Source: a virus
IMG/VR virus record: IMGVR_UViG_3300013128_000009
Coordinates: 1 to 41,256 of that record
Strand: one strand, 5' to 3'
DNA length: 41,256 nt
Shown: positions 1-41,256 of the stretch, piece by piece
Layout: every line of letters begins with the position of its first letter
Numbering within the stretch: the first letter of the stretch is position 1
The notes under the pieces: model-generated
What the model was told of the DNA's origin: nothing
What the model saw: only the letters and a program-made list of their open reading frames with translations
Databases searched by the model: none
Position numbers and translations under genes: made by a program

Positions 1-3000
1 CCGCGCAAGTCGGGCAAGCCGACGTATCTCGTCGAGGTCGATCGCTCGAAGCTCACGAAGAAGCCGGATGGCTACTACGAGACGAAGGCAGGCGAGGGAC
101 TCGCGCACGAGCACGTGCGCGGCGTGTGGAAGTTCGAGGCGAACGACAAGGGCGAGGTCGTCGCATCGCGCGTGTCGAAGGCCGCTCCGAAGATCAGCGT
201 GGACATCCACGACTCGCATCACGGGCAGGACGACGGCACGGTGCGCACAGACGGCGGCAAGCTCGACTTCTCGATCTATCAAGGGCGCGCGCACATCCGC
301 ATGGTCGAGTCGTCGCGCAAGCGCGCAGGTGTTGGCCGCGCGCTCGTGAACCGTCTCGCCGAAGAGGTGGGCGGCTACGACAAGATCGATTGGGGGATGA
401 TGACGCCAGACGGCGTGGCGTTGCGCGATGCGCTCGATCGCGAGCACGGCTTCGATCGTACGGAGATCCCGATCGACGCGAAGAAGGTCGTGAACGAGCA
501 CGAGGGCAAGCTGCTCTCACACGAGGATGGGCGACACGAGAACACGCAGCGCGTGTACGTCGAGTTCGATTCACCCGAGCGCGCGCAGAAGTTCGTCGCC
601 AAGGTGCGCGAGATGAACAAGCACAACGAGGACGCGACCGAGCCTGACGTGCAAGAGATGGACGGCAAGGCGTGGGTCGAGGCGGAGATCCCAACGGCGA
701 TCCCGAAGCGGCTCACGAAGTCGCAGCGCTTCGTGATCCCGCTCGTCGGCAAGGCACGCAAGCTCCACAAGCGGCGCGTGTTCGGCGGGCTCTCGATCAG
801 CGTCGAGACGCGCAAGGGAGCGAAGCGTCACTGGCACGACCCGCACTCCGGCGAGTCGGGCTCGACGACGATGCTGCACGACTACGGCTACATCCGCGGC
901 TCGATGGGCAGTGACGGCGACCATGTGGACGTGTACGTCGGTCCGCACGAGGACGCGACGCACGCCTACGTGATCGACCAGATGAGGAAGCCCGACTTCA
1001 AGAAGTTCGATGAGCAGAAGGTGATGCTCGGCTTCAAGAGCGCCGCGTCCGCGAAGAAGGCGTACCTCGCGCACTACAACGACGCGCGCTTCTTCGGGTG
1101 CATGAACGCGATCCCGTTCGCGGAGTTCGCGACGAAGGTGCTCGCGACGAAGGACGCAGCGATGAAGGTCATCACGAAGAAGAGCATCCCACTCGGCGGG
1201 CTCACGCTCTTGCTCAAGAGCGCGATGCCGAAGAGCGGCGGATGGCAGCCGATCCCCGGAGGCAAGCACGGAGGATGGCGTCGCTGGCGCGGCGGCAAGT
1301 GGGAGTACGACTACGGCACGCGCGAGAGCGGCGAGCACAAGCCGACGCACGATCACACGAAGTGGAAGTCGAAGGAGCAGTTCTCCGAGGAGGACTACCG
1401 CGAAGGCCGCTTCGACTACGACCCGCTGCACTGGCACCCGCGCGAGCACGCGGGCGGCGAGCACCGCGCGTGGGTCACTGGTGGCGTGGACCCGCACTCC
1501 CTCGCTCCGGTCAAGACGGGCGGGCGCATCGACAAGCTCTACCAGATCGAGAACCCCGAAGAGGACCGCGGCTTCGCGTTGCTGCGCGACCTCGCGACGG
1601 GCGAAGCGGTGATCATGCAGCACAACCGCATCTACGCGGTCGAGCACGATCCGCTCAAGTACAAGACGCTCGCGAAGCCCGAGAAGGAGCGCTGGGATCC
1701 GACGACGGGGCGCACGGTGCGCGCAGCGACGGGCAAGGGCCCGTCGTTCGAGGGCTCGCAAGCCGACAAGGAGAAGCAGCCGGGGCTCTACGCGATCGAG
1801 AACGGCGTCTACCCTGTGAAGGCAGTCTCGCGCCTCGAACCGGGCACCGAGCAGAAGGAGAAGCCCGTCGTCACGCTCGCAGTGACGGACCACGGCAAGA
1901 CGTTGCTCGTCTCCGAGTTCAAGGGGCTGATCGAGAGCCGCGTGAAGAAGTATCAGCGCGCGTACGGCGTGAAGGATGTGTACGAGCGCAACGACCGCGG
2001 CGCGCGTGCGACGAACGTCACGCAGCGCGAACTCGCGCAGGCTGGCGTCGAGGGACTGCTCGTCGCGATCGAGAAGTACCAAGTGAACAAGCCGTTCGCG
2101 GCGCACGTGACGCACTACGTGCAGAACTACATCCGCCTCGCGTGTGCCCGCGAGCGTGCGGGCGGCATTGAGCTACCGGACACGCATGCGAGGAACCTCT
2201 CGAAGTACCTCGCGGCGCGCGCGGAAGCGTCGCACGCGCTCGACAAGGAGAACCCGACACCCGAAGAGGTGCTCCCGTACTTCAAGCTGCTCAAGCGGCA
2301 CGTACATCCGAACCTCGACGCGGCGGAGGGCAGCACGCCCGTGCCGATGGAGAGCTACCGACTCACGGCGCACGAAGAGAAGGACGCGAAGGCACGCGAG
2401 GTGATCGAGCGCGAGCGTCGTCGCCTCATGGAGAGCATGCGAGCGTCGAAGAAGGCGGGGCACGCAGTCAGCGAGAGCGACAAGGAGAAGGTCGCGAAGC
2501 TCGACGAAGCGCTCACGAAGCTCGACGACAAGAAGATGCGCGACACGGAGACGCGTCCAGGCAGGCGCGAACTCGCCGAGTTGTACGACTCGTTCCTCAC
2601 GGGCGCGTCGAGCCCATCCGATATCTTCGATCTCGAAGAGGGCTTCGCGTTCCCCGGTGTCGAGGTGGGCGCAGGTCTCGACCCTGCCGAGCGCGTGCTC
2701 GTGCGCCGCTCGACGCAGCGCGTGCTCGACGAGATGAAGGACTTCCAGATCACGTCGGAGGGTCGCAAGAAGATCACCTACTCCGCCGACGTGGGCGAGA
2801 TGATCGCGCAGCGACTCGGGCTGCGCGGCGACGGCGAAGAGCGCACGACGGCGGAGATCGCGCGCGACGTGCCCATCCACGCGAACGGCAAGCCGCTCGC
2901 GCTGCGACAGGCGCAAGAGATCGCGGAGACGATGATCGAGCGCGGGCTCGCACACGTGCGCTCGAAGCTCGCCGACCACGACGACGTGACGAACGCGTCG

Positions 3001-3657
3001 CTGATCTTCGGTCGCGCTGCCGAGAAGCTCACGCCGCAACCGCGCGCGGTACCTGGCCCGACGTGGACCGAGATCGTGAGTACGCGAGCGCAGAACGTGA
3101 CGCCTACGCAGATCGCGGAGTGGCGCTCGACCGAGCGTCGCCGTCTCTCCGGCATCGCGGAGCGCATTCGAGCGCGCGCGGAGTATGAGCACGACGCAGC
3201 GTCGCGCGAGAAGCAGCACGCGCTCGCGCGAGACACGGATGCGGCAGCGTCGCGTGTCGCGCAGATCGACGAGAGCGAGATCCGCATGAAGATCGCGAGC
3301 GCGGTCTCTCCCGAGACGGCGGAGATGCGCGCGCTCGCGACGCGCTCGGTCGCGATCGAGGGCGAGTACCGCGGCTACGAGCGCACGACGACGCTCATGC
3401 CGATCACGGACATCCGCACGGGCGAGTCGCGCATGGCGCGCGTGCGCTCGCTGCGCGACCTGCGCGACCCCGAGGAGCTTCCGACGGGCGAACTCGGGCT
3501 GCGCAAAGCACGCTCGCGCGTCACGACCGGGATGGTCCGTGAAGCGCTACACTACCCGCGCACCATGCTACTGCTCACCTCGCCCAAGGGGTTCGCGAGT
3601 GCGCCGACGAAGGCGCGCGCGGCATTGGAGCGACTCACGCTCGGAGACTTCGGATGA
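1..3657 (+). CDS. Giant polyvalent protein, 5' end outside window: GNAT-like, pyrophosphatase-like and sigma-70-like segments
   Basis: The frame is open from base 1, so the gene starts upstream; GTG 115 is only the first in-frame start candidate. Numbering codons from base 1, codons about 60-165 look like a GNAT acetyltransferase, with the R-x-x-G-x-G/A-type stretch RKRAGVGRAL at 106-115. Codons about 260-390 match the inorganic-pyrophosphatase-like domain of phage polyvalent proteins: DYGYI at 294, then DGDHVDVYVGP at 305-315 giving a D-x-D-x-x-D acid cluster. Codons 641-760 resemble sigma-70 regions 2 and 3 (GLLVAIEKY near 685, YIRLA, IELP near 723, PTPEE). Codons about 930-992 resemble region 4 (RTTAEIARD, then RQAQEIAETMIERGLAHVR). 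The rest is helical and charged. A role as an internal virion protein delivered with the DNA is inferred from family and position beside the capsid genes. The domain calls are by eye; the sigma-like match is the one that most needs testing. Confidence 0.75.
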   Translation, partial: PRKSGKPTYLVEVDRSKLTKKPDGYYETKAGEGLAHEHVRGVWKFEANDKGEVVASRVSKAAPKISVDIHDSHHGQDDGTVRTDGGKLDFSIYQGRAHIRMVESSRKRAGVGRALVNRLAEEVGGYDKIDWGMMTPDGVALRDALDREHGFDRTEIPIDAKKVVNEHEGKLLSHEDGRHENTQRVYVEFDSPERAQKFVAKVREMNKHNEDATEPDVQEMDGKAWVEAEIPTAIPKRLTKSQRFVIPLVGKARKLHKRRVFGGLSISVETRKGAKRHWHDPHSGESGSTTMLHDYGYIRGSMGSDGDHVDVYVGPHEDATHAYVIDQMRKPDFKKFDEQKVMLGFKSAASAKKAYLAHYNDARFFGCMNAIPFAEFATKVLATKDAAMKVITKKSIPLGGLTLLLKSAMPKSGGWQPIPGGKHGGWRRWRGGKWEYDYGTRESGEHKPTHDHTKWKSKEQFSEEDYREGRFDYDPLHWHPREHAGGEHRAWVTGGVDPHSLAPVKTGGRIDKLYQIENPEEDRGFALLRDLATGEAVIMQHNRIYAVEHDPLKYKTLAKPEKERWDPTTGRTVRAATGKGPSFEGSQADKEKQPGLYAIENGVYPVKAVSRLEPGTEQKEKPVVTLAVTDHGKTLLVSEFKGLIESRVKKYQRAYGVKDVYERNDRGARATNVTQRELAQAGVEGLLVAIEKYQVNKPFAAHVTHYVQNYIRLACARERAGGIELPDTHARNLSKYLAARAEASHALDKENPTPEEVLPYFKLLKRHVHPNLDAAEGSTPVPMESYRLTAHEEKDAKAREVIERERRRLMESMRASKKAGHAVSESDKEKVAKLDEALTKLDDKKMRDTETRPGRRELAELYDSFLTGASSPSDIFDLEEGFAFPGVEVGAGLDPAERVLVRRSTQRVLDEMKDFQITSEGRKKITYSADVGEMIAQRLGLRGDGEERTTAEIARDVPIHANGKPLALRQAQEIAETMIERGLAHVRSKLADHDDVTNASLIFGRAAEKLTPQPRAVPGPTWTEIVSTRAQNVTPTQIAEWRSTERRRLSGIAERIRARAEYEHDAASREKQHALARDTDAAASRVAQIDESEIRMKIASAVSPETAEMRALATRSVAIEGEYRGYERTTTLMPITDIRTGESRMARVRSLRDLRDPEELPTGELGLRKARSRVTTGMVREALHYPRTMLLLTSPKGFASAPTKARAALERLTLGDFG

Positions 3658-3971
3658 ATCGCAAGCAGGCAGCGCAGCACGTGTTCCACGTCGCGAAGAT
3701 GGCCGGTGGCTCCGCCGAGCACGCGTTCGACCTTCGTCGTCGCGACGACGGTGGTATCGGGATCAGCAACGTGAAGATCCCTCTCAGCGCAGCCGAGCGC
3801 ACGCTGCTCTTCGCGCACTTCGGCGCGTCGCTCGTCGCGCGCGATGGGACTCTCAAGGACGGGATGTTCGTCGAGCACCTCACGCCGCGCGAGCCCGGCA
3901 CGCCCGAGCACTTCCTCGCTGCGGTGCACCGACTGCCGCCGCCCTTCACCCTCATCGCCGTGGAGAACTGA
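3654..3971 (+). CDS. Small hypothetical protein between the two giant proteins
   Basis: Encodes 105 residues. The start overlaps the stop of the preceding giant gene as ATGA, with GGAG about eight bases upstream, so the two are probably translationally coupled. The protein is soluble-looking, with no signal peptide or membrane segment, and has an Arg/Asp-rich patch near residue 28 and a hydrophobic C-terminus ending FTLIAVEN. I do not recognise a family. Its place between two probable internal virion proteins suggests it is co-made with them, perhaps as a partner or packaging helper, but nothing in its sequence shows this. Confidence 0.7.
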   Translation: MNRKQAAQHVFHVAKMAGGSAEHAFDLRRRDDGGIGISNVKIPLSAAERTLLFAHFGASLVARDGTLKDGMFVEHLTPREPGTPEHFLAAVHRLPPPFTLIAVEN

Positions 3972-3972
3972 G

Positions 3973-6900
3973 ATGGCCTTCGTCGTTCCGTTGCGTCGCC
4001 TCGGCATCGCGCCCGAGGTTCTCTCGAAGGCGATCTCGCCGGGCTTCTCGCGTGGCGAGGTGGGCCCGCGCGCGCAGCACAAGTACGTGAAGCGCGAGTT
4101 CATCGGCTTCAAGGACGGCAAGCGGCTCTTCCGCTACTGGTACGCCGACGACGTGGCGCGCGAGCGCGCGGAGAAGGCAGCGACCGGTGAGGAAGCCGAG
4201 CACTACACGATCGAGACGATCCACAAGTTCTACGAGCACCTCGCGAAGAACCGCGTGAAGCCGTCGGAGGTCACGGAGGAAACGCTCCGCGCGATCCTCG
4301 GCGTCGAAGAGGTGCCCGTCGAGGTGCGTGCGTCGTTCCTCAAGAGCTACCACGCGCCGTTCATCCTGAAAGAGCGCGAAGCGGCGTTGAAGAAGAGCGG
4401 TGGCTACGACCCGCCGCGCTACCCGTTGCAGCGCGCACACCGCGCGTTCCAGATGATCCCCGACGCGATGCGCCTCGCGCTCGGCGACTCGCTCAGGAAG
4501 GTCGTGATCGCGAACCGCAGCGATCCCGACATCATGCAGATGTACGCGGGCGATGATGAGGACGGCAAGCCGAAGCGACGCCCCGCGGGCTTCTACGATC
4601 GCGAGAAGGGTGCCATCTTCCTGCTCGCGGATGGGTCGAGCGAGTTCGGCTCGCTCGACGGGCCGGGCGCGGAGACGACGTTCATCGAAGCGAAGGGATG
4701 GCCCCGCTTCGGCAGCCCGTTCACGTGGACCGAAGAGGTCGTGTGGCACGAGGCAGCGCACGCGCTGCACGACGTGTTCATCAAGGGCAACGACGACCAG
4801 AAGAAGGTCTGGAAGGACTGGCTCGAACTCGAACAGGTCGAAGCAGTGCGCGTGTCCGACTACGCGTACGGTCCTCCCGACAACCCGCGTGCAGGCCCCT
4901 TCGAGGATTGGGCGGAGAGCATCGCGTGCCTGATCTCGCATCCGAAGCAACTCGCGATTCAGTGCCCCAAGCGCTACGCGTTCCTGCGCGAGCACGTCAT
5001 TCCCGGCCCGTCGATCGAGGAGATCAAGGCCACGCCCGATGAGGCTCTCGCGTGGTGGGACGCGCAGCCGACGACGAAGGCTGCGAAGCTGCTCGCCGCG
5101 AGTCGTCGTCACGAGGGAGGTCCGCCGAACTACGCGGAGGCGTTCCACAGCGACAAGGATCAGTTCTACTCGCTCATGGTGGACGGCCGTTCGATCTTCA
5201 TGAGGATGGGCCCCGCCGACAAGGAGCAAGAGAAGGGCTGGGTTCCGATCCCCGAGACGATCGATCCCGAGACGGGGCTCCCCGTGTTCGATGCGGCGAC
5301 TGCGCTTCGCTGGAAGGCCGCAGAGGGCTTCAAGGAAATCTACGACGAGCACGGCACGCCGCTCACGAACGAGCAGGCGTTGCTCTACCTGCGTCAGAAC
5401 GACAAGGACTTCTCCGACAAGCAGCCCGAGGTCGAAGGCTGGGATGGGAAGTTCGACGCGACCGACAAGCTCTCGTACCAGATATACATCGCGCTCGGGC
5501 AGAGCACGGGCACGTTCGAGGAAGAGCGCGCACGCGTGCGTGAGGCGCGCTCGACGCCGCGCGAGAAGCTCGTCTCGAACGCGGAGTCGAAGCTCAAGCG
5601 TGCCGTGAAGGCGGGCGCGAAGGGCGACGAGACGCCCGCGGAGTACGAAGAGCGGCTCGCGGGCATTCGTGACGAGATCGAGACGCTCAAGAGCGGCAAG
5701 GGCGACCCCGCCGCCGTCAACCGGCACAAGTACGCGCCACATCCTCTCTCGAAGGAGGACTTCGAGCGCATCACGCCGACGTTCAAGTTCACGAAGGTCG
5801 CGAAGGCGGAGGTGCAGCCGCACGTGCGCCGCGTGTGGGACCGCGCATCGAAGAAGTGGGCAGCGAAGATCGGGAAGGACCCCGTGACGGGCAAGGACGC
5901 GCCCGTGCTCACGCGCACGCTCTACGAGATGCCGAACCCCGACGGCACGCGCACCGTGATCCCGGTGAACTCGCAAGAGCCGTTCGAGGTGGGGCAGATC
6001 ATCGCGGTGCCGCAGACGATCACGAAGCTCACGAAGCGCGGCGTGAAGTCGCTCGAACAGGCGTGGATCAAGTACAAGATCAACGCGGATGGGACGCTCA
6101 CGCCGCAAGAGAAGCGCACCAGCTACACCGAGGTGGACGGCAAGCGGAAGCGCGTCACCTCGGAGTGGCCGACGATCAAGTACACGAGCGTCGATGCGGT
6201 GAAGCTCGCTCGCGACTGCGGCACGAACGTCGAGAAGCTGCTCGAACGGAACGGCCGCTACGCTGCCGGGCAGATCACCGACCCGATGCTCGCGTCGCTG
6301 ATCAACCCGAGCGGTCAGCGCATCCGCAACGAGGGCGACCTCGCGGAACTCATGCGCAAGGCTGCGAAGGAGCGCACGAGCACGTGGATCACCGTGCAGG
6401 GTGAGGGCTCGGACCCCGAGAACCCGACCTTCGCGCACGTGAAGATGACCTTCGACGGCGGCGGCAACCCGCTGCTCGCGGGCGAGTATTGGAACCGACA
6501 ACTCGGTCTCTCGCACGGCGACCAGGCGCGCACGGACGCGCTGCTCGACGCAGAGGGGAAGATCCAGATCGAGAGCGTGCGCGAGGTGAAGCCGCGCAAG
6601 CTCGACTTCTACGTTGGCGGGCCCGCGCGCTACCGCGACCTCAAGACCGGCCACCTGATCTACGGCATCATCTCGAAGATCGACGAAGAGAAGGACGAGG
6701 ACGGCACGCCCACGGGCAAGCGCATGTTCACCGTCTCGCCGATCAAGGGGCAGGGTCACGGCTTCACGAAGCGGCAGACGATCTCCGAGGAGAAGGCGCA
6801 GCAAGCGCTCTCGTCGATCGACGTGGACAACATCCGCCGCACGCGACGCAACGTGCATCCGCTCAAGTCGCACCTCTTGCTCTACGCCGACAACCTGCGG

Positions 6901-9900
6901 ATCGGCGCGGACGGCACGCTGCGCGGCGCGACGATCCGCGTGAAGCTCCCGTCGGACGGATCGATCTCGTGGGAAGAGGTGCACCGTCTGCCTGCGATGC
7001 GGATGGACTCGAAGGGCATGATCACGGTCGATCTCAAGAACGTGAACCTGCTCCGCGACGTGTTCGGCGGCTTCGTGATGGACAAGTACGTCAACCGTCT
7101 GCTCGAAGCCCAGCAACGCGCCGAGAAGGTCACGGTCGAGCGCGCGTCGCGTACGGATGTGATCGCGACGACGCAACTGATCGCGCCCGATGGTGGCGTG
7201 AACGTGAACTCGAACGAGGGCGGTCTGCTCAAGGGGCTGCGCGAGTTCACGCCCGACGGCAAGCGCTTCAAGCTCGGCTCGCACCAGGAAGAGTTCCTGC
7301 GCTTCGCTGCACGCGCGCAAGGTCGCTGCATGGCCGCGCACTTCATGGGCACCGGCAAGACGGTGAGTGCCATCGCGGCGATCCAGATGTTCAAGAACGC
7401 GAAGAAGGAGGATGGCACTCCGATCGCGGGCGCACCGAAGAAGCGCGTCGCCGTCGTCGTGCCGCTCAACACCGCAGCGCAGTGGGAAGCCGCTGTCCGG
7501 TACTACACCGATCGCCCCGTCACGCTGATCGGTGCACCGTCGCTGCCGAACTCGCAGCAAGCGTACAACCCCGACAGTTGGCCTTCCGACGCGAAGGGTG
7601 AGGGCCCCGAGGCGGAGGCTGCCGCGGAGGCAGCGCGCAAGGCGTGGCTCGCGGAGAACCCGCGAGGCTGGGATCCCGAGCGCGACAAGGACACGGAGAT
7701 CGTGATCATCCCGTGGCAGTACTTCCAGAAGAACGAGCGCGACCTTCGCCAGCACGGCGACTTCGACGGCATCATCGTGGACGAGGCGCACGGCTTCGCG
7801 AAGGAGAGCGCGCGCTCGAAGGTGCTCGACTCGTGGAACCCGAACATGGAGATGATGCTTCTCCTCACGGGTACGCCGATCACGAACAAGCTCGACGACC
7901 TCCCGCGCTACCTCGATCTGCTCTCGAACGGCAAGAGCCCGCTCGGTACGCGTGAAGAGTTCGCGGAGCGCTTCCTCGTGAAGAGCGCCGCGCTGCGCGC
8001 GAATGGCAGCAAGAGCGCGGCGCTCACCGACCTCAACCCGAACCGCGCGAACGAACTCGGCGGCATCCTCTCCGCGTACCTGCACGTCGCGAACAGCGAA
8101 GACGTGAAGGGCAAGACGATGCCTGCGGTGCTGCTCGACGAGAACCAGCCCGCGCACATGATCGGCGTGCAAGAGCGCGTCTACCGACTCGCGATGGCAG
8201 CGCTCAACAGTGCGGATGTCGAGAAGCTCGAACAACTCGGAGTGCTCGGGCTCGACGAGAAGAGCGTCTTCCGCGGCAAGGACGGTGACAAGGCTCGCCG
8301 CAAGGTGAACATCGCTCGCGCGTTCGCGAACTCGCCCGGCTACAAGCCGCCGAACGACGAGAAGTTCGTCACGTGGATCCAGACCGACGAGGGTAAGGTC
8401 AACAAGAAGACCGGCGAGGTCGAGATCAAGGAGACGAAGCACGTTCTCGAACTCCCGAGCTTCAAGCGACTCACCGCGGCAGTGGCGGATGGTGGCTTCG
8501 ACGGCAAGTGGCCGAACAAGGCCAGCGTGCGCAAGGGGAACATTCACCTCGGCGAGTACGAGGCGTTCGTGTTCCACATCGGGAACATCCTCGGCGTGGA
8601 CTACGAGAAGAAGCTCGCGGGCAAGAAGGTCAGCGGCGCGCTGCTCGATCAGATCAGCAAGGGCAACGTCAACGGGAAGAAGTGGGGCACCGTCGAGAAC
8701 GTCGAGTACGGTCCCGAGGGCGCGATCTCTCGCGGCTGGATGGACGACGGCGGCGAGCACCACGAGATCGAGATCGAGTTCGAGGGCGAGAAGATCACGA
8801 TCCCGTCGTCGCTGCGCTTCATCCGCGACCCCAAGCGCAGCGCGCAGGGCGTCTACTACCACGAGAAGGATTGGGACTTCACGACGAAGTTCGGCACAGG
8901 TGTCGAAGAGGACGAAGAGGACGAGTCGGAGGACGAAGAGGACGACTCGGGACCGAGCGAGGACGACAGTGCCTACGGGCCGACCGGCGGGCTGATCGTC
9001 GGCGGCGTCGAAGAGACGCTCGAAGATCACGCGATGGAGATCGTCGCGGGCGGCGATGGGCACATCACGCCGAAGGAAGCGATGAAGCGCGCGAAGGCGG
9101 AGCGCGCTGCGGTGCTGCGTCGTCGTGAGGCGCGGAAGAAGAAGATCGCTGCGGGCGTCGCCGTCGAGGAAGAGGGCGGCGAGAGCGGCGAGAAGAAGAA
9201 GAAGGGCTACAAGCCTCTCTTGCTGAACGGCAAGGAGTACGACCCGTCGATCCAGCGCTCGCCCTTCCGGCGTCGCGAGCGCGCGATGTTCGACGCGGTG
9301 CTCACGACGCAGAACGCGAAGTGCGACGAGATGGAGCGCTGGATCAAGCAGAACACCTCAACCAAGACGGGCGGGCACGAGGATCAACAGTTCATCCTCT
9401 TCGGCAACCGCGTCGGATCGTCGTGCCGCACGATGGAGTCGAAGCTGCGCGCGATGGGCTACATGGACGTGAACGAAGCGCTCGGGAACGAAGACCGCGG
9501 CTACTCGAACGACGCGGACAAGGCGCGCAAGCCCAAGACCGGGAAGTACTTCGTCACCTACTTCGGCAAGAGCGCGAACCTCGGTGATCGCGATCTCAAC
9601 TCGGAGATTTTCCGCAAGGTGAAGGACCCGACGGGCCGCGACACGGACACGAGCATGTTCGTGCATCGCTGCCTCACCGGCAGCGTGGGCAAGCCTCCCT
9701 CGATCGATGAAAAGACGGGCAAGGCTCCGTTCGTCGAGGGATGGAGCCCGACGGAGCGCACGCGCATCATGCAGATGTTCGCGGGCTCGGGTCCGAAGGG
9801 CGCGCTCGAAGCGCCCATCCGCGTCACGAAGCGCATCGTCAATGGCGAAGAGCGCTTCATGTACGTGTACGAATCGAGCATGACTGCGGGCGAGCGGAAG

Positions 9901-11382
9901 CAGATCAAGGATCTCGAAGCGAAGCAGATCGTCGCGACCGACCTCGATCAGAAGAAGCACTACGAGAACCTGCTCACGCAGGTGTTCGAGCGACACCTCA
10001 CCGAGAAGCCCCCGCTCACGCAGAAGCAGATCGACGTGTTCAACAGGTGCCAGTTCATGGTCGCGAGCGACGCTGCGCAGGTCGGTCTGAACTGGGGCAA
10101 CGCGAGCAAGCTCGGGATGTACGATTCGCTGCACTCGCCGATGCAAGAGTGGCAGCGCATCACACGCGCAGCACGAATGCTCGACGCTGCGATCCCCGAC
10201 GCAGCACGCCCGCTCTTCGCCAAGCTCGACAAGAAGATCCGCGAACTCGAACTCGACGGCGCAGCGAAGCGGCTCAAGGCGACCGGCATGACGGACGCGG
10301 CCATCCAGGCGATGAAGGACCGCGGCGAACTGACGCACGACACGGCATCGCGCGCGGGCTTCATGGAGTACGACGGGCTCGACGCTGCGATGCCTCTTGT
10401 GCAGGAAGCGTGGGACTCGCTCGATCCCACCGAGCGCAACAACGCGATGCAAGCGCTCACGAACTCGAAGAACGCGGCATCTCACAACCCGATCGCTGCG
10501 GCGGAGGCGTACTTCGCGAACCGCGCGCTCGAACGGATCCGCGAACTGCGTCCGCTGATCACGGCGGAACTCAAGCAGCGCGGGCGCGCGCTCCCGCCGC
10601 AGCAAGTCGCGCAGGACGACGGCACCGTCAAGGAGGTGCAGCGCATTCTCAAGCCCGAGGAGATCACGACGAGCGACGTGACGAACGAGATCGTCGAGAA
10701 GCACCTCACCGACTTCGAGAGGATGTTGCTGCGCTCGCGCAAGTACCTCGTGGACGTGAAGCGCTTCACGACGAGCGTGAACATGCCCGTCATGGAGAAG
10801 CAGAAGGATCCCGTCACGGGCAAGACCATGATGGTGCCCACCGACGAGATCGTGCCCGAGGCTCCCGCGAAGGCGGAGCTTTCGCAGATGACCTCGGGAC
10901 GCGCGAAGATGGCCCCGTACGAGTACATGATGGATGTGACTCAGAAGGGTCTGCTCCCGCGCACGAACTACGATCACCTCGCAGTGAGCGCGTCGTCGCT
11001 CGCGTGCTTCTCTTCGACGGCGAGCCCCACTCCGGTGAAGGCGAAGCCGCCGAAGATCCGCGCAGCGGCAGCGCGCCCTGCGATCCCGCCGCCCGGTCCC
11101 CCGGTCGAACCCGCGCCGCTCTCCGAGTGGAAGAAGAAGAAGATCGCCGCGTTCGAGAAGTACATGGAGAAGCGCGAGGCGCAGAAGGCGAAGCTCGCCG
11201 CGCAGAAGGTGAAGTGGGACGCGGCGTACAAGAAGAAGCTCGCGAAGAAGCGCAAGGAGGCGGCGAAGAAGGCCGCGGCTACGCGTGCAGCGAAGAAGGG
11301 CACGCCCGAGAAGATCAAGAAGGGCTTCATGGTGCCGCTGAACACGTTCCTCTTCGGAGCGAGTCGGCGGGGGGAGGCGTGA
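3973..11382 (+). CDS. Giant polyvalent protein: HExxH metallopeptidase-like segment plus SNF2-type helicase
   Basis: About 2469 residues from ATG 3973; an in-frame start at 3844 was rejected because it would lie inside the previous gene. A zinc-peptidase signature HEAAH begins at residue 259, with glutamates at 311 and 315 (EDWAES) as candidate third ligands. A superfamily 2, SNF2-like ATPase follows: Walker A MGTGKT at about 1125, DEAH at 1270, LTGTPITN at about 1298, VGLNW at 2037 and the arginine-finger motif QRITRAAR at 2061-2068. About 480 residues separate the TGTP motif from the second RecA-like lobe (a motif IV-like stretch near 1780), an unusually long insertion carrying a very acidic run near 1645-1660. 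Residues about 2386-2450 are almost all Lys, Ala, Arg and Glu, a probable coiled, nucleic-acid-binding tail. Phage proteins combining SNF2 or strawberry-notch helicases with peptidases are known as polyvalent proteins thought to be injected with the DNA. That role is inferred here. Confidence 0.85.
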   Translation: MAFVVPLRRLGIAPEVLSKAISPGFSRGEVGPRAQHKYVKREFIGFKDGKRLFRYWYADDVARERAEKAATGEEAEHYTIETIHKFYEHLAKNRVKPSEVTEETLRAILGVEEVPVEVRASFLKSYHAPFILKEREAALKKSGGYDPPRYPLQRAHRAFQMIPDAMRLALGDSLRKVVIANRSDPDIMQMYAGDDEDGKPKRRPAGFYDREKGAIFLLADGSSEFGSLDGPGAETTFIEAKGWPRFGSPFTWTEEVVWHEAAHALHDVFIKGNDDQKKVWKDWLELEQVEAVRVSDYAYGPPDNPRAGPFEDWAESIACLISHPKQLAIQCPKRYAFLREHVIPGPSIEEIKATPDEALAWWDAQPTTKAAKLLAASRRHEGGPPNYAEAFHSDKDQFYSLMVDGRSIFMRMGPADKEQEKGWVPIPETIDPETGLPVFDAATALRWKAAEGFKEIYDEHGTPLTNEQALLYLRQNDKDFSDKQPEVEGWDGKFDATDKLSYQIYIALGQSTGTFEEERARVREARSTPREKLVSNAESKLKRAVKAGAKGDETPAEYEERLAGIRDEIETLKSGKGDPAAVNRHKYAPHPLSKEDFERITPTFKFTKVAKAEVQPHVRRVWDRASKKWAAKIGKDPVTGKDAPVLTRTLYEMPNPDGTRTVIPVNSQEPFEVGQIIAVPQTITKLTKRGVKSLEQAWIKYKINADGTLTPQEKRTSYTEVDGKRKRVTSEWPTIKYTSVDAVKLARDCGTNVEKLLERNGRYAAGQITDPMLASLINPSGQRIRNEGDLAELMRKAAKERTSTWITVQGEGSDPENPTFAHVKMTFDGGGNPLLAGEYWNRQLGLSHGDQARTDALLDAEGKIQIESVREVKPRKLDFYVGGPARYRDLKTGHLIYGIISKIDEEKDEDGTPTGKRMFTVSPIKGQGHGFTKRQTISEEKAQQALSSIDVDNIRRTRRNVHPLKSHLLLYADNLRIGADGTLRGATIRVKLPSDGSISWEEVHRLPAMRMDSKGMITVDLKNVNLLRDVFGGFVMDKYVNRLLEAQQRAEKVTVERASRTDVIATTQLIAPDGGVNVNSNEGGLLKGLREFTPDGKRFKLGSHQEEFLRFAARAQGRCMAAHFMGTGKTVSAIAAIQMFKNAKKEDGTPIAGAPKKRVAVVVPLNTAAQWEAAVRYYTDRPVTLIGAPSLPNSQQAYNPDSWPSDAKGEGPEAEAAAEAARKAWLAENPRGWDPERDKDTEIVIIPWQYFQKNERDLRQHGDFDGIIVDEAHGFAKESARSKVLDSWNPNMEMMLLLTGTPITNKLDDLPRYLDLLSNGKSPLGTREEFAERFLVKSAALRANGSKSAALTDLNPNRANELGGILSAYLHVANSEDVKGKTMPAVLLDENQPAHMIGVQERVYRLAMAALNSADVEKLEQLGVLGLDEKSVFRGKDGDKARRKVNIARAFANSPGYKPPNDEKFVTWIQTDEGKVNKKTGEVEIKETKHVLELPSFKRLTAAVADGGFDGKWPNKASVRKGNIHLGEYEAFVFHIGNILGVDYEKKLAGKKVSGALLDQISKGNVNGKKWGTVENVEYGPEGAISRGWMDDGGEHHEIEIEFEGEKITIPSSLRFIRDPKRSAQGVYYHEKDWDFTTKFGTGVEEDEEDESEDEEDDSGPSEDDSAYGPTGGLIVGGVEETLEDHAMEIVAGGDGHITPKEAMKRAKAERAAVLRRREARKKKIAAGVAVEEEGGESGEKKKKGYKPLLLNGKEYDPSIQRSPFRRRERAMFDAVLTTQNAKCDEMERWIKQNTSTKTGGHEDQQFILFGNRVGSSCRTMESKLRAMGYMDVNEALGNEDRGYSNDADKARKPKTGKYFVTYFGKSANLGDRDLNSEIFRKVKDPTGRDTDTSMFVHRCLTGSVGKPPSIDEKTGKAPFVEGWSPTERTRIMQMFAGSGPKGALEAPIRVTKRIVNGEERFMYVYESSMTAGERKQIKDLEAKQIVATDLDQKKHYENLLTQVFERHLTEKPPLTQKQIDVFNRCQFMVASDAAQVGLNWGNASKLGMYDSLHSPMQEWQRITRAARMLDAAIPDAARPLFAKLDKKIRELELDGAAKRLKATGMTDAAIQAMKDRGELTHDTASRAGFMEYDGLDAAMPLVQEAWDSLDPTERNNAMQALTNSKNAASHNPIAAAEAYFANRALERIRELRPLITAELKQRGRALPPQQVAQDDGTVKEVQRILKPEEITTSDVTNEIVEKHLTDFERMLLRSRKYLVDVKRFTTSVNMPVMEKQKDPVTGKTMMVPTDEIVPEAPAKAELSQMTSGRAKMAPYEYMMDVTQKGLLPRTNYDHLAVSASSLACFSSTASPTPVKAKPPKIRAAAARPAIPPPGPPVEPAPLSEWKKKKIAAFEKYMEKREAQKAKLAAQKVKWDAAYKKKLAKKRKEAAKKAAATRAAKKGTPEKIKKGFMVPLNTFLFGASRRGEA

Positions 11383-11383
11383 G

Positions 11384-11668
11384 ATGAAGGCTCTCTACGC
11401 GTTCATGGGCAACGGGCTCACCGACGAGATCATCGAGAAGGGACTCGACCTCGGCTACTTCAAGGATCTGCCGAACGCATCGGCAGCGACGAAGGCACTC
11501 GACTACGTGAGTGACCCGAGCTTCATCGCGACCATCGCGCCGAAGCACACCGAGAAGGAGATCGCGGACCTCAAGCGTGCGGTCTACCGCGCGTGCGTCG
11601 CGCACGGCGTCCCGCTTCCATCACGCTGCGTGATCGAAGCGCGCCTGCTCGACGTGATCGTCCCCTGA
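11384..11668 (+). CDS. Small hypothetical protein
   Basis: Encodes 94 residues from ATG 11384, one base after the stop of the helicase gene and with a strong purine-rich GGGGAGG upstream. The sequence looks globular and helical, with neither signal peptide nor membrane segment. It contains two cysteines (in RACVAHG and SRCVIEA) too far apart to suggest a zinc site. I do not recognise the family. Tight spacing to the genes on both sides places it in the same transcription unit as the giant proteins. Confidence 0.7.
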   Translation: MKALYAFMGNGLTDEIIEKGLDLGYFKDLPNASAATKALDYVSDPSFIATIAPKHTEKEIADLKRAVYRACVAHGVPLPSRCVIEARLLDVIVP

Positions 11669-11670
11669 TC

Positions 11671-11910
11671 ATGACGACGCCTCTCGACTGCCCGCACTGC
11701 GGCAAGCAGTTGTTCCGCGCGAGCAAGGATGGCTCGCGCGTGAAGGCGCGCACGGCCATCCTCGTGCTGCACAAGGCGGGCGACGTAGAGATCAACTGCC
11801 CCGAGTGCCATCGCGGCGTGCTCGTGCCGCTCGTCGCGAGCAGCGCTCCGATCACGCTCCGCAAAGCGGATGCGCCTAAGCTCGTCGTGACTCGCAGACC
11901 CGGCGCTTGA
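11671..11910 (+). CDS. Com-like zinc-ribbon protein
   Basis: Encodes 79 residues. The start ATG 11671 follows the previous stop by two bases; a longer frame beginning at 11593 was rejected because it would overlap that gene deeply. Four cysteines sit in CPHC (residues 7-10) and CPEC, about 30 residues apart, a typical zinc ribbon. The pattern LDCPHCGKQLFRA followed by VEINCPECHRG resembles Com-type proteins of Mu-like phages, which bind RNA to activate mom translation, and also other small phage zinc ribbons. No mom-like gene is visible nearby, so an RNA-binding role is only a possibility. A promoter-like TTGACA overlaps its stop codon. Confidence 0.7.
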   Translation: MTTPLDCPHCGKQLFRASKDGSRVKARTAILVLHKAGDVEINCPECHRGVLVPLVASSAPITLRKADAPKLVVTRRPGA

Positions 11911-11936
11911 CACGGGACGCGTGCGTCGCGCATAAC
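11907..11936 (+). promoter_or_regulatory. Sigma-70-type promoter before the head module
   Basis: A perfect -35 hexamer TTGACA at 11907-11912 is followed after 18 bases by CATAAC at 11931-11936, four of six matches to TATAAT. An alternative -10, TAACAT at 11933, would give a 20-base spacer. It sits in the first real gap after the giant-protein genes and would start transcription near 11943, upstream of the prohead protease. This is the only place in the window where I noticed a consensus -35 in an intergenic position. Confidence 0.5.
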
Positions 11937-11965
11937 ATCCCTCACTGGCCCGCCTAGCAAGGCAC

Positions 11966-11999
11966 GAGGGGCGCGAGACCGAGAAGGTCCGCGCCCCTC
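11966..11999 (+). promoter_or_regulatory. Nested stem-loop upstream of prohead protease
   Basis: GAGGGGCGCG at 11966-11975 pairs perfectly with CGCGCCCCTC at 11990-11999. Inside it GACC (11977-11980) pairs with GGTC (11986-11989) around the loop GAGAA. The stem is followed by TCGCGTTT rather than a clean T run, so it is a weak intrinsic terminator at best. It may be an attenuator or leader structure of the transcript started at the 11907 promoter, or a terminator for the upstream operon. Confidence 0.65.
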
Positions 12000-12017
12000 T
12001 CGCGTTTCGGCACCACG

Positions 12018-12839
12018 ATGGAACTCGGCACGGACATCCTCACGCGACGCGGCGACTTCCGCTTCGAGACTGACTGCGAAGTCTTCTCGAAGTCGGATGG
12101 GTCCGATCACGAGCGTCGCATCGGTGGGATCTGCACGACCGATGATCTCGATCGACAGGCCGAAGTGATCTTGCAGGACGGGCTCGACTTCGCGCCGTTC
12201 CTCAAGAGCGGATGGTTCAACGACAACCACGACCCGAGCACCGACGCGCTCGTCGGCTACCCCACGACCGCGCAGTACCGGCAACTCGGTCTGCGCAAGG
12301 GCTGGTACGTCGAGGGCTACTTGCTCAAGGGCTCGCCGCGCGCCGACGCGATCTGGATGCTCGCGAACGCGTTGCAGAAGACCGACCGTCGTCTCGGCTT
12401 CTCCGTCGAGGGCGCGGTCGCTGCGCGCGACGCTGCGAACCCGCTCACCATCCGCAAGGCAGTCGTGCGCGAGGTCGCGATCACCCGCTGCCCGGTGAAC
12501 GCGAGCACCGCACTGCACGTGCTCGCGAAGTCGCTCTCCGCTGGTGCCGCGGTGCCCGTGCCCACGACGCCCGTGACGGGCGACGGCGCAGGTCGCGTGA
12601 TCGCGCGACGCAGCGTCGAAGCGGACGCGCAGGGCAGCGTGGACCCGCTCAAGAAGAAGCGTCGCAAGAAGAACGGTGCGCCGCTCTCGGAGATGGAATC
12701 TCGACTGGTCGAGAAGGCGGAGCGCGGCGAGCCGATCTCGCGAGGTGAGGCGAGTGCACTACTTCGTGTGCTCGCGCCTGGCCTCTCGCAGAAGCAGGCA
12801 GACGCGATCACCGACTACCACTTCCGCTATCGAGCGTGA
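12018..12839 (+). CDS. Prohead (capsid maturation) serine protease
   Basis: Encodes 273 residues. Its N-terminal 170 residues fit the HK97/U35-like prohead protease fold: an early beta-rich segment, the probable catalytic histidine H71 in NDNHD, and the probable catalytic serine S129 in LGFSVEG, followed by a strand containing VREVAITRCPVN. The C-terminal 100 residues are a charged, lysine-rich extension ending in a helical segment. Such proteases cleave scaffold and the N-termini of capsid and internal proteins inside the prohead. Its place just before the probable scaffold and major capsid genes supports the call. No clear Shine-Dalgarno precedes ATG 12018, and a strong stem-loop lies only 18 bases upstream, so translation may be regulated or weak, as suits an enzyme needed in low copy. 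Confidence 0.85.
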   Translation: MELGTDILTRRGDFRFETDCEVFSKSDGSDHERRIGGICTTDDLDRQAEVILQDGLDFAPFLKSGWFNDNHDPSTDALVGYPTTAQYRQLGLRKGWYVEGYLLKGSPRADAIWMLANALQKTDRRLGFSVEGAVAARDAANPLTIRKAVVREVAITRCPVNASTALHVLAKSLSAGAAVPVPTTPVTGDGAGRVIARRSVEADAQGSVDPLKKKRRKKNGAPLSEMESRLVEKAERGEPISRGEASALLRVLAPGLSQKQADAITDYHFRYRA

Positions 12840-12862
12840 ACGAAGGACGAAGGAGAGATCAG

Positions 12863-13897
12863 ATGAGCAACGCGGCAACGACCCTCGATACCATGCAGGC
12901 ATCGCTCGACGAACTGCTCAAGGCAGCGGATGCGCACGGCACGATGCGCAAGGCGATGGGCGGCGTGGACATCGACACCTACGGGCACACGGACGAGCGT
13001 GGCAAGACCTCGGGCGGCTACGCCGAGGCGAGCGACGCGGGCAAGGGCGTCGATCTCTCCGACGAGGCGATCGTCGGCAAGATGAGCGAGGTCGGCCTCA
13101 ACGCGATGCAGGCGTCCGCGCTGCTCGGCTTCATGAAGCAGAACGGCATGATGGGCCGCGCCGACGGCGAGAGCGGCGGCAACTTCTTCGACCACGAGCG
13201 CCCGTCGCCGACCGGCAAGATGAAGGGCAAGGCGGGCGGCCCGCCGATGCCGCCCTTCAAGGGAGCGGCCGACGACGACATGGACGAGGACGAGGGCGAC
13301 GAGGACGAGGGCGACGAGGACGAGATGCCGCAGGTCGGCAAGCGCGGCATGCGCAAGTCGTTCTCCGACGACTTCTCCGCCGACTCCGACATCGCCGAGA
13401 CGGTGGATGTGTCGCCGTTCCTCGAAGCGGTCACGGCACGCACCGTCGATGCGCTCGACTCGCTCAACAAGTCGATGCGCCGCAGCGAGCGGAAGCAGGG
13501 CGAGGTCAACGCTGCGATGGCAGGCGCGATGTACCAGATGGGCACGCTGCTCAAGTCGCAGTCGCGCGTCATCGACGCGCTCTCGCAGCGTCTCGGGCTC
13601 GTCGAGCGTCAGCCCGCGCCCGCGCGTGGCGCGGTCACGCTCTCCGGCGCGCAGGCGATGCAGAAGTCGCTCTTGGGCGGCGGCGCGGGCAGCACGCTCA
13701 AGAAGAGCGAGATGCTCTCGACGCTCTCCTACATGCGCATCGAGAAGGGCATGAAGGAGATCAACGGCCGCGCGATCGGCGACGTGATCTACGCCTTCGA
13801 GGGCGGTGGGATCATCAACCCTGAGGACGCCTCGACGATCGAGCGCTTCCTCACCACGCATCCGGCCGAAGCGCAGAAGGCCAAGACGTTCGCCTGA
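12863..13897 (+). CDS. Probable capsid scaffolding protein
   Basis: Encodes 344 residues from ATG 12863, chosen because AAGGAG lies at 12850-12855; an in-frame GTG at 12836 overlaps the protease gene. No sequence family is certain. The features are those of a scaffold: predicted helical N-terminus, a low-complexity Gly/Pro/Met-rich middle, a strongly acidic run of DEDEG repeats (residues about 141-155), and a long heptad-like helix around residues 190-255 (DALDSLNKSMRRSERKQGEV and onward). It lies between prohead protease and major capsid protein, the usual scaffold position. It is likely a substrate of the protease. Confidence 0.65.
   Translation: MSNAATTLDTMQASLDELLKAADAHGTMRKAMGGVDIDTYGHTDERGKTSGGYAEASDAGKGVDLSDEAIVGKMSEVGLNAMQASALLGFMKQNGMMGRADGESGGNFFDHERPSPTGKMKGKAGGPPMPPFKGAADDDMDEDEGDEDEGDEDEMPQVGKRGMRKSFSDDFSADSDIAETVDVSPFLEAVTARTVDALDSLNKSMRRSERKQGEVNAAMAGAMYQMGTLLKSQSRVIDALSQRLGLVERQPAPARGAVTLSGAQAMQKSLLGGGAGSTLKKSEMLSTLSYMRIEKGMKEINGRAIGDVIYAFEGGGIINPEDASTIERFLTTHPAEAQKAKTFA
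13283..13324 (+). repeat. 15-bp tandem repeat encoding DEDEG
   Basis: The unit GACGAGGACGAGGGC occurs at 13283-13297 and 13298-13312, followed by 12 bases of a third copy. It encodes the acidic run of the scaffold-like protein and keeps the frame, so length variation by slippage would add or remove five residues without breaking the gene. Confidence 0.9.
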
Positions 13898-13945
13898 TCG
13901 GCGCGCGACGAACAGATCGAGAACACGAGAAGAGGAGACACGAAC

Positions 13946-15361
13946 ATGATGAGCAGCTTCGTCAGCGCGGCCCACTACCGCGACTTCCAGGGAGGCTGGG
14001 GCACGTCCTCGCCCGACGAGATCGCCGAGCTTCGCAAGGCACTCTTCGCGGGCGACAGCGTGAACGACCCCGGCGTGTCGCCCGGTCAGGGCTTCCCGCT
14101 GCGCACCGAGTCGCTCGAAGCGACCCTCAAGAACCTCACCTTCGAGATGGACGAGATCAAGCTCTTCAAGAGCATCCCGAAGGTGCCCGCGTTCAACACC
14201 GTCGAGGAGTACAACCGGCTGCTCTCCTACTCGAACGGCGGCGCGCGCCAGTTCGATCTCGGGTGGATGAGCGAAGGCGATCTCCCCGACGAGCAGGACA
14301 GCACCTATCAGCGCGTCACGGTGCTCATGAAGTTCCTCGGCGTCGTGGGTCGCGTGACCCACGTCGCGAGCGTCATTCGTCCCGCCCACGGCAACGTGGT
14401 CGCGATGGAGACGATGAACAAGACGATGTACATCCTCCAACAGTTGGAGAACGCGCTGTTCTTCGGCGACTCGTCGATCTTGCCGGAGCAGTTCGACGGG
14501 CTCTACACGCTGATCCGTCAGGGTGCGCCCGACAACGAGATCGATCTCCGTGGGCAGCCGCTCACCGAGGATCTCATGAACGACGTGCTGCTCCGCATCC
14601 GCGACAACTTCGGCACCGCGACCGACTTCTACTCGGCGACGGGTCCGTTCGGCGACCTCGCGAAGCAGGTCTACGACCGTCAGCGCTTCGGCATCGCGCC
14701 GCAGCCCGGCGTGCTCGGCGCGACCGTCTCGGCCTTCCAGGGGCAGCACGGGCGCATCAACCTGCACGACTCGATCTTCATCCAGCCCGGCGGCCTCGCC
14801 GTCGTGGCGGGTGTGGGGCTCGTGTCGAAGCGCCCCGGTCTGCCGACGATCAGCGTCGCTCCCGCGGCGGCACCGAGCGCGCTCTCGCAGTTCGCTGCGG
14901 GCGACGCGGGCACGTACATCTACCAAGTCGTCGCAGCGTCGCGCTACGGGCGCAGCGCTCCGGTGACGAGCGCTGCGGTCGCGGTCGTCGCGGGTGACGC
15001 CGTGACGTTCACCGTCACCGACGCGGGCCCCGGCACCTCGTACTACGAGGTCTATCGCACCGCGCCCGGTGGCGCGGCAGGCACGGCGAAGCTCATCACG
15101 AAGATCGCTCGCACGGGCGCGTCGCAGGTCATCACCGACCTCAACGCGGATCTCCCCGGCACCTCGAAGGCGTTCGCGCTCATGCAGAACCAGCGGTCGT
15201 TCTCGTGGTCGCAGCTTCTTCCGATGACGCGCATCCCGCTCGCGACGATCGACACGTCGATCCGCTGGGCGCAGGTGCTCTACGGCGGCGTGAAGGTCTA
15301 CACGCCCGCGAAGAACGTCGTGCTCAAGAACGTCGGTCGCGCCGCGGGCTCGCTGCCCTGA
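13946..15361 (+). CDS. Major capsid protein with Ig/FN3-like insertion
   Basis: Encodes 471 residues; ATG 13946 (a second ATG follows at 13949) with AGGAG upstream. The protein follows protease and scaffold and has the look of HK97-fold phage capsid proteins, with a long helix around NKTMYILQQLENALFFGDSS, a loop rich in FDGL/IDLRG and a conserved helix near MNDVLLRIRDNFG. Residues about 293-415 form a separate beta-rich block (TYIYQVVAASRYGRSAPVTS, YYEVYRT) resembling a fibronectin-III or Ig-like domain, after which capsid-like sequence resumes and ends with KVYTPAKNVVLKNVG. The insertion probably projects from the capsid surface. Two inverted repeats follow the stop, consistent with a separately controlled, abundant message. 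Confidence 0.85.
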   Translation: MMSSFVSAAHYRDFQGGWGTSSPDEIAELRKALFAGDSVNDPGVSPGQGFPLRTESLEATLKNLTFEMDEIKLFKSIPKVPAFNTVEEYNRLLSYSNGGARQFDLGWMSEGDLPDEQDSTYQRVTVLMKFLGVVGRVTHVASVIRPAHGNVVAMETMNKTMYILQQLENALFFGDSSILPEQFDGLYTLIRQGAPDNEIDLRGQPLTEDLMNDVLLRIRDNFGTATDFYSATGPFGDLAKQVYDRQRFGIAPQPGVLGATVSAFQGQHGRINLHDSIFIQPGGLAVVAGVGLVSKRPGLPTISVAPAAAPSALSQFAAGDAGTYIYQVVAASRYGRSAPVTSAAVAVVAGDAVTFTVTDAGPGTSYYEVYRTAPGGAAGTAKLITKIARTGASQVITDLNADLPGTSKAFALMQNQRSFSWSQLLPMTRIPLATIDTSIRWAQVLYGGVKVYTPAKNVVLKNVGRAAGSLP

Positions 15362-15378
15362 CGTGACGACGAGATGAT

Positions 15379-15429
15379 CCTCGCGGAGTGAACGCGCCCA
15401 CCCCCCGCAAGCGCTGACACTCCGCGAGG
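15379..15429 (+). promoter_or_regulatory. 12-bp perfect inverted repeat after capsid gene
   Basis: CCTCGCGGAGTG (15379-15390) pairs with CACTCCGCGAGG (15418-15429) across a 27-base loop. It lies wholly in the gap after the capsid stop. No T run follows, so it may protect or process the capsid mRNA 3' end rather than end transcription. Confidence 0.65.
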
Positions 15430-15447
15430 GTCGCTACACAGCGACCC
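15428..15447 (+). promoter_or_regulatory. Compact 8-bp hairpin before 15465 gene
   Basis: GGGTCGCT (15428-15435) and AGCGACCC (15440-15447) form a perfect stem with loop ACAC. It begins two bases inside the end of the larger inverted repeat, so both can nearly stack. AAGGAG for the next gene starts five bases downstream and stays unpaired. Confidence 0.65.
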
Positions 15448-15464
15448 ACTGCAAGGAGATCGAG

Positions 15465-15710
15465 ATGGCTTCCATCGCACCGACACTGCCCTCGCGCTCG
15501 CGCACCCGCACCGGGCGCATCGTGCGCTACTTCCCCACGGCAGCCGAGGCTGCGGTGGATGGCGCGGGCCCGTACGCCGCGCAGATCAGCGAGGTCAACT
15601 CCAACGGCAGCGCGGACCTGATCCTCGCGAAGCCCGTCTCGGGTGCCGCGGCGAAGGCGAGCGTGAGCAAGGGGAACCTCCCCGGCACGTTCGACTTCTT
15701 CGGGATCTGA
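15465..15710 (+). CDS. Small capsid-proximal protein, possible head decoration
   Basis: Encodes 81 residues from ATG 15465, with AAGGAG at 15453-15458. The stretch RYFPTAAEAAVDGAGPYAAQ followed by alternating polar and hydrophobic residues suggests a small beta-barrel. I recall similar short proteins next to capsid genes in other phages but cannot name a family. Position directly after the major capsid gene, a strong ribosome site and small size make a decoration or head-stabilising role reasonable, though this is inference. Confidence 0.65.
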   Translation: MASIAPTLPSRSRTRTGRIVRYFPTAAEAAVDGAGPYAAQISEVNSNGSADLILAKPVSGAAAKASVSKGNLPGTFDFFGI

Positions 15711-15737
15711 TCAGCGCGCTCGAATCGCGCTACGATG

Positions 15738-15768
15738 CGGGCGAGCGGGCACCTAGCTCGCTCGCCCG
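15738..15768 (+). terminator. Probable intrinsic terminator
   Basis: CGGGCGAGCG (15738-15747) pairs perfectly with CGCTCGCCCG (15759-15768), with an 11-base loop that can close further by wobble pairs. The stem is followed at once by TTTCGTTT, the most T-rich stretch seen after any hairpin here. A -10-like TACGAT lies just before it at 15731-15736, so an attenuator for the next gene is an alternative. Confidence 0.65.
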
Positions 15769-15789
15769 TTTCGTTTCGGAGGATCTCGA

Positions 15790-16149
15790 ATGCGGATCAG
15801 GAACACGACCTACGCCAGCACGCCGATCAACACACGCCTCGGCGTCTTCACGCCCGACGCGCAGGGCATCCTCGACGTGCCCGAGGACGCGGCGAAGCTC
15901 CTCTGCTCGCTCGCGAACTTCGTCTCGCTCGAACGCACGCCGCGCGTGCTCGCGTTCGTGGAACCCTCTCCGCCGCCCGTGGAGCCCGTAGGAACCGCGG
16001 ACACGCTGCCGCCCTCCCACGAGCCGCCCGAGCCGCTGCCGCCCGTCCTGGACGTTCCTGCGGCCCCCGAGGTCGAGTCGAGCCCTGCCGACGACGTTGC
16101 CGTCGTCTCATCGCGCGCCCGCAAGGGACCGCGCCCCAAGTCTTCGTGA
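15790..16149 (+). CDS. Hypothetical protein with proline-rich C-terminus
   Basis: Encodes 119 residues from ATG 15790, with GGAGG at 15778-15782. The first 60 residues look folded and beta-rich (IRNTTYASTPINTRLGVF). From about residue 58 the chain is dominated by Pro, Glu and Val, a flexible extension ending in a basic patch (ARKGPRPKSS). I do not recognise the family. Among head genes it may be a minor virion protein with a flexible tether. Confidence 0.6.
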   Translation: MRIRNTTYASTPINTRLGVFTPDAQGILDVPEDAAKLLCSLANFVSLERTPRVLAFVEPSPPPVEPVGTADTLPPSHEPPEPLPPVLDVPAAPEVESSPADDVAVVSSRARKGPRPKSS

Positions 16150-16157
16150 GGTGAACC

Positions 16158-16508
16158 GTGGCCGCGATCCCCGACGACCTGCTCGACTTCTACCAGAACG
16201 ACCTCGGCCCCGCGCAGAAGCTCGCGCTCGCTGGCGCGAGTGTAGCGACGCCCAAGCTCTTGCCGGGGAAGTACCTCGTGCAGTTCACGGGGCTCGGCGC
16301 GAACACGGCGTGGCTTCGCGCGGGACCGCACGGCCCGACACCGGTCGTGGCGGTTGCGGATGTGCCCAGCACGCCGTTCGTCGCCGCGTCTCCGCCGATC
16401 GAGATCGACGTGAGGCGCGGGCACAACGATCAGTTCGCCGCGATCATGAGCGCGGGAACCGGCACGATGTTCCTCACGCCGCGCTCGCGCGTGCCGAAGG
16501 CAGGGTGA
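16158..16508 (+). CDS. Hypothetical head-region protein
   Basis: Encodes 116 residues from GTG 16158, preceded by GAGGTGAA. The sequence is soluble and probably beta-rich in its second half (KYLVQFTGLGANTAWLRAG onward), with a helical start (DDLLDFYQNDLGPAQKLALA). No known family or catalytic motif is evident. It ends four bases before the next start, so it is co-translated with the fibre-like gene that follows. Confidence 0.6.
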   Translation: MAAIPDDLLDFYQNDLGPAQKLALAGASVATPKLLPGKYLVQFTGLGANTAWLRAGPHGPTPVVAVADVPSTPFVAASPPIEIDVRRGHNDQFAAIMSAGTGTMFLTPRSRVPKAG

Positions 16509-16512
16509 CGCG

Positions 16513-17559
16513 ATGACGAATCCTCGACTTCTCACCGGCAACGCCGAAGCGATCGTCAACGACGGCAGCGTGCCCATGAGCGGCCCGTTCGCGATGCGCG
16601 GCAACCGCATCACCGGACTCGGCGCACCGCTCTCGCCGACCGACGCAGCGCGCCTCATGGACGCAGGCGGCGGTGGCACGGGAGTCGGCGAGTTCATCCA
16701 CGCCGACTTCGGCACGCAGGATGAAGCGCAGGGGCGCTACGTCGGCACGCAGGGCTGGATCGATCTCATGGCGAAGCTCGCCACGCTCCAACTCGGCGCG
16801 GCTCCCCGCGTGAGGTGCGCGTACCTGGGGACGCCGTTCGTCGTGCCCTCCACCGGCATGCCACCCAACGGATGGGACATGCGAGGCGGGGTGCTGACGA
16901 GCTTCTACGGCTCGACAGGATCGGTCGTGCTCGACATCCCGCCGGGCGTGAAGCTCGACAACCTGTTCGGCATCGGCTCCGGGGCGATCGGCGGCGAAGG
17001 GGCAATCGTGCTCAAGATCGCCCCGCCTCCCGGCGACTCGGTTCTCAACTTCTCCGCACTCCCACCGAGCGCACCGTGGATCTTCCAGATCGCAGGCGGC
17101 TGCGGCGTCGATCACTCGACCGACACGGGTCGGCTCATCAAGGGCGACGACACGTTCCGCACGATCGTGCTCTCGGCCTTCCAGCCGCAGCAGAACACAG
17201 GCATCTTCCCGCCTGCCGTCGCGCCTCTCGTGCAGGCCGGGAACACCGACAGTCTCGTGCTCGTCCAGATGGGGTTCAACGGGCTCCCGAATGACGTGGC
17301 GGACGGTGGCGGCCCCGGCTCGGCCCTCGTCATGATCTTCGACGCAAGCTCGAACCCCGACTCTGGCGACATTCCGACCTTCCTCCCCAACTGGACCGGC
17401 GGCGGCGGGGTGTTCGCCTTCACGTCGGTCTACCCCCAACTCGTCAACTACACGCCCTTGAACAGCGGCGATTGGAACGGCGACCCGACGAACATCCGAG
17501 ACGCGCTCGATCGAATCGCCGCCGCCGTCGCCGGTCTGCTCGGCGGCCCCATCCCGTGA
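16513..17559 (+). CDS. Fibre-like virion protein in the head module
   Basis: Encodes 348 residues. Residues about 20-52 (SGPFAMRGNRITGLGAPLSP, then TDAARL) match the short collar-type motif of phage tail fibres, usually written M-x-G-x-x-I-T-x-L-x-x-P-x-x-x-x-D-A. The remainder is Gly/Pro-rich and beta-rich with no catalytic motif that I recognise. Fibre proteins normally sit with the baseplate genes, so this copy beside the capsid gene could be a head fibre, a neck whisker or a displaced receptor-binding protein. Function is inferred only from the motif. Confidence 0.65.
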   Translation: MTNPRLLTGNAEAIVNDGSVPMSGPFAMRGNRITGLGAPLSPTDAARLMDAGGGGTGVGEFIHADFGTQDEAQGRYVGTQGWIDLMAKLATLQLGAAPRVRCAYLGTPFVVPSTGMPPNGWDMRGGVLTSFYGSTGSVVLDIPPGVKLDNLFGIGSGAIGGEGAIVLKIAPPPGDSVLNFSALPPSAPWIFQIAGGCGVDHSTDTGRLIKGDDTFRTIVLSAFQPQQNTGIFPPAVAPLVQAGNTDSLVLVQMGFNGLPNDVADGGGPGSALVMIFDASSNPDSGDIPTFLPNWTGGGGVFAFTSVYPQLVNYTPLNSGDWNGDPTNIRDALDRIAAAVAGLLGGPIP

Positions 17560-17567
17560 GGTGAACC

Positions 17568-17690
17568 ATGAAGCCATCGAAGTGCCCCGGCTGCTCGACC
17601 GCGCTCATCTACCTGCCCGGTATGTGGACGCCGCCCTACGCGCCGCTCTACTGCCCGTCGTGCAAGGTCATCGTCCCGAAGCAGAAGTGA
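17568..17690 (+). CDS. Tiny zinc-ribbon protein (40 aa)
   Basis: ATG 17568 opens a 40-residue frame ending at TGA 17690. It is preceded by GAGGTGAACC and fills the gap between two other genes. It has two cysteine pairs, CPGC (residues 6-9) and CPSC (30-33), the spacing of a minimal zinc ribbon, and a basic end (VPKQK). The ribosome site, exact fit between neighbours and the two cysteine pairs make it probably real. Function is unknown. Confidence 0.6.
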   Translation: MKPSKCPGCSTALIYLPGMWTPPYAPLYCPSCKVIVPKQK

Positions 17691-17699
17691 GGAGGGCGC

Positions 17700-17993
17700 G
17701 TGGCGACACTCGATCTCGATGACGACCTCACCGGGCAAGTGAAGAACGCGTTGTCGGAGCCGATCTCGAATCCCGAGAACTCCATCCGCCAACAGAAGGT
17801 GCTCACGTTGCTACTCGCGTCACGCATCGGGCGCATGGAGCGCGTCGCCTACTGGCTCGTCGCGACGATCGTCGCAGCGAGTGCGACGGTCGTGCTCTCG
17901 ATCATCGGCGCGAGCTACGCGCTCGGTGCGCGGATGCAGTCACTCGACTCGCTCGCGCAGCGGGTCGAAGCGCTCGAAGCGCGCGAGCGCTAG
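17700..17993 (+). CDS. Single-pass membrane protein with coiled-coil tail
   Basis: Encodes 97 residues from GTG 17700, with GGAGGG just upstream. One hydrophobic segment lies at about residues 51-76 (WLVATIVAASATVVLSIIGA and onward), after a polar N-terminus and before a short heptad-like tail (MQSLDSLAQRVEALEARER). Such proteins occur in phages as holin-like or spanin-like lysis proteins or as membrane anchors; nothing decides between these. It lies in the head-neck region, far from the holin-like gene at the right end. Confidence 0.6.
   Translation: MATLDLDDDLTGQVKNALSEPISNPENSIRQQKVLTLLLASRIGRMERVAYWLVATIVAASATVVLSIIGASYALGARMQSLDSLAQRVEALEARER
17969..17991 (+). promoter_or_regulatory. 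8-bp inverted repeat at end of membrane-protein gene
   Basis: AGCGCTCG (17969-17976) and CGAGCGCT (17984-17991) form a perfect stem with a 7-base loop, ending on the first base of the TAG stop. It directly abuts the -10-like TAGGAT. It is inside coding sequence, so chance in GC-rich DNA is possible. Confidence 0.4.
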
Positions 17994-17996
17994 GAT
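17991..17996 (+). promoter_or_regulatory. -10-like TAGGAT overlapping stop codon
   Basis: GCTAGGAT overlaps the TAG stop of the membrane-protein gene and ends six bases before ATG 18003. A transcript starting at the usual distance would begin at or next to the start codon, that is, be leaderless. No -35 is seen. The AGGA within it could instead be a weak ribosome site. Confidence 0.3.
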
Positions 17997-18002
17997 CGGC
18001 GC

Positions 18003-19085
18003 ATGTCGAACGGCGAGACGCTCACGAGCAAGGCACTCGGCCGGGTCATCAAGATCACGGTCACGGACGACGACATCGCAACGGTCGTCGGTGTCGGCTA
18101 CGACCGTCTCGTCGTAGAGCGCTCAACGAACCTCGGGCTCACATGGGCCGAGGTCACGATCCCGAACGACAGGCCCATCCTCAAGGCCGATCAGCGCGAC
18201 TACTCGTGGACCGATCGCGCAGGCGCACCCGCGTACCTCTACCGCACGCGCTACATGGACACGCGCCGCGCGTCGCAGACGCCACCTCCGGCCGACTGCG
18301 GCATGAGCGAGCCGAGCGATCCGATCGAAGGTGTCGGCATCGCGACCTCGTGCATTCTCACTGTGCCGCAGTTGAAGCAGCGCTACCTCTTCGGCGTGGA
18401 CTTCCGCGATGACGCGGGCGCGCTGCTCACCGATCAGACGTTTCAGTTCTACATCCTCTCCGCGATCGAGTGGTTGGAGCACGAACTCGACATCAAGATC
18501 CTGCCCACGTCGTTCATCGACTTGCAGGACTACAACCGCAACGATTACCAGGCGTACAACTTCATCCAACTCGACAACTACCCGCTGATCTCCGTCGAGG
18601 AGTTCAACGTGCAGTACCCCACGGGGCAGACCGTCATCACGTTCCCGCCCGAGTGGATGCGCATCGACAAGGAGCACGGGCACCTTCGCATCGTGCCGAC
18701 GGCGGGCACGCTCTCGGAGATCCTCATCGGGCAAGGCGGCTCGTACCTGCCTGCGATCTACAACGGGCTCATGTCACTGCCGCACCTGTTCGAGATCCGC
18801 TACACCGCGGGCTTCGATGAGTGCCGCGTGCCCACGAACATCCTCGACTTGATCGGCATGGCCGCGAGCCTCGGGCCGTTCAACATCTTCGGTGACTTGA
18901 TCGCAGGCGCAGGCATCGCGAACGTGTCGCTCTCGATCGACGGTCTCTCGCAATCGATCGGCACCACGTCGTCAGCGACGAACGCTGGCTACGGTGCGCG
19001 CATCATTCAGTACTCGAAGCAGATCAAGGCGCAGATCCCGCTGCTCCGCCGCTACTACAAGGGCATCCGCATGGCGGTTGCATGA
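18003..19085 (+). CDS. Head-tail connector (adaptor) protein with Ig/FN3-like N-terminus
   Basis: Encodes 360 residues. Residues 1-110 are beta-rich (IKITVTDDDIATVVGVGYDR, YSWTDRAG, YLYRTRY), resembling a fibronectin-III-like domain. From about 120 the chain fits phage adaptor proteins that bind the portal: a helix (LTDQTFQFYILSAIEWLEHE), then beta strands with NYPLISVEEFNVQYPTG and ending in a helical segment. Placement as the first of several neck genes agrees. I cannot name the exact family. It may be the ring that docks beneath the portal. Translation may depend on the preceding message or a local promoter, since the ribosome site is weak. Confidence 0.6.
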   Translation: MSNGETLTSKALGRVIKITVTDDDIATVVGVGYDRLVVERSTNLGLTWAEVTIPNDRPILKADQRDYSWTDRAGAPAYLYRTRYMDTRRASQTPPPADCGMSEPSDPIEGVGIATSCILTVPQLKQRYLFGVDFRDDAGALLTDQTFQFYILSAIEWLEHELDIKILPTSFIDLQDYNRNDYQAYNFIQLDNYPLISVEEFNVQYPTGQTVITFPPEWMRIDKEHGHLRIVPTAGTLSEILIGQGGSYLPAIYNGLMSLPHLFEIRYTAGFDECRVPTNILDLIGMAASLGPFNIFGDLIAGAGIANVSLSIDGLSQSIGTTSSATNAGYGARIIQYSKQIKAQIPLLRRYYKGIRMAVA

Positions 19086-20053
19086 CGAGCCCGCGGATCA
19101 AAGGACCGACCCCGCTCGTCCCGAAGAGCACGGGCACGGGCTTCGCGCGCTCGCTCGATCTCCCTGCGACGAGCACGGCACCGGACGCGTACGCGCCGAG
19201 CACGAAGGGCGTGAGCGTGCGCCAGGGTCAGGAAGTGAGCACACGCAAGACGCGCTCGCAGTTCCGGCAGATCGAGTTCCAGCGAGTGATCTTGCAGCAC
19301 GGCTACTACCTCATGTGGAGCAAGGCAGTGATCTGCCCGTGCATGAACGCGGAGACCGAGCAGACGCGCGTGAACTGCGCGACGTGCGATGGCTCGGGCT
19401 TCTACTACAGCGACCCGCTCATGGTGCGCGGCATCATGAGCAACCTCGAACGCAACGAGAAGATTTTCGAGAAGTTCGGATCGTGGGTCGAAGGCACGTC
19501 GCAAGTCACCGTCGAGCCGCAGTACCGGATGGGCTACCGTGATCGCATCGAGATGCAGGACACGGTGATGACGCACAACGAACTCTTCAAGAAGGGTGAT
19601 CGACGCGGCACGCGCTCGCGCCTCCCCGCGCGCACGGACTCGGTGCGCTACCGCATCGTGCGCCTCGTGAAGCTCGTTGTGTCGGTGGGCAACGTGAACC
19701 TCGAATGCTGCACCGAAGGCGCGATCCCCGAGGGCGTGGATCTCGACAACCCCGACGCGGTGTTCCCGCTCGAAGAGGGCTACCACTTCCGCATCACTGC
19801 GGATGGGTGGATCGAGTGGCTCTCGCGCGGCGACGACCTCGTGCCCGACGGCGCGTGGCTCTCGGTCCTCTACGAGTACGCGCCCGTGTACATCGTCGTG
19901 TCTCATCCGCACGCGACGCGCATGGAGACGCTCGAAACGAAGGTGCCGTCGCAGCAACCGTTCGCGCTGCCCGTGCAGGCACTCGTGAAGCTCGACTACC
20001 TCTCGGACATCACATCCCCTCTGCCGTCGATGACGACGACGCAGGTGAAGTGA
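19082..20053 (+). CDS. Neck / head-closure-like protein with cysteine cluster
   Basis: Encodes 323 residues; its ATG overlaps the previous stop as ATGA. A CPC ... CATCDGSGFYY cluster around residues 82-107 offers four cysteines for a metal site, a pattern I associate with neck or head-closure proteins of several phages. The C-terminal half is beta-rich (EEGYHFRITADGWIEWLSRG). Its place between the connector-like and gp10-like genes supports a role in joining head and tail. No enzymatic motif is visible. Confidence 0.6.
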   Translation: MTSPRIKGPTPLVPKSTGTGFARSLDLPATSTAPDAYAPSTKGVSVRQGQEVSTRKTRSQFRQIEFQRVILQHGYYLMWSKAVICPCMNAETEQTRVNCATCDGSGFYYSDPLMVRGIMSNLERNEKIFEKFGSWVEGTSQVTVEPQYRMGYRDRIEMQDTVMTHNELFKKGDRRGTRSRLPARTDSVRYRIVRLVKLVVSVGNVNLECCTEGAIPEGVDLDNPDAVFPLEEGYHFRITADGWIEWLSRGDDLVPDGAWLSVLYEYAPVYIVVSHPHATRMETLETKVPSQQPFALPVQALVKLDYLSDITSPLPSMTTTQVK

Positions 20054-20853
20054 TGCCGCTGCTCCGCGTAGACCTCGCACCGCTCAAGGCTGCGATCCTC
20101 GCTGCGTACCCAGGACCGAGCGAGGCGTCTCGCTTCCTCGGCGGGCTCGCGTCCGTCGCGCGCACGCGCATCATCACGGAGGCGCAGCGCGCGCTCAAGA
20201 CGAGCGCGCGTGACTACGTTGCGGGCGTGACCGAGGTCGAGATCAAGGGCAACGTCGCGCGCATCGTGCTGAACGGCATGGTGCCGAACATGGTCGAGAA
20301 CGGATGGCCCGAGACGGACCTCCGCACGACGCTGCTCGGGCCTGGCGCGAAGAACGCGAAGACCGCGCAGGACGGCTCTCGGTACAATACGGTCCCCTTC
20401 CGACACGGCACGCCGGGCACGAGCGGACGCAACGTCGGCAAGCAGATGCCGAAGTCGATCCACGCCGTCGCGAAGACGCTCGCACCGACGCTCTCGCGCC
20501 CCGGCAAGATCGAGGGCAAGGGCGGCTCCGTCGTCATGTACGGGCAACGACTCAATCCAGGGATGTCGATGAGCGGCGCGGCGCGCAAGCTGCTCACGAG
20601 CAAGCAGAAGCCGTGGCACGCCACGTCGATCTACATGAGCATGATCCGCGAAGAGAAGACCTACGCGAGCGCCACGCAGTCGAAGTACACGACGTTCCGC
20701 CGCATCTCGACGAACGTGCGTCGTGCCAAGCAGCACTGGCTTCATCCGGGCATCCGCGCGCGCAACTTCTTCCCGAAGGCCCAGCGTGACATCGAGCGCG
20801 TCGTGCGAGAGACTCTCGGGCGAACGCTCGCCCCGAAGGGCAGCACGCGATGA
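20053..20853 (+). CDS. Head-tail joining / tail-completion protein (HK97 gp10-like)
   Basis: Encodes 266 residues from ATG 20053, which overlaps the previous TGA; a longer frame from 19705 was rejected as it runs through the upstream gene. The layout, with an N-terminal helix, an early beta segment (VEIKGNVARIVLNGMVPNMV), a conserved-looking W-x-H-P-G-I stretch near residue 233 and a final long helix (FFPKAQRDIERVVRETLGRT), is typical of HK97 gp10-like and related neck proteins. In some phages these close the tail or bind the connector. A basic middle region may contact DNA. Confidence 0.6.
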   Translation: MPLLRVDLAPLKAAILAAYPGPSEASRFLGGLASVARTRIITEAQRALKTSARDYVAGVTEVEIKGNVARIVLNGMVPNMVENGWPETDLRTTLLGPGAKNAKTAQDGSRYNTVPFRHGTPGTSGRNVGKQMPKSIHAVAKTLAPTLSRPGKIEGKGGSVVMYGQRLNPGMSMSGAARKLLTSKQKPWHATSIYMSMIREEKTYASATQSKYTTFRRISTNVRRAKQHWLHPGIRARNFFPKAQRDIERVVRETLGRTLAPKGSTR

Positions 20854-21692
20854 CCGATCTCCTTCGCAGGCAGCGCAGTCAGCGACAACTCGGCGGCACG
20901 ACCGGGAGCGGCATCGATCGCTCGGTGCCGAGCTTGGACTCGGCGCGCGCTGCGATCGTCAACGTCGAGCGCATCCTGCTTCGCTTGCTTCGCTCCGAAG
21001 TCGAGCGACTCTCGAAAGACGAAGCGTTGCTCCGCTACTACTTCGAGAGCGTGTTCGACTGCACGCTGCCCGAGCGCGAGACCGAGGAGTACATCGCGAA
21101 CTTCATGCGGCAGCCCCCGAGCATCGTGATCGGCTACCCGCGCTCGTCGGTGACGTTCCCCGTGATCGCGATCATCCTCACCGAAGAGTCGGAGACGCAG
21201 AGCGTCGTCGGCGACTTCCTTGGAGAGACGCTCGGCGACTCGTCCGACGAGGTGTACGCCGACTTCGTGGGCGCGATGTTCGAGGCGACGCACGGCTGCT
21301 ACGTCTACGCGGAGCACCCCGACGTGTGCCTCTACCTCTACCACTTCGTGAAGATGATCATGCTCGGGGGCAAGGATTGGTTGCTCTCGCAGGGCGTGAC
21401 CGAGGTCTCGATCTCGGGCGGCGAGCTTGCGCCGCAAGAGGGCTACCTCCCCGAGAACATCTTCCTCCGCACCGTGAACGTAAAGACCATCGCGCCGTTC
21501 GCAGTGCCGCGCCCCGCGCTCGCGGATGCGCGCAAGGCACGCGTGGTGGGACTCTACCAAGACGACGTGGTAGTAGATGGCGTGCAAGGCGGCGTACACT
21601 CGTACCCCACGAACTTCCCCGGTGGCGACTACAATGGCGAGACGATCACCTACGACGAGCGCAACGGTCCCGACGGTGACTCCGATGGATGA
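20850..21692 (+). CDS. Probable tail terminator / neck protein
   Basis: Encodes 280 residues with an ATGA overlap with the gp10-like gene. The central region has alternating strands and helices (PPSIVIGYPRSSVTFPVIAI, FATHGCYVYAEH-like segment, VCLYLYHFVKMIML), the pattern of tail-terminator or neck proteins that cap the tail tube. The last 50 residues are polar and low in structure. No family is certain. Its place immediately before the sheath agrees with the terminator role. Confidence 0.55.
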   Translation: MTDLLRRQRSQRQLGGTTGSGIDRSVPSLDSARAAIVNVERILLRLLRSEVERLSKDEALLRYYFESVFDCTLPERETEEYIANFMRQPPSIVIGYPRSSVTFPVIAIILTEESETQSVVGDFLGETLGDSSDEVYADFVGAMFEATHGCYVYAEHPDVCLYLYHFVKMIMLGGKDWLLSQGVTEVSISGGELAPQEGYLPENIFLRTVNVKTIAPFAVPRPALADARKARVVGLYQDDVVVDGVQGGVHSYPTNFPGGDYNGETITYDERNGPDGDSDG

Positions 21693-21888
21693 GCCGTCGC
21701 AGACGTTGCCCGACACGACGCCGCAGATCACGGTCGATCGTTTCGTGCGCTCGCGGCCCGTCGGAGGTACGGACGCGGAACTGCTCGGACCCTACGAGCA
21801 CACGCAGCGGCTCGCAGGCCCCTTGCGAAAGCGCACGCACGCGGAGTGGATGAACGACTTCATGGAGTGGCGCTCTGCGCCGCGTTGA
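21685..21888 (+). CDS. Small hypothetical protein before sheath
   Basis: ATG 21685 begins a 67-residue frame overlapping the end of the previous gene by eight bases; an upstream in-frame start at 21577 lies deep in that gene and was rejected. The protein is polar and charged, ending AEWMNDFMEWRSAPR. No family or motif is recognised. The short overlap and the 13-base gap to the sheath suggest a true coupled gene, though it has no strong ribosome site. Confidence 0.5.
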   Translation: MDEPSQTLPDTTPQITVDRFVRSRPVGGTDAELLGPYEHTQRLAGPLRKRTHAEWMNDFMEWRSAPR

Positions 21889-21901
21889 CGGAGGCTGACG
21901 A

Positions 21902-24181
21902 ATGGCGACTGCGATCTTCTTCGGCGGGCGGCGCATCAACATCCCCGGTGCGTACTCGGAACTCGACACCTCGCAACTCAGCGTCGTGTCTCCGGCAGCG
22001 GTCGGCATCGTCGCGCTCATCGGCACGGCGGAGGGCGGCAAGCCGCTCACCGTCGAGAGCACCGACGCGGACGCGACGCGCATCGACACGATCCTCAAGC
22101 GCTACCGCAGCGGCGATCTGCGCACGGCGTCGCAGTTCGCGTTCGAGCCCGCGAACGACGATGCGGTGCCGTTCGGCGCGCAGCGTCTCGTGAACGTGAA
22201 GGTGAACCCCGCCACGCAGTCGAGCGCCGACTTCGACGACTCGCTCGGCAACCTCGCGATGACGATCACGTCGCGCGACTACGGGCTCTTCACGACGCAG
22301 ATCAGCGTCGAGATCGAAGCGGGCACGACGCAGGGCAAGAAGATCACCATCGTGTTCGAGAGCACGGCCGAGGTGTTCGACGACGTGGGCGGCGACCCCA
22401 TCCTCGATCTGCTCTACACGCCCGGTGCGAACGGCTACGCGACGGCGACCGCGATCATCAACTCGACCGACCTCCGCGGCAGCGGCACGCGCGCGGACCT
22501 GGGGCTCGACGCGCAGCGCACGAACGACATCCCCGCCCCTGGCGTGCTCAACTACGTCTCATCGAACGCAGGCGACACGACGCAACAGATCACCGTCTAC
22601 GGGCTCAACGGTGTCGCGCCCGTCTCCGAGACCGTCACGCTCAACGGCGTCGTCAACGTGATCGGCACAGTGACGTTCTCGTCGGTGCTCGGGATGCGCA
22701 AGAGCGCCGCGACGCTCGGCACCGTCACGATCAGCGATGACCCGATCACCGTCACGATCTTCGCCGCGACGCTCGCGCAGGCCACGCGCGGCTTGCAGGT
22801 CATCACGAACTCGCCGATCGTGCCCACGTCTTCGACCATCGCAATCGACGTGGTGGCGGCAGGCGTGAACCTCGTCGTCGTGACGACGAACGCAGCGGGC
22901 GCGGAGGTGTTGCAGCGCGTGGACGGCAACGTCGGCGGCGCGCAGGCACTCACGGGCGCGGGCACGCGACTCACGTACCTCGCGCTCGGCGACACGCCCG
23001 CAGCGCGCACGTGGACGCTCGCAGCGCGGATGTTCACCGCGAGCTTCGGCAGCTACCGCACCGTGCAGCGCATGGTGGACTTCCTCAACGGCACGCTCGG
23101 GCTCACCGCGAACGCGCTCGCCGCGAACCCGACGAGCTTCCTCATGTCGGACGCCGATCGCTCGACGCCCGCGACGAACATCTACACGGTCGCTGGCGAG
23201 TTCTTCGCGGACCTCTTCGCGGTGCTCGACGCGATCAACAACGGCTCCGCGCTCGTCTCCGCGACGCGCGGCACGCCCACGCCGGATGGCGATCTCGTGC
23301 CTGCGAACACCGTGGGCGTCGTGTACCTCACGGGAGGCGACGAGGGCACGACGACGATCACGCAGTGGCAGGAAGCCTTCCGGCTGCTCCGCAAGCGCCG
23401 CGTGAACATCATCGTGCCGCTCACGCGCGACCCTGCGATCCACGCGCTGCTCTTGCAGCACCTTCGCGAGCGCGCGGGCCGTCTGCGCAGCGAGGCGAAC
23501 GGCTACATCGGCATCGCGAAGGTGAACGGCTCGGGCGAGACGCGCGCGAACATCAAGGCGCAGATCGTCGCGATCCAGAACCGCGAGGTCAGCGCCATCT
23601 CGCAAGAGTTCCTGCGAGCCGATCCCGACACGGGCGACGCGACGTGGTACGCGCCCTACTTCTACGCTGCCATCGCAGCGGGCATGCAGGCAGGCAGCGC
23701 AATCGCGGAGCCGCTCACGCACAAGAAGCCCTTCGTGCTCGACATCCGAAACGATCCGTCGTGGACCGTCGAGGACGATCAGGAAGAACTGATCGACGCG
23801 GGTCTCATGATGGCGGAGAAGGTCGATCAGATCGGCGTGCGCTGGATCCGCTCGGTGACGACGCACATCGCCGACGACAACCCGGTGTTCACCGAGATGA
23901 GCGCGAACGAGAGCGCGGACCAGGCCGTGTTCCAGCTTCGCCGTCGTCTCGAAAAGAAGGTCGGCAACCGCGGCCTCGGCGGCAGCGTGGGCACGATCAA
24001 GGGACTCGCGAACGACGAACTCGGTCGTCTCGTGGACGACCAGATCATCGTCGCGTACCGCGCGCTCCAAGTGGAGCAGGTCGGCGACGTGTTCCCGGTG
24101 AGCGTGGAGATCGCACCCGTGCTCCCGATCAACTTCATCCCGATCACGGTGCATCTCGTCGTCGCGCGCGTCGCGGCTTGA
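21902..24181 (+). CDS. Contractile tail sheath protein
   Basis: Encodes 759 residues, with GGAGG before ATG 21902. The N-terminal start (INIPGAYSELDTSQL) and the C-terminal third are sheath-like: GVVYLTGGDEGT, then a helix with NIIVPLTRDPAIHALLLQH, the WIRSVTTHIADDNPVFTEMS region and a final LPINFIPITVHL strand. These build the inner domain that grips the tube. The middle (about residues 130-370) is an outward beta-rich insertion, making the protein large for the family. It is the strongest evidence for a myovirus. The tube gene follows within 20 bases. Confidence 0.92.
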   Translation: MATAIFFGGRRINIPGAYSELDTSQLSVVSPAAVGIVALIGTAEGGKPLTVESTDADATRIDTILKRYRSGDLRTASQFAFEPANDDAVPFGAQRLVNVKVNPATQSSADFDDSLGNLAMTITSRDYGLFTTQISVEIEAGTTQGKKITIVFESTAEVFDDVGGDPILDLLYTPGANGYATATAIINSTDLRGSGTRADLGLDAQRTNDIPAPGVLNYVSSNAGDTTQQITVYGLNGVAPVSETVTLNGVVNVIGTVTFSSVLGMRKSAATLGTVTISDDPITVTIFAATLAQATRGLQVITNSPIVPTSSTIAIDVVAAGVNLVVVTTNAAGAEVLQRVDGNVGGAQALTGAGTRLTYLALGDTPAARTWTLAARMFTASFGSYRTVQRMVDFLNGTLGLTANALAANPTSFLMSDADRSTPATNIYTVAGEFFADLFAVLDAINNGSALVSATRGTPTPDGDLVPANTVGVVYLTGGDEGTTTITQWQEAFRLLRKRRVNIIVPLTRDPAIHALLLQHLRERAGRLRSEANGYIGIAKVNGSGETRANIKAQIVAIQNREVSAISQEFLRADPDTGDATWYAPYFYAAIAAGMQAGSAIAEPLTHKKPFVLDIRNDPSWTVEDDQEELIDAGLMMAEKVDQIGVRWIRSVTTHIADDNPVFTEMSANESADQAVFQLRRRLEKKVGNRGLGGSVGTIKGLANDELGRLVDDQIIVAYRALQVEQVGDVFPVSVEIAPVLPINFIPITVHLVVARVAA

Positions 24182-24200
24182 GCGCGGAAGGAGCTAGGTC

Positions 24201-24635
24201 ATGGCAGGACGTGGACTCGTACTCTCCGGCGCACGCGCGGTCTTCCAGATCGAAGGCGTGAAGGTGATGTACGCGACGAACGTGAGCTACTCGGAAGAGG
24301 TGCAGTACGACCCCATCGAGGTGCTCGATCAGTTGGAGGTCGCGGAGCACGTCCCGACCGCGTATCGCGTCACGCTCTCGGCGCAGATGGTCCGTGTCAT
24401 CACGAACCCGATCAAGCTGCGCGACGGCGTGCGGATCTTCCCTCGGTTGGAGGACATCCTCACCTCGCCCGAACTCACCGCGTCGATCCTCGATCGCGTG
24501 ACGGGCACCGTGATCGCGAACGTCGAGCGAGTGAAGTGCTCGCGGCACTCCGCGCAGGTCGGTGCACGCGGCGTCGTGATGACCGACTGCGACTTCGTGG
24601 CGATCCGCATCCGCGACGAGTCGGAGATCGTCTGA
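24201..24635 (+). CDS. Tail tube protein
   Basis: Encodes 144 residues from ATG 24201, preceded by AAGGAG. Small size, beta-rich sequence (ARAVFQIEGVKVMYATNVSY, ATAYRVTLSAQMVRV-like strands) and position straight after the sheath identify the inner tube protein that stacks in hexameric rings and conducts DNA. The C-terminus ends with a strand (VMTDCDFVAIRIRDESEIV). A strong hairpin lies in the gap downstream, which may limit read-through from this abundant message. Confidence 0.88.
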   Translation: MAGRGLVLSGARAVFQIEGVKVMYATNVSYSEEVQYDPIEVLDQLEVAEHVPTAYRVTLSAQMVRVITNPIKLRDGVRIFPRLEDILTSPELTASILDRVTGTVIANVERVKCSRHSAQVGARGVVMTDCDFVAIRIRDESEIV

Positions 24636-24647
24636 CCCTGTTCGCCT

Positions 24648-24685
24648 GAGCCTCCGAGCGCGCTATGCTCGCGCTCGGAGGTCTC
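24648..24685 (+). promoter_or_regulatory. Hairpin masking the ribosome site of the chaperone gene
   Basis: CCTCCGAGCGCG (24651-24662) pairs perfectly with CGCGCTCGGAGG (24670-24681); the stem extends as GAG/CTC (24648-24650 with 24683-24685) around one bulged base and so ends at ATG 24686. The 3' arm holds the only Shine-Dalgarno, GGAGG (24677-24681). Long messages from the tube gene would therefore hide it. The loop carries a -10-like TATGCT. Confidence 0.7.
24664..24669 (+). promoter_or_regulatory. -10-like TATGCT in hairpin loop
   Basis: GCTATGCT lies in the loop of the hairpin before 24686. A transcript begun about seven bases further would lack the 5' arm and leave GGAGG free. No convincing -35 is present, only TTCGCC at 24641, so this is a weak call supported mainly by its position. 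Confidence 0.3.
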
Positions 24686-25159
24686 ATGGCGACGAAAGAC
24701 GAACTCGATCTGGACGAACTCGAAGCGCTCACGAGCGGCGAGCGCAAGAAGGAAGATGGCGGCAGCGAAGAGCTATCGCCGATCCACACGTTCGAGATCG
24801 ACGTGAAGGACTACCGAGGCAAGCGGTGGCAGGGGAAGTTCGTCTTCCACGTGCCCGCACTCGGGGCACAGGTGAAGATCGCGCGCCTCAAGGCCGCGCT
24901 ACTCCCTGCGGGTGCGGCGAGCGACGCGAACGGCGCGCTCATCGCGGAGATGATGGCTTACACCCAGGTGTGCTTCACGGAGAAGCCGTCGTGGTGGAAG
25001 CCCGAGCGCTTCTACGATCCCCTGCCGCTCATCACTGCGTACAAGGAGGCGCGGATGTACGAGCGCAGGTTTCTCGGAGCAGAAGTGGCCGACGATCGCG
25101 ACGACGCGAGCGCGGATGGAGTCGGATCCAATCCTTCTGATCAAGGCGATGTGGGCTGA
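24686..25159 (+). CDS. Tail assembly chaperone, first ORF (gpG-like)
   Basis: Encodes 157 residues from ATG 24686, preferred over the upstream ATG 24665 because GGAGG sits four bases before it. The protein is acidic at its start and then shows a compact alpha/beta segment (FEIDVKDYRGKRWQGKFVFH, then a helix with AQVKIARLKAALLP). Genes of this size between tube and tape measure are chaperones that coat the tape measure during tail assembly. It overlaps the next ORF by 44 bases in another frame, as gpG and gpT do. The function follows from order and size, not from a named motif. Confidence 0.7.
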   Translation: MATKDELDLDELEALTSGERKKEDGGSEELSPIHTFEIDVKDYRGKRWQGKFVFHVPALGAQVKIARLKAALLPAGAASDANGALIAEMMAYTQVCFTEKPSWWKPERFYDPLPLITAYKEARMYERRFLGAEVADDRDDASADGVGSNPSDQGDVG

Positions 25160-25454
25160 CACGTTCAAGCTCCCGCTCAACGACGAGCGGCTCATGTCGC
25201 TCACTGCGCGTGAAGCGCTCGAACACGTCTTCGCGATCGAAGCGCTCTCGCAGCGAAGGCTCGACGCGATCAAGCGCTCGCGCACCGGGCGCGACGCTTC
25301 TGATCGTGAAGCACCTCCGCAGTCGGATGTGCATCGCGACGAGAGTGCGCGGAAGCTCGCCGATACCCCGCACCTCACGGGCGATCCAGAATGGGATGCA
25401 GTCGAACTAGCGGAGACGGATCCGAGCAAGCCACCTCTCACGATGAAGGTCTGA
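25116..25454 (+). CDS. Tail assembly chaperone, second ORF (gpT-like)
   Basis: Up to 112 residues in the +1/-2 frame relative to the first chaperone ORF, overlapping it by 44 bases and ending just before the tape measure start. No ribosome site precedes ATG 25116, so it may be made mostly as a frameshift fusion, as with gpGT; the offset would need +1 or -2 slippage. Mu uses -2. I saw no obvious slippery heptamer in the overlap, so coupled re-initiation is the alternative. Residues 8-50 look helical; the rest is polar. Confidence 0.6.
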   Translation: MESDPILLIKAMWADTFKLPLNDERLMSLTAREALEHVFAIEALSQRRLDAIKRSRTGRDASDREAPPQSDVHRDESARKLADTPHLTGDPEWDAVELAETDPSKPPLTMKV

Positions 25455-25457
25455 TCC

Positions 25458-27377
25458 ATGCCCGAGACACGCTACCGGACAGTCCTCGAACTCGCGCTCG
25501 ACGACCGCAACGCAGGTGCGGGCGTGAAGCGCTTGTCATCGAAGCTGGACGACCTCGGCAAGTCAGTCGAGGAAGCGTTCGCCGGTAGCGCGCTCGCCGA
25601 ACTGAACAAGACCCTCGATCGCACCGCGAAGCTCATGGAGGGCATCGCGAAGCAGCAAGAGAAGGCGTCGCGTGCTGGCCGCTCGGGGGGCGCAGCGGGC
25701 ACTGTGGCGGGCGCGCTCACCGGCATGGCTCTCGGGCAGGGGCGAGGGCTCATCGGGGCTCTGGACGCCCACGCAGGGGCAGGGCTGCACGGGGACTACG
25801 GGGCGGGCGGACGCATGGCGGGCGGCGCGTGGCTCGCGGGGCGTGCTGGGGGTCGCTTCGCGGATCGCGCCGCGACGACGATCGGCAACTACGGCGGCAT
25901 GATGATGAACGAGGGGTTCGTCGGACAGATGCTCGCTGGCGTTCCGTGGATCGGCCCGATCTTCGGTGGTGCTGCATCCGCAGCGGGCGGCTACTACTCG
26001 TCTGGCGTCGCGCGCTCGCGTGCGCGTGCAGGCGCGTTCGGCGCAACAGGGCTCTCCGCGAGCGACATCGGGAGCTTCGGCAACCCGTACGGGCTCGGCC
26101 CCACGGAGCTACCGCAAGTGCTCGCGCAATACGCGCAGGCAGCGGGCGCGCGCGGGCGCGATGAGATCGGCATGGGCTTCGGCACCGCTGCGGACCTCTC
26201 GAACCTACTCGGCATCGACTACGGAGCGACGGGCGGGTTCCAGCGTGCGATGGGCATGACGGCTCTCGGCGGGCGACCCGGTGGGCGGGATCGCGCGGGC
26301 GAAATCTTCGCGGTGCAAGACACGCTCGCATCCGCACTCGCCGCAGGCGTCGAGCAGTCGCAACTCGGTCAGGTGTTGGAGAACCTCTCTTCGACGTTCG
26401 AGGACTTGCAGACGCGCGGCATGCTGATCGATCCGTCGAGCCTCAACTCGCTCGTCCGCGGCTTCGGCGCGCTCGGCGCAGAGGCAGGCTTCGGAGGCAT
26501 GGCAGGCGTGCGCGCAGCGACGGGCATGACCGAATCGCTGCGCGGTGTCGGGCAGCGCGAGAACCTGTTCGAGATGCTCGCGCTGCAAGAGGGCGGCTAC
26601 GGACGCGGGCTCACCTACATGCAGGCGAGGGAACGTCTGGAAGAGCACCCTGAGCAAGTGCTCCCGCTGCTCTTGCGACGACTGCGCGGCATGGGCGGCG
26701 CGCAGGACGAAGAAGGTCGGATGCAGATGCTCATGACGGGCTTCTCCTCGCTCGGCACGAATCTCTCGACGCGGCAGGCGCGCGGGCTCGCAAACTTGAG
26801 CGAAGAGCAGATCGCGCGCTTCACGCAGCCTGGTGGCGACCGCGAGTTCGCCGAGTACCTCGCGAGCCAGCGCACACAAGTCGGCGGAGGCTTCGGGGTT
26901 AGTGAGATCGAAGCAGCGCACGAAGAGCACCGCGCCGGTATTGGCGACACGATCGGTGACGACTACCGAAGGATCCGCAGCACGGAGATGGAAGTCGTTC
27001 AACAACTGCTTCCTCCCGTCGTGGATCTCATGCGGCAGATCACCGATGTCGGGCGCAGCCTCTACGATGCCTTCCACGAGGGCGGCCCCGGCGGTCTGCT
27101 TCGGCACCTCGCGTCCGTTGCCGCACCGAGCGTCGCGCCGATCATCGCTGACGCGCGGCGGACAGTCGATCAAGCGACGAGTTCGACTGACGCGATGGGC
27201 ACGACGATGGCTACGGGCACGATGACGGCACTCGCGGCAACCGGGAACCCGATCGCTGCGTCGCTCGTGCCGATCCTCATCGCGCAGATGCGCGACTCGC
27301 AGATGGGCAGTCTGATCGCAGACCTGATCGTGGAAGGCGTGCGACAAGCAGTCCGCAGAGGGCTCAACTTCGAGTGA
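25458..27377 (+). CDS. Tape measure protein
   Basis: Encodes 639 residues. The first 90 residues form a coiled segment (VKRLSSKLDDLGKSVEEAFA and on), followed by a long Gly/Ala-rich hydrophobic stretch (about 75-200) typical of tape measures, alternating helices and a hydrophobic helical C-terminus (NPIAASLVPILIAQMRDSQM). Place after chaperone ORFs and before the hub agrees. By the usual rule of about 0.15 nm per residue, the tail would be near 95 nm, moderate for a myovirus. No lytic domain is evident. Confidence 0.85.
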   Translation: MPETRYRTVLELALDDRNAGAGVKRLSSKLDDLGKSVEEAFAGSALAELNKTLDRTAKLMEGIAKQQEKASRAGRSGGAAGTVAGALTGMALGQGRGLIGALDAHAGAGLHGDYGAGGRMAGGAWLAGRAGGRFADRAATTIGNYGGMMMNEGFVGQMLAGVPWIGPIFGGAASAAGGYYSSGVARSRARAGAFGATGLSASDIGSFGNPYGLGPTELPQVLAQYAQAAGARGRDEIGMGFGTAADLSNLLGIDYGATGGFQRAMGMTALGGRPGGRDRAGEIFAVQDTLASALAAGVEQSQLGQVLENLSSTFEDLQTRGMLIDPSSLNSLVRGFGALGAEAGFGGMAGVRAATGMTESLRGVGQRENLFEMLALQEGGYGRGLTYMQARERLEEHPEQVLPLLLRRLRGMGGAQDEEGRMQMLMTGFSSLGTNLSTRQARGLANLSEEQIARFTQPGGDREFAEYLASQRTQVGGGFGVSEIEAAHEEHRAGIGDTIGDDYRRIRSTEMEVVQQLLPPVVDLMRQITDVGRSLYDAFHEGGPGGLLRHLASVAAPSVAPIIADARRTVDQATSSTDAMGTTMATGTMTALAATGNPIAASLVPILIAQMRDSQMGSLIADLIVEGVRQAVRRGLNFE

Positions 27378-27380
27378 ACG

Positions 27381-29273
27381 ATGACGACCGCTGCACGCTA
27401 CGAACACACACGCGTCTACGCCGAACTGCGGCTGCGGTCGGGGCGCGTCATCGTGCTCGATGGACGAGGCAACGCAGGCAACATCCTCGCAGCGACTACA
27501 TCGAAGGGCTTCGGAGGCGCAGCGGGCACGTGGTCGCTCACCGTGAAGCGTCGCTTCGGCTTGCAGCCGTCGATACTCTCTCAGGTGGACGACCCCGAGG
27601 ACATCTGGGTCTACATCGCGTGGTTCGTGAACGGGCAGCGCACTGACGGGATGTGGGGCCTCACCGACTCGTTCACCGAGAACGTCACGCGCGGCCCGAA
27701 GGGTGAGCGCGTCGAGACAGTGACGATCAGCGGGCAGGATCACGGCAAGGTGTTCGAGAAGACGCCGCTGTTCATCAACATCTACGAAGCGGGCGGCGCA
27801 GTGCTGCCGGTCGTGCCGCTCTACTCCGCGGTCGCGGAGCGATTGATCGGCAGGCCCGACGAGATCGTTCGCACGCTGATCGACGCATGGGTCGGCAACA
27901 ACGGCGTCAACGACAAGCAGTGGATCTTGCCGAACGGAGTCGGCCCCGCGGGCTCGGGGGGCACGCGGTACTTCTACGACTGGTGCCGCTACGACACGAT
28001 CTCGCGCGACCTCCGCGGGCGCACGTTCGCGCCGACGTTGCTCTCGACCGATCGTGAGTCGGTGTCGTTGTGGGACGTGTTGCAAGAGTACTGCAACGGG
28101 GTGCTCAACGAGATGTGGTGCGACCTCGCGCCTGCGTCATCGTCGGACTCGACGGATCGATCGAGTCAGCGCTTGCGACCCGCGATCTTCGTGCGCGAGC
28201 GTCCGTTCCCGACAATCAAGTCACGCGCGCGATGGGACGCGCTGCCGACGCACACGATCGAGCCTGGGGATGTGGCGAAGCGCAACATCGTCGCGGACGG
28301 CACGACGCGCTTCAACTACTGGCAACTCGAAACGGTGGGGCTCGGAGGTGCGGGCTTCTCGACCTCCGCGCTCATCCAGCAAGCGACGACGCGCCCACCA
28401 GGGCAACCGGGCAACACGCCGATCTTCGACCTCGACTCGATCCGCAAGCACGGTATCCGCAAGTACATGCAGACGACGCGCTACCTGCCTGCGAACGAGA
28501 GCGCGGAAGGTGGTGGTGCGATCTGGCTCTCAGTCGCATCGGTGTGGATGCGCATCATTCACGACTGGTACGTCATCGCACCGTTGCAGTACACGGGCAC
28601 GATCGAGATGAGCTACCTGCGCCCCGAGATCCGTCTCGGCGATCGGATCTACGAGAACCGTCTCCCCGAGGGCACTGCGCTCGATGAGGGCTCGTGGGCA
28701 GAGTGGGAGTACTACGTCGAGGGCGTGCAGCACTCCTACAACTACCCGAACGACGGACGCACGGTGCTCACGCTCACGCGCGGGCAGCCCCGCGGCAGGG
28801 ACTTCCTCACGGATCAGTACCGGCGCTATGCGGGCATCGATCTCTCGACGCTGCCTGGTGACGCGGAGCAAGAGATCATCGAACTGCCCGTCGCGACCGA
28901 AACGGCCGACACGTCGGGTGCTGGTGATCCTCTCGTGGGCACGGGCAACGACCTCACCGCAACGTCACCGGGCTCGACGGGTCAGCGCGCAGGGGACGCT
29001 GGTGGTGCGGATGCGCCGATCGATGGTGGCGCGACCGTCGTCAGCACGCCCGACCCCGCGGAGGAGGAAGGGATCACGGACATCGAACTCGGAGGGCTCG
29101 GCGTCGTGGACGAGCAGCCGACCGACGAGACGACGGATATCGAACTCGGCGGGCTCGGCGTCGTGGAAAACACGACGCCTCCGCGCGCGCCTCCCTCGCG
29201 CGATCGACGCGGCACGTCTCGTCGGCGCTCTTCGGAGGCGTCGATGGTGCCTGGCGGACGGAGGCGGCGATGA
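27381..29273 (+). CDS. Baseplate hub protein (gpD/gp27-like)
   Basis: Encodes 630 residues from ATG 27381. The N-terminal 120 residues (GTWSLTVKRR, VYIAWFVNGQRTDGMWGLTD, VTISGQDHGKVFEKT) and the late segment GTIEMSYLRPEIRLGDRIYE resemble hub proteins of P2/Mu-type and related baseplates, which form the central ring at the tube end. The final 110 residues are acidic and low in complexity, with TDIELGGLGVV twice, ending in a basic patch. This tail may be a flexible tether or partner-binding tag. The gene overlaps the spike gene by ATGA. Confidence 0.75.
   Translation: MTTAARYEHTRVYAELRLRSGRVIVLDGRGNAGNILAATTSKGFGGAAGTWSLTVKRRFGLQPSILSQVDDPEDIWVYIAWFVNGQRTDGMWGLTDSFTENVTRGPKGERVETVTISGQDHGKVFEKTPLFINIYEAGGAVLPVVPLYSAVAERLIGRPDEIVRTLIDAWVGNNGVNDKQWILPNGVGPAGSGGTRYFYDWCRYDTISRDLRGRTFAPTLLSTDRESVSLWDVLQEYCNGVLNEMWCDLAPASSSDSTDRSSQRLRPAIFVRERPFPTIKSRARWDALPTHTIEPGDVAKRNIVADGTTRFNYWQLETVGLGGAGFSTSALIQQATTRPPGQPGNTPIFDLDSIRKHGIRKYMQTTRYLPANESAEGGGAIWLSVASVWMRIIHDWYVIAPLQYTGTIEMSYLRPEIRLGDRIYENRLPEGTALDEGSWAEWEYYVEGVQHSYNYPNDGRTVLTLTRGQPRGRDFLTDQYRRYAGIDLSTLPGDAEQEIIELPVATETADTSGAGDPLVGTGNDLTATSPGSTGQRAGDAGGADAPIDGGATVVSTPDPAEEEGITDIELGGLGVVDEQPTDETTDIELGGLGVVENTTPPRAPPSRDRRGTSRRRSSEASMVPGGRRRR
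29076..29167 (+). repeat. Direct repeat in hub gene encoding TDIELGGLGVV
   Basis: The 35-base units 29076-29110 and 29133-29167 differ at two positions, both silent, with a period of 57 bases. Each encodes TDIELGGLGVV within the acidic C-terminal tail of the hub protein. Confidence 0.85.
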
Positions 29274-30262
29274 GTCGTTGGCGCACGCTGCGGCTGCCTT
29301 CTGGCGCAGTCGTCCCTGCGGGGCTCGATGGACGCTACGGCAGGGAAGCGCGCCCGCTCGCGCCGCGCTCGACGCTCGCCCGCGCGATCGTCGTGAACAC
29401 CTACGTCACGGACAACCCCACCGATCCTGCGAACGGCAAGCCGCTCTCTCGCTCGGTCACGAGCGTCGAGTGCGACGTGGTGCTCATCCGATCGAACGTG
29501 CCTCTCTCGCGTGTGCCCGTCTTGCAGAAGCAGCACGGCGTGAACAACGCGCACACGCTCTGGATCCCGCGCGAGAGCACACGCAACGTGAAGACGGGCG
29601 AGGACGTGTCCTTTCAGCCCGTGGGACCGAGAGGCGAGACGAACCCTCCCGCGTCGCTCTTCGCGAACCTCGACGGCGACCATGTGCTCGTCGGCTTCAT
29701 CGAAGGTGATCACGAGTACCCCGTGATCGTCGGCGCGTTCACGCACGAGAACACGAACCGTCTCCCGAAGGGCGCACCCGACTCGATCGGATGGGAAGAG
29801 GGCGACGACTCGACGCGCGGCTCGCCCTACCGCAACGAGTACTACACGAGCCACTACGGCTCCGAGGTGCGCGTCAACGCGCAAGGGGATGTGCTGATCG
29901 ACACTGTGGGCGCGTTCACCGATCCGGCGACGGAGGACGCGAGCGGCGACGTGGGGCAAGTGCGCATCCGCGTGAAGAACTCGCGCCGCTTCACGGTCGA
30001 GATGGACGGCACCGACGTGCTCGAAGTCTGGAAGGACGGCTCGCAGGTACGCATCGATCTCGGTGAAGGCGCGACTGAGCGCGTCGTGCTGGGCGACTCG
30101 TTCCGCGACTTCTTGAACGACTTCCTCACGAACTACTTCGACCAGCACACGCACTCGTCGGGCACGGGCACCACGGGCACGCCGCTGCCCGCGTTCGTGT
30201 CTCCGGTGCGGCAGGACATGGGCACCGACCTGCTCTCCGATCTCGCGAAGGTGAAGAAGTAG
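29270..30262 (+). CDS. Baseplate central spike protein (gpV/gp5-like OB-fold)
   Basis: Encodes 330 residues. The central part is OB-fold-like (VECDVVLIRSNVPLSRVPVL, DHVLVGFIEGDHEYPVIVGA, a typical spike signature), followed by short beta segments of a prism (VRVNAQGDVLIDT, RIRVKNSRRFTVEMDG). Near the end is QHTHSSGTGTTGTPLPAF, an H-x-H region like that found in P2 gpV-type spikes, where it binds iron at the tip. The protein probably forms the membrane-piercing needle below the hub. The start ATG overlaps the hub stop. No lysozyme domain is present. Confidence 0.78.
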   Translation: MSRWRTLRLPSGAVVPAGLDGRYGREARPLAPRSTLARAIVVNTYVTDNPTDPANGKPLSRSVTSVECDVVLIRSNVPLSRVPVLQKQHGVNNAHTLWIPRESTRNVKTGEDVSFQPVGPRGETNPPASLFANLDGDHVLVGFIEGDHEYPVIVGAFTHENTNRLPKGAPDSIGWEEGDDSTRGSPYRNEYYTSHYGSEVRVNAQGDVLIDTVGAFTDPATEDASGDVGQVRIRVKNSRRFTVEMDGTDVLEVWKDGSQVRIDLGEGATERVVLGDSFRDFLNDFLTNYFDQHTHSSGTGTTGTPLPAFVSPVRQDMGTDLLSDLAKVKK

Positions 30263-30721
30263 ATGCCGCTCAACCTGCCAGGGCTCCAAGCTGATCTCGG
30301 CAACGTGTTCAGCACGGGCGGCAACGAGGCGCAGAAGGCACTCGAATGGAGCAACGCCATCCGCAGCTTCACGACGGCGGTCGTGTTCGCGGTGCTGCCT
30401 GCGACGCAGGACGCAGCGCGCGTCGTGCTGCAAGGCGCGCTCTCGGGCTTCAACGCATCGAGCCAAGCTGCGACGGTGATCGACACCGCGCTCTCCGCGT
30501 ACGCGAGCGCGCTCGCAGTGGGGATGGTCGCGAACGGCGCGACGGCTGCCGTGCCGCCCGCTCCCGGCGTGCTGGCTCCGCTGCTCACCGCGACGTTCCT
30601 CGCGAACCGCACGGGCTCGCTCACGCCCGCCGCTGCGGCTTCCGCGGTCGCTGCCGTGATCTTCGGATGGTTCTCGACGGGCACCTACACTGTCGGTGCT
30701 GTCACGAGCCCGTGGAGCTAG
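30263..30721 (+). CDS. Hypothetical baseplate-region protein
   Basis: Encodes 152 residues, starting at the base after the spike stop. It is Ala-rich and helical (AARVVLQGALSGFNASSQAA), with apolar but not clearly membrane-spanning helices, and ends GWFSTGTYTVGAVTSPWS. I recognise no family. Position between spike and LysM protein, and the tight spacing, suggest a minor structural or assembly protein of the baseplate. Confidence 0.6.
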   Translation: MPLNLPGLQADLGNVFSTGGNEAQKALEWSNAIRSFTTAVVFAVLPATQDAARVVLQGALSGFNASSQAATVIDTALSAYASALAVGMVANGATAAVPPAPGVLAPLLTATFLANRTGSLTPAAAASAVAAVIFGWFSTGTYTVGAVTSPWS

Positions 30722-30724
30722 AAT
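30719..30724 (+). promoter_or_regulatory. -10-like TAGAAT overlapping stop codon
   Basis: GCTAGAAT overlaps the TAG stop of the preceding gene and lies nine bases before ATG 30734, which has no recognisable Shine-Dalgarno. It could drive a nearly leaderless message. No -35 is present, so the call is tentative. Confidence 0.3.
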
Positions 30725-30733
30725 CGGAACCGC

Positions 30734-32488
30734 ATGACCGGCACATTCCTCGTAGGCGTCTCGGGCTCGGCGACTCCCATCGCTGCGGCTCCCATCGGAG
30801 CGCGGCAGGGCTATGTGCTCGAACTGATCGAGACGGGCGGGTCGTCTCAGGTCTTGCAGACGTTCGTGTTCCCCATCGCGCCCACGCAGTACACGCTCAC
30901 CGAGCCCTTCACGCAGACGATCACGCCCACCGAGGGCAACACCGTCGTCGTGGAGGAGTTCGGCACGATCATCGCGGAGATGAACATCGAGGGCACGTTC
31001 GGTCTCTCCGACAAGAACGTCTCGGGCTACGAGGGCGCGGTCAACGGCGGCGGGCTCTCCGGCAACGAGCACTTCGCGTTGCTGCGCGCGCTCTTCCGTG
31101 AGTACGCGCGACGCAAGCAGGATCCCGAACTCGGGCCGACGACCATCCTCGTGTGGCACTCGATCCGCGACGACGACCACTTCGTGATCGTCCCGAAGCA
31201 GTTCGAGACGCCGCGGAGCGCGCAGGGCACGCGGCTGCACTACACCTACAAGATCAACGCGTCGATCGTCGCGAAGGCCGATGACGTGCAGGCTGCGACC
31301 GTCACCGATGCGATCGGTGTCGGCGACGCGATCACCGCGATCAGCGAAGCGCTCGCTGACGCGCAGGCTGCCTTCACTGACGTGAACGCGGGGCTCGCGG
31401 ATCTTCGGCGCGCGGGGCCCGGCAACCTCCAAGCGCTCATGACGCAGGTCGCGGGCTTGATCACCTCCGTGGGCACGTCGCTCACGTCGCTCACGGGGTC
31501 GATCGAGTACCCGATCCAACTCGCAGCGACGATCACGGAGCAGCTTGCGAGCGCTGCGGATGATCTTGTCGATTCGATCCCCGACGCGACGACGGGCACG
31601 ATCGCGCAGGGTGCGAGAGACATCCGCCGCATGGAGGCGGCGATCAACCGCATCGTGATGTTCCCCGACCGCTTCGCGAGTGCGGTGAACTACAACTTCC
31701 GGTCGTTCTACGCGGGCGAGCGCACGCTCACGCGCCGCGACGTGGACGAGCAGACGGCAGGCGCGACACCGGGCTCGTTGCAGCGCGTGGCGTACGGTAG
31801 CGAGTCGCACGCAGGCATCGACCTCGGAAGGTACGCGGGGGCCTTCGCAGTGCCCGTAGAGCGCACCACGACGTTGCCAGGGCTCGCTGCGCGCTACGAC
31901 GTACCCCCCGAGGTGATCGTCGTGATCAACGACCTGCGCGCGCCCTACTTCGTCGAGGGCGGCGGACCAGGCTTGCTCGGCCCCGGAGACATGGTGCTGA
32001 TCCCGACCGTGGGCCGCGAGGGCAGCGTCGGGCTCGCGCCCGTCACCGCGGACTACCTCACGCCCGACGAGATCCTCTACGGGAGAGACCTCGCGCTCGA
32101 CGACACGCTCTTCAAGCGTGAGGGGCTTTTCGAGCTACGCGTGGACGTGGCGCACGGCTCGCTCGACGCGGAGATCATCGGCGGCGTGCCGAACGTCGTG
32201 CAGGGCACGCGGATCAGCGTCGAGACGGAGCGCGGCACGACGGTCTACATCCCCGACCTCGGAATCTTCCGCACGCCAGGCAAGAAGGGGACGCTGAACA
32301 ACGTGATCCTCGCGAGCCTCTACTTGCGGCAAGCGATGCTCTTCGATCCGCGCATCGAGAGGATCGAGCAGTCGCTCGTCTCGCTACGCGGAGACGTGCT
32401 CTCACAGGATGTGTCCGCACGCCTTGTCGGGGCTCGATCCTCGGTGACGTTCGTGCGACCCTTCGGACGCGCGAGCGGAGGTTCTTGA
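30734..32488 (+). CDS. LysM-containing baseplate protein with gp25/DUF2634-like C-terminus
   Basis: Encodes 584 residues. The N-terminal 180 residues resemble LysM-type tail proteins (FVFPIAPTQYTLTEPFTQTI, ALFREYARRKQDPELGP). Residues about 374-425 form a LysM-like domain (TTTLPGLAARYDVPPEVIVV, then LGPGDMVLIPT), and the last 130 residues (RGTTVYIPDLGIFRTPGKKG and DPRIERIEQSLV) resemble the gp25/DUF2634 wedge family. So domains that are separate proteins in many phages seem joined. A middle helical part (about 200-320) links them. LysM units in baseplates are thought to bind peptidoglycan or organise the hub. The start lacks a ribosome site. Confidence 0.75.
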   Translation: MTGTFLVGVSGSATPIAAAPIGARQGYVLELIETGGSSQVLQTFVFPIAPTQYTLTEPFTQTITPTEGNTVVVEEFGTIIAEMNIEGTFGLSDKNVSGYEGAVNGGGLSGNEHFALLRALFREYARRKQDPELGPTTILVWHSIRDDDHFVIVPKQFETPRSAQGTRLHYTYKINASIVAKADDVQAATVTDAIGVGDAITAISEALADAQAAFTDVNAGLADLRRAGPGNLQALMTQVAGLITSVGTSLTSLTGSIEYPIQLAATITEQLASAADDLVDSIPDATTGTIAQGARDIRRMEAAINRIVMFPDRFASAVNYNFRSFYAGERTLTRRDVDEQTAGATPGSLQRVAYGSESHAGIDLGRYAGAFAVPVERTTTLPGLAARYDVPPEVIVVINDLRAPYFVEGGGPGLLGPGDMVLIPTVGREGSVGLAPVTADYLTPDEILYGRDLALDDTLFKREGLFELRVDVAHGSLDAEIIGGVPNVVQGTRISVETERGTTVYIPDLGIFRTPGKKGTLNNVILASLYLRQAMLFDPRIERIEQSLVSLRGDVLSQDVSARLVGARSSVTFVRPFGRASGGS

Positions 32489-32489
32489 G

Positions 32490-33905
32490 ATGCCCTTGTT
32501 CCGAGCACGCAATCGAGTCGAGATCCTGCGCGACATGGTTGCGCGGGTCATCGCGCGTTCGACGCTCGCGGGCCTCACGCGCAACTCGGTCGTCTACCAC
32601 ATCCTCGCCGCGGCAGCGGACGAGGACGCAGAGACGTACTTCCAACTCGCGCGACTGCGCGACCTCTTCTCGATCGATCGCGCGACGGGCTCCGATCTCG
32701 ATGAGCGCGCGAGAGAGATCCAGCCCGCGGTCGTGACGCGCAACCTCGCGCTCTACGCGAACGGCGTGCAGACCTTCTCACGTCCCGGCACTGCGGGCGT
32801 GCTCGCGATCCCTGCGGGCACGATCGTGTCGGGCAACGACGTGAAGGGCTCGGTGAAGTACCGCACGACCGCTGCGGGCTCGATCCCGAACCTCGCGACG
32901 ACGAGCGCGCCCATCCCGATTGTTGCGCTGGAAGCAGGTGCACGCGGCAACCTCGCAGCGAACCAGATCACGCAGATCGTCTCGCGCATCGCGGGCGTCA
33001 CGAGCACGACGAACCCGACCGCGCTCACGAACGGACGCGACCGCGAGCCGGATGCAGACTTCCGCGCGCGGCTCAAGGCGTTCGTGCGCTCGCTCGCGCG
33101 CGGCACCATCACCGCGATCCAGAACGCAGTGAAGGGCGCGCGCCTCCCCGATGGATCGAAGGTCGTGTTCGCGAAGGTGGTCGAAGACGCGTTCACGCCG
33201 GGTGTGATCCGCATCTTCATCGACGACTCGACGGGTTCGATCGAGACGTTCGACTCGCTCTACATCGGCGCACCCGACGCGATCCTCGCAGCGGCTCTCG
33301 GCGGAGAGCGGCGCGTGTTCACGACGCAGCGTCCGATCCGCGACGACGGATCGTTCTCGCTTGAGGTGAACGCGGTGCCGCAGGTGCGGGGCACCGTCGA
33401 TGCGCCTGGCATCGACTACATCCTCAACCCTGCGACGGGGCAGATCACGTTCACCACGTCGAACTACCCGACGGGCCTCGCGATCGGTGATCTCGTCGAG
33501 GCGGAGTACCGCTTCTACACGCGGCTGATCCAAGAGGCACAACGCATCGTGGACGGTGATCCTGCGCTGCCGCTCGCGTACCCCGGCTTCCGCGCTGCGG
33601 GTGTACGCGCGACGGTGTTGCCGCCGCAGACGGTGGCGCAGTCGATCGTCGCAGGCATCGTCGTCGCCGACGACTACGACACGATCCTCGTCGCGCAGAA
33701 CGTCGTGACTGCGATCCAGCGCTACATCAACGGCCTCGACATCGGCGAAGACGTGATCGTCGCGCAGATCATCGAAGACGCGATGGCAGTGGAAGGCATG
33801 AGGGACTTCCTCATCTCCGATCTCTCGGGTGCACCTCCCGTCAATCAGGTGATCCTCGACGAGCAGGTCGCGAGGATCGCCGCTGCCAGCATCACGCTCG
33901 TGTGA
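32490..33905 (+). CDS. Baseplate J-like wedge protein
   Basis: Encodes 471 residues, one base after the previous stop, with GGAG shortly upstream. The sequence fits the baseplate J family: an N-terminal helix, IPAGTIVSGNDVKGSVKYRT, the GNLAANQITQIV stretch, then the characteristic NGRDREPDADFRARLKAFVR helix and a C-terminal TVAQSIVAGIVV region. It is the main wedge component, contacting sheath and fibre-bearing proteins. Place between the gp25-like and fibre genes agrees. Confidence 0.88.
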   Translation: MPLFRARNRVEILRDMVARVIARSTLAGLTRNSVVYHILAAAADEDAETYFQLARLRDLFSIDRATGSDLDERAREIQPAVVTRNLALYANGVQTFSRPGTAGVLAIPAGTIVSGNDVKGSVKYRTTAAGSIPNLATTSAPIPIVALEAGARGNLAANQITQIVSRIAGVTSTTNPTALTNGRDREPDADFRARLKAFVRSLARGTITAIQNAVKGARLPDGSKVVFAKVVEDAFTPGVIRIFIDDSTGSIETFDSLYIGAPDAILAAALGGERRVFTTQRPIRDDGSFSLEVNAVPQVRGTVDAPGIDYILNPATGQITFTTSNYPTGLAIGDLVEAEYRFYTRLIQEAQRIVDGDPALPLAYPGFRAAGVRATVLPPQTVAQSIVAGIVVADDYDTILVAQNVVTAIQRYINGLDIGEDVIVAQIIEDAMAVEGMRDFLISDLSGAPPVNQVILDEQVARIAAASITLV

Positions 33906-33912
33906 GGACGCG

Positions 33913-34689
33913 ATGACCGCTTCGATCAGGCTCAACGGCAACCCCACTCCGCTGCAAGTGCTCGCAGCGGTGCCCGTGTCGCTCTCGAACTTCGACAATA
34001 CGGGCGTGCTCGCGTGGGAGTGGACGTTGCTCGATCGCCCCAAGGGCAGCACCGCGTCGATCACCGGAGCAGCGAGCCCGATAGCGAGCCTCACACCGGA
34101 CATCCCCGGCACCTACCTCGTGCGCTTGCGTACGTGGAAGGACGCAGGCGCGACGATCCTCGACGACGTGGATCGTGCGGTCACGTTCGTTCGCTACGTG
34201 CCGATCCCGACGTGGCGCATTCCTGCCGCGGGTGAGACCACGGAAGTCGATCCGCTGCGCGGATGGGCTGACGAGGTGAACGACATCCTCGCCTACATTC
34301 AGGCGAACATCGGCGTCGCAGCGAGCGCGACCTACATCGCCTCGGCTCCTGGCGGGTTCGCGGTGCCCGTGGGCGTCGCGGTCGGGGATGTTGTGTACGC
34401 CACGGGCATCGACACAGCGGACAAGGCGGACAACGCAGGGATCGCGACTGCGCGATCGATCCCTGGCGTCGTGATTGCGAAGCCGACACCGACGAGTGCG
34501 ACTGTTTGCTACGCGGGAGAGGCGGCGGTCTACGCAGGGCTCACTGCGGGCGCGACGTACTACCTCGGCACGGCGGGCGCGCTCACTACGACCGCGCCCG
34601 TGCTGTCGCCCACAGTTGCGCGACGCATCGGTGTCGCCAAGAACGCCACCACCCTCGTCGTCGGGCTCGGTGAGCCCATCATCAACTGA
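33913..34689 (+). CDS. Virion protein with PKD/Ig-like domain
   Basis: Encodes 258 residues. Residues about 20-90 form a PKD-type Ig-like domain (WEWTLLDRPKGSTASITG, IPGTYLVRLRTW). The C-terminal half contains a pattern common in tail fibre tips: GVAVGDVVYATGIDTADKAD, then AGLTAGATYYLGTAGALTT. It sits among baseplate and fibre genes, so it probably is a fibre or adhesin-type component. The same tip-like block recurs in the next gene (LALGDVVSPSGTTARVGKAD), hinting at shared ancestry. Confidence 0.65.
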   Translation: MTASIRLNGNPTPLQVLAAVPVSLSNFDNTGVLAWEWTLLDRPKGSTASITGAASPIASLTPDIPGTYLVRLRTWKDAGATILDDVDRAVTFVRYVPIPTWRIPAAGETTEVDPLRGWADEVNDILAYIQANIGVAASATYIASAPGGFAVPVGVAVGDVVYATGIDTADKADNAGIATARSIPGVVIAKPTPTSATVCYAGEAAVYAGLTAGATYYLGTAGALTTTAPVLSPTVARRIGVAKNATTLVVGLGEPIIN

Positions 34690-34701
34690 GAGGTCTGCAC
34701 C

Positions 34702-36360
34702 ATGGTTCTCCCGATCAAGCGCACCACCACCGGCGACCTCTCGCAGATCGCCACCGGCGACACCATCGACCTGCCCGGCAACGTCCGATCGGATGCGACG
34801 GCGAGCAGTCGTCTTCTCGGCACCCCGACGCAGGGGTTCAACGAGATCATGCTGAACAAGCACGCCGCGACCGGGAACATGGCGACGGCGCGTCCCCTCT
34901 CGTCCATCATCGCGGGTCAGTCCGGCGCGGTGCTCGTCGGCGTGGACATCGTTCCGCTCACGAACAGCGCGCCCGCTCAAGCTGACCTCCAGACCGTCCT
35001 CGAAGCTCTCGACTCGGCGTCGGGTGGCGGCGGCGTCACCGACATGCAGGGTGCCTACGACGGCGGGCCGGACATCACGCTCGACGCCTCGGGGGCGATC
35101 GACATCCTCGACGCCGCGACGAACCCGGACGGGCGCGTCATGTCGATCACCTCGACCACGCCGAACGTCGGCAGTGGCTTGGAGATCACGAAGAACCCGA
35201 CCATCGCGAACACGGCGGGTGATGCGCTCAACATCTCCAACGGAGCAAACTCGGCGGGCGAGGGCATCAGGGTCAACCACTCGGGCAACGGTCGGCCTGC
35301 GCTGCTCGTGGGTGCGGGCGCGACGACGCAGGCCAGCCGCGTCTCGGCTCCCTTCGGCAACCCCAACCCTGCGCTGGAAGTCGATCACGCAGGGTTGGGC
35401 GACGCGCTTCTCGTCACCTCGTTCGGCGGCGCGGGCGTCCATGTGGACTTCTCCTTCGCAGGCGGCGGTGCTGCGCTCGACGTGGATGTGGGCTTCTCGA
35501 CGGCGGCTCTCGGCCTGGACATCGACCAGGGGGGCAACGCGGGCGCTGCTCAGATCGTGGTGTCGAACCTCGCGAGCGGCGGCATCGCAACGGTCATCGA
35601 GCATCAGGGAAGCGGCATCGTTCTCGACCTGAACGCGGCGGGAGGGTCGAACCGTCTCATCAACGCGCGCGCGAGCGGCACGGAAGTGCTCGTCGTGGAC
35701 CCTGCTCTCATGACGGTGGGCGAACCGACGGCTCCGATCCCCGTGATCGGGCACTCGGTCGTCCGCATGGGCACGAACCTCACCCCCGGCACGCAGGTCA
35801 AGGGTTTCGACGCCTACACCACGGACGTCGGAAGCGACCCTGTGGACGTGAACAACCTGGGTCGCCTGCTCATGCGGCCCGGTACGAACACCGCGCCGAG
35901 CACGGCAGCCGATCTTGCGCTGCGCGCAGGCTCCGAGGGAGAGACCCTGCTCACGAAGGGTGGTCGAGTCTACGCGACGGCGGTCCTTCGCGAGTTCGTC
36001 ATCGCCAACGGCGTCACCCTGGCCCTGGGCGACGTGGTGAGCCCGAGCGGCACCACGGCGCGCGTCGGCAAGGCGGACCCGATCAGCGCCAACGGCAACG
36101 ACAACGCCTTCGGCATCTGCCTCGTCGGCGGGACGGGCGACGTGGGCGGCACGGTGCGCGCCCTGATCGTGATGGGCGGCTACATCGACGGACTCGCGGG
36201 CCTCACGGCGAACACCCCGGTCTTCCTCGACGACACCACGCCGGGCCTGCTCACGAGCACGCCCCCGAGCGCGAGCGGCTCCACCTCCATCCGCATCGGG
36301 TTCGCGCTCTCGCAGAGCGCCGTCATCGTGACGATCGGCGAGAAGGTGCTCATCCCGTGA
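34702..36360 (+). CDS. Tail fibre with shaft-type repeats
   Basis: Encodes 552 residues. Residues about 155-320 show a loose repeat of A-L-x-V followed by a glycine pair (PALLVGAGATTQ, NPALEVDHAGLGDALLV, AALDVDVG), the kind seen in trimeric fibre shafts. The C-terminus has a tip-like block with LALGDVVSPSGTTARVGKAD and GLTANTPVFLDDTTPG. Codon use is a little different from neighbours (more GCC, GGC and GGG), which would fit exchange of receptor-binding genes. No enzyme motif is evident. The gene overlaps the next start by GTGA. Confidence 0.72.
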   Translation: MVLPIKRTTTGDLSQIATGDTIDLPGNVRSDATASSRLLGTPTQGFNEIMLNKHAATGNMATARPLSSIIAGQSGAVLVGVDIVPLTNSAPAQADLQTVLEALDSASGGGGVTDMQGAYDGGPDITLDASGAIDILDAATNPDGRVMSITSTTPNVGSGLEITKNPTIANTAGDALNISNGANSAGEGIRVNHSGNGRPALLVGAGATTQASRVSAPFGNPNPALEVDHAGLGDALLVTSFGGAGVHVDFSFAGGGAALDVDVGFSTAALGLDIDQGGNAGAAQIVVSNLASGGIATVIEHQGSGIVLDLNAAGGSNRLINARASGTEVLVVDPALMTVGEPTAPIPVIGHSVVRMGTNLTPGTQVKGFDAYTTDVGSDPVDVNNLGRLLMRPGTNTAPSTAADLALRAGSEGETLLTKGGRVYATAVLREFVIANGVTLALGDVVSPSGTTARVGKADPISANGNDNAFGICLVGGTGDVGGTVRALIVMGGYIDGLAGLTANTPVFLDDTTPGLLTSTPPSASGSTSIRIGFALSQSAVIVTIGEKVLIP

Positions 36361-36782
36361 CGTGGGGCTACTCACCGTGGGGTCTCGGTCCGTGGGGCGG
36401 CTCGCCTCCGGTGATCGATCTCGTCACGACGCCGTGGGGCGGCGGCATCGTGGACGTGCTCGGTGGGGATGTGATCACGATCGGCGGCTCGAACTTCTAC
36501 GACCCCGTGCTCGTAGAGGTGCTCTTCGGCGGGCTCCCTGTCGGCACGTGCTACGTGTTCGATCCGCGGTACGACGTGTCGCGCTCGCGCATCTACTGCG
36601 GCACGCCCGCGCTCGCGCAGGGCACCTACGACTTGCAGGTCACGACGGGCGCGGGCTCCGCGATCTTCGTCGGCGCGCTCAACTACGAACCGATCGCTGA
36701 TCAGATGAAGGTAGAGCGCGTCCGCGTCGGCTTCGCGTCGCCGTGGACAAGCGGACGACGCCTCCTTCGCGGGGGTGTGTGA
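36357..36782 (+). CDS. IPT/TIG (Ig-like) domain protein
   Basis: Encodes 141 residues from GTG 36357, which overlaps the preceding TGA. The N-terminus is Trp/Gly-rich (WGYSPWGLGPWGG). Residues about 35-110 match an IPT/TIG domain: DVITIGGSNFYDP, VLFGGLPVG, YDLQVTTGAGSA. Such domains occur in phage tail and adhesin proteins. Context suggests a fibre- or baseplate-bound accessory that could bind host surface sugars. It ends by ATGA coupling with the next gene. Confidence 0.65.
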   Translation: MTWGYSPWGLGPWGGSPPVIDLVTTPWGGGIVDVLGGDVITIGGSNFYDPVLVEVLFGGLPVGTCYVFDPRYDVSRSRIYCGTPALAQGTYDLQVTTGAGSAIFVGALNYEPIADQMKVERVRVGFASPWTSGRRLLRGGV

Positions 36783-37807
36783 TGCCGTCCGTCACGCCGC
36801 GCTCGGGGCTCTTCAAGGCGATCATCGACGCGATCTTCGGCGAGGACGACGACCTCTCGGGGCAAGCCGTCACCGAACTCACCGCGCCGCTGCTCGACAC
36901 GGATGTAGTCGCGAGCGTGAAGAGCACGTTGCGCTTCGGCGAGAACACCGACGACACGACGGACGCGCTCTTCCTCGTCGGTGGCGAGATCATCGTCGCG
37001 AACAGCCGCACGCTCACGAGCTTCACGGGCCTCACGCGCGGCGTGGACGTGACGACCATCCGCCCCGTGCTGCCGGTGGGCACGCTTGTCTACGACCTCT
37101 CGAAGAACCGCAGCGCGCTCGACCACGTGCGCCGCGGGCTCTTCGTGCGCACTGCGCGCCTCTCGGATCTGGATGTGGTCGCGCGCAACCTCGGGCTGCA
37201 CAAGTGCCCCGGTCTCGATGAGGCGACGTGGCGCGCGCTCATTCAGGTGATGGCATACCTCCCGAACCAGCCGATCGATGCGTTCAAGCGAGTGCTCGAC
37301 GTGTTCCCCGGAGTTGGGAACTACAGGCTCATCGAAGAGACGATCACGGACCCTGCGCAGGTGCTCGTCGAGATCACGCTGCCTCTCGCCACGGGCGACG
37401 TGCGCGGGCGCTTCTACCTGAACGGCGGCACGCCTCTCGTCGTGAACCCTGACGGCATCACGATCACGATGCCGTACCCCGTGCTCGCCGTGCTCGGTGT
37501 GCGCACGCAGGATGTGCTCACGCTGCGCGGCGAGCGCGACCTCGCCGCGTATCCCGACCTCTTCGGTGCGGGCTCGTTCCTCGGCAGCACGATCACGCTC
37601 GGTGCCGCGGTCGCACCGGGCCTTCCGGTCGTCGTGGACTGGTCGAGCTTCACCGCGCACTACCTCGCAGCGAACGAGACGGTGCACTACCCTTCCGACG
37701 GTGACTTCTTCGCGTACCTCTCCGACCCGAGCGCGATCACCGCGTGCTTGCTCGATCAGGTTCGCGCCGCAGGCGTGCGCGTGACAGTGCGTGCCGTGCT
37801 TCCCTGA
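36782..37807 (+). CDS. Baseplate gpI/DUF2313-like wedge protein
   Basis: Encodes 341 residues from ATG 36782; the longer frame from 36743 was rejected because it overlaps the TIG gene, and ATGA coupling marks the start. The middle segment LDVVARNLGLHKCPGLDEAT, WRALIQVMAYLPNQPIDAFK and RVLDVFPGVGNY resembles the gpI/YmfQ-type tail proteins that join J wedge proteins to fibres. The second half is beta-rich (LVVNPDGITITMPYPVLAVL). It directly precedes the large fibre gene, as gpI usually does. Confidence 0.6.
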   Translation: MPSVTPRSGLFKAIIDAIFGEDDDLSGQAVTELTAPLLDTDVVASVKSTLRFGENTDDTTDALFLVGGEIIVANSRTLTSFTGLTRGVDVTTIRPVLPVGTLVYDLSKNRSALDHVRRGLFVRTARLSDLDVVARNLGLHKCPGLDEATWRALIQVMAYLPNQPIDAFKRVLDVFPGVGNYRLIEETITDPAQVLVEITLPLATGDVRGRFYLNGGTPLVVNPDGITITMPYPVLAVLGVRTQDVLTLRGERDLAAYPDLFGAGSFLGSTITLGAAVAPGLPVVVDWSSFTAHYLAANETVHYPSDGDFFAYLSDPSAITACLLDQVRAAGVRVTVRAVLP

Positions 37808-37822
37808 GACGAGGAGATCGAG

Positions 37823-40471
37823 ATGCGCATCGTTCGCTGGCACCCGCAAGAGCGCGTAGACAAGCCCGACCTCGACGCGATGAGCTACCTCAAGCTCGGC
37901 GAGTTCCGCCGCACGCTGCGCGCGCTCGTTCAGGGCGAGGATCAGTTCGTCATCACGGGCTTCGCGGTCGAGCCGAGTGCGGTGCCCGACACGTTCATCC
38001 GTGTGCGCTTGCAGCCGCCAGGCACGGAGCGCGCGAGCGCGCTCGGCAGCGAACTCACGAGCGCGGGTCTCGACAAGGGGCAGTTGATCGGCGACCGCGA
38101 CTCGTCGTTCTTCCACGAGGGCGCGGCGCAGCAGACCTACGACTTCGCGATCCAGCCGATCGGTTCGTACACGGTCGAGATGAGCTTCGTGTACGCGGAT
38201 GCCGTGAACGACAACCGCGCGTTCTGGAACCCCGGCGGCGCGACCGAGTTCATCTCGAACGTGCAGACGCGCACGACGCCGACGTGGGTCTTGCAGGTCG
38301 TCGCAGGTGCCCCGAGCGGAGGCGTGTGGATCCCGCTCGCGACGGTCGCGTGGAACGGCGCGATCGTGAACGCGGGCGACATCACCGACCTGCGCGCGTT
38401 CACGTGGGAAGGCACCGCGCCGTTCCAGCAAGCCACGCAGACGGGCTCGGGTGGTGTCGAGGACTTCCCACGCGCCACGACGCGCGGCGCGCAGGCGACG
38501 GGCCTGCATCGGCTGCGGAAGTTCGCGCGCGGCGTGCTGCGCCAGATCCAAGACATCAAGGGGCAGGACGACGCGGGTCAGTTCAACTGGTTCTCGCGCA
38601 TCTTCTCGCCGTTCGATCCTGCGGATGCGCTCGGCGCGCAGACGAAGACGATGCGCACGATCGACACCGTGACGTACACGGTGGGCGACGGCGTGAGCAC
38701 GTTCGGTGACTTCAACGGAGCGACGGGTCTCGACGCGTGCCTCGCGCACATCGACTCGTTCACTGCGTTGCAGATGCCCGAGCGTGTCGAGATCGTGCTG
38801 CATGGTGGCGTGACGCAGGTGCTCTCGGGCTCGAAGATCCTCTCGGGCGGCGGAGGCAACCCGCTCACGATCGTCATCCGTGCGGGCGAGACGCTCGCCC
38901 AAGCGAACGTGGGCACGCTCGGCCGTCCGCGCATCGACATCGACGGGGCCACAGTCCCCGTCTCGTCGTTCGCGCTCGCGGTCTCCGGCAGCGGCCTGGG
39001 CTCGCTCGTGTTGCAAGACCTCGACGTGTCGTGGTCGGGCACGACGGCGAGCGGACGCGGCATGTTCGCGACGACGGGCGGCTTCATCGCGGAGCGCTGC
39101 ACGCTCTCGATGGGCTCGCCCGCAGTGGACGCGGGCTTCGTGATCTCGTCGCGGAACGCGCGCATCTCCGCGGTGCGTCGCTGCACGATCGTCGGTCGCG
39201 TGCAGATGTACAACGACGACGCGAGCACGCTGGTGCCCGTCGAGGAGCACGGTGGCGTGATCGAGCAGTCGATCCTCACCGCTGCGCAGATCGTGCTGCG
39301 CGCCGACGCGCCCGGTGTGCCTGGTATCGACGCGGTGAACGGCTTCGCGATCCGCGACTGCTCGATCACGGGGCGCACGACCGCGATCTACACGGGCTCG
39401 ATCGCGCTCATCGACGCGCGGTGCGCGCGCAAGCTCCACGTCGAGCGCAACACGATCACGTACGGCATCAACGAGAACGCGATCGACATCCGAACGTACA
39501 ACGGAGTCTCGCCGTTCGACGTGCACGTGCGCGGCAACCGCTTCGTCGGCGGATTGACGAACGGCGTAGCGCACGTGTCCGGTGCAGGCGGCTCCGGTGC
39601 TGCGGGCACGGGATGGGCGTTCTCGGCGAGCGATGCGCGCAACGTCCACGTCGAGGGCAACCGCTACGCGATCTCCGACTCGGTGGACGCGGGCGGCGTG
39701 CGCTTCTTCGACGTGGAGCAGTACTCGATCGATGACGAGTCGCACATCTTCTGCGGGCACGGTGCGGCAGCCGCGGCGCAGTACGAGGGCATCCTGCTCT
39801 CGGGCACCGTGCAGGGGACCATCTTCGGCTCGATCGATCGCGTGCAGTTCTCCGAGTGGCTCGGCGGCATGACGCGCGTGCGCTGCATCAACCTCGACTT
39901 CTGCTCGCGCCTCTCGATCGAGGGGAGCACGCTCCTCGGGCAAGAGTCGGGCTTCGGCCCCGCGCTCGTGCCTGCGGCGGGCTTCGGCGCGATGCGCGTC
40001 GATCAGATTCAGGATGTCCGCGTGAGCACGAGCCTGTTCGAGAAGTGGGCGAACGCGACCGCGAACTCGCGCACGATCTTCATCACCGACACGTTGCAGA
40101 CGTTCAAGGTCACAGGGTGCAGCTTCCTCGACTGCGGCGGCTTCTCGATCATCCGCACCGCGGGCACGCCGATCGCGGTGATGATCGACGACTGCGCGCA
40201 CTACACGAGCGACGGCGCGAACGAAGACTTCGCAGACCTGCGAGGCTGCATCGCGCCTCGCGTGACGAACTGCAAGGGCATCGTCGTCGCGGGCGGTCCG
40301 AACACGTTCGTCTCGTTCAACAACGCGAACTTCCTCTTCATGGGGAACCAAGCACCGAACGGCGACATCGACATGAACGGTGCTGCGGTCGCGGGTCGCG
40401 GCTTCCAGCCCGACGACACCGCGCAGGGCTGGGATCAGGATCTCAACCTCGTGAACGCGTACGTGCCCTGA
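37823..40471 (+). CDS. Large tail fibre/spike with parallel beta-helix
   Basis: Encodes 882 residues, with GAGGAG before ATG 37823. The N-terminal 240 residues probably attach to the baseplate (beta-rich, FAIQPIGSYTVEMSFVY). From about residue 290 onwards the chain has short turns typical of a right-handed parallel beta-helix: VLQDLDVSWSGT, AIRDCSITGRTTAIYTG, LHVERNTITYG, VHVRGNRFVGG, NVHVEGNRYAISD. Such folds are found in phage spikes, often with polysaccharide lyase or hydrolase activity, but no catalytic residues can be assigned by eye. It is the best candidate for host-surface binding. A nested hairpin covers its stop codon. Confidence 0.78.
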   Translation: MRIVRWHPQERVDKPDLDAMSYLKLGEFRRTLRALVQGEDQFVITGFAVEPSAVPDTFIRVRLQPPGTERASALGSELTSAGLDKGQLIGDRDSSFFHEGAAQQTYDFAIQPIGSYTVEMSFVYADAVNDNRAFWNPGGATEFISNVQTRTTPTWVLQVVAGAPSGGVWIPLATVAWNGAIVNAGDITDLRAFTWEGTAPFQQATQTGSGGVEDFPRATTRGAQATGLHRLRKFARGVLRQIQDIKGQDDAGQFNWFSRIFSPFDPADALGAQTKTMRTIDTVTYTVGDGVSTFGDFNGATGLDACLAHIDSFTALQMPERVEIVLHGGVTQVLSGSKILSGGGGNPLTIVIRAGETLAQANVGTLGRPRIDIDGATVPVSSFALAVSGSGLGSLVLQDLDVSWSGTTASGRGMFATTGGFIAERCTLSMGSPAVDAGFVISSRNARISAVRRCTIVGRVQMYNDDASTLVPVEEHGGVIEQSILTAAQIVLRADAPGVPGIDAVNGFAIRDCSITGRTTAIYTGSIALIDARCARKLHVERNTITYGINENAIDIRTYNGVSPFDVHVRGNRFVGGLTNGVAHVSGAGGSGAAGTGWAFSASDARNVHVEGNRYAISDSVDAGGVRFFDVEQYSIDDESHIFCGHGAAAAAQYEGILLSGTVQGTIFGSIDRVQFSEWLGGMTRVRCINLDFCSRLSIEGSTLLGQESGFGPALVPAAGFGAMRVDQIQDVRVSTSLFEKWANATANSRTIFITDTLQTFKVTGCSFLDCGGFSIIRTAGTPIAVMIDDCAHYTSDGANEDFADLRGCIAPRVTNCKGIVVAGGPNTFVSFNNANFLFMGNQAPNGDIDMNGAAVAGRGFQPDDTAQGWDQDLNLVNAYVP

Positions 40472-40517
40472 TCACCCGCGATCGGCTACGCTTCAAGAGC
40501 GGGAGCCGAGGTGATCA
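40469..40517 (+). promoter_or_regulatory. Nested hairpin masking the holin ribosome site
   Basis: TGATCACC (40469-40476), which contains the fibre stop codon, pairs perfectly with GGTGATCA (40510-40517), which contains most of the Shine-Dalgarno and the A of the start ATG. Inside, CGGCT (40483-40487) pairs with AGCCG (40504-40508) and CGCT (40489-40492) with AGCG (40498-40501). A read-through message would hide the start of the holin-like gene. Confidence 0.7.
40487..40492 (+). promoter_or_regulatory. -10-like TACGCT within hairpin
   Basis: GCTACGCT lies within the 5' half of the hairpin before the holin-like gene. A message started about seven bases later would lack the 5' arms, freeing GAGGTGATC. 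No -35 is present, and the sequence is short, so the call rests on its position. Confidence 0.3.
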
Positions 40518-40927
40518 TGGATATGGTGAACTGGCAGGCGTTGATCTCGAACCCCACGATCGTGATCATCGCGTTCGTGATCGGCACGGGCGGCGAGGTC
40601 GCGAAGCGTGCGGTGAACGCGAAGGCCGGAGACGCGGGCTGGAAGGGCGTGTACTACGTCACGATGCCCGCGCATCCGATCCTCGTCGGCGCGCTCATCG
40701 GACTGATTCCGTGGCTCCCGATCCCCGAGGCTCTCACGAAGGAGGGCTACGAGTTCGCGGGTCGCCTCGGCACGGGTGTGCTCTCCGGCGTGCTCTGCAA
40801 GATCGGCTACGACGTGCTCGTCTCGACGGCGAAGCGGCTGCTCGGGCAAGGAGCCGCGCGCGTGGCAGCGGTCGCTGCGTCCACGCCTCCGGCCTCTTCG
40901 ACGAAGGACGAGGAAGAGAAGGCGTAA
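40517..40927 (+). CDS. Holin-like membrane protein
   Basis: Encodes 136 residues from ATG 40517, chosen because GAGGTGATC, a long match to the 16S 3' end, lies directly before it; GTG 40511 and ATG 40523 are in-frame alternatives and might act as a dual start. Two hydrophobic segments (PTIVIIAFVIGTGG and ILVGALIGLIPWLPI) and a weaker third (LGTGVLSGVLCKIGYDVLV) are followed by a charged C-terminus (STKDEEEKA), like phage holins. It is placed after all virion genes. An endolysin is not visible in the window. Confidence 0.65.
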   Translation: MDMVNWQALISNPTIVIIAFVIGTGGEVAKRAVNAKAGDAGWKGVYYVTMPAHPILVGALIGLIPWLPIPEALTKEGYEFAGRLGTGVLSGVLCKIGYDVLVSTAKRLLGQGAARVAAVAASTPPASSTKDEEEKA

Positions 40928-40930
40928 GCG

Positions 40931-41059
40931 ATGAAGAAGACGAAGAACGGATCGGTGATCCAGCCGTCCGATGGTCCCGTGAAGCCGTGCCCCTGCTGCG
41001 GTCATTGGATCCGAATCACGATGCTCGCGTGCGGGGAGTCGAAGGAGAAGAAGCGATGA
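40931..41059 (+). CDS. Tiny cysteine-containing protein (42 aa)
   Basis: ATG 40931 begins a 42-residue frame three bases after the holin stop, ending in TGA 41059 which overlaps the next ATG. Residues include CPCCGHW and a later cysteine (MLAC), possibly part of a small metal-binding knuckle, and charged ends (MKKTKNG, SKEKKR). The tight spacing on both sides supports a real gene. No function is assigned. Confidence 0.55.
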   Translation: MKKTKNGSVIQPSDGPVKPCPCCGHWIRITMLACGESKEKKR

Positions 41060-41256
41060 ACCGTGACACACGTACGTGGGACGCTCTCGTTGCTCTCGCT
41101 CACAAGAGAGGTGTCGAGGTGCGCGAGAAGGAGAAGGCGTGGCAGATGCACGCGCTCTACTGGCTCGGGTTCATGTGGATCTGGAACCGCGAGTTCTTCC
41201 CGCGCTACGCGACGGCGGCGATCCACATCTACGTCCCCGCTGCGTGGTGGCGCACC
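41056..41256 (+). CDS. Hypothetical protein, 3' end outside window
   Basis: ATG 41056 overlaps the preceding TGA as ATGA, with GGAGAAG upstream; the frame stays open for 67 codons to the window edge. The visible part has a basic N-terminal helix (LVALAHKRGVEVREKEK) and an aromatic-rich stretch (MHALYWLGFMWIWNREFFPR) that is amphipathic rather than plainly membrane-spanning. It is probably part of the same unit as the holin-like gene. Family unknown. Confidence 0.55.
   Translation, partial: MNRDTRTWDALVALAHKRGVEVREKEKAWQMHALYWLGFMWIWNREFFPRYATAAIHIYVPAAWWRT

Follow-up and report, generated by a model that had tools for sequence, protein, structure and literature searches.

An RNA hairpin at the start of a small membrane protein gene buries the Shine-Dalgarno sequence (SD) of that gene and encloses a -10-like box, and by computation the same combination of fold, masking and box recurs, with unrelated arms, at a second gene of this phage and in two other phages. 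We read the element, with a probability of roughly 70%, as a late promoter that lies within an RNA hairpin masking the ribosome site. The window, by which we mean the whole stretch of DNA analysed, is a phage record of 41,256 bases with 66% GC, and its major head protein is of the SPO1 type (phrog_752), with Bacillus phages as the best annotated relatives at 33% identity. A nucleotide search of phage records returned no relative, and neither a protein search with the small gene product nor a scan of genome contigs returned one.

The plus strand of the window carries likely late genes with short gaps between them, and positions 40472-40516 form one of the few gaps. Upstream lies an 882-aa open reading frame (37823-40471, plus strand; from the ORF list and gene calls), fibre-like by position only, for which PHROGs and Pfam gave no match. 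Downstream, the small gene (40517-40927, plus strand) encodes 136 aa, has orthologs elsewhere and offers two in-frame ATG codons at 40517 and 40523, two codons apart (MDM), the second being the position at which the orthologs in G013, L003 and L004 begin. The preliminary description had taken its product for a holin and had drawn three nested stems running from the upstream stop codon to the SD and start. The product is at most a putative holin: the label derives from hydropathy only (three hydrophobic stretches, with a structure model of low confidence), and searches of PHROGs and Pfam matched no known holin family. The stems, on the other hand, are borne out by the fold and by the cost of opening the SD.

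Indeed, the segment 40465-40522 folds at -29.5 kcal/mol (z -4.06, with 0 of 200 shuffles as good), and 40469-40517 forms three nested stems of 8, 6 and 5 bp, all on the plus strand. The outer stem pairs a 5' blocking arm, TGATCACC (40469-40476), with GGTGATCA (40510-40517); the middle stem pairs TCGGCT (40482-40487) with AGCCGA (40504-40509); and the inner stem joins 40489-40493 to 40497-40501, with a single G-T pair among its five. The stop codon of the 882-aa frame, TGA at 40469-40471, sits at the base of the hairpin, where the outer 5' arm begins with it; the middle and outer 3' arms together (40504-40517) hold the SD, GAGGTGAT (40508-40515), and the first base of the ATG start (40517-40519). 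The stem is followed by TGGATATGG in place of the T run of an intrinsic terminator, none of which is listed on the plus strand, and the hairpin had no Rfam match at gathering score. Among all 60-base windows of the sequence its stability ranks only 281 of 10300, with the hairpin at 24637 near the top, so in such GC-rich sequence stability alone is weak evidence. The unusual aspect of the hairpin is the masking of the SD. Opening the SD of the small gene costs 13.2 kcal/mol, which ranks second among 55 predicted starts, behind a twin element at 24686 (23.0 kcal/mol, rank 1 of 55) and ahead of a third-ranked start at 10.8 kcal/mol. Of 1135 candidates with an SD and a start, 11 have a perfect stem, 8 bp or longer, that masks the SD.

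Inside the hairpin lies the -10-like box GCTACGCT (40485-40492, plus strand), whose hexamer TACGCT (40487-40492) spans the 5' arms of the middle and inner stems. The octamer GCTAYGCT occurs in both window hairpins, at 40485 and 24662, and members of the same family stand between genes at 24662 and 15729 and in the related phages G004 and G005. Of the 26 GCTAYGMT sites counted in two related phages and in the window with its extension, 10 are intergenic against 6.2% expected (P = 1.8e-6), a figure somewhat flattered because the elements that the motif supports also served to define it. Nothing beyond a weak T bias at -21 emerged when a -35 box was sought at nine intergenic sites, and a sigma-70 scan likewise found no -35. 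Downstream of a third GCTAYGMT box in the window, GCTACGAT at 15729, come a strong hairpin, TTTCGTTT and an SD (15711-15789); that hairpin leaves the SD unmasked, and a similar box-then-hairpin layout is seen at 53903 in G004. A separate motif, CATCGGGTANNNT or AATCGGGTA, stands shortly before many gene starts in G004, G005 and G013 (L104-L112, L116-L120), for example at 24953 and 35859 in G004 and at 68349 in G005, and looks like another promoter class.

The twin element precedes the tail assembly chaperone gene (ATG at 24686; family phrog_25000), where folds and scans give a perfect 12-bp stem, CCTCCGAGCGCG/CGCGCTCGGAGG, with the loop CTATGCT (24650-24682, plus strand). It masks the SD of the gene, and its box is GCTATGCT. 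In G004 and G005 the chaperone gene keeps a GCTAYGMT box with a terminator-like hairpin ahead of it, which replaces the masking stem and suggests that shutting out read-through may be the shared aim. The chaperone frame overlaps the next one (25149-25454), as is expected from the programmed frameshift usual for such genes, and no slippery site was identified there. Terminator-like hairpins also appear past the window end in the near-identical contig G001 (L012), where near-identical copies of the form GCCCGCC...GGCGGGCTTTCGCGTT occupy several gaps between short genes, some of them followed by a common GATGAGCTTTCTCTACTGG-like sequence.

Orthologs of the small gene were compared in seven other phages, near-identical copies being left out. 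A scan for perfect SD-masking stems that was blind to promoters found 13 in the genomes searched, and 4 of the 13 hold GCTAYGMT: the two window elements and the starts of the small-gene orthologs in G004 and G005. A comparison set of other loci, 1.1 Mb in all, yielded 24 masking stems, of which only 2 hold any TANNNT at all. The G004 and G005 hairpins, both of which hold GCTACGAT, occupy the same site as that of the window, downstream of the preceding gene's stop codon. Between stop and start G004 reads TCCTTTGCGA...GGCTACGAT...TCGCAAAGGA, its SD being part of the 3' arm, and G005 has nested stems in which GAGACCTCCGA is followed by an inner stem around TACGAT and then by TCGGAGGTCTC. The arms in both phages are unrelated to those of the window, no arm sequence is common to the three hairpins, and the best partner of each SD arm is its own 5' arm; thus the pairing is kept and the sequence is not. 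The design is absent from the orthologs in G013, G002 (L003), G033 (L004), G010 and L126, two of which are the nearest to the window at the protein level, so that only some members of the phage group carry it. L126 was considered as a further case and rejected: TATTCT lies upstream but is not enclosed by the hairpin, and no stem of the SD-masking design contains the SD. There are only three independent cases at the small gene, G001 and L122 being near-identical copies; neither hairpin is changed in G001, which is hence uninformative. The internal -10 box, a start near 40499 and the kinship with a design at 24648, all proposed in the preliminary description, gain their support mainly from G004 and G005. 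Its expectation of stem conservation among relatives holds for the two phages that keep the design with unrelated arms and fails for the five orthologs that have no stem.

If the box is active, messages reading through from the upstream late genes would carry both arms, so that the SD of the small gene would be buried and little protein made. A polymerase starting at the internal box GCTACGCT would give a message beginning near 40498-40501 (plus strand), a region that we infer from the position of the box, 6-9 bases downstream of it. This short message would have a leader of 16-19 bases from which the outer and middle 5' arms are missing, leaving the SD far more accessible; across the elements, starts 6-9 bases past the box would give leaders of 8-19 bases with the blocking arm gone. 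The predicted SD-opening cost falls between long and short message from 13.8 to 5.8-8.0 kcal/mol at the small gene, from 22.2 to 0.4-1.7 at the chaperone gene, from 12.8 to 4.2 in G004 and from 17.6 to 8.6 in G005, a drop of about 6-22 kcal/mol across the elements. For the window gene, the mean probability of an unpaired SD is 0.002 on the long message and about 0.40-0.55 on the short one. Local pairing worth several kcal/mol still covers the SD of the short message in the window and in G005, in the latter with the message's own coding sequence. Expression of the small gene would in this way be tied to its own promoter and uncoupled from read-through, with the same design used at 24686; promoter activity, late timing and an effect on lysis are what we infer.

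SD-opening costs also bear on translational coupling, in which ribosomes ending the upstream gene at 40469-40471 would melt the outer stem and open the SD, so linking the small gene to its upstream neighbour. Since the outer 5' arm begins with the stop codon, a terminating ribosome would indeed cover that arm, which speaks for the idea. Covering it, however, still leaves an opening cost of 8-11 kcal/mol as against 13, and in the twin, G004 and G005 the stops lie upstream of the arm (three of four elements outside the stem), where covering leaves the SD closed. Coupling also leaves the shared -10 box unexplained; it is the weaker account beside the internal promoter, and we think it improbable.

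Less probable again is that the inverted repeat is a DNA operator, with a regulator binding around the -10 box and the masking of the SD as a by-product. The dyad does bracket a promoter-like box in all four elements, but its 3' arm always includes the SD, and since the arms of the two elements in one phage differ, as do those of different phages, no operator sequence is shared. We give equally little credence to a chance hairpin in GC-rich intergenic DNA that happens to contain a TANNNT. The modest stability rank and the five orthologs lacking the stem would fit chance; masking stems, however, occur at about 1% of starts and yet at three of eight orthologs (binomial estimate about 5e-5), and all three orthologs with a masking stem have the same box. 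Least likely of all is a structure for processing or 5' stabilisation of the mRNA with no role in initiation, for although the GCTAYGMT sites at 15729 and at 53903 in G004 precede hairpins that do not mask the SD, the SD lies within the stem here and an internal start would remove the structure.

A promoter nested in an SD-masking hairpin has precedents in T4, where long messages of e, soc and gene 49 fold the SD into a helix and late promoters by the ribosome site give well-translated messages without the 5' arm (PMC3014915). The switch at gene e, which encodes lysozyme, was reported to have a 100-fold effect (PMC3014915; PMC2988022), and the e structure is patchy among T4 relatives, some of which have it and some of which do not (PMC3014915). 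At I-TevI and segB of T4 and at mobE of Aeh1, a late promoter lies inside or beside the 5' arm of a hairpin that masks the ribosome-binding site (PMC2988022). As at gene e, the predicted fold in the window would hold the SD in a helix on read-through messages, and occurrence among relatives is patchy. In all four elements the -10-like box is sited where a putative start would give a message that lacks the 5' arm; as at I-TevI, segB and mobE, a promoter-like box lies within the masking hairpin. Unlike those mobile endonuclease genes, the genes here are phage late genes, and in contrast to e, soc and gene 49 they encode a small membrane protein and a tail assembly chaperone. The T4-type late -10 box TATAAATA, read in T4 with gp55, is absent from the window elements, which have GCTACGCT and GCTATGCT, of the GCTAYGMT family, in GC-rich phages with an SPO1-type capsid protein. 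At the start of the lambda S holin gene, RNA structure and two nearby ATG codons occur together, and the structure tunes the choice of start with no internal promoter. The small gene resembles lambda S in having RNA structure and two nearby ATG codons (40517 and 40523) and differs from it in the promoter-like box inside the hairpin and in the three orthologs that begin at the second position. As promoter type, genes and phage lineage all differ, the likenesses point to convergent use of the mechanism and not to membership of the T4 family.

To conclude, the observation is real, and the element is probably a timing switch of a kind known from phages, in a variant reached by convergence. On balance the chances are even that GC-rich phages with an SPO1-type capsid protein evolved, independently of T4, a reusable promoter-in-SD-hairpin module that is placed at different late genes, with its arms rebuilt in each phage and a terminator doing the same job in relatives. 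If so, a T4-type timing device would have arisen separately in an unrelated group and would serve more than lysis. It would also supply a simple rule for finding genes whose expression from read-through messages a phage has to prevent (look for an SD-masking stem that encloses a promoter box) and would point to the late promoter box of uncultured phages.
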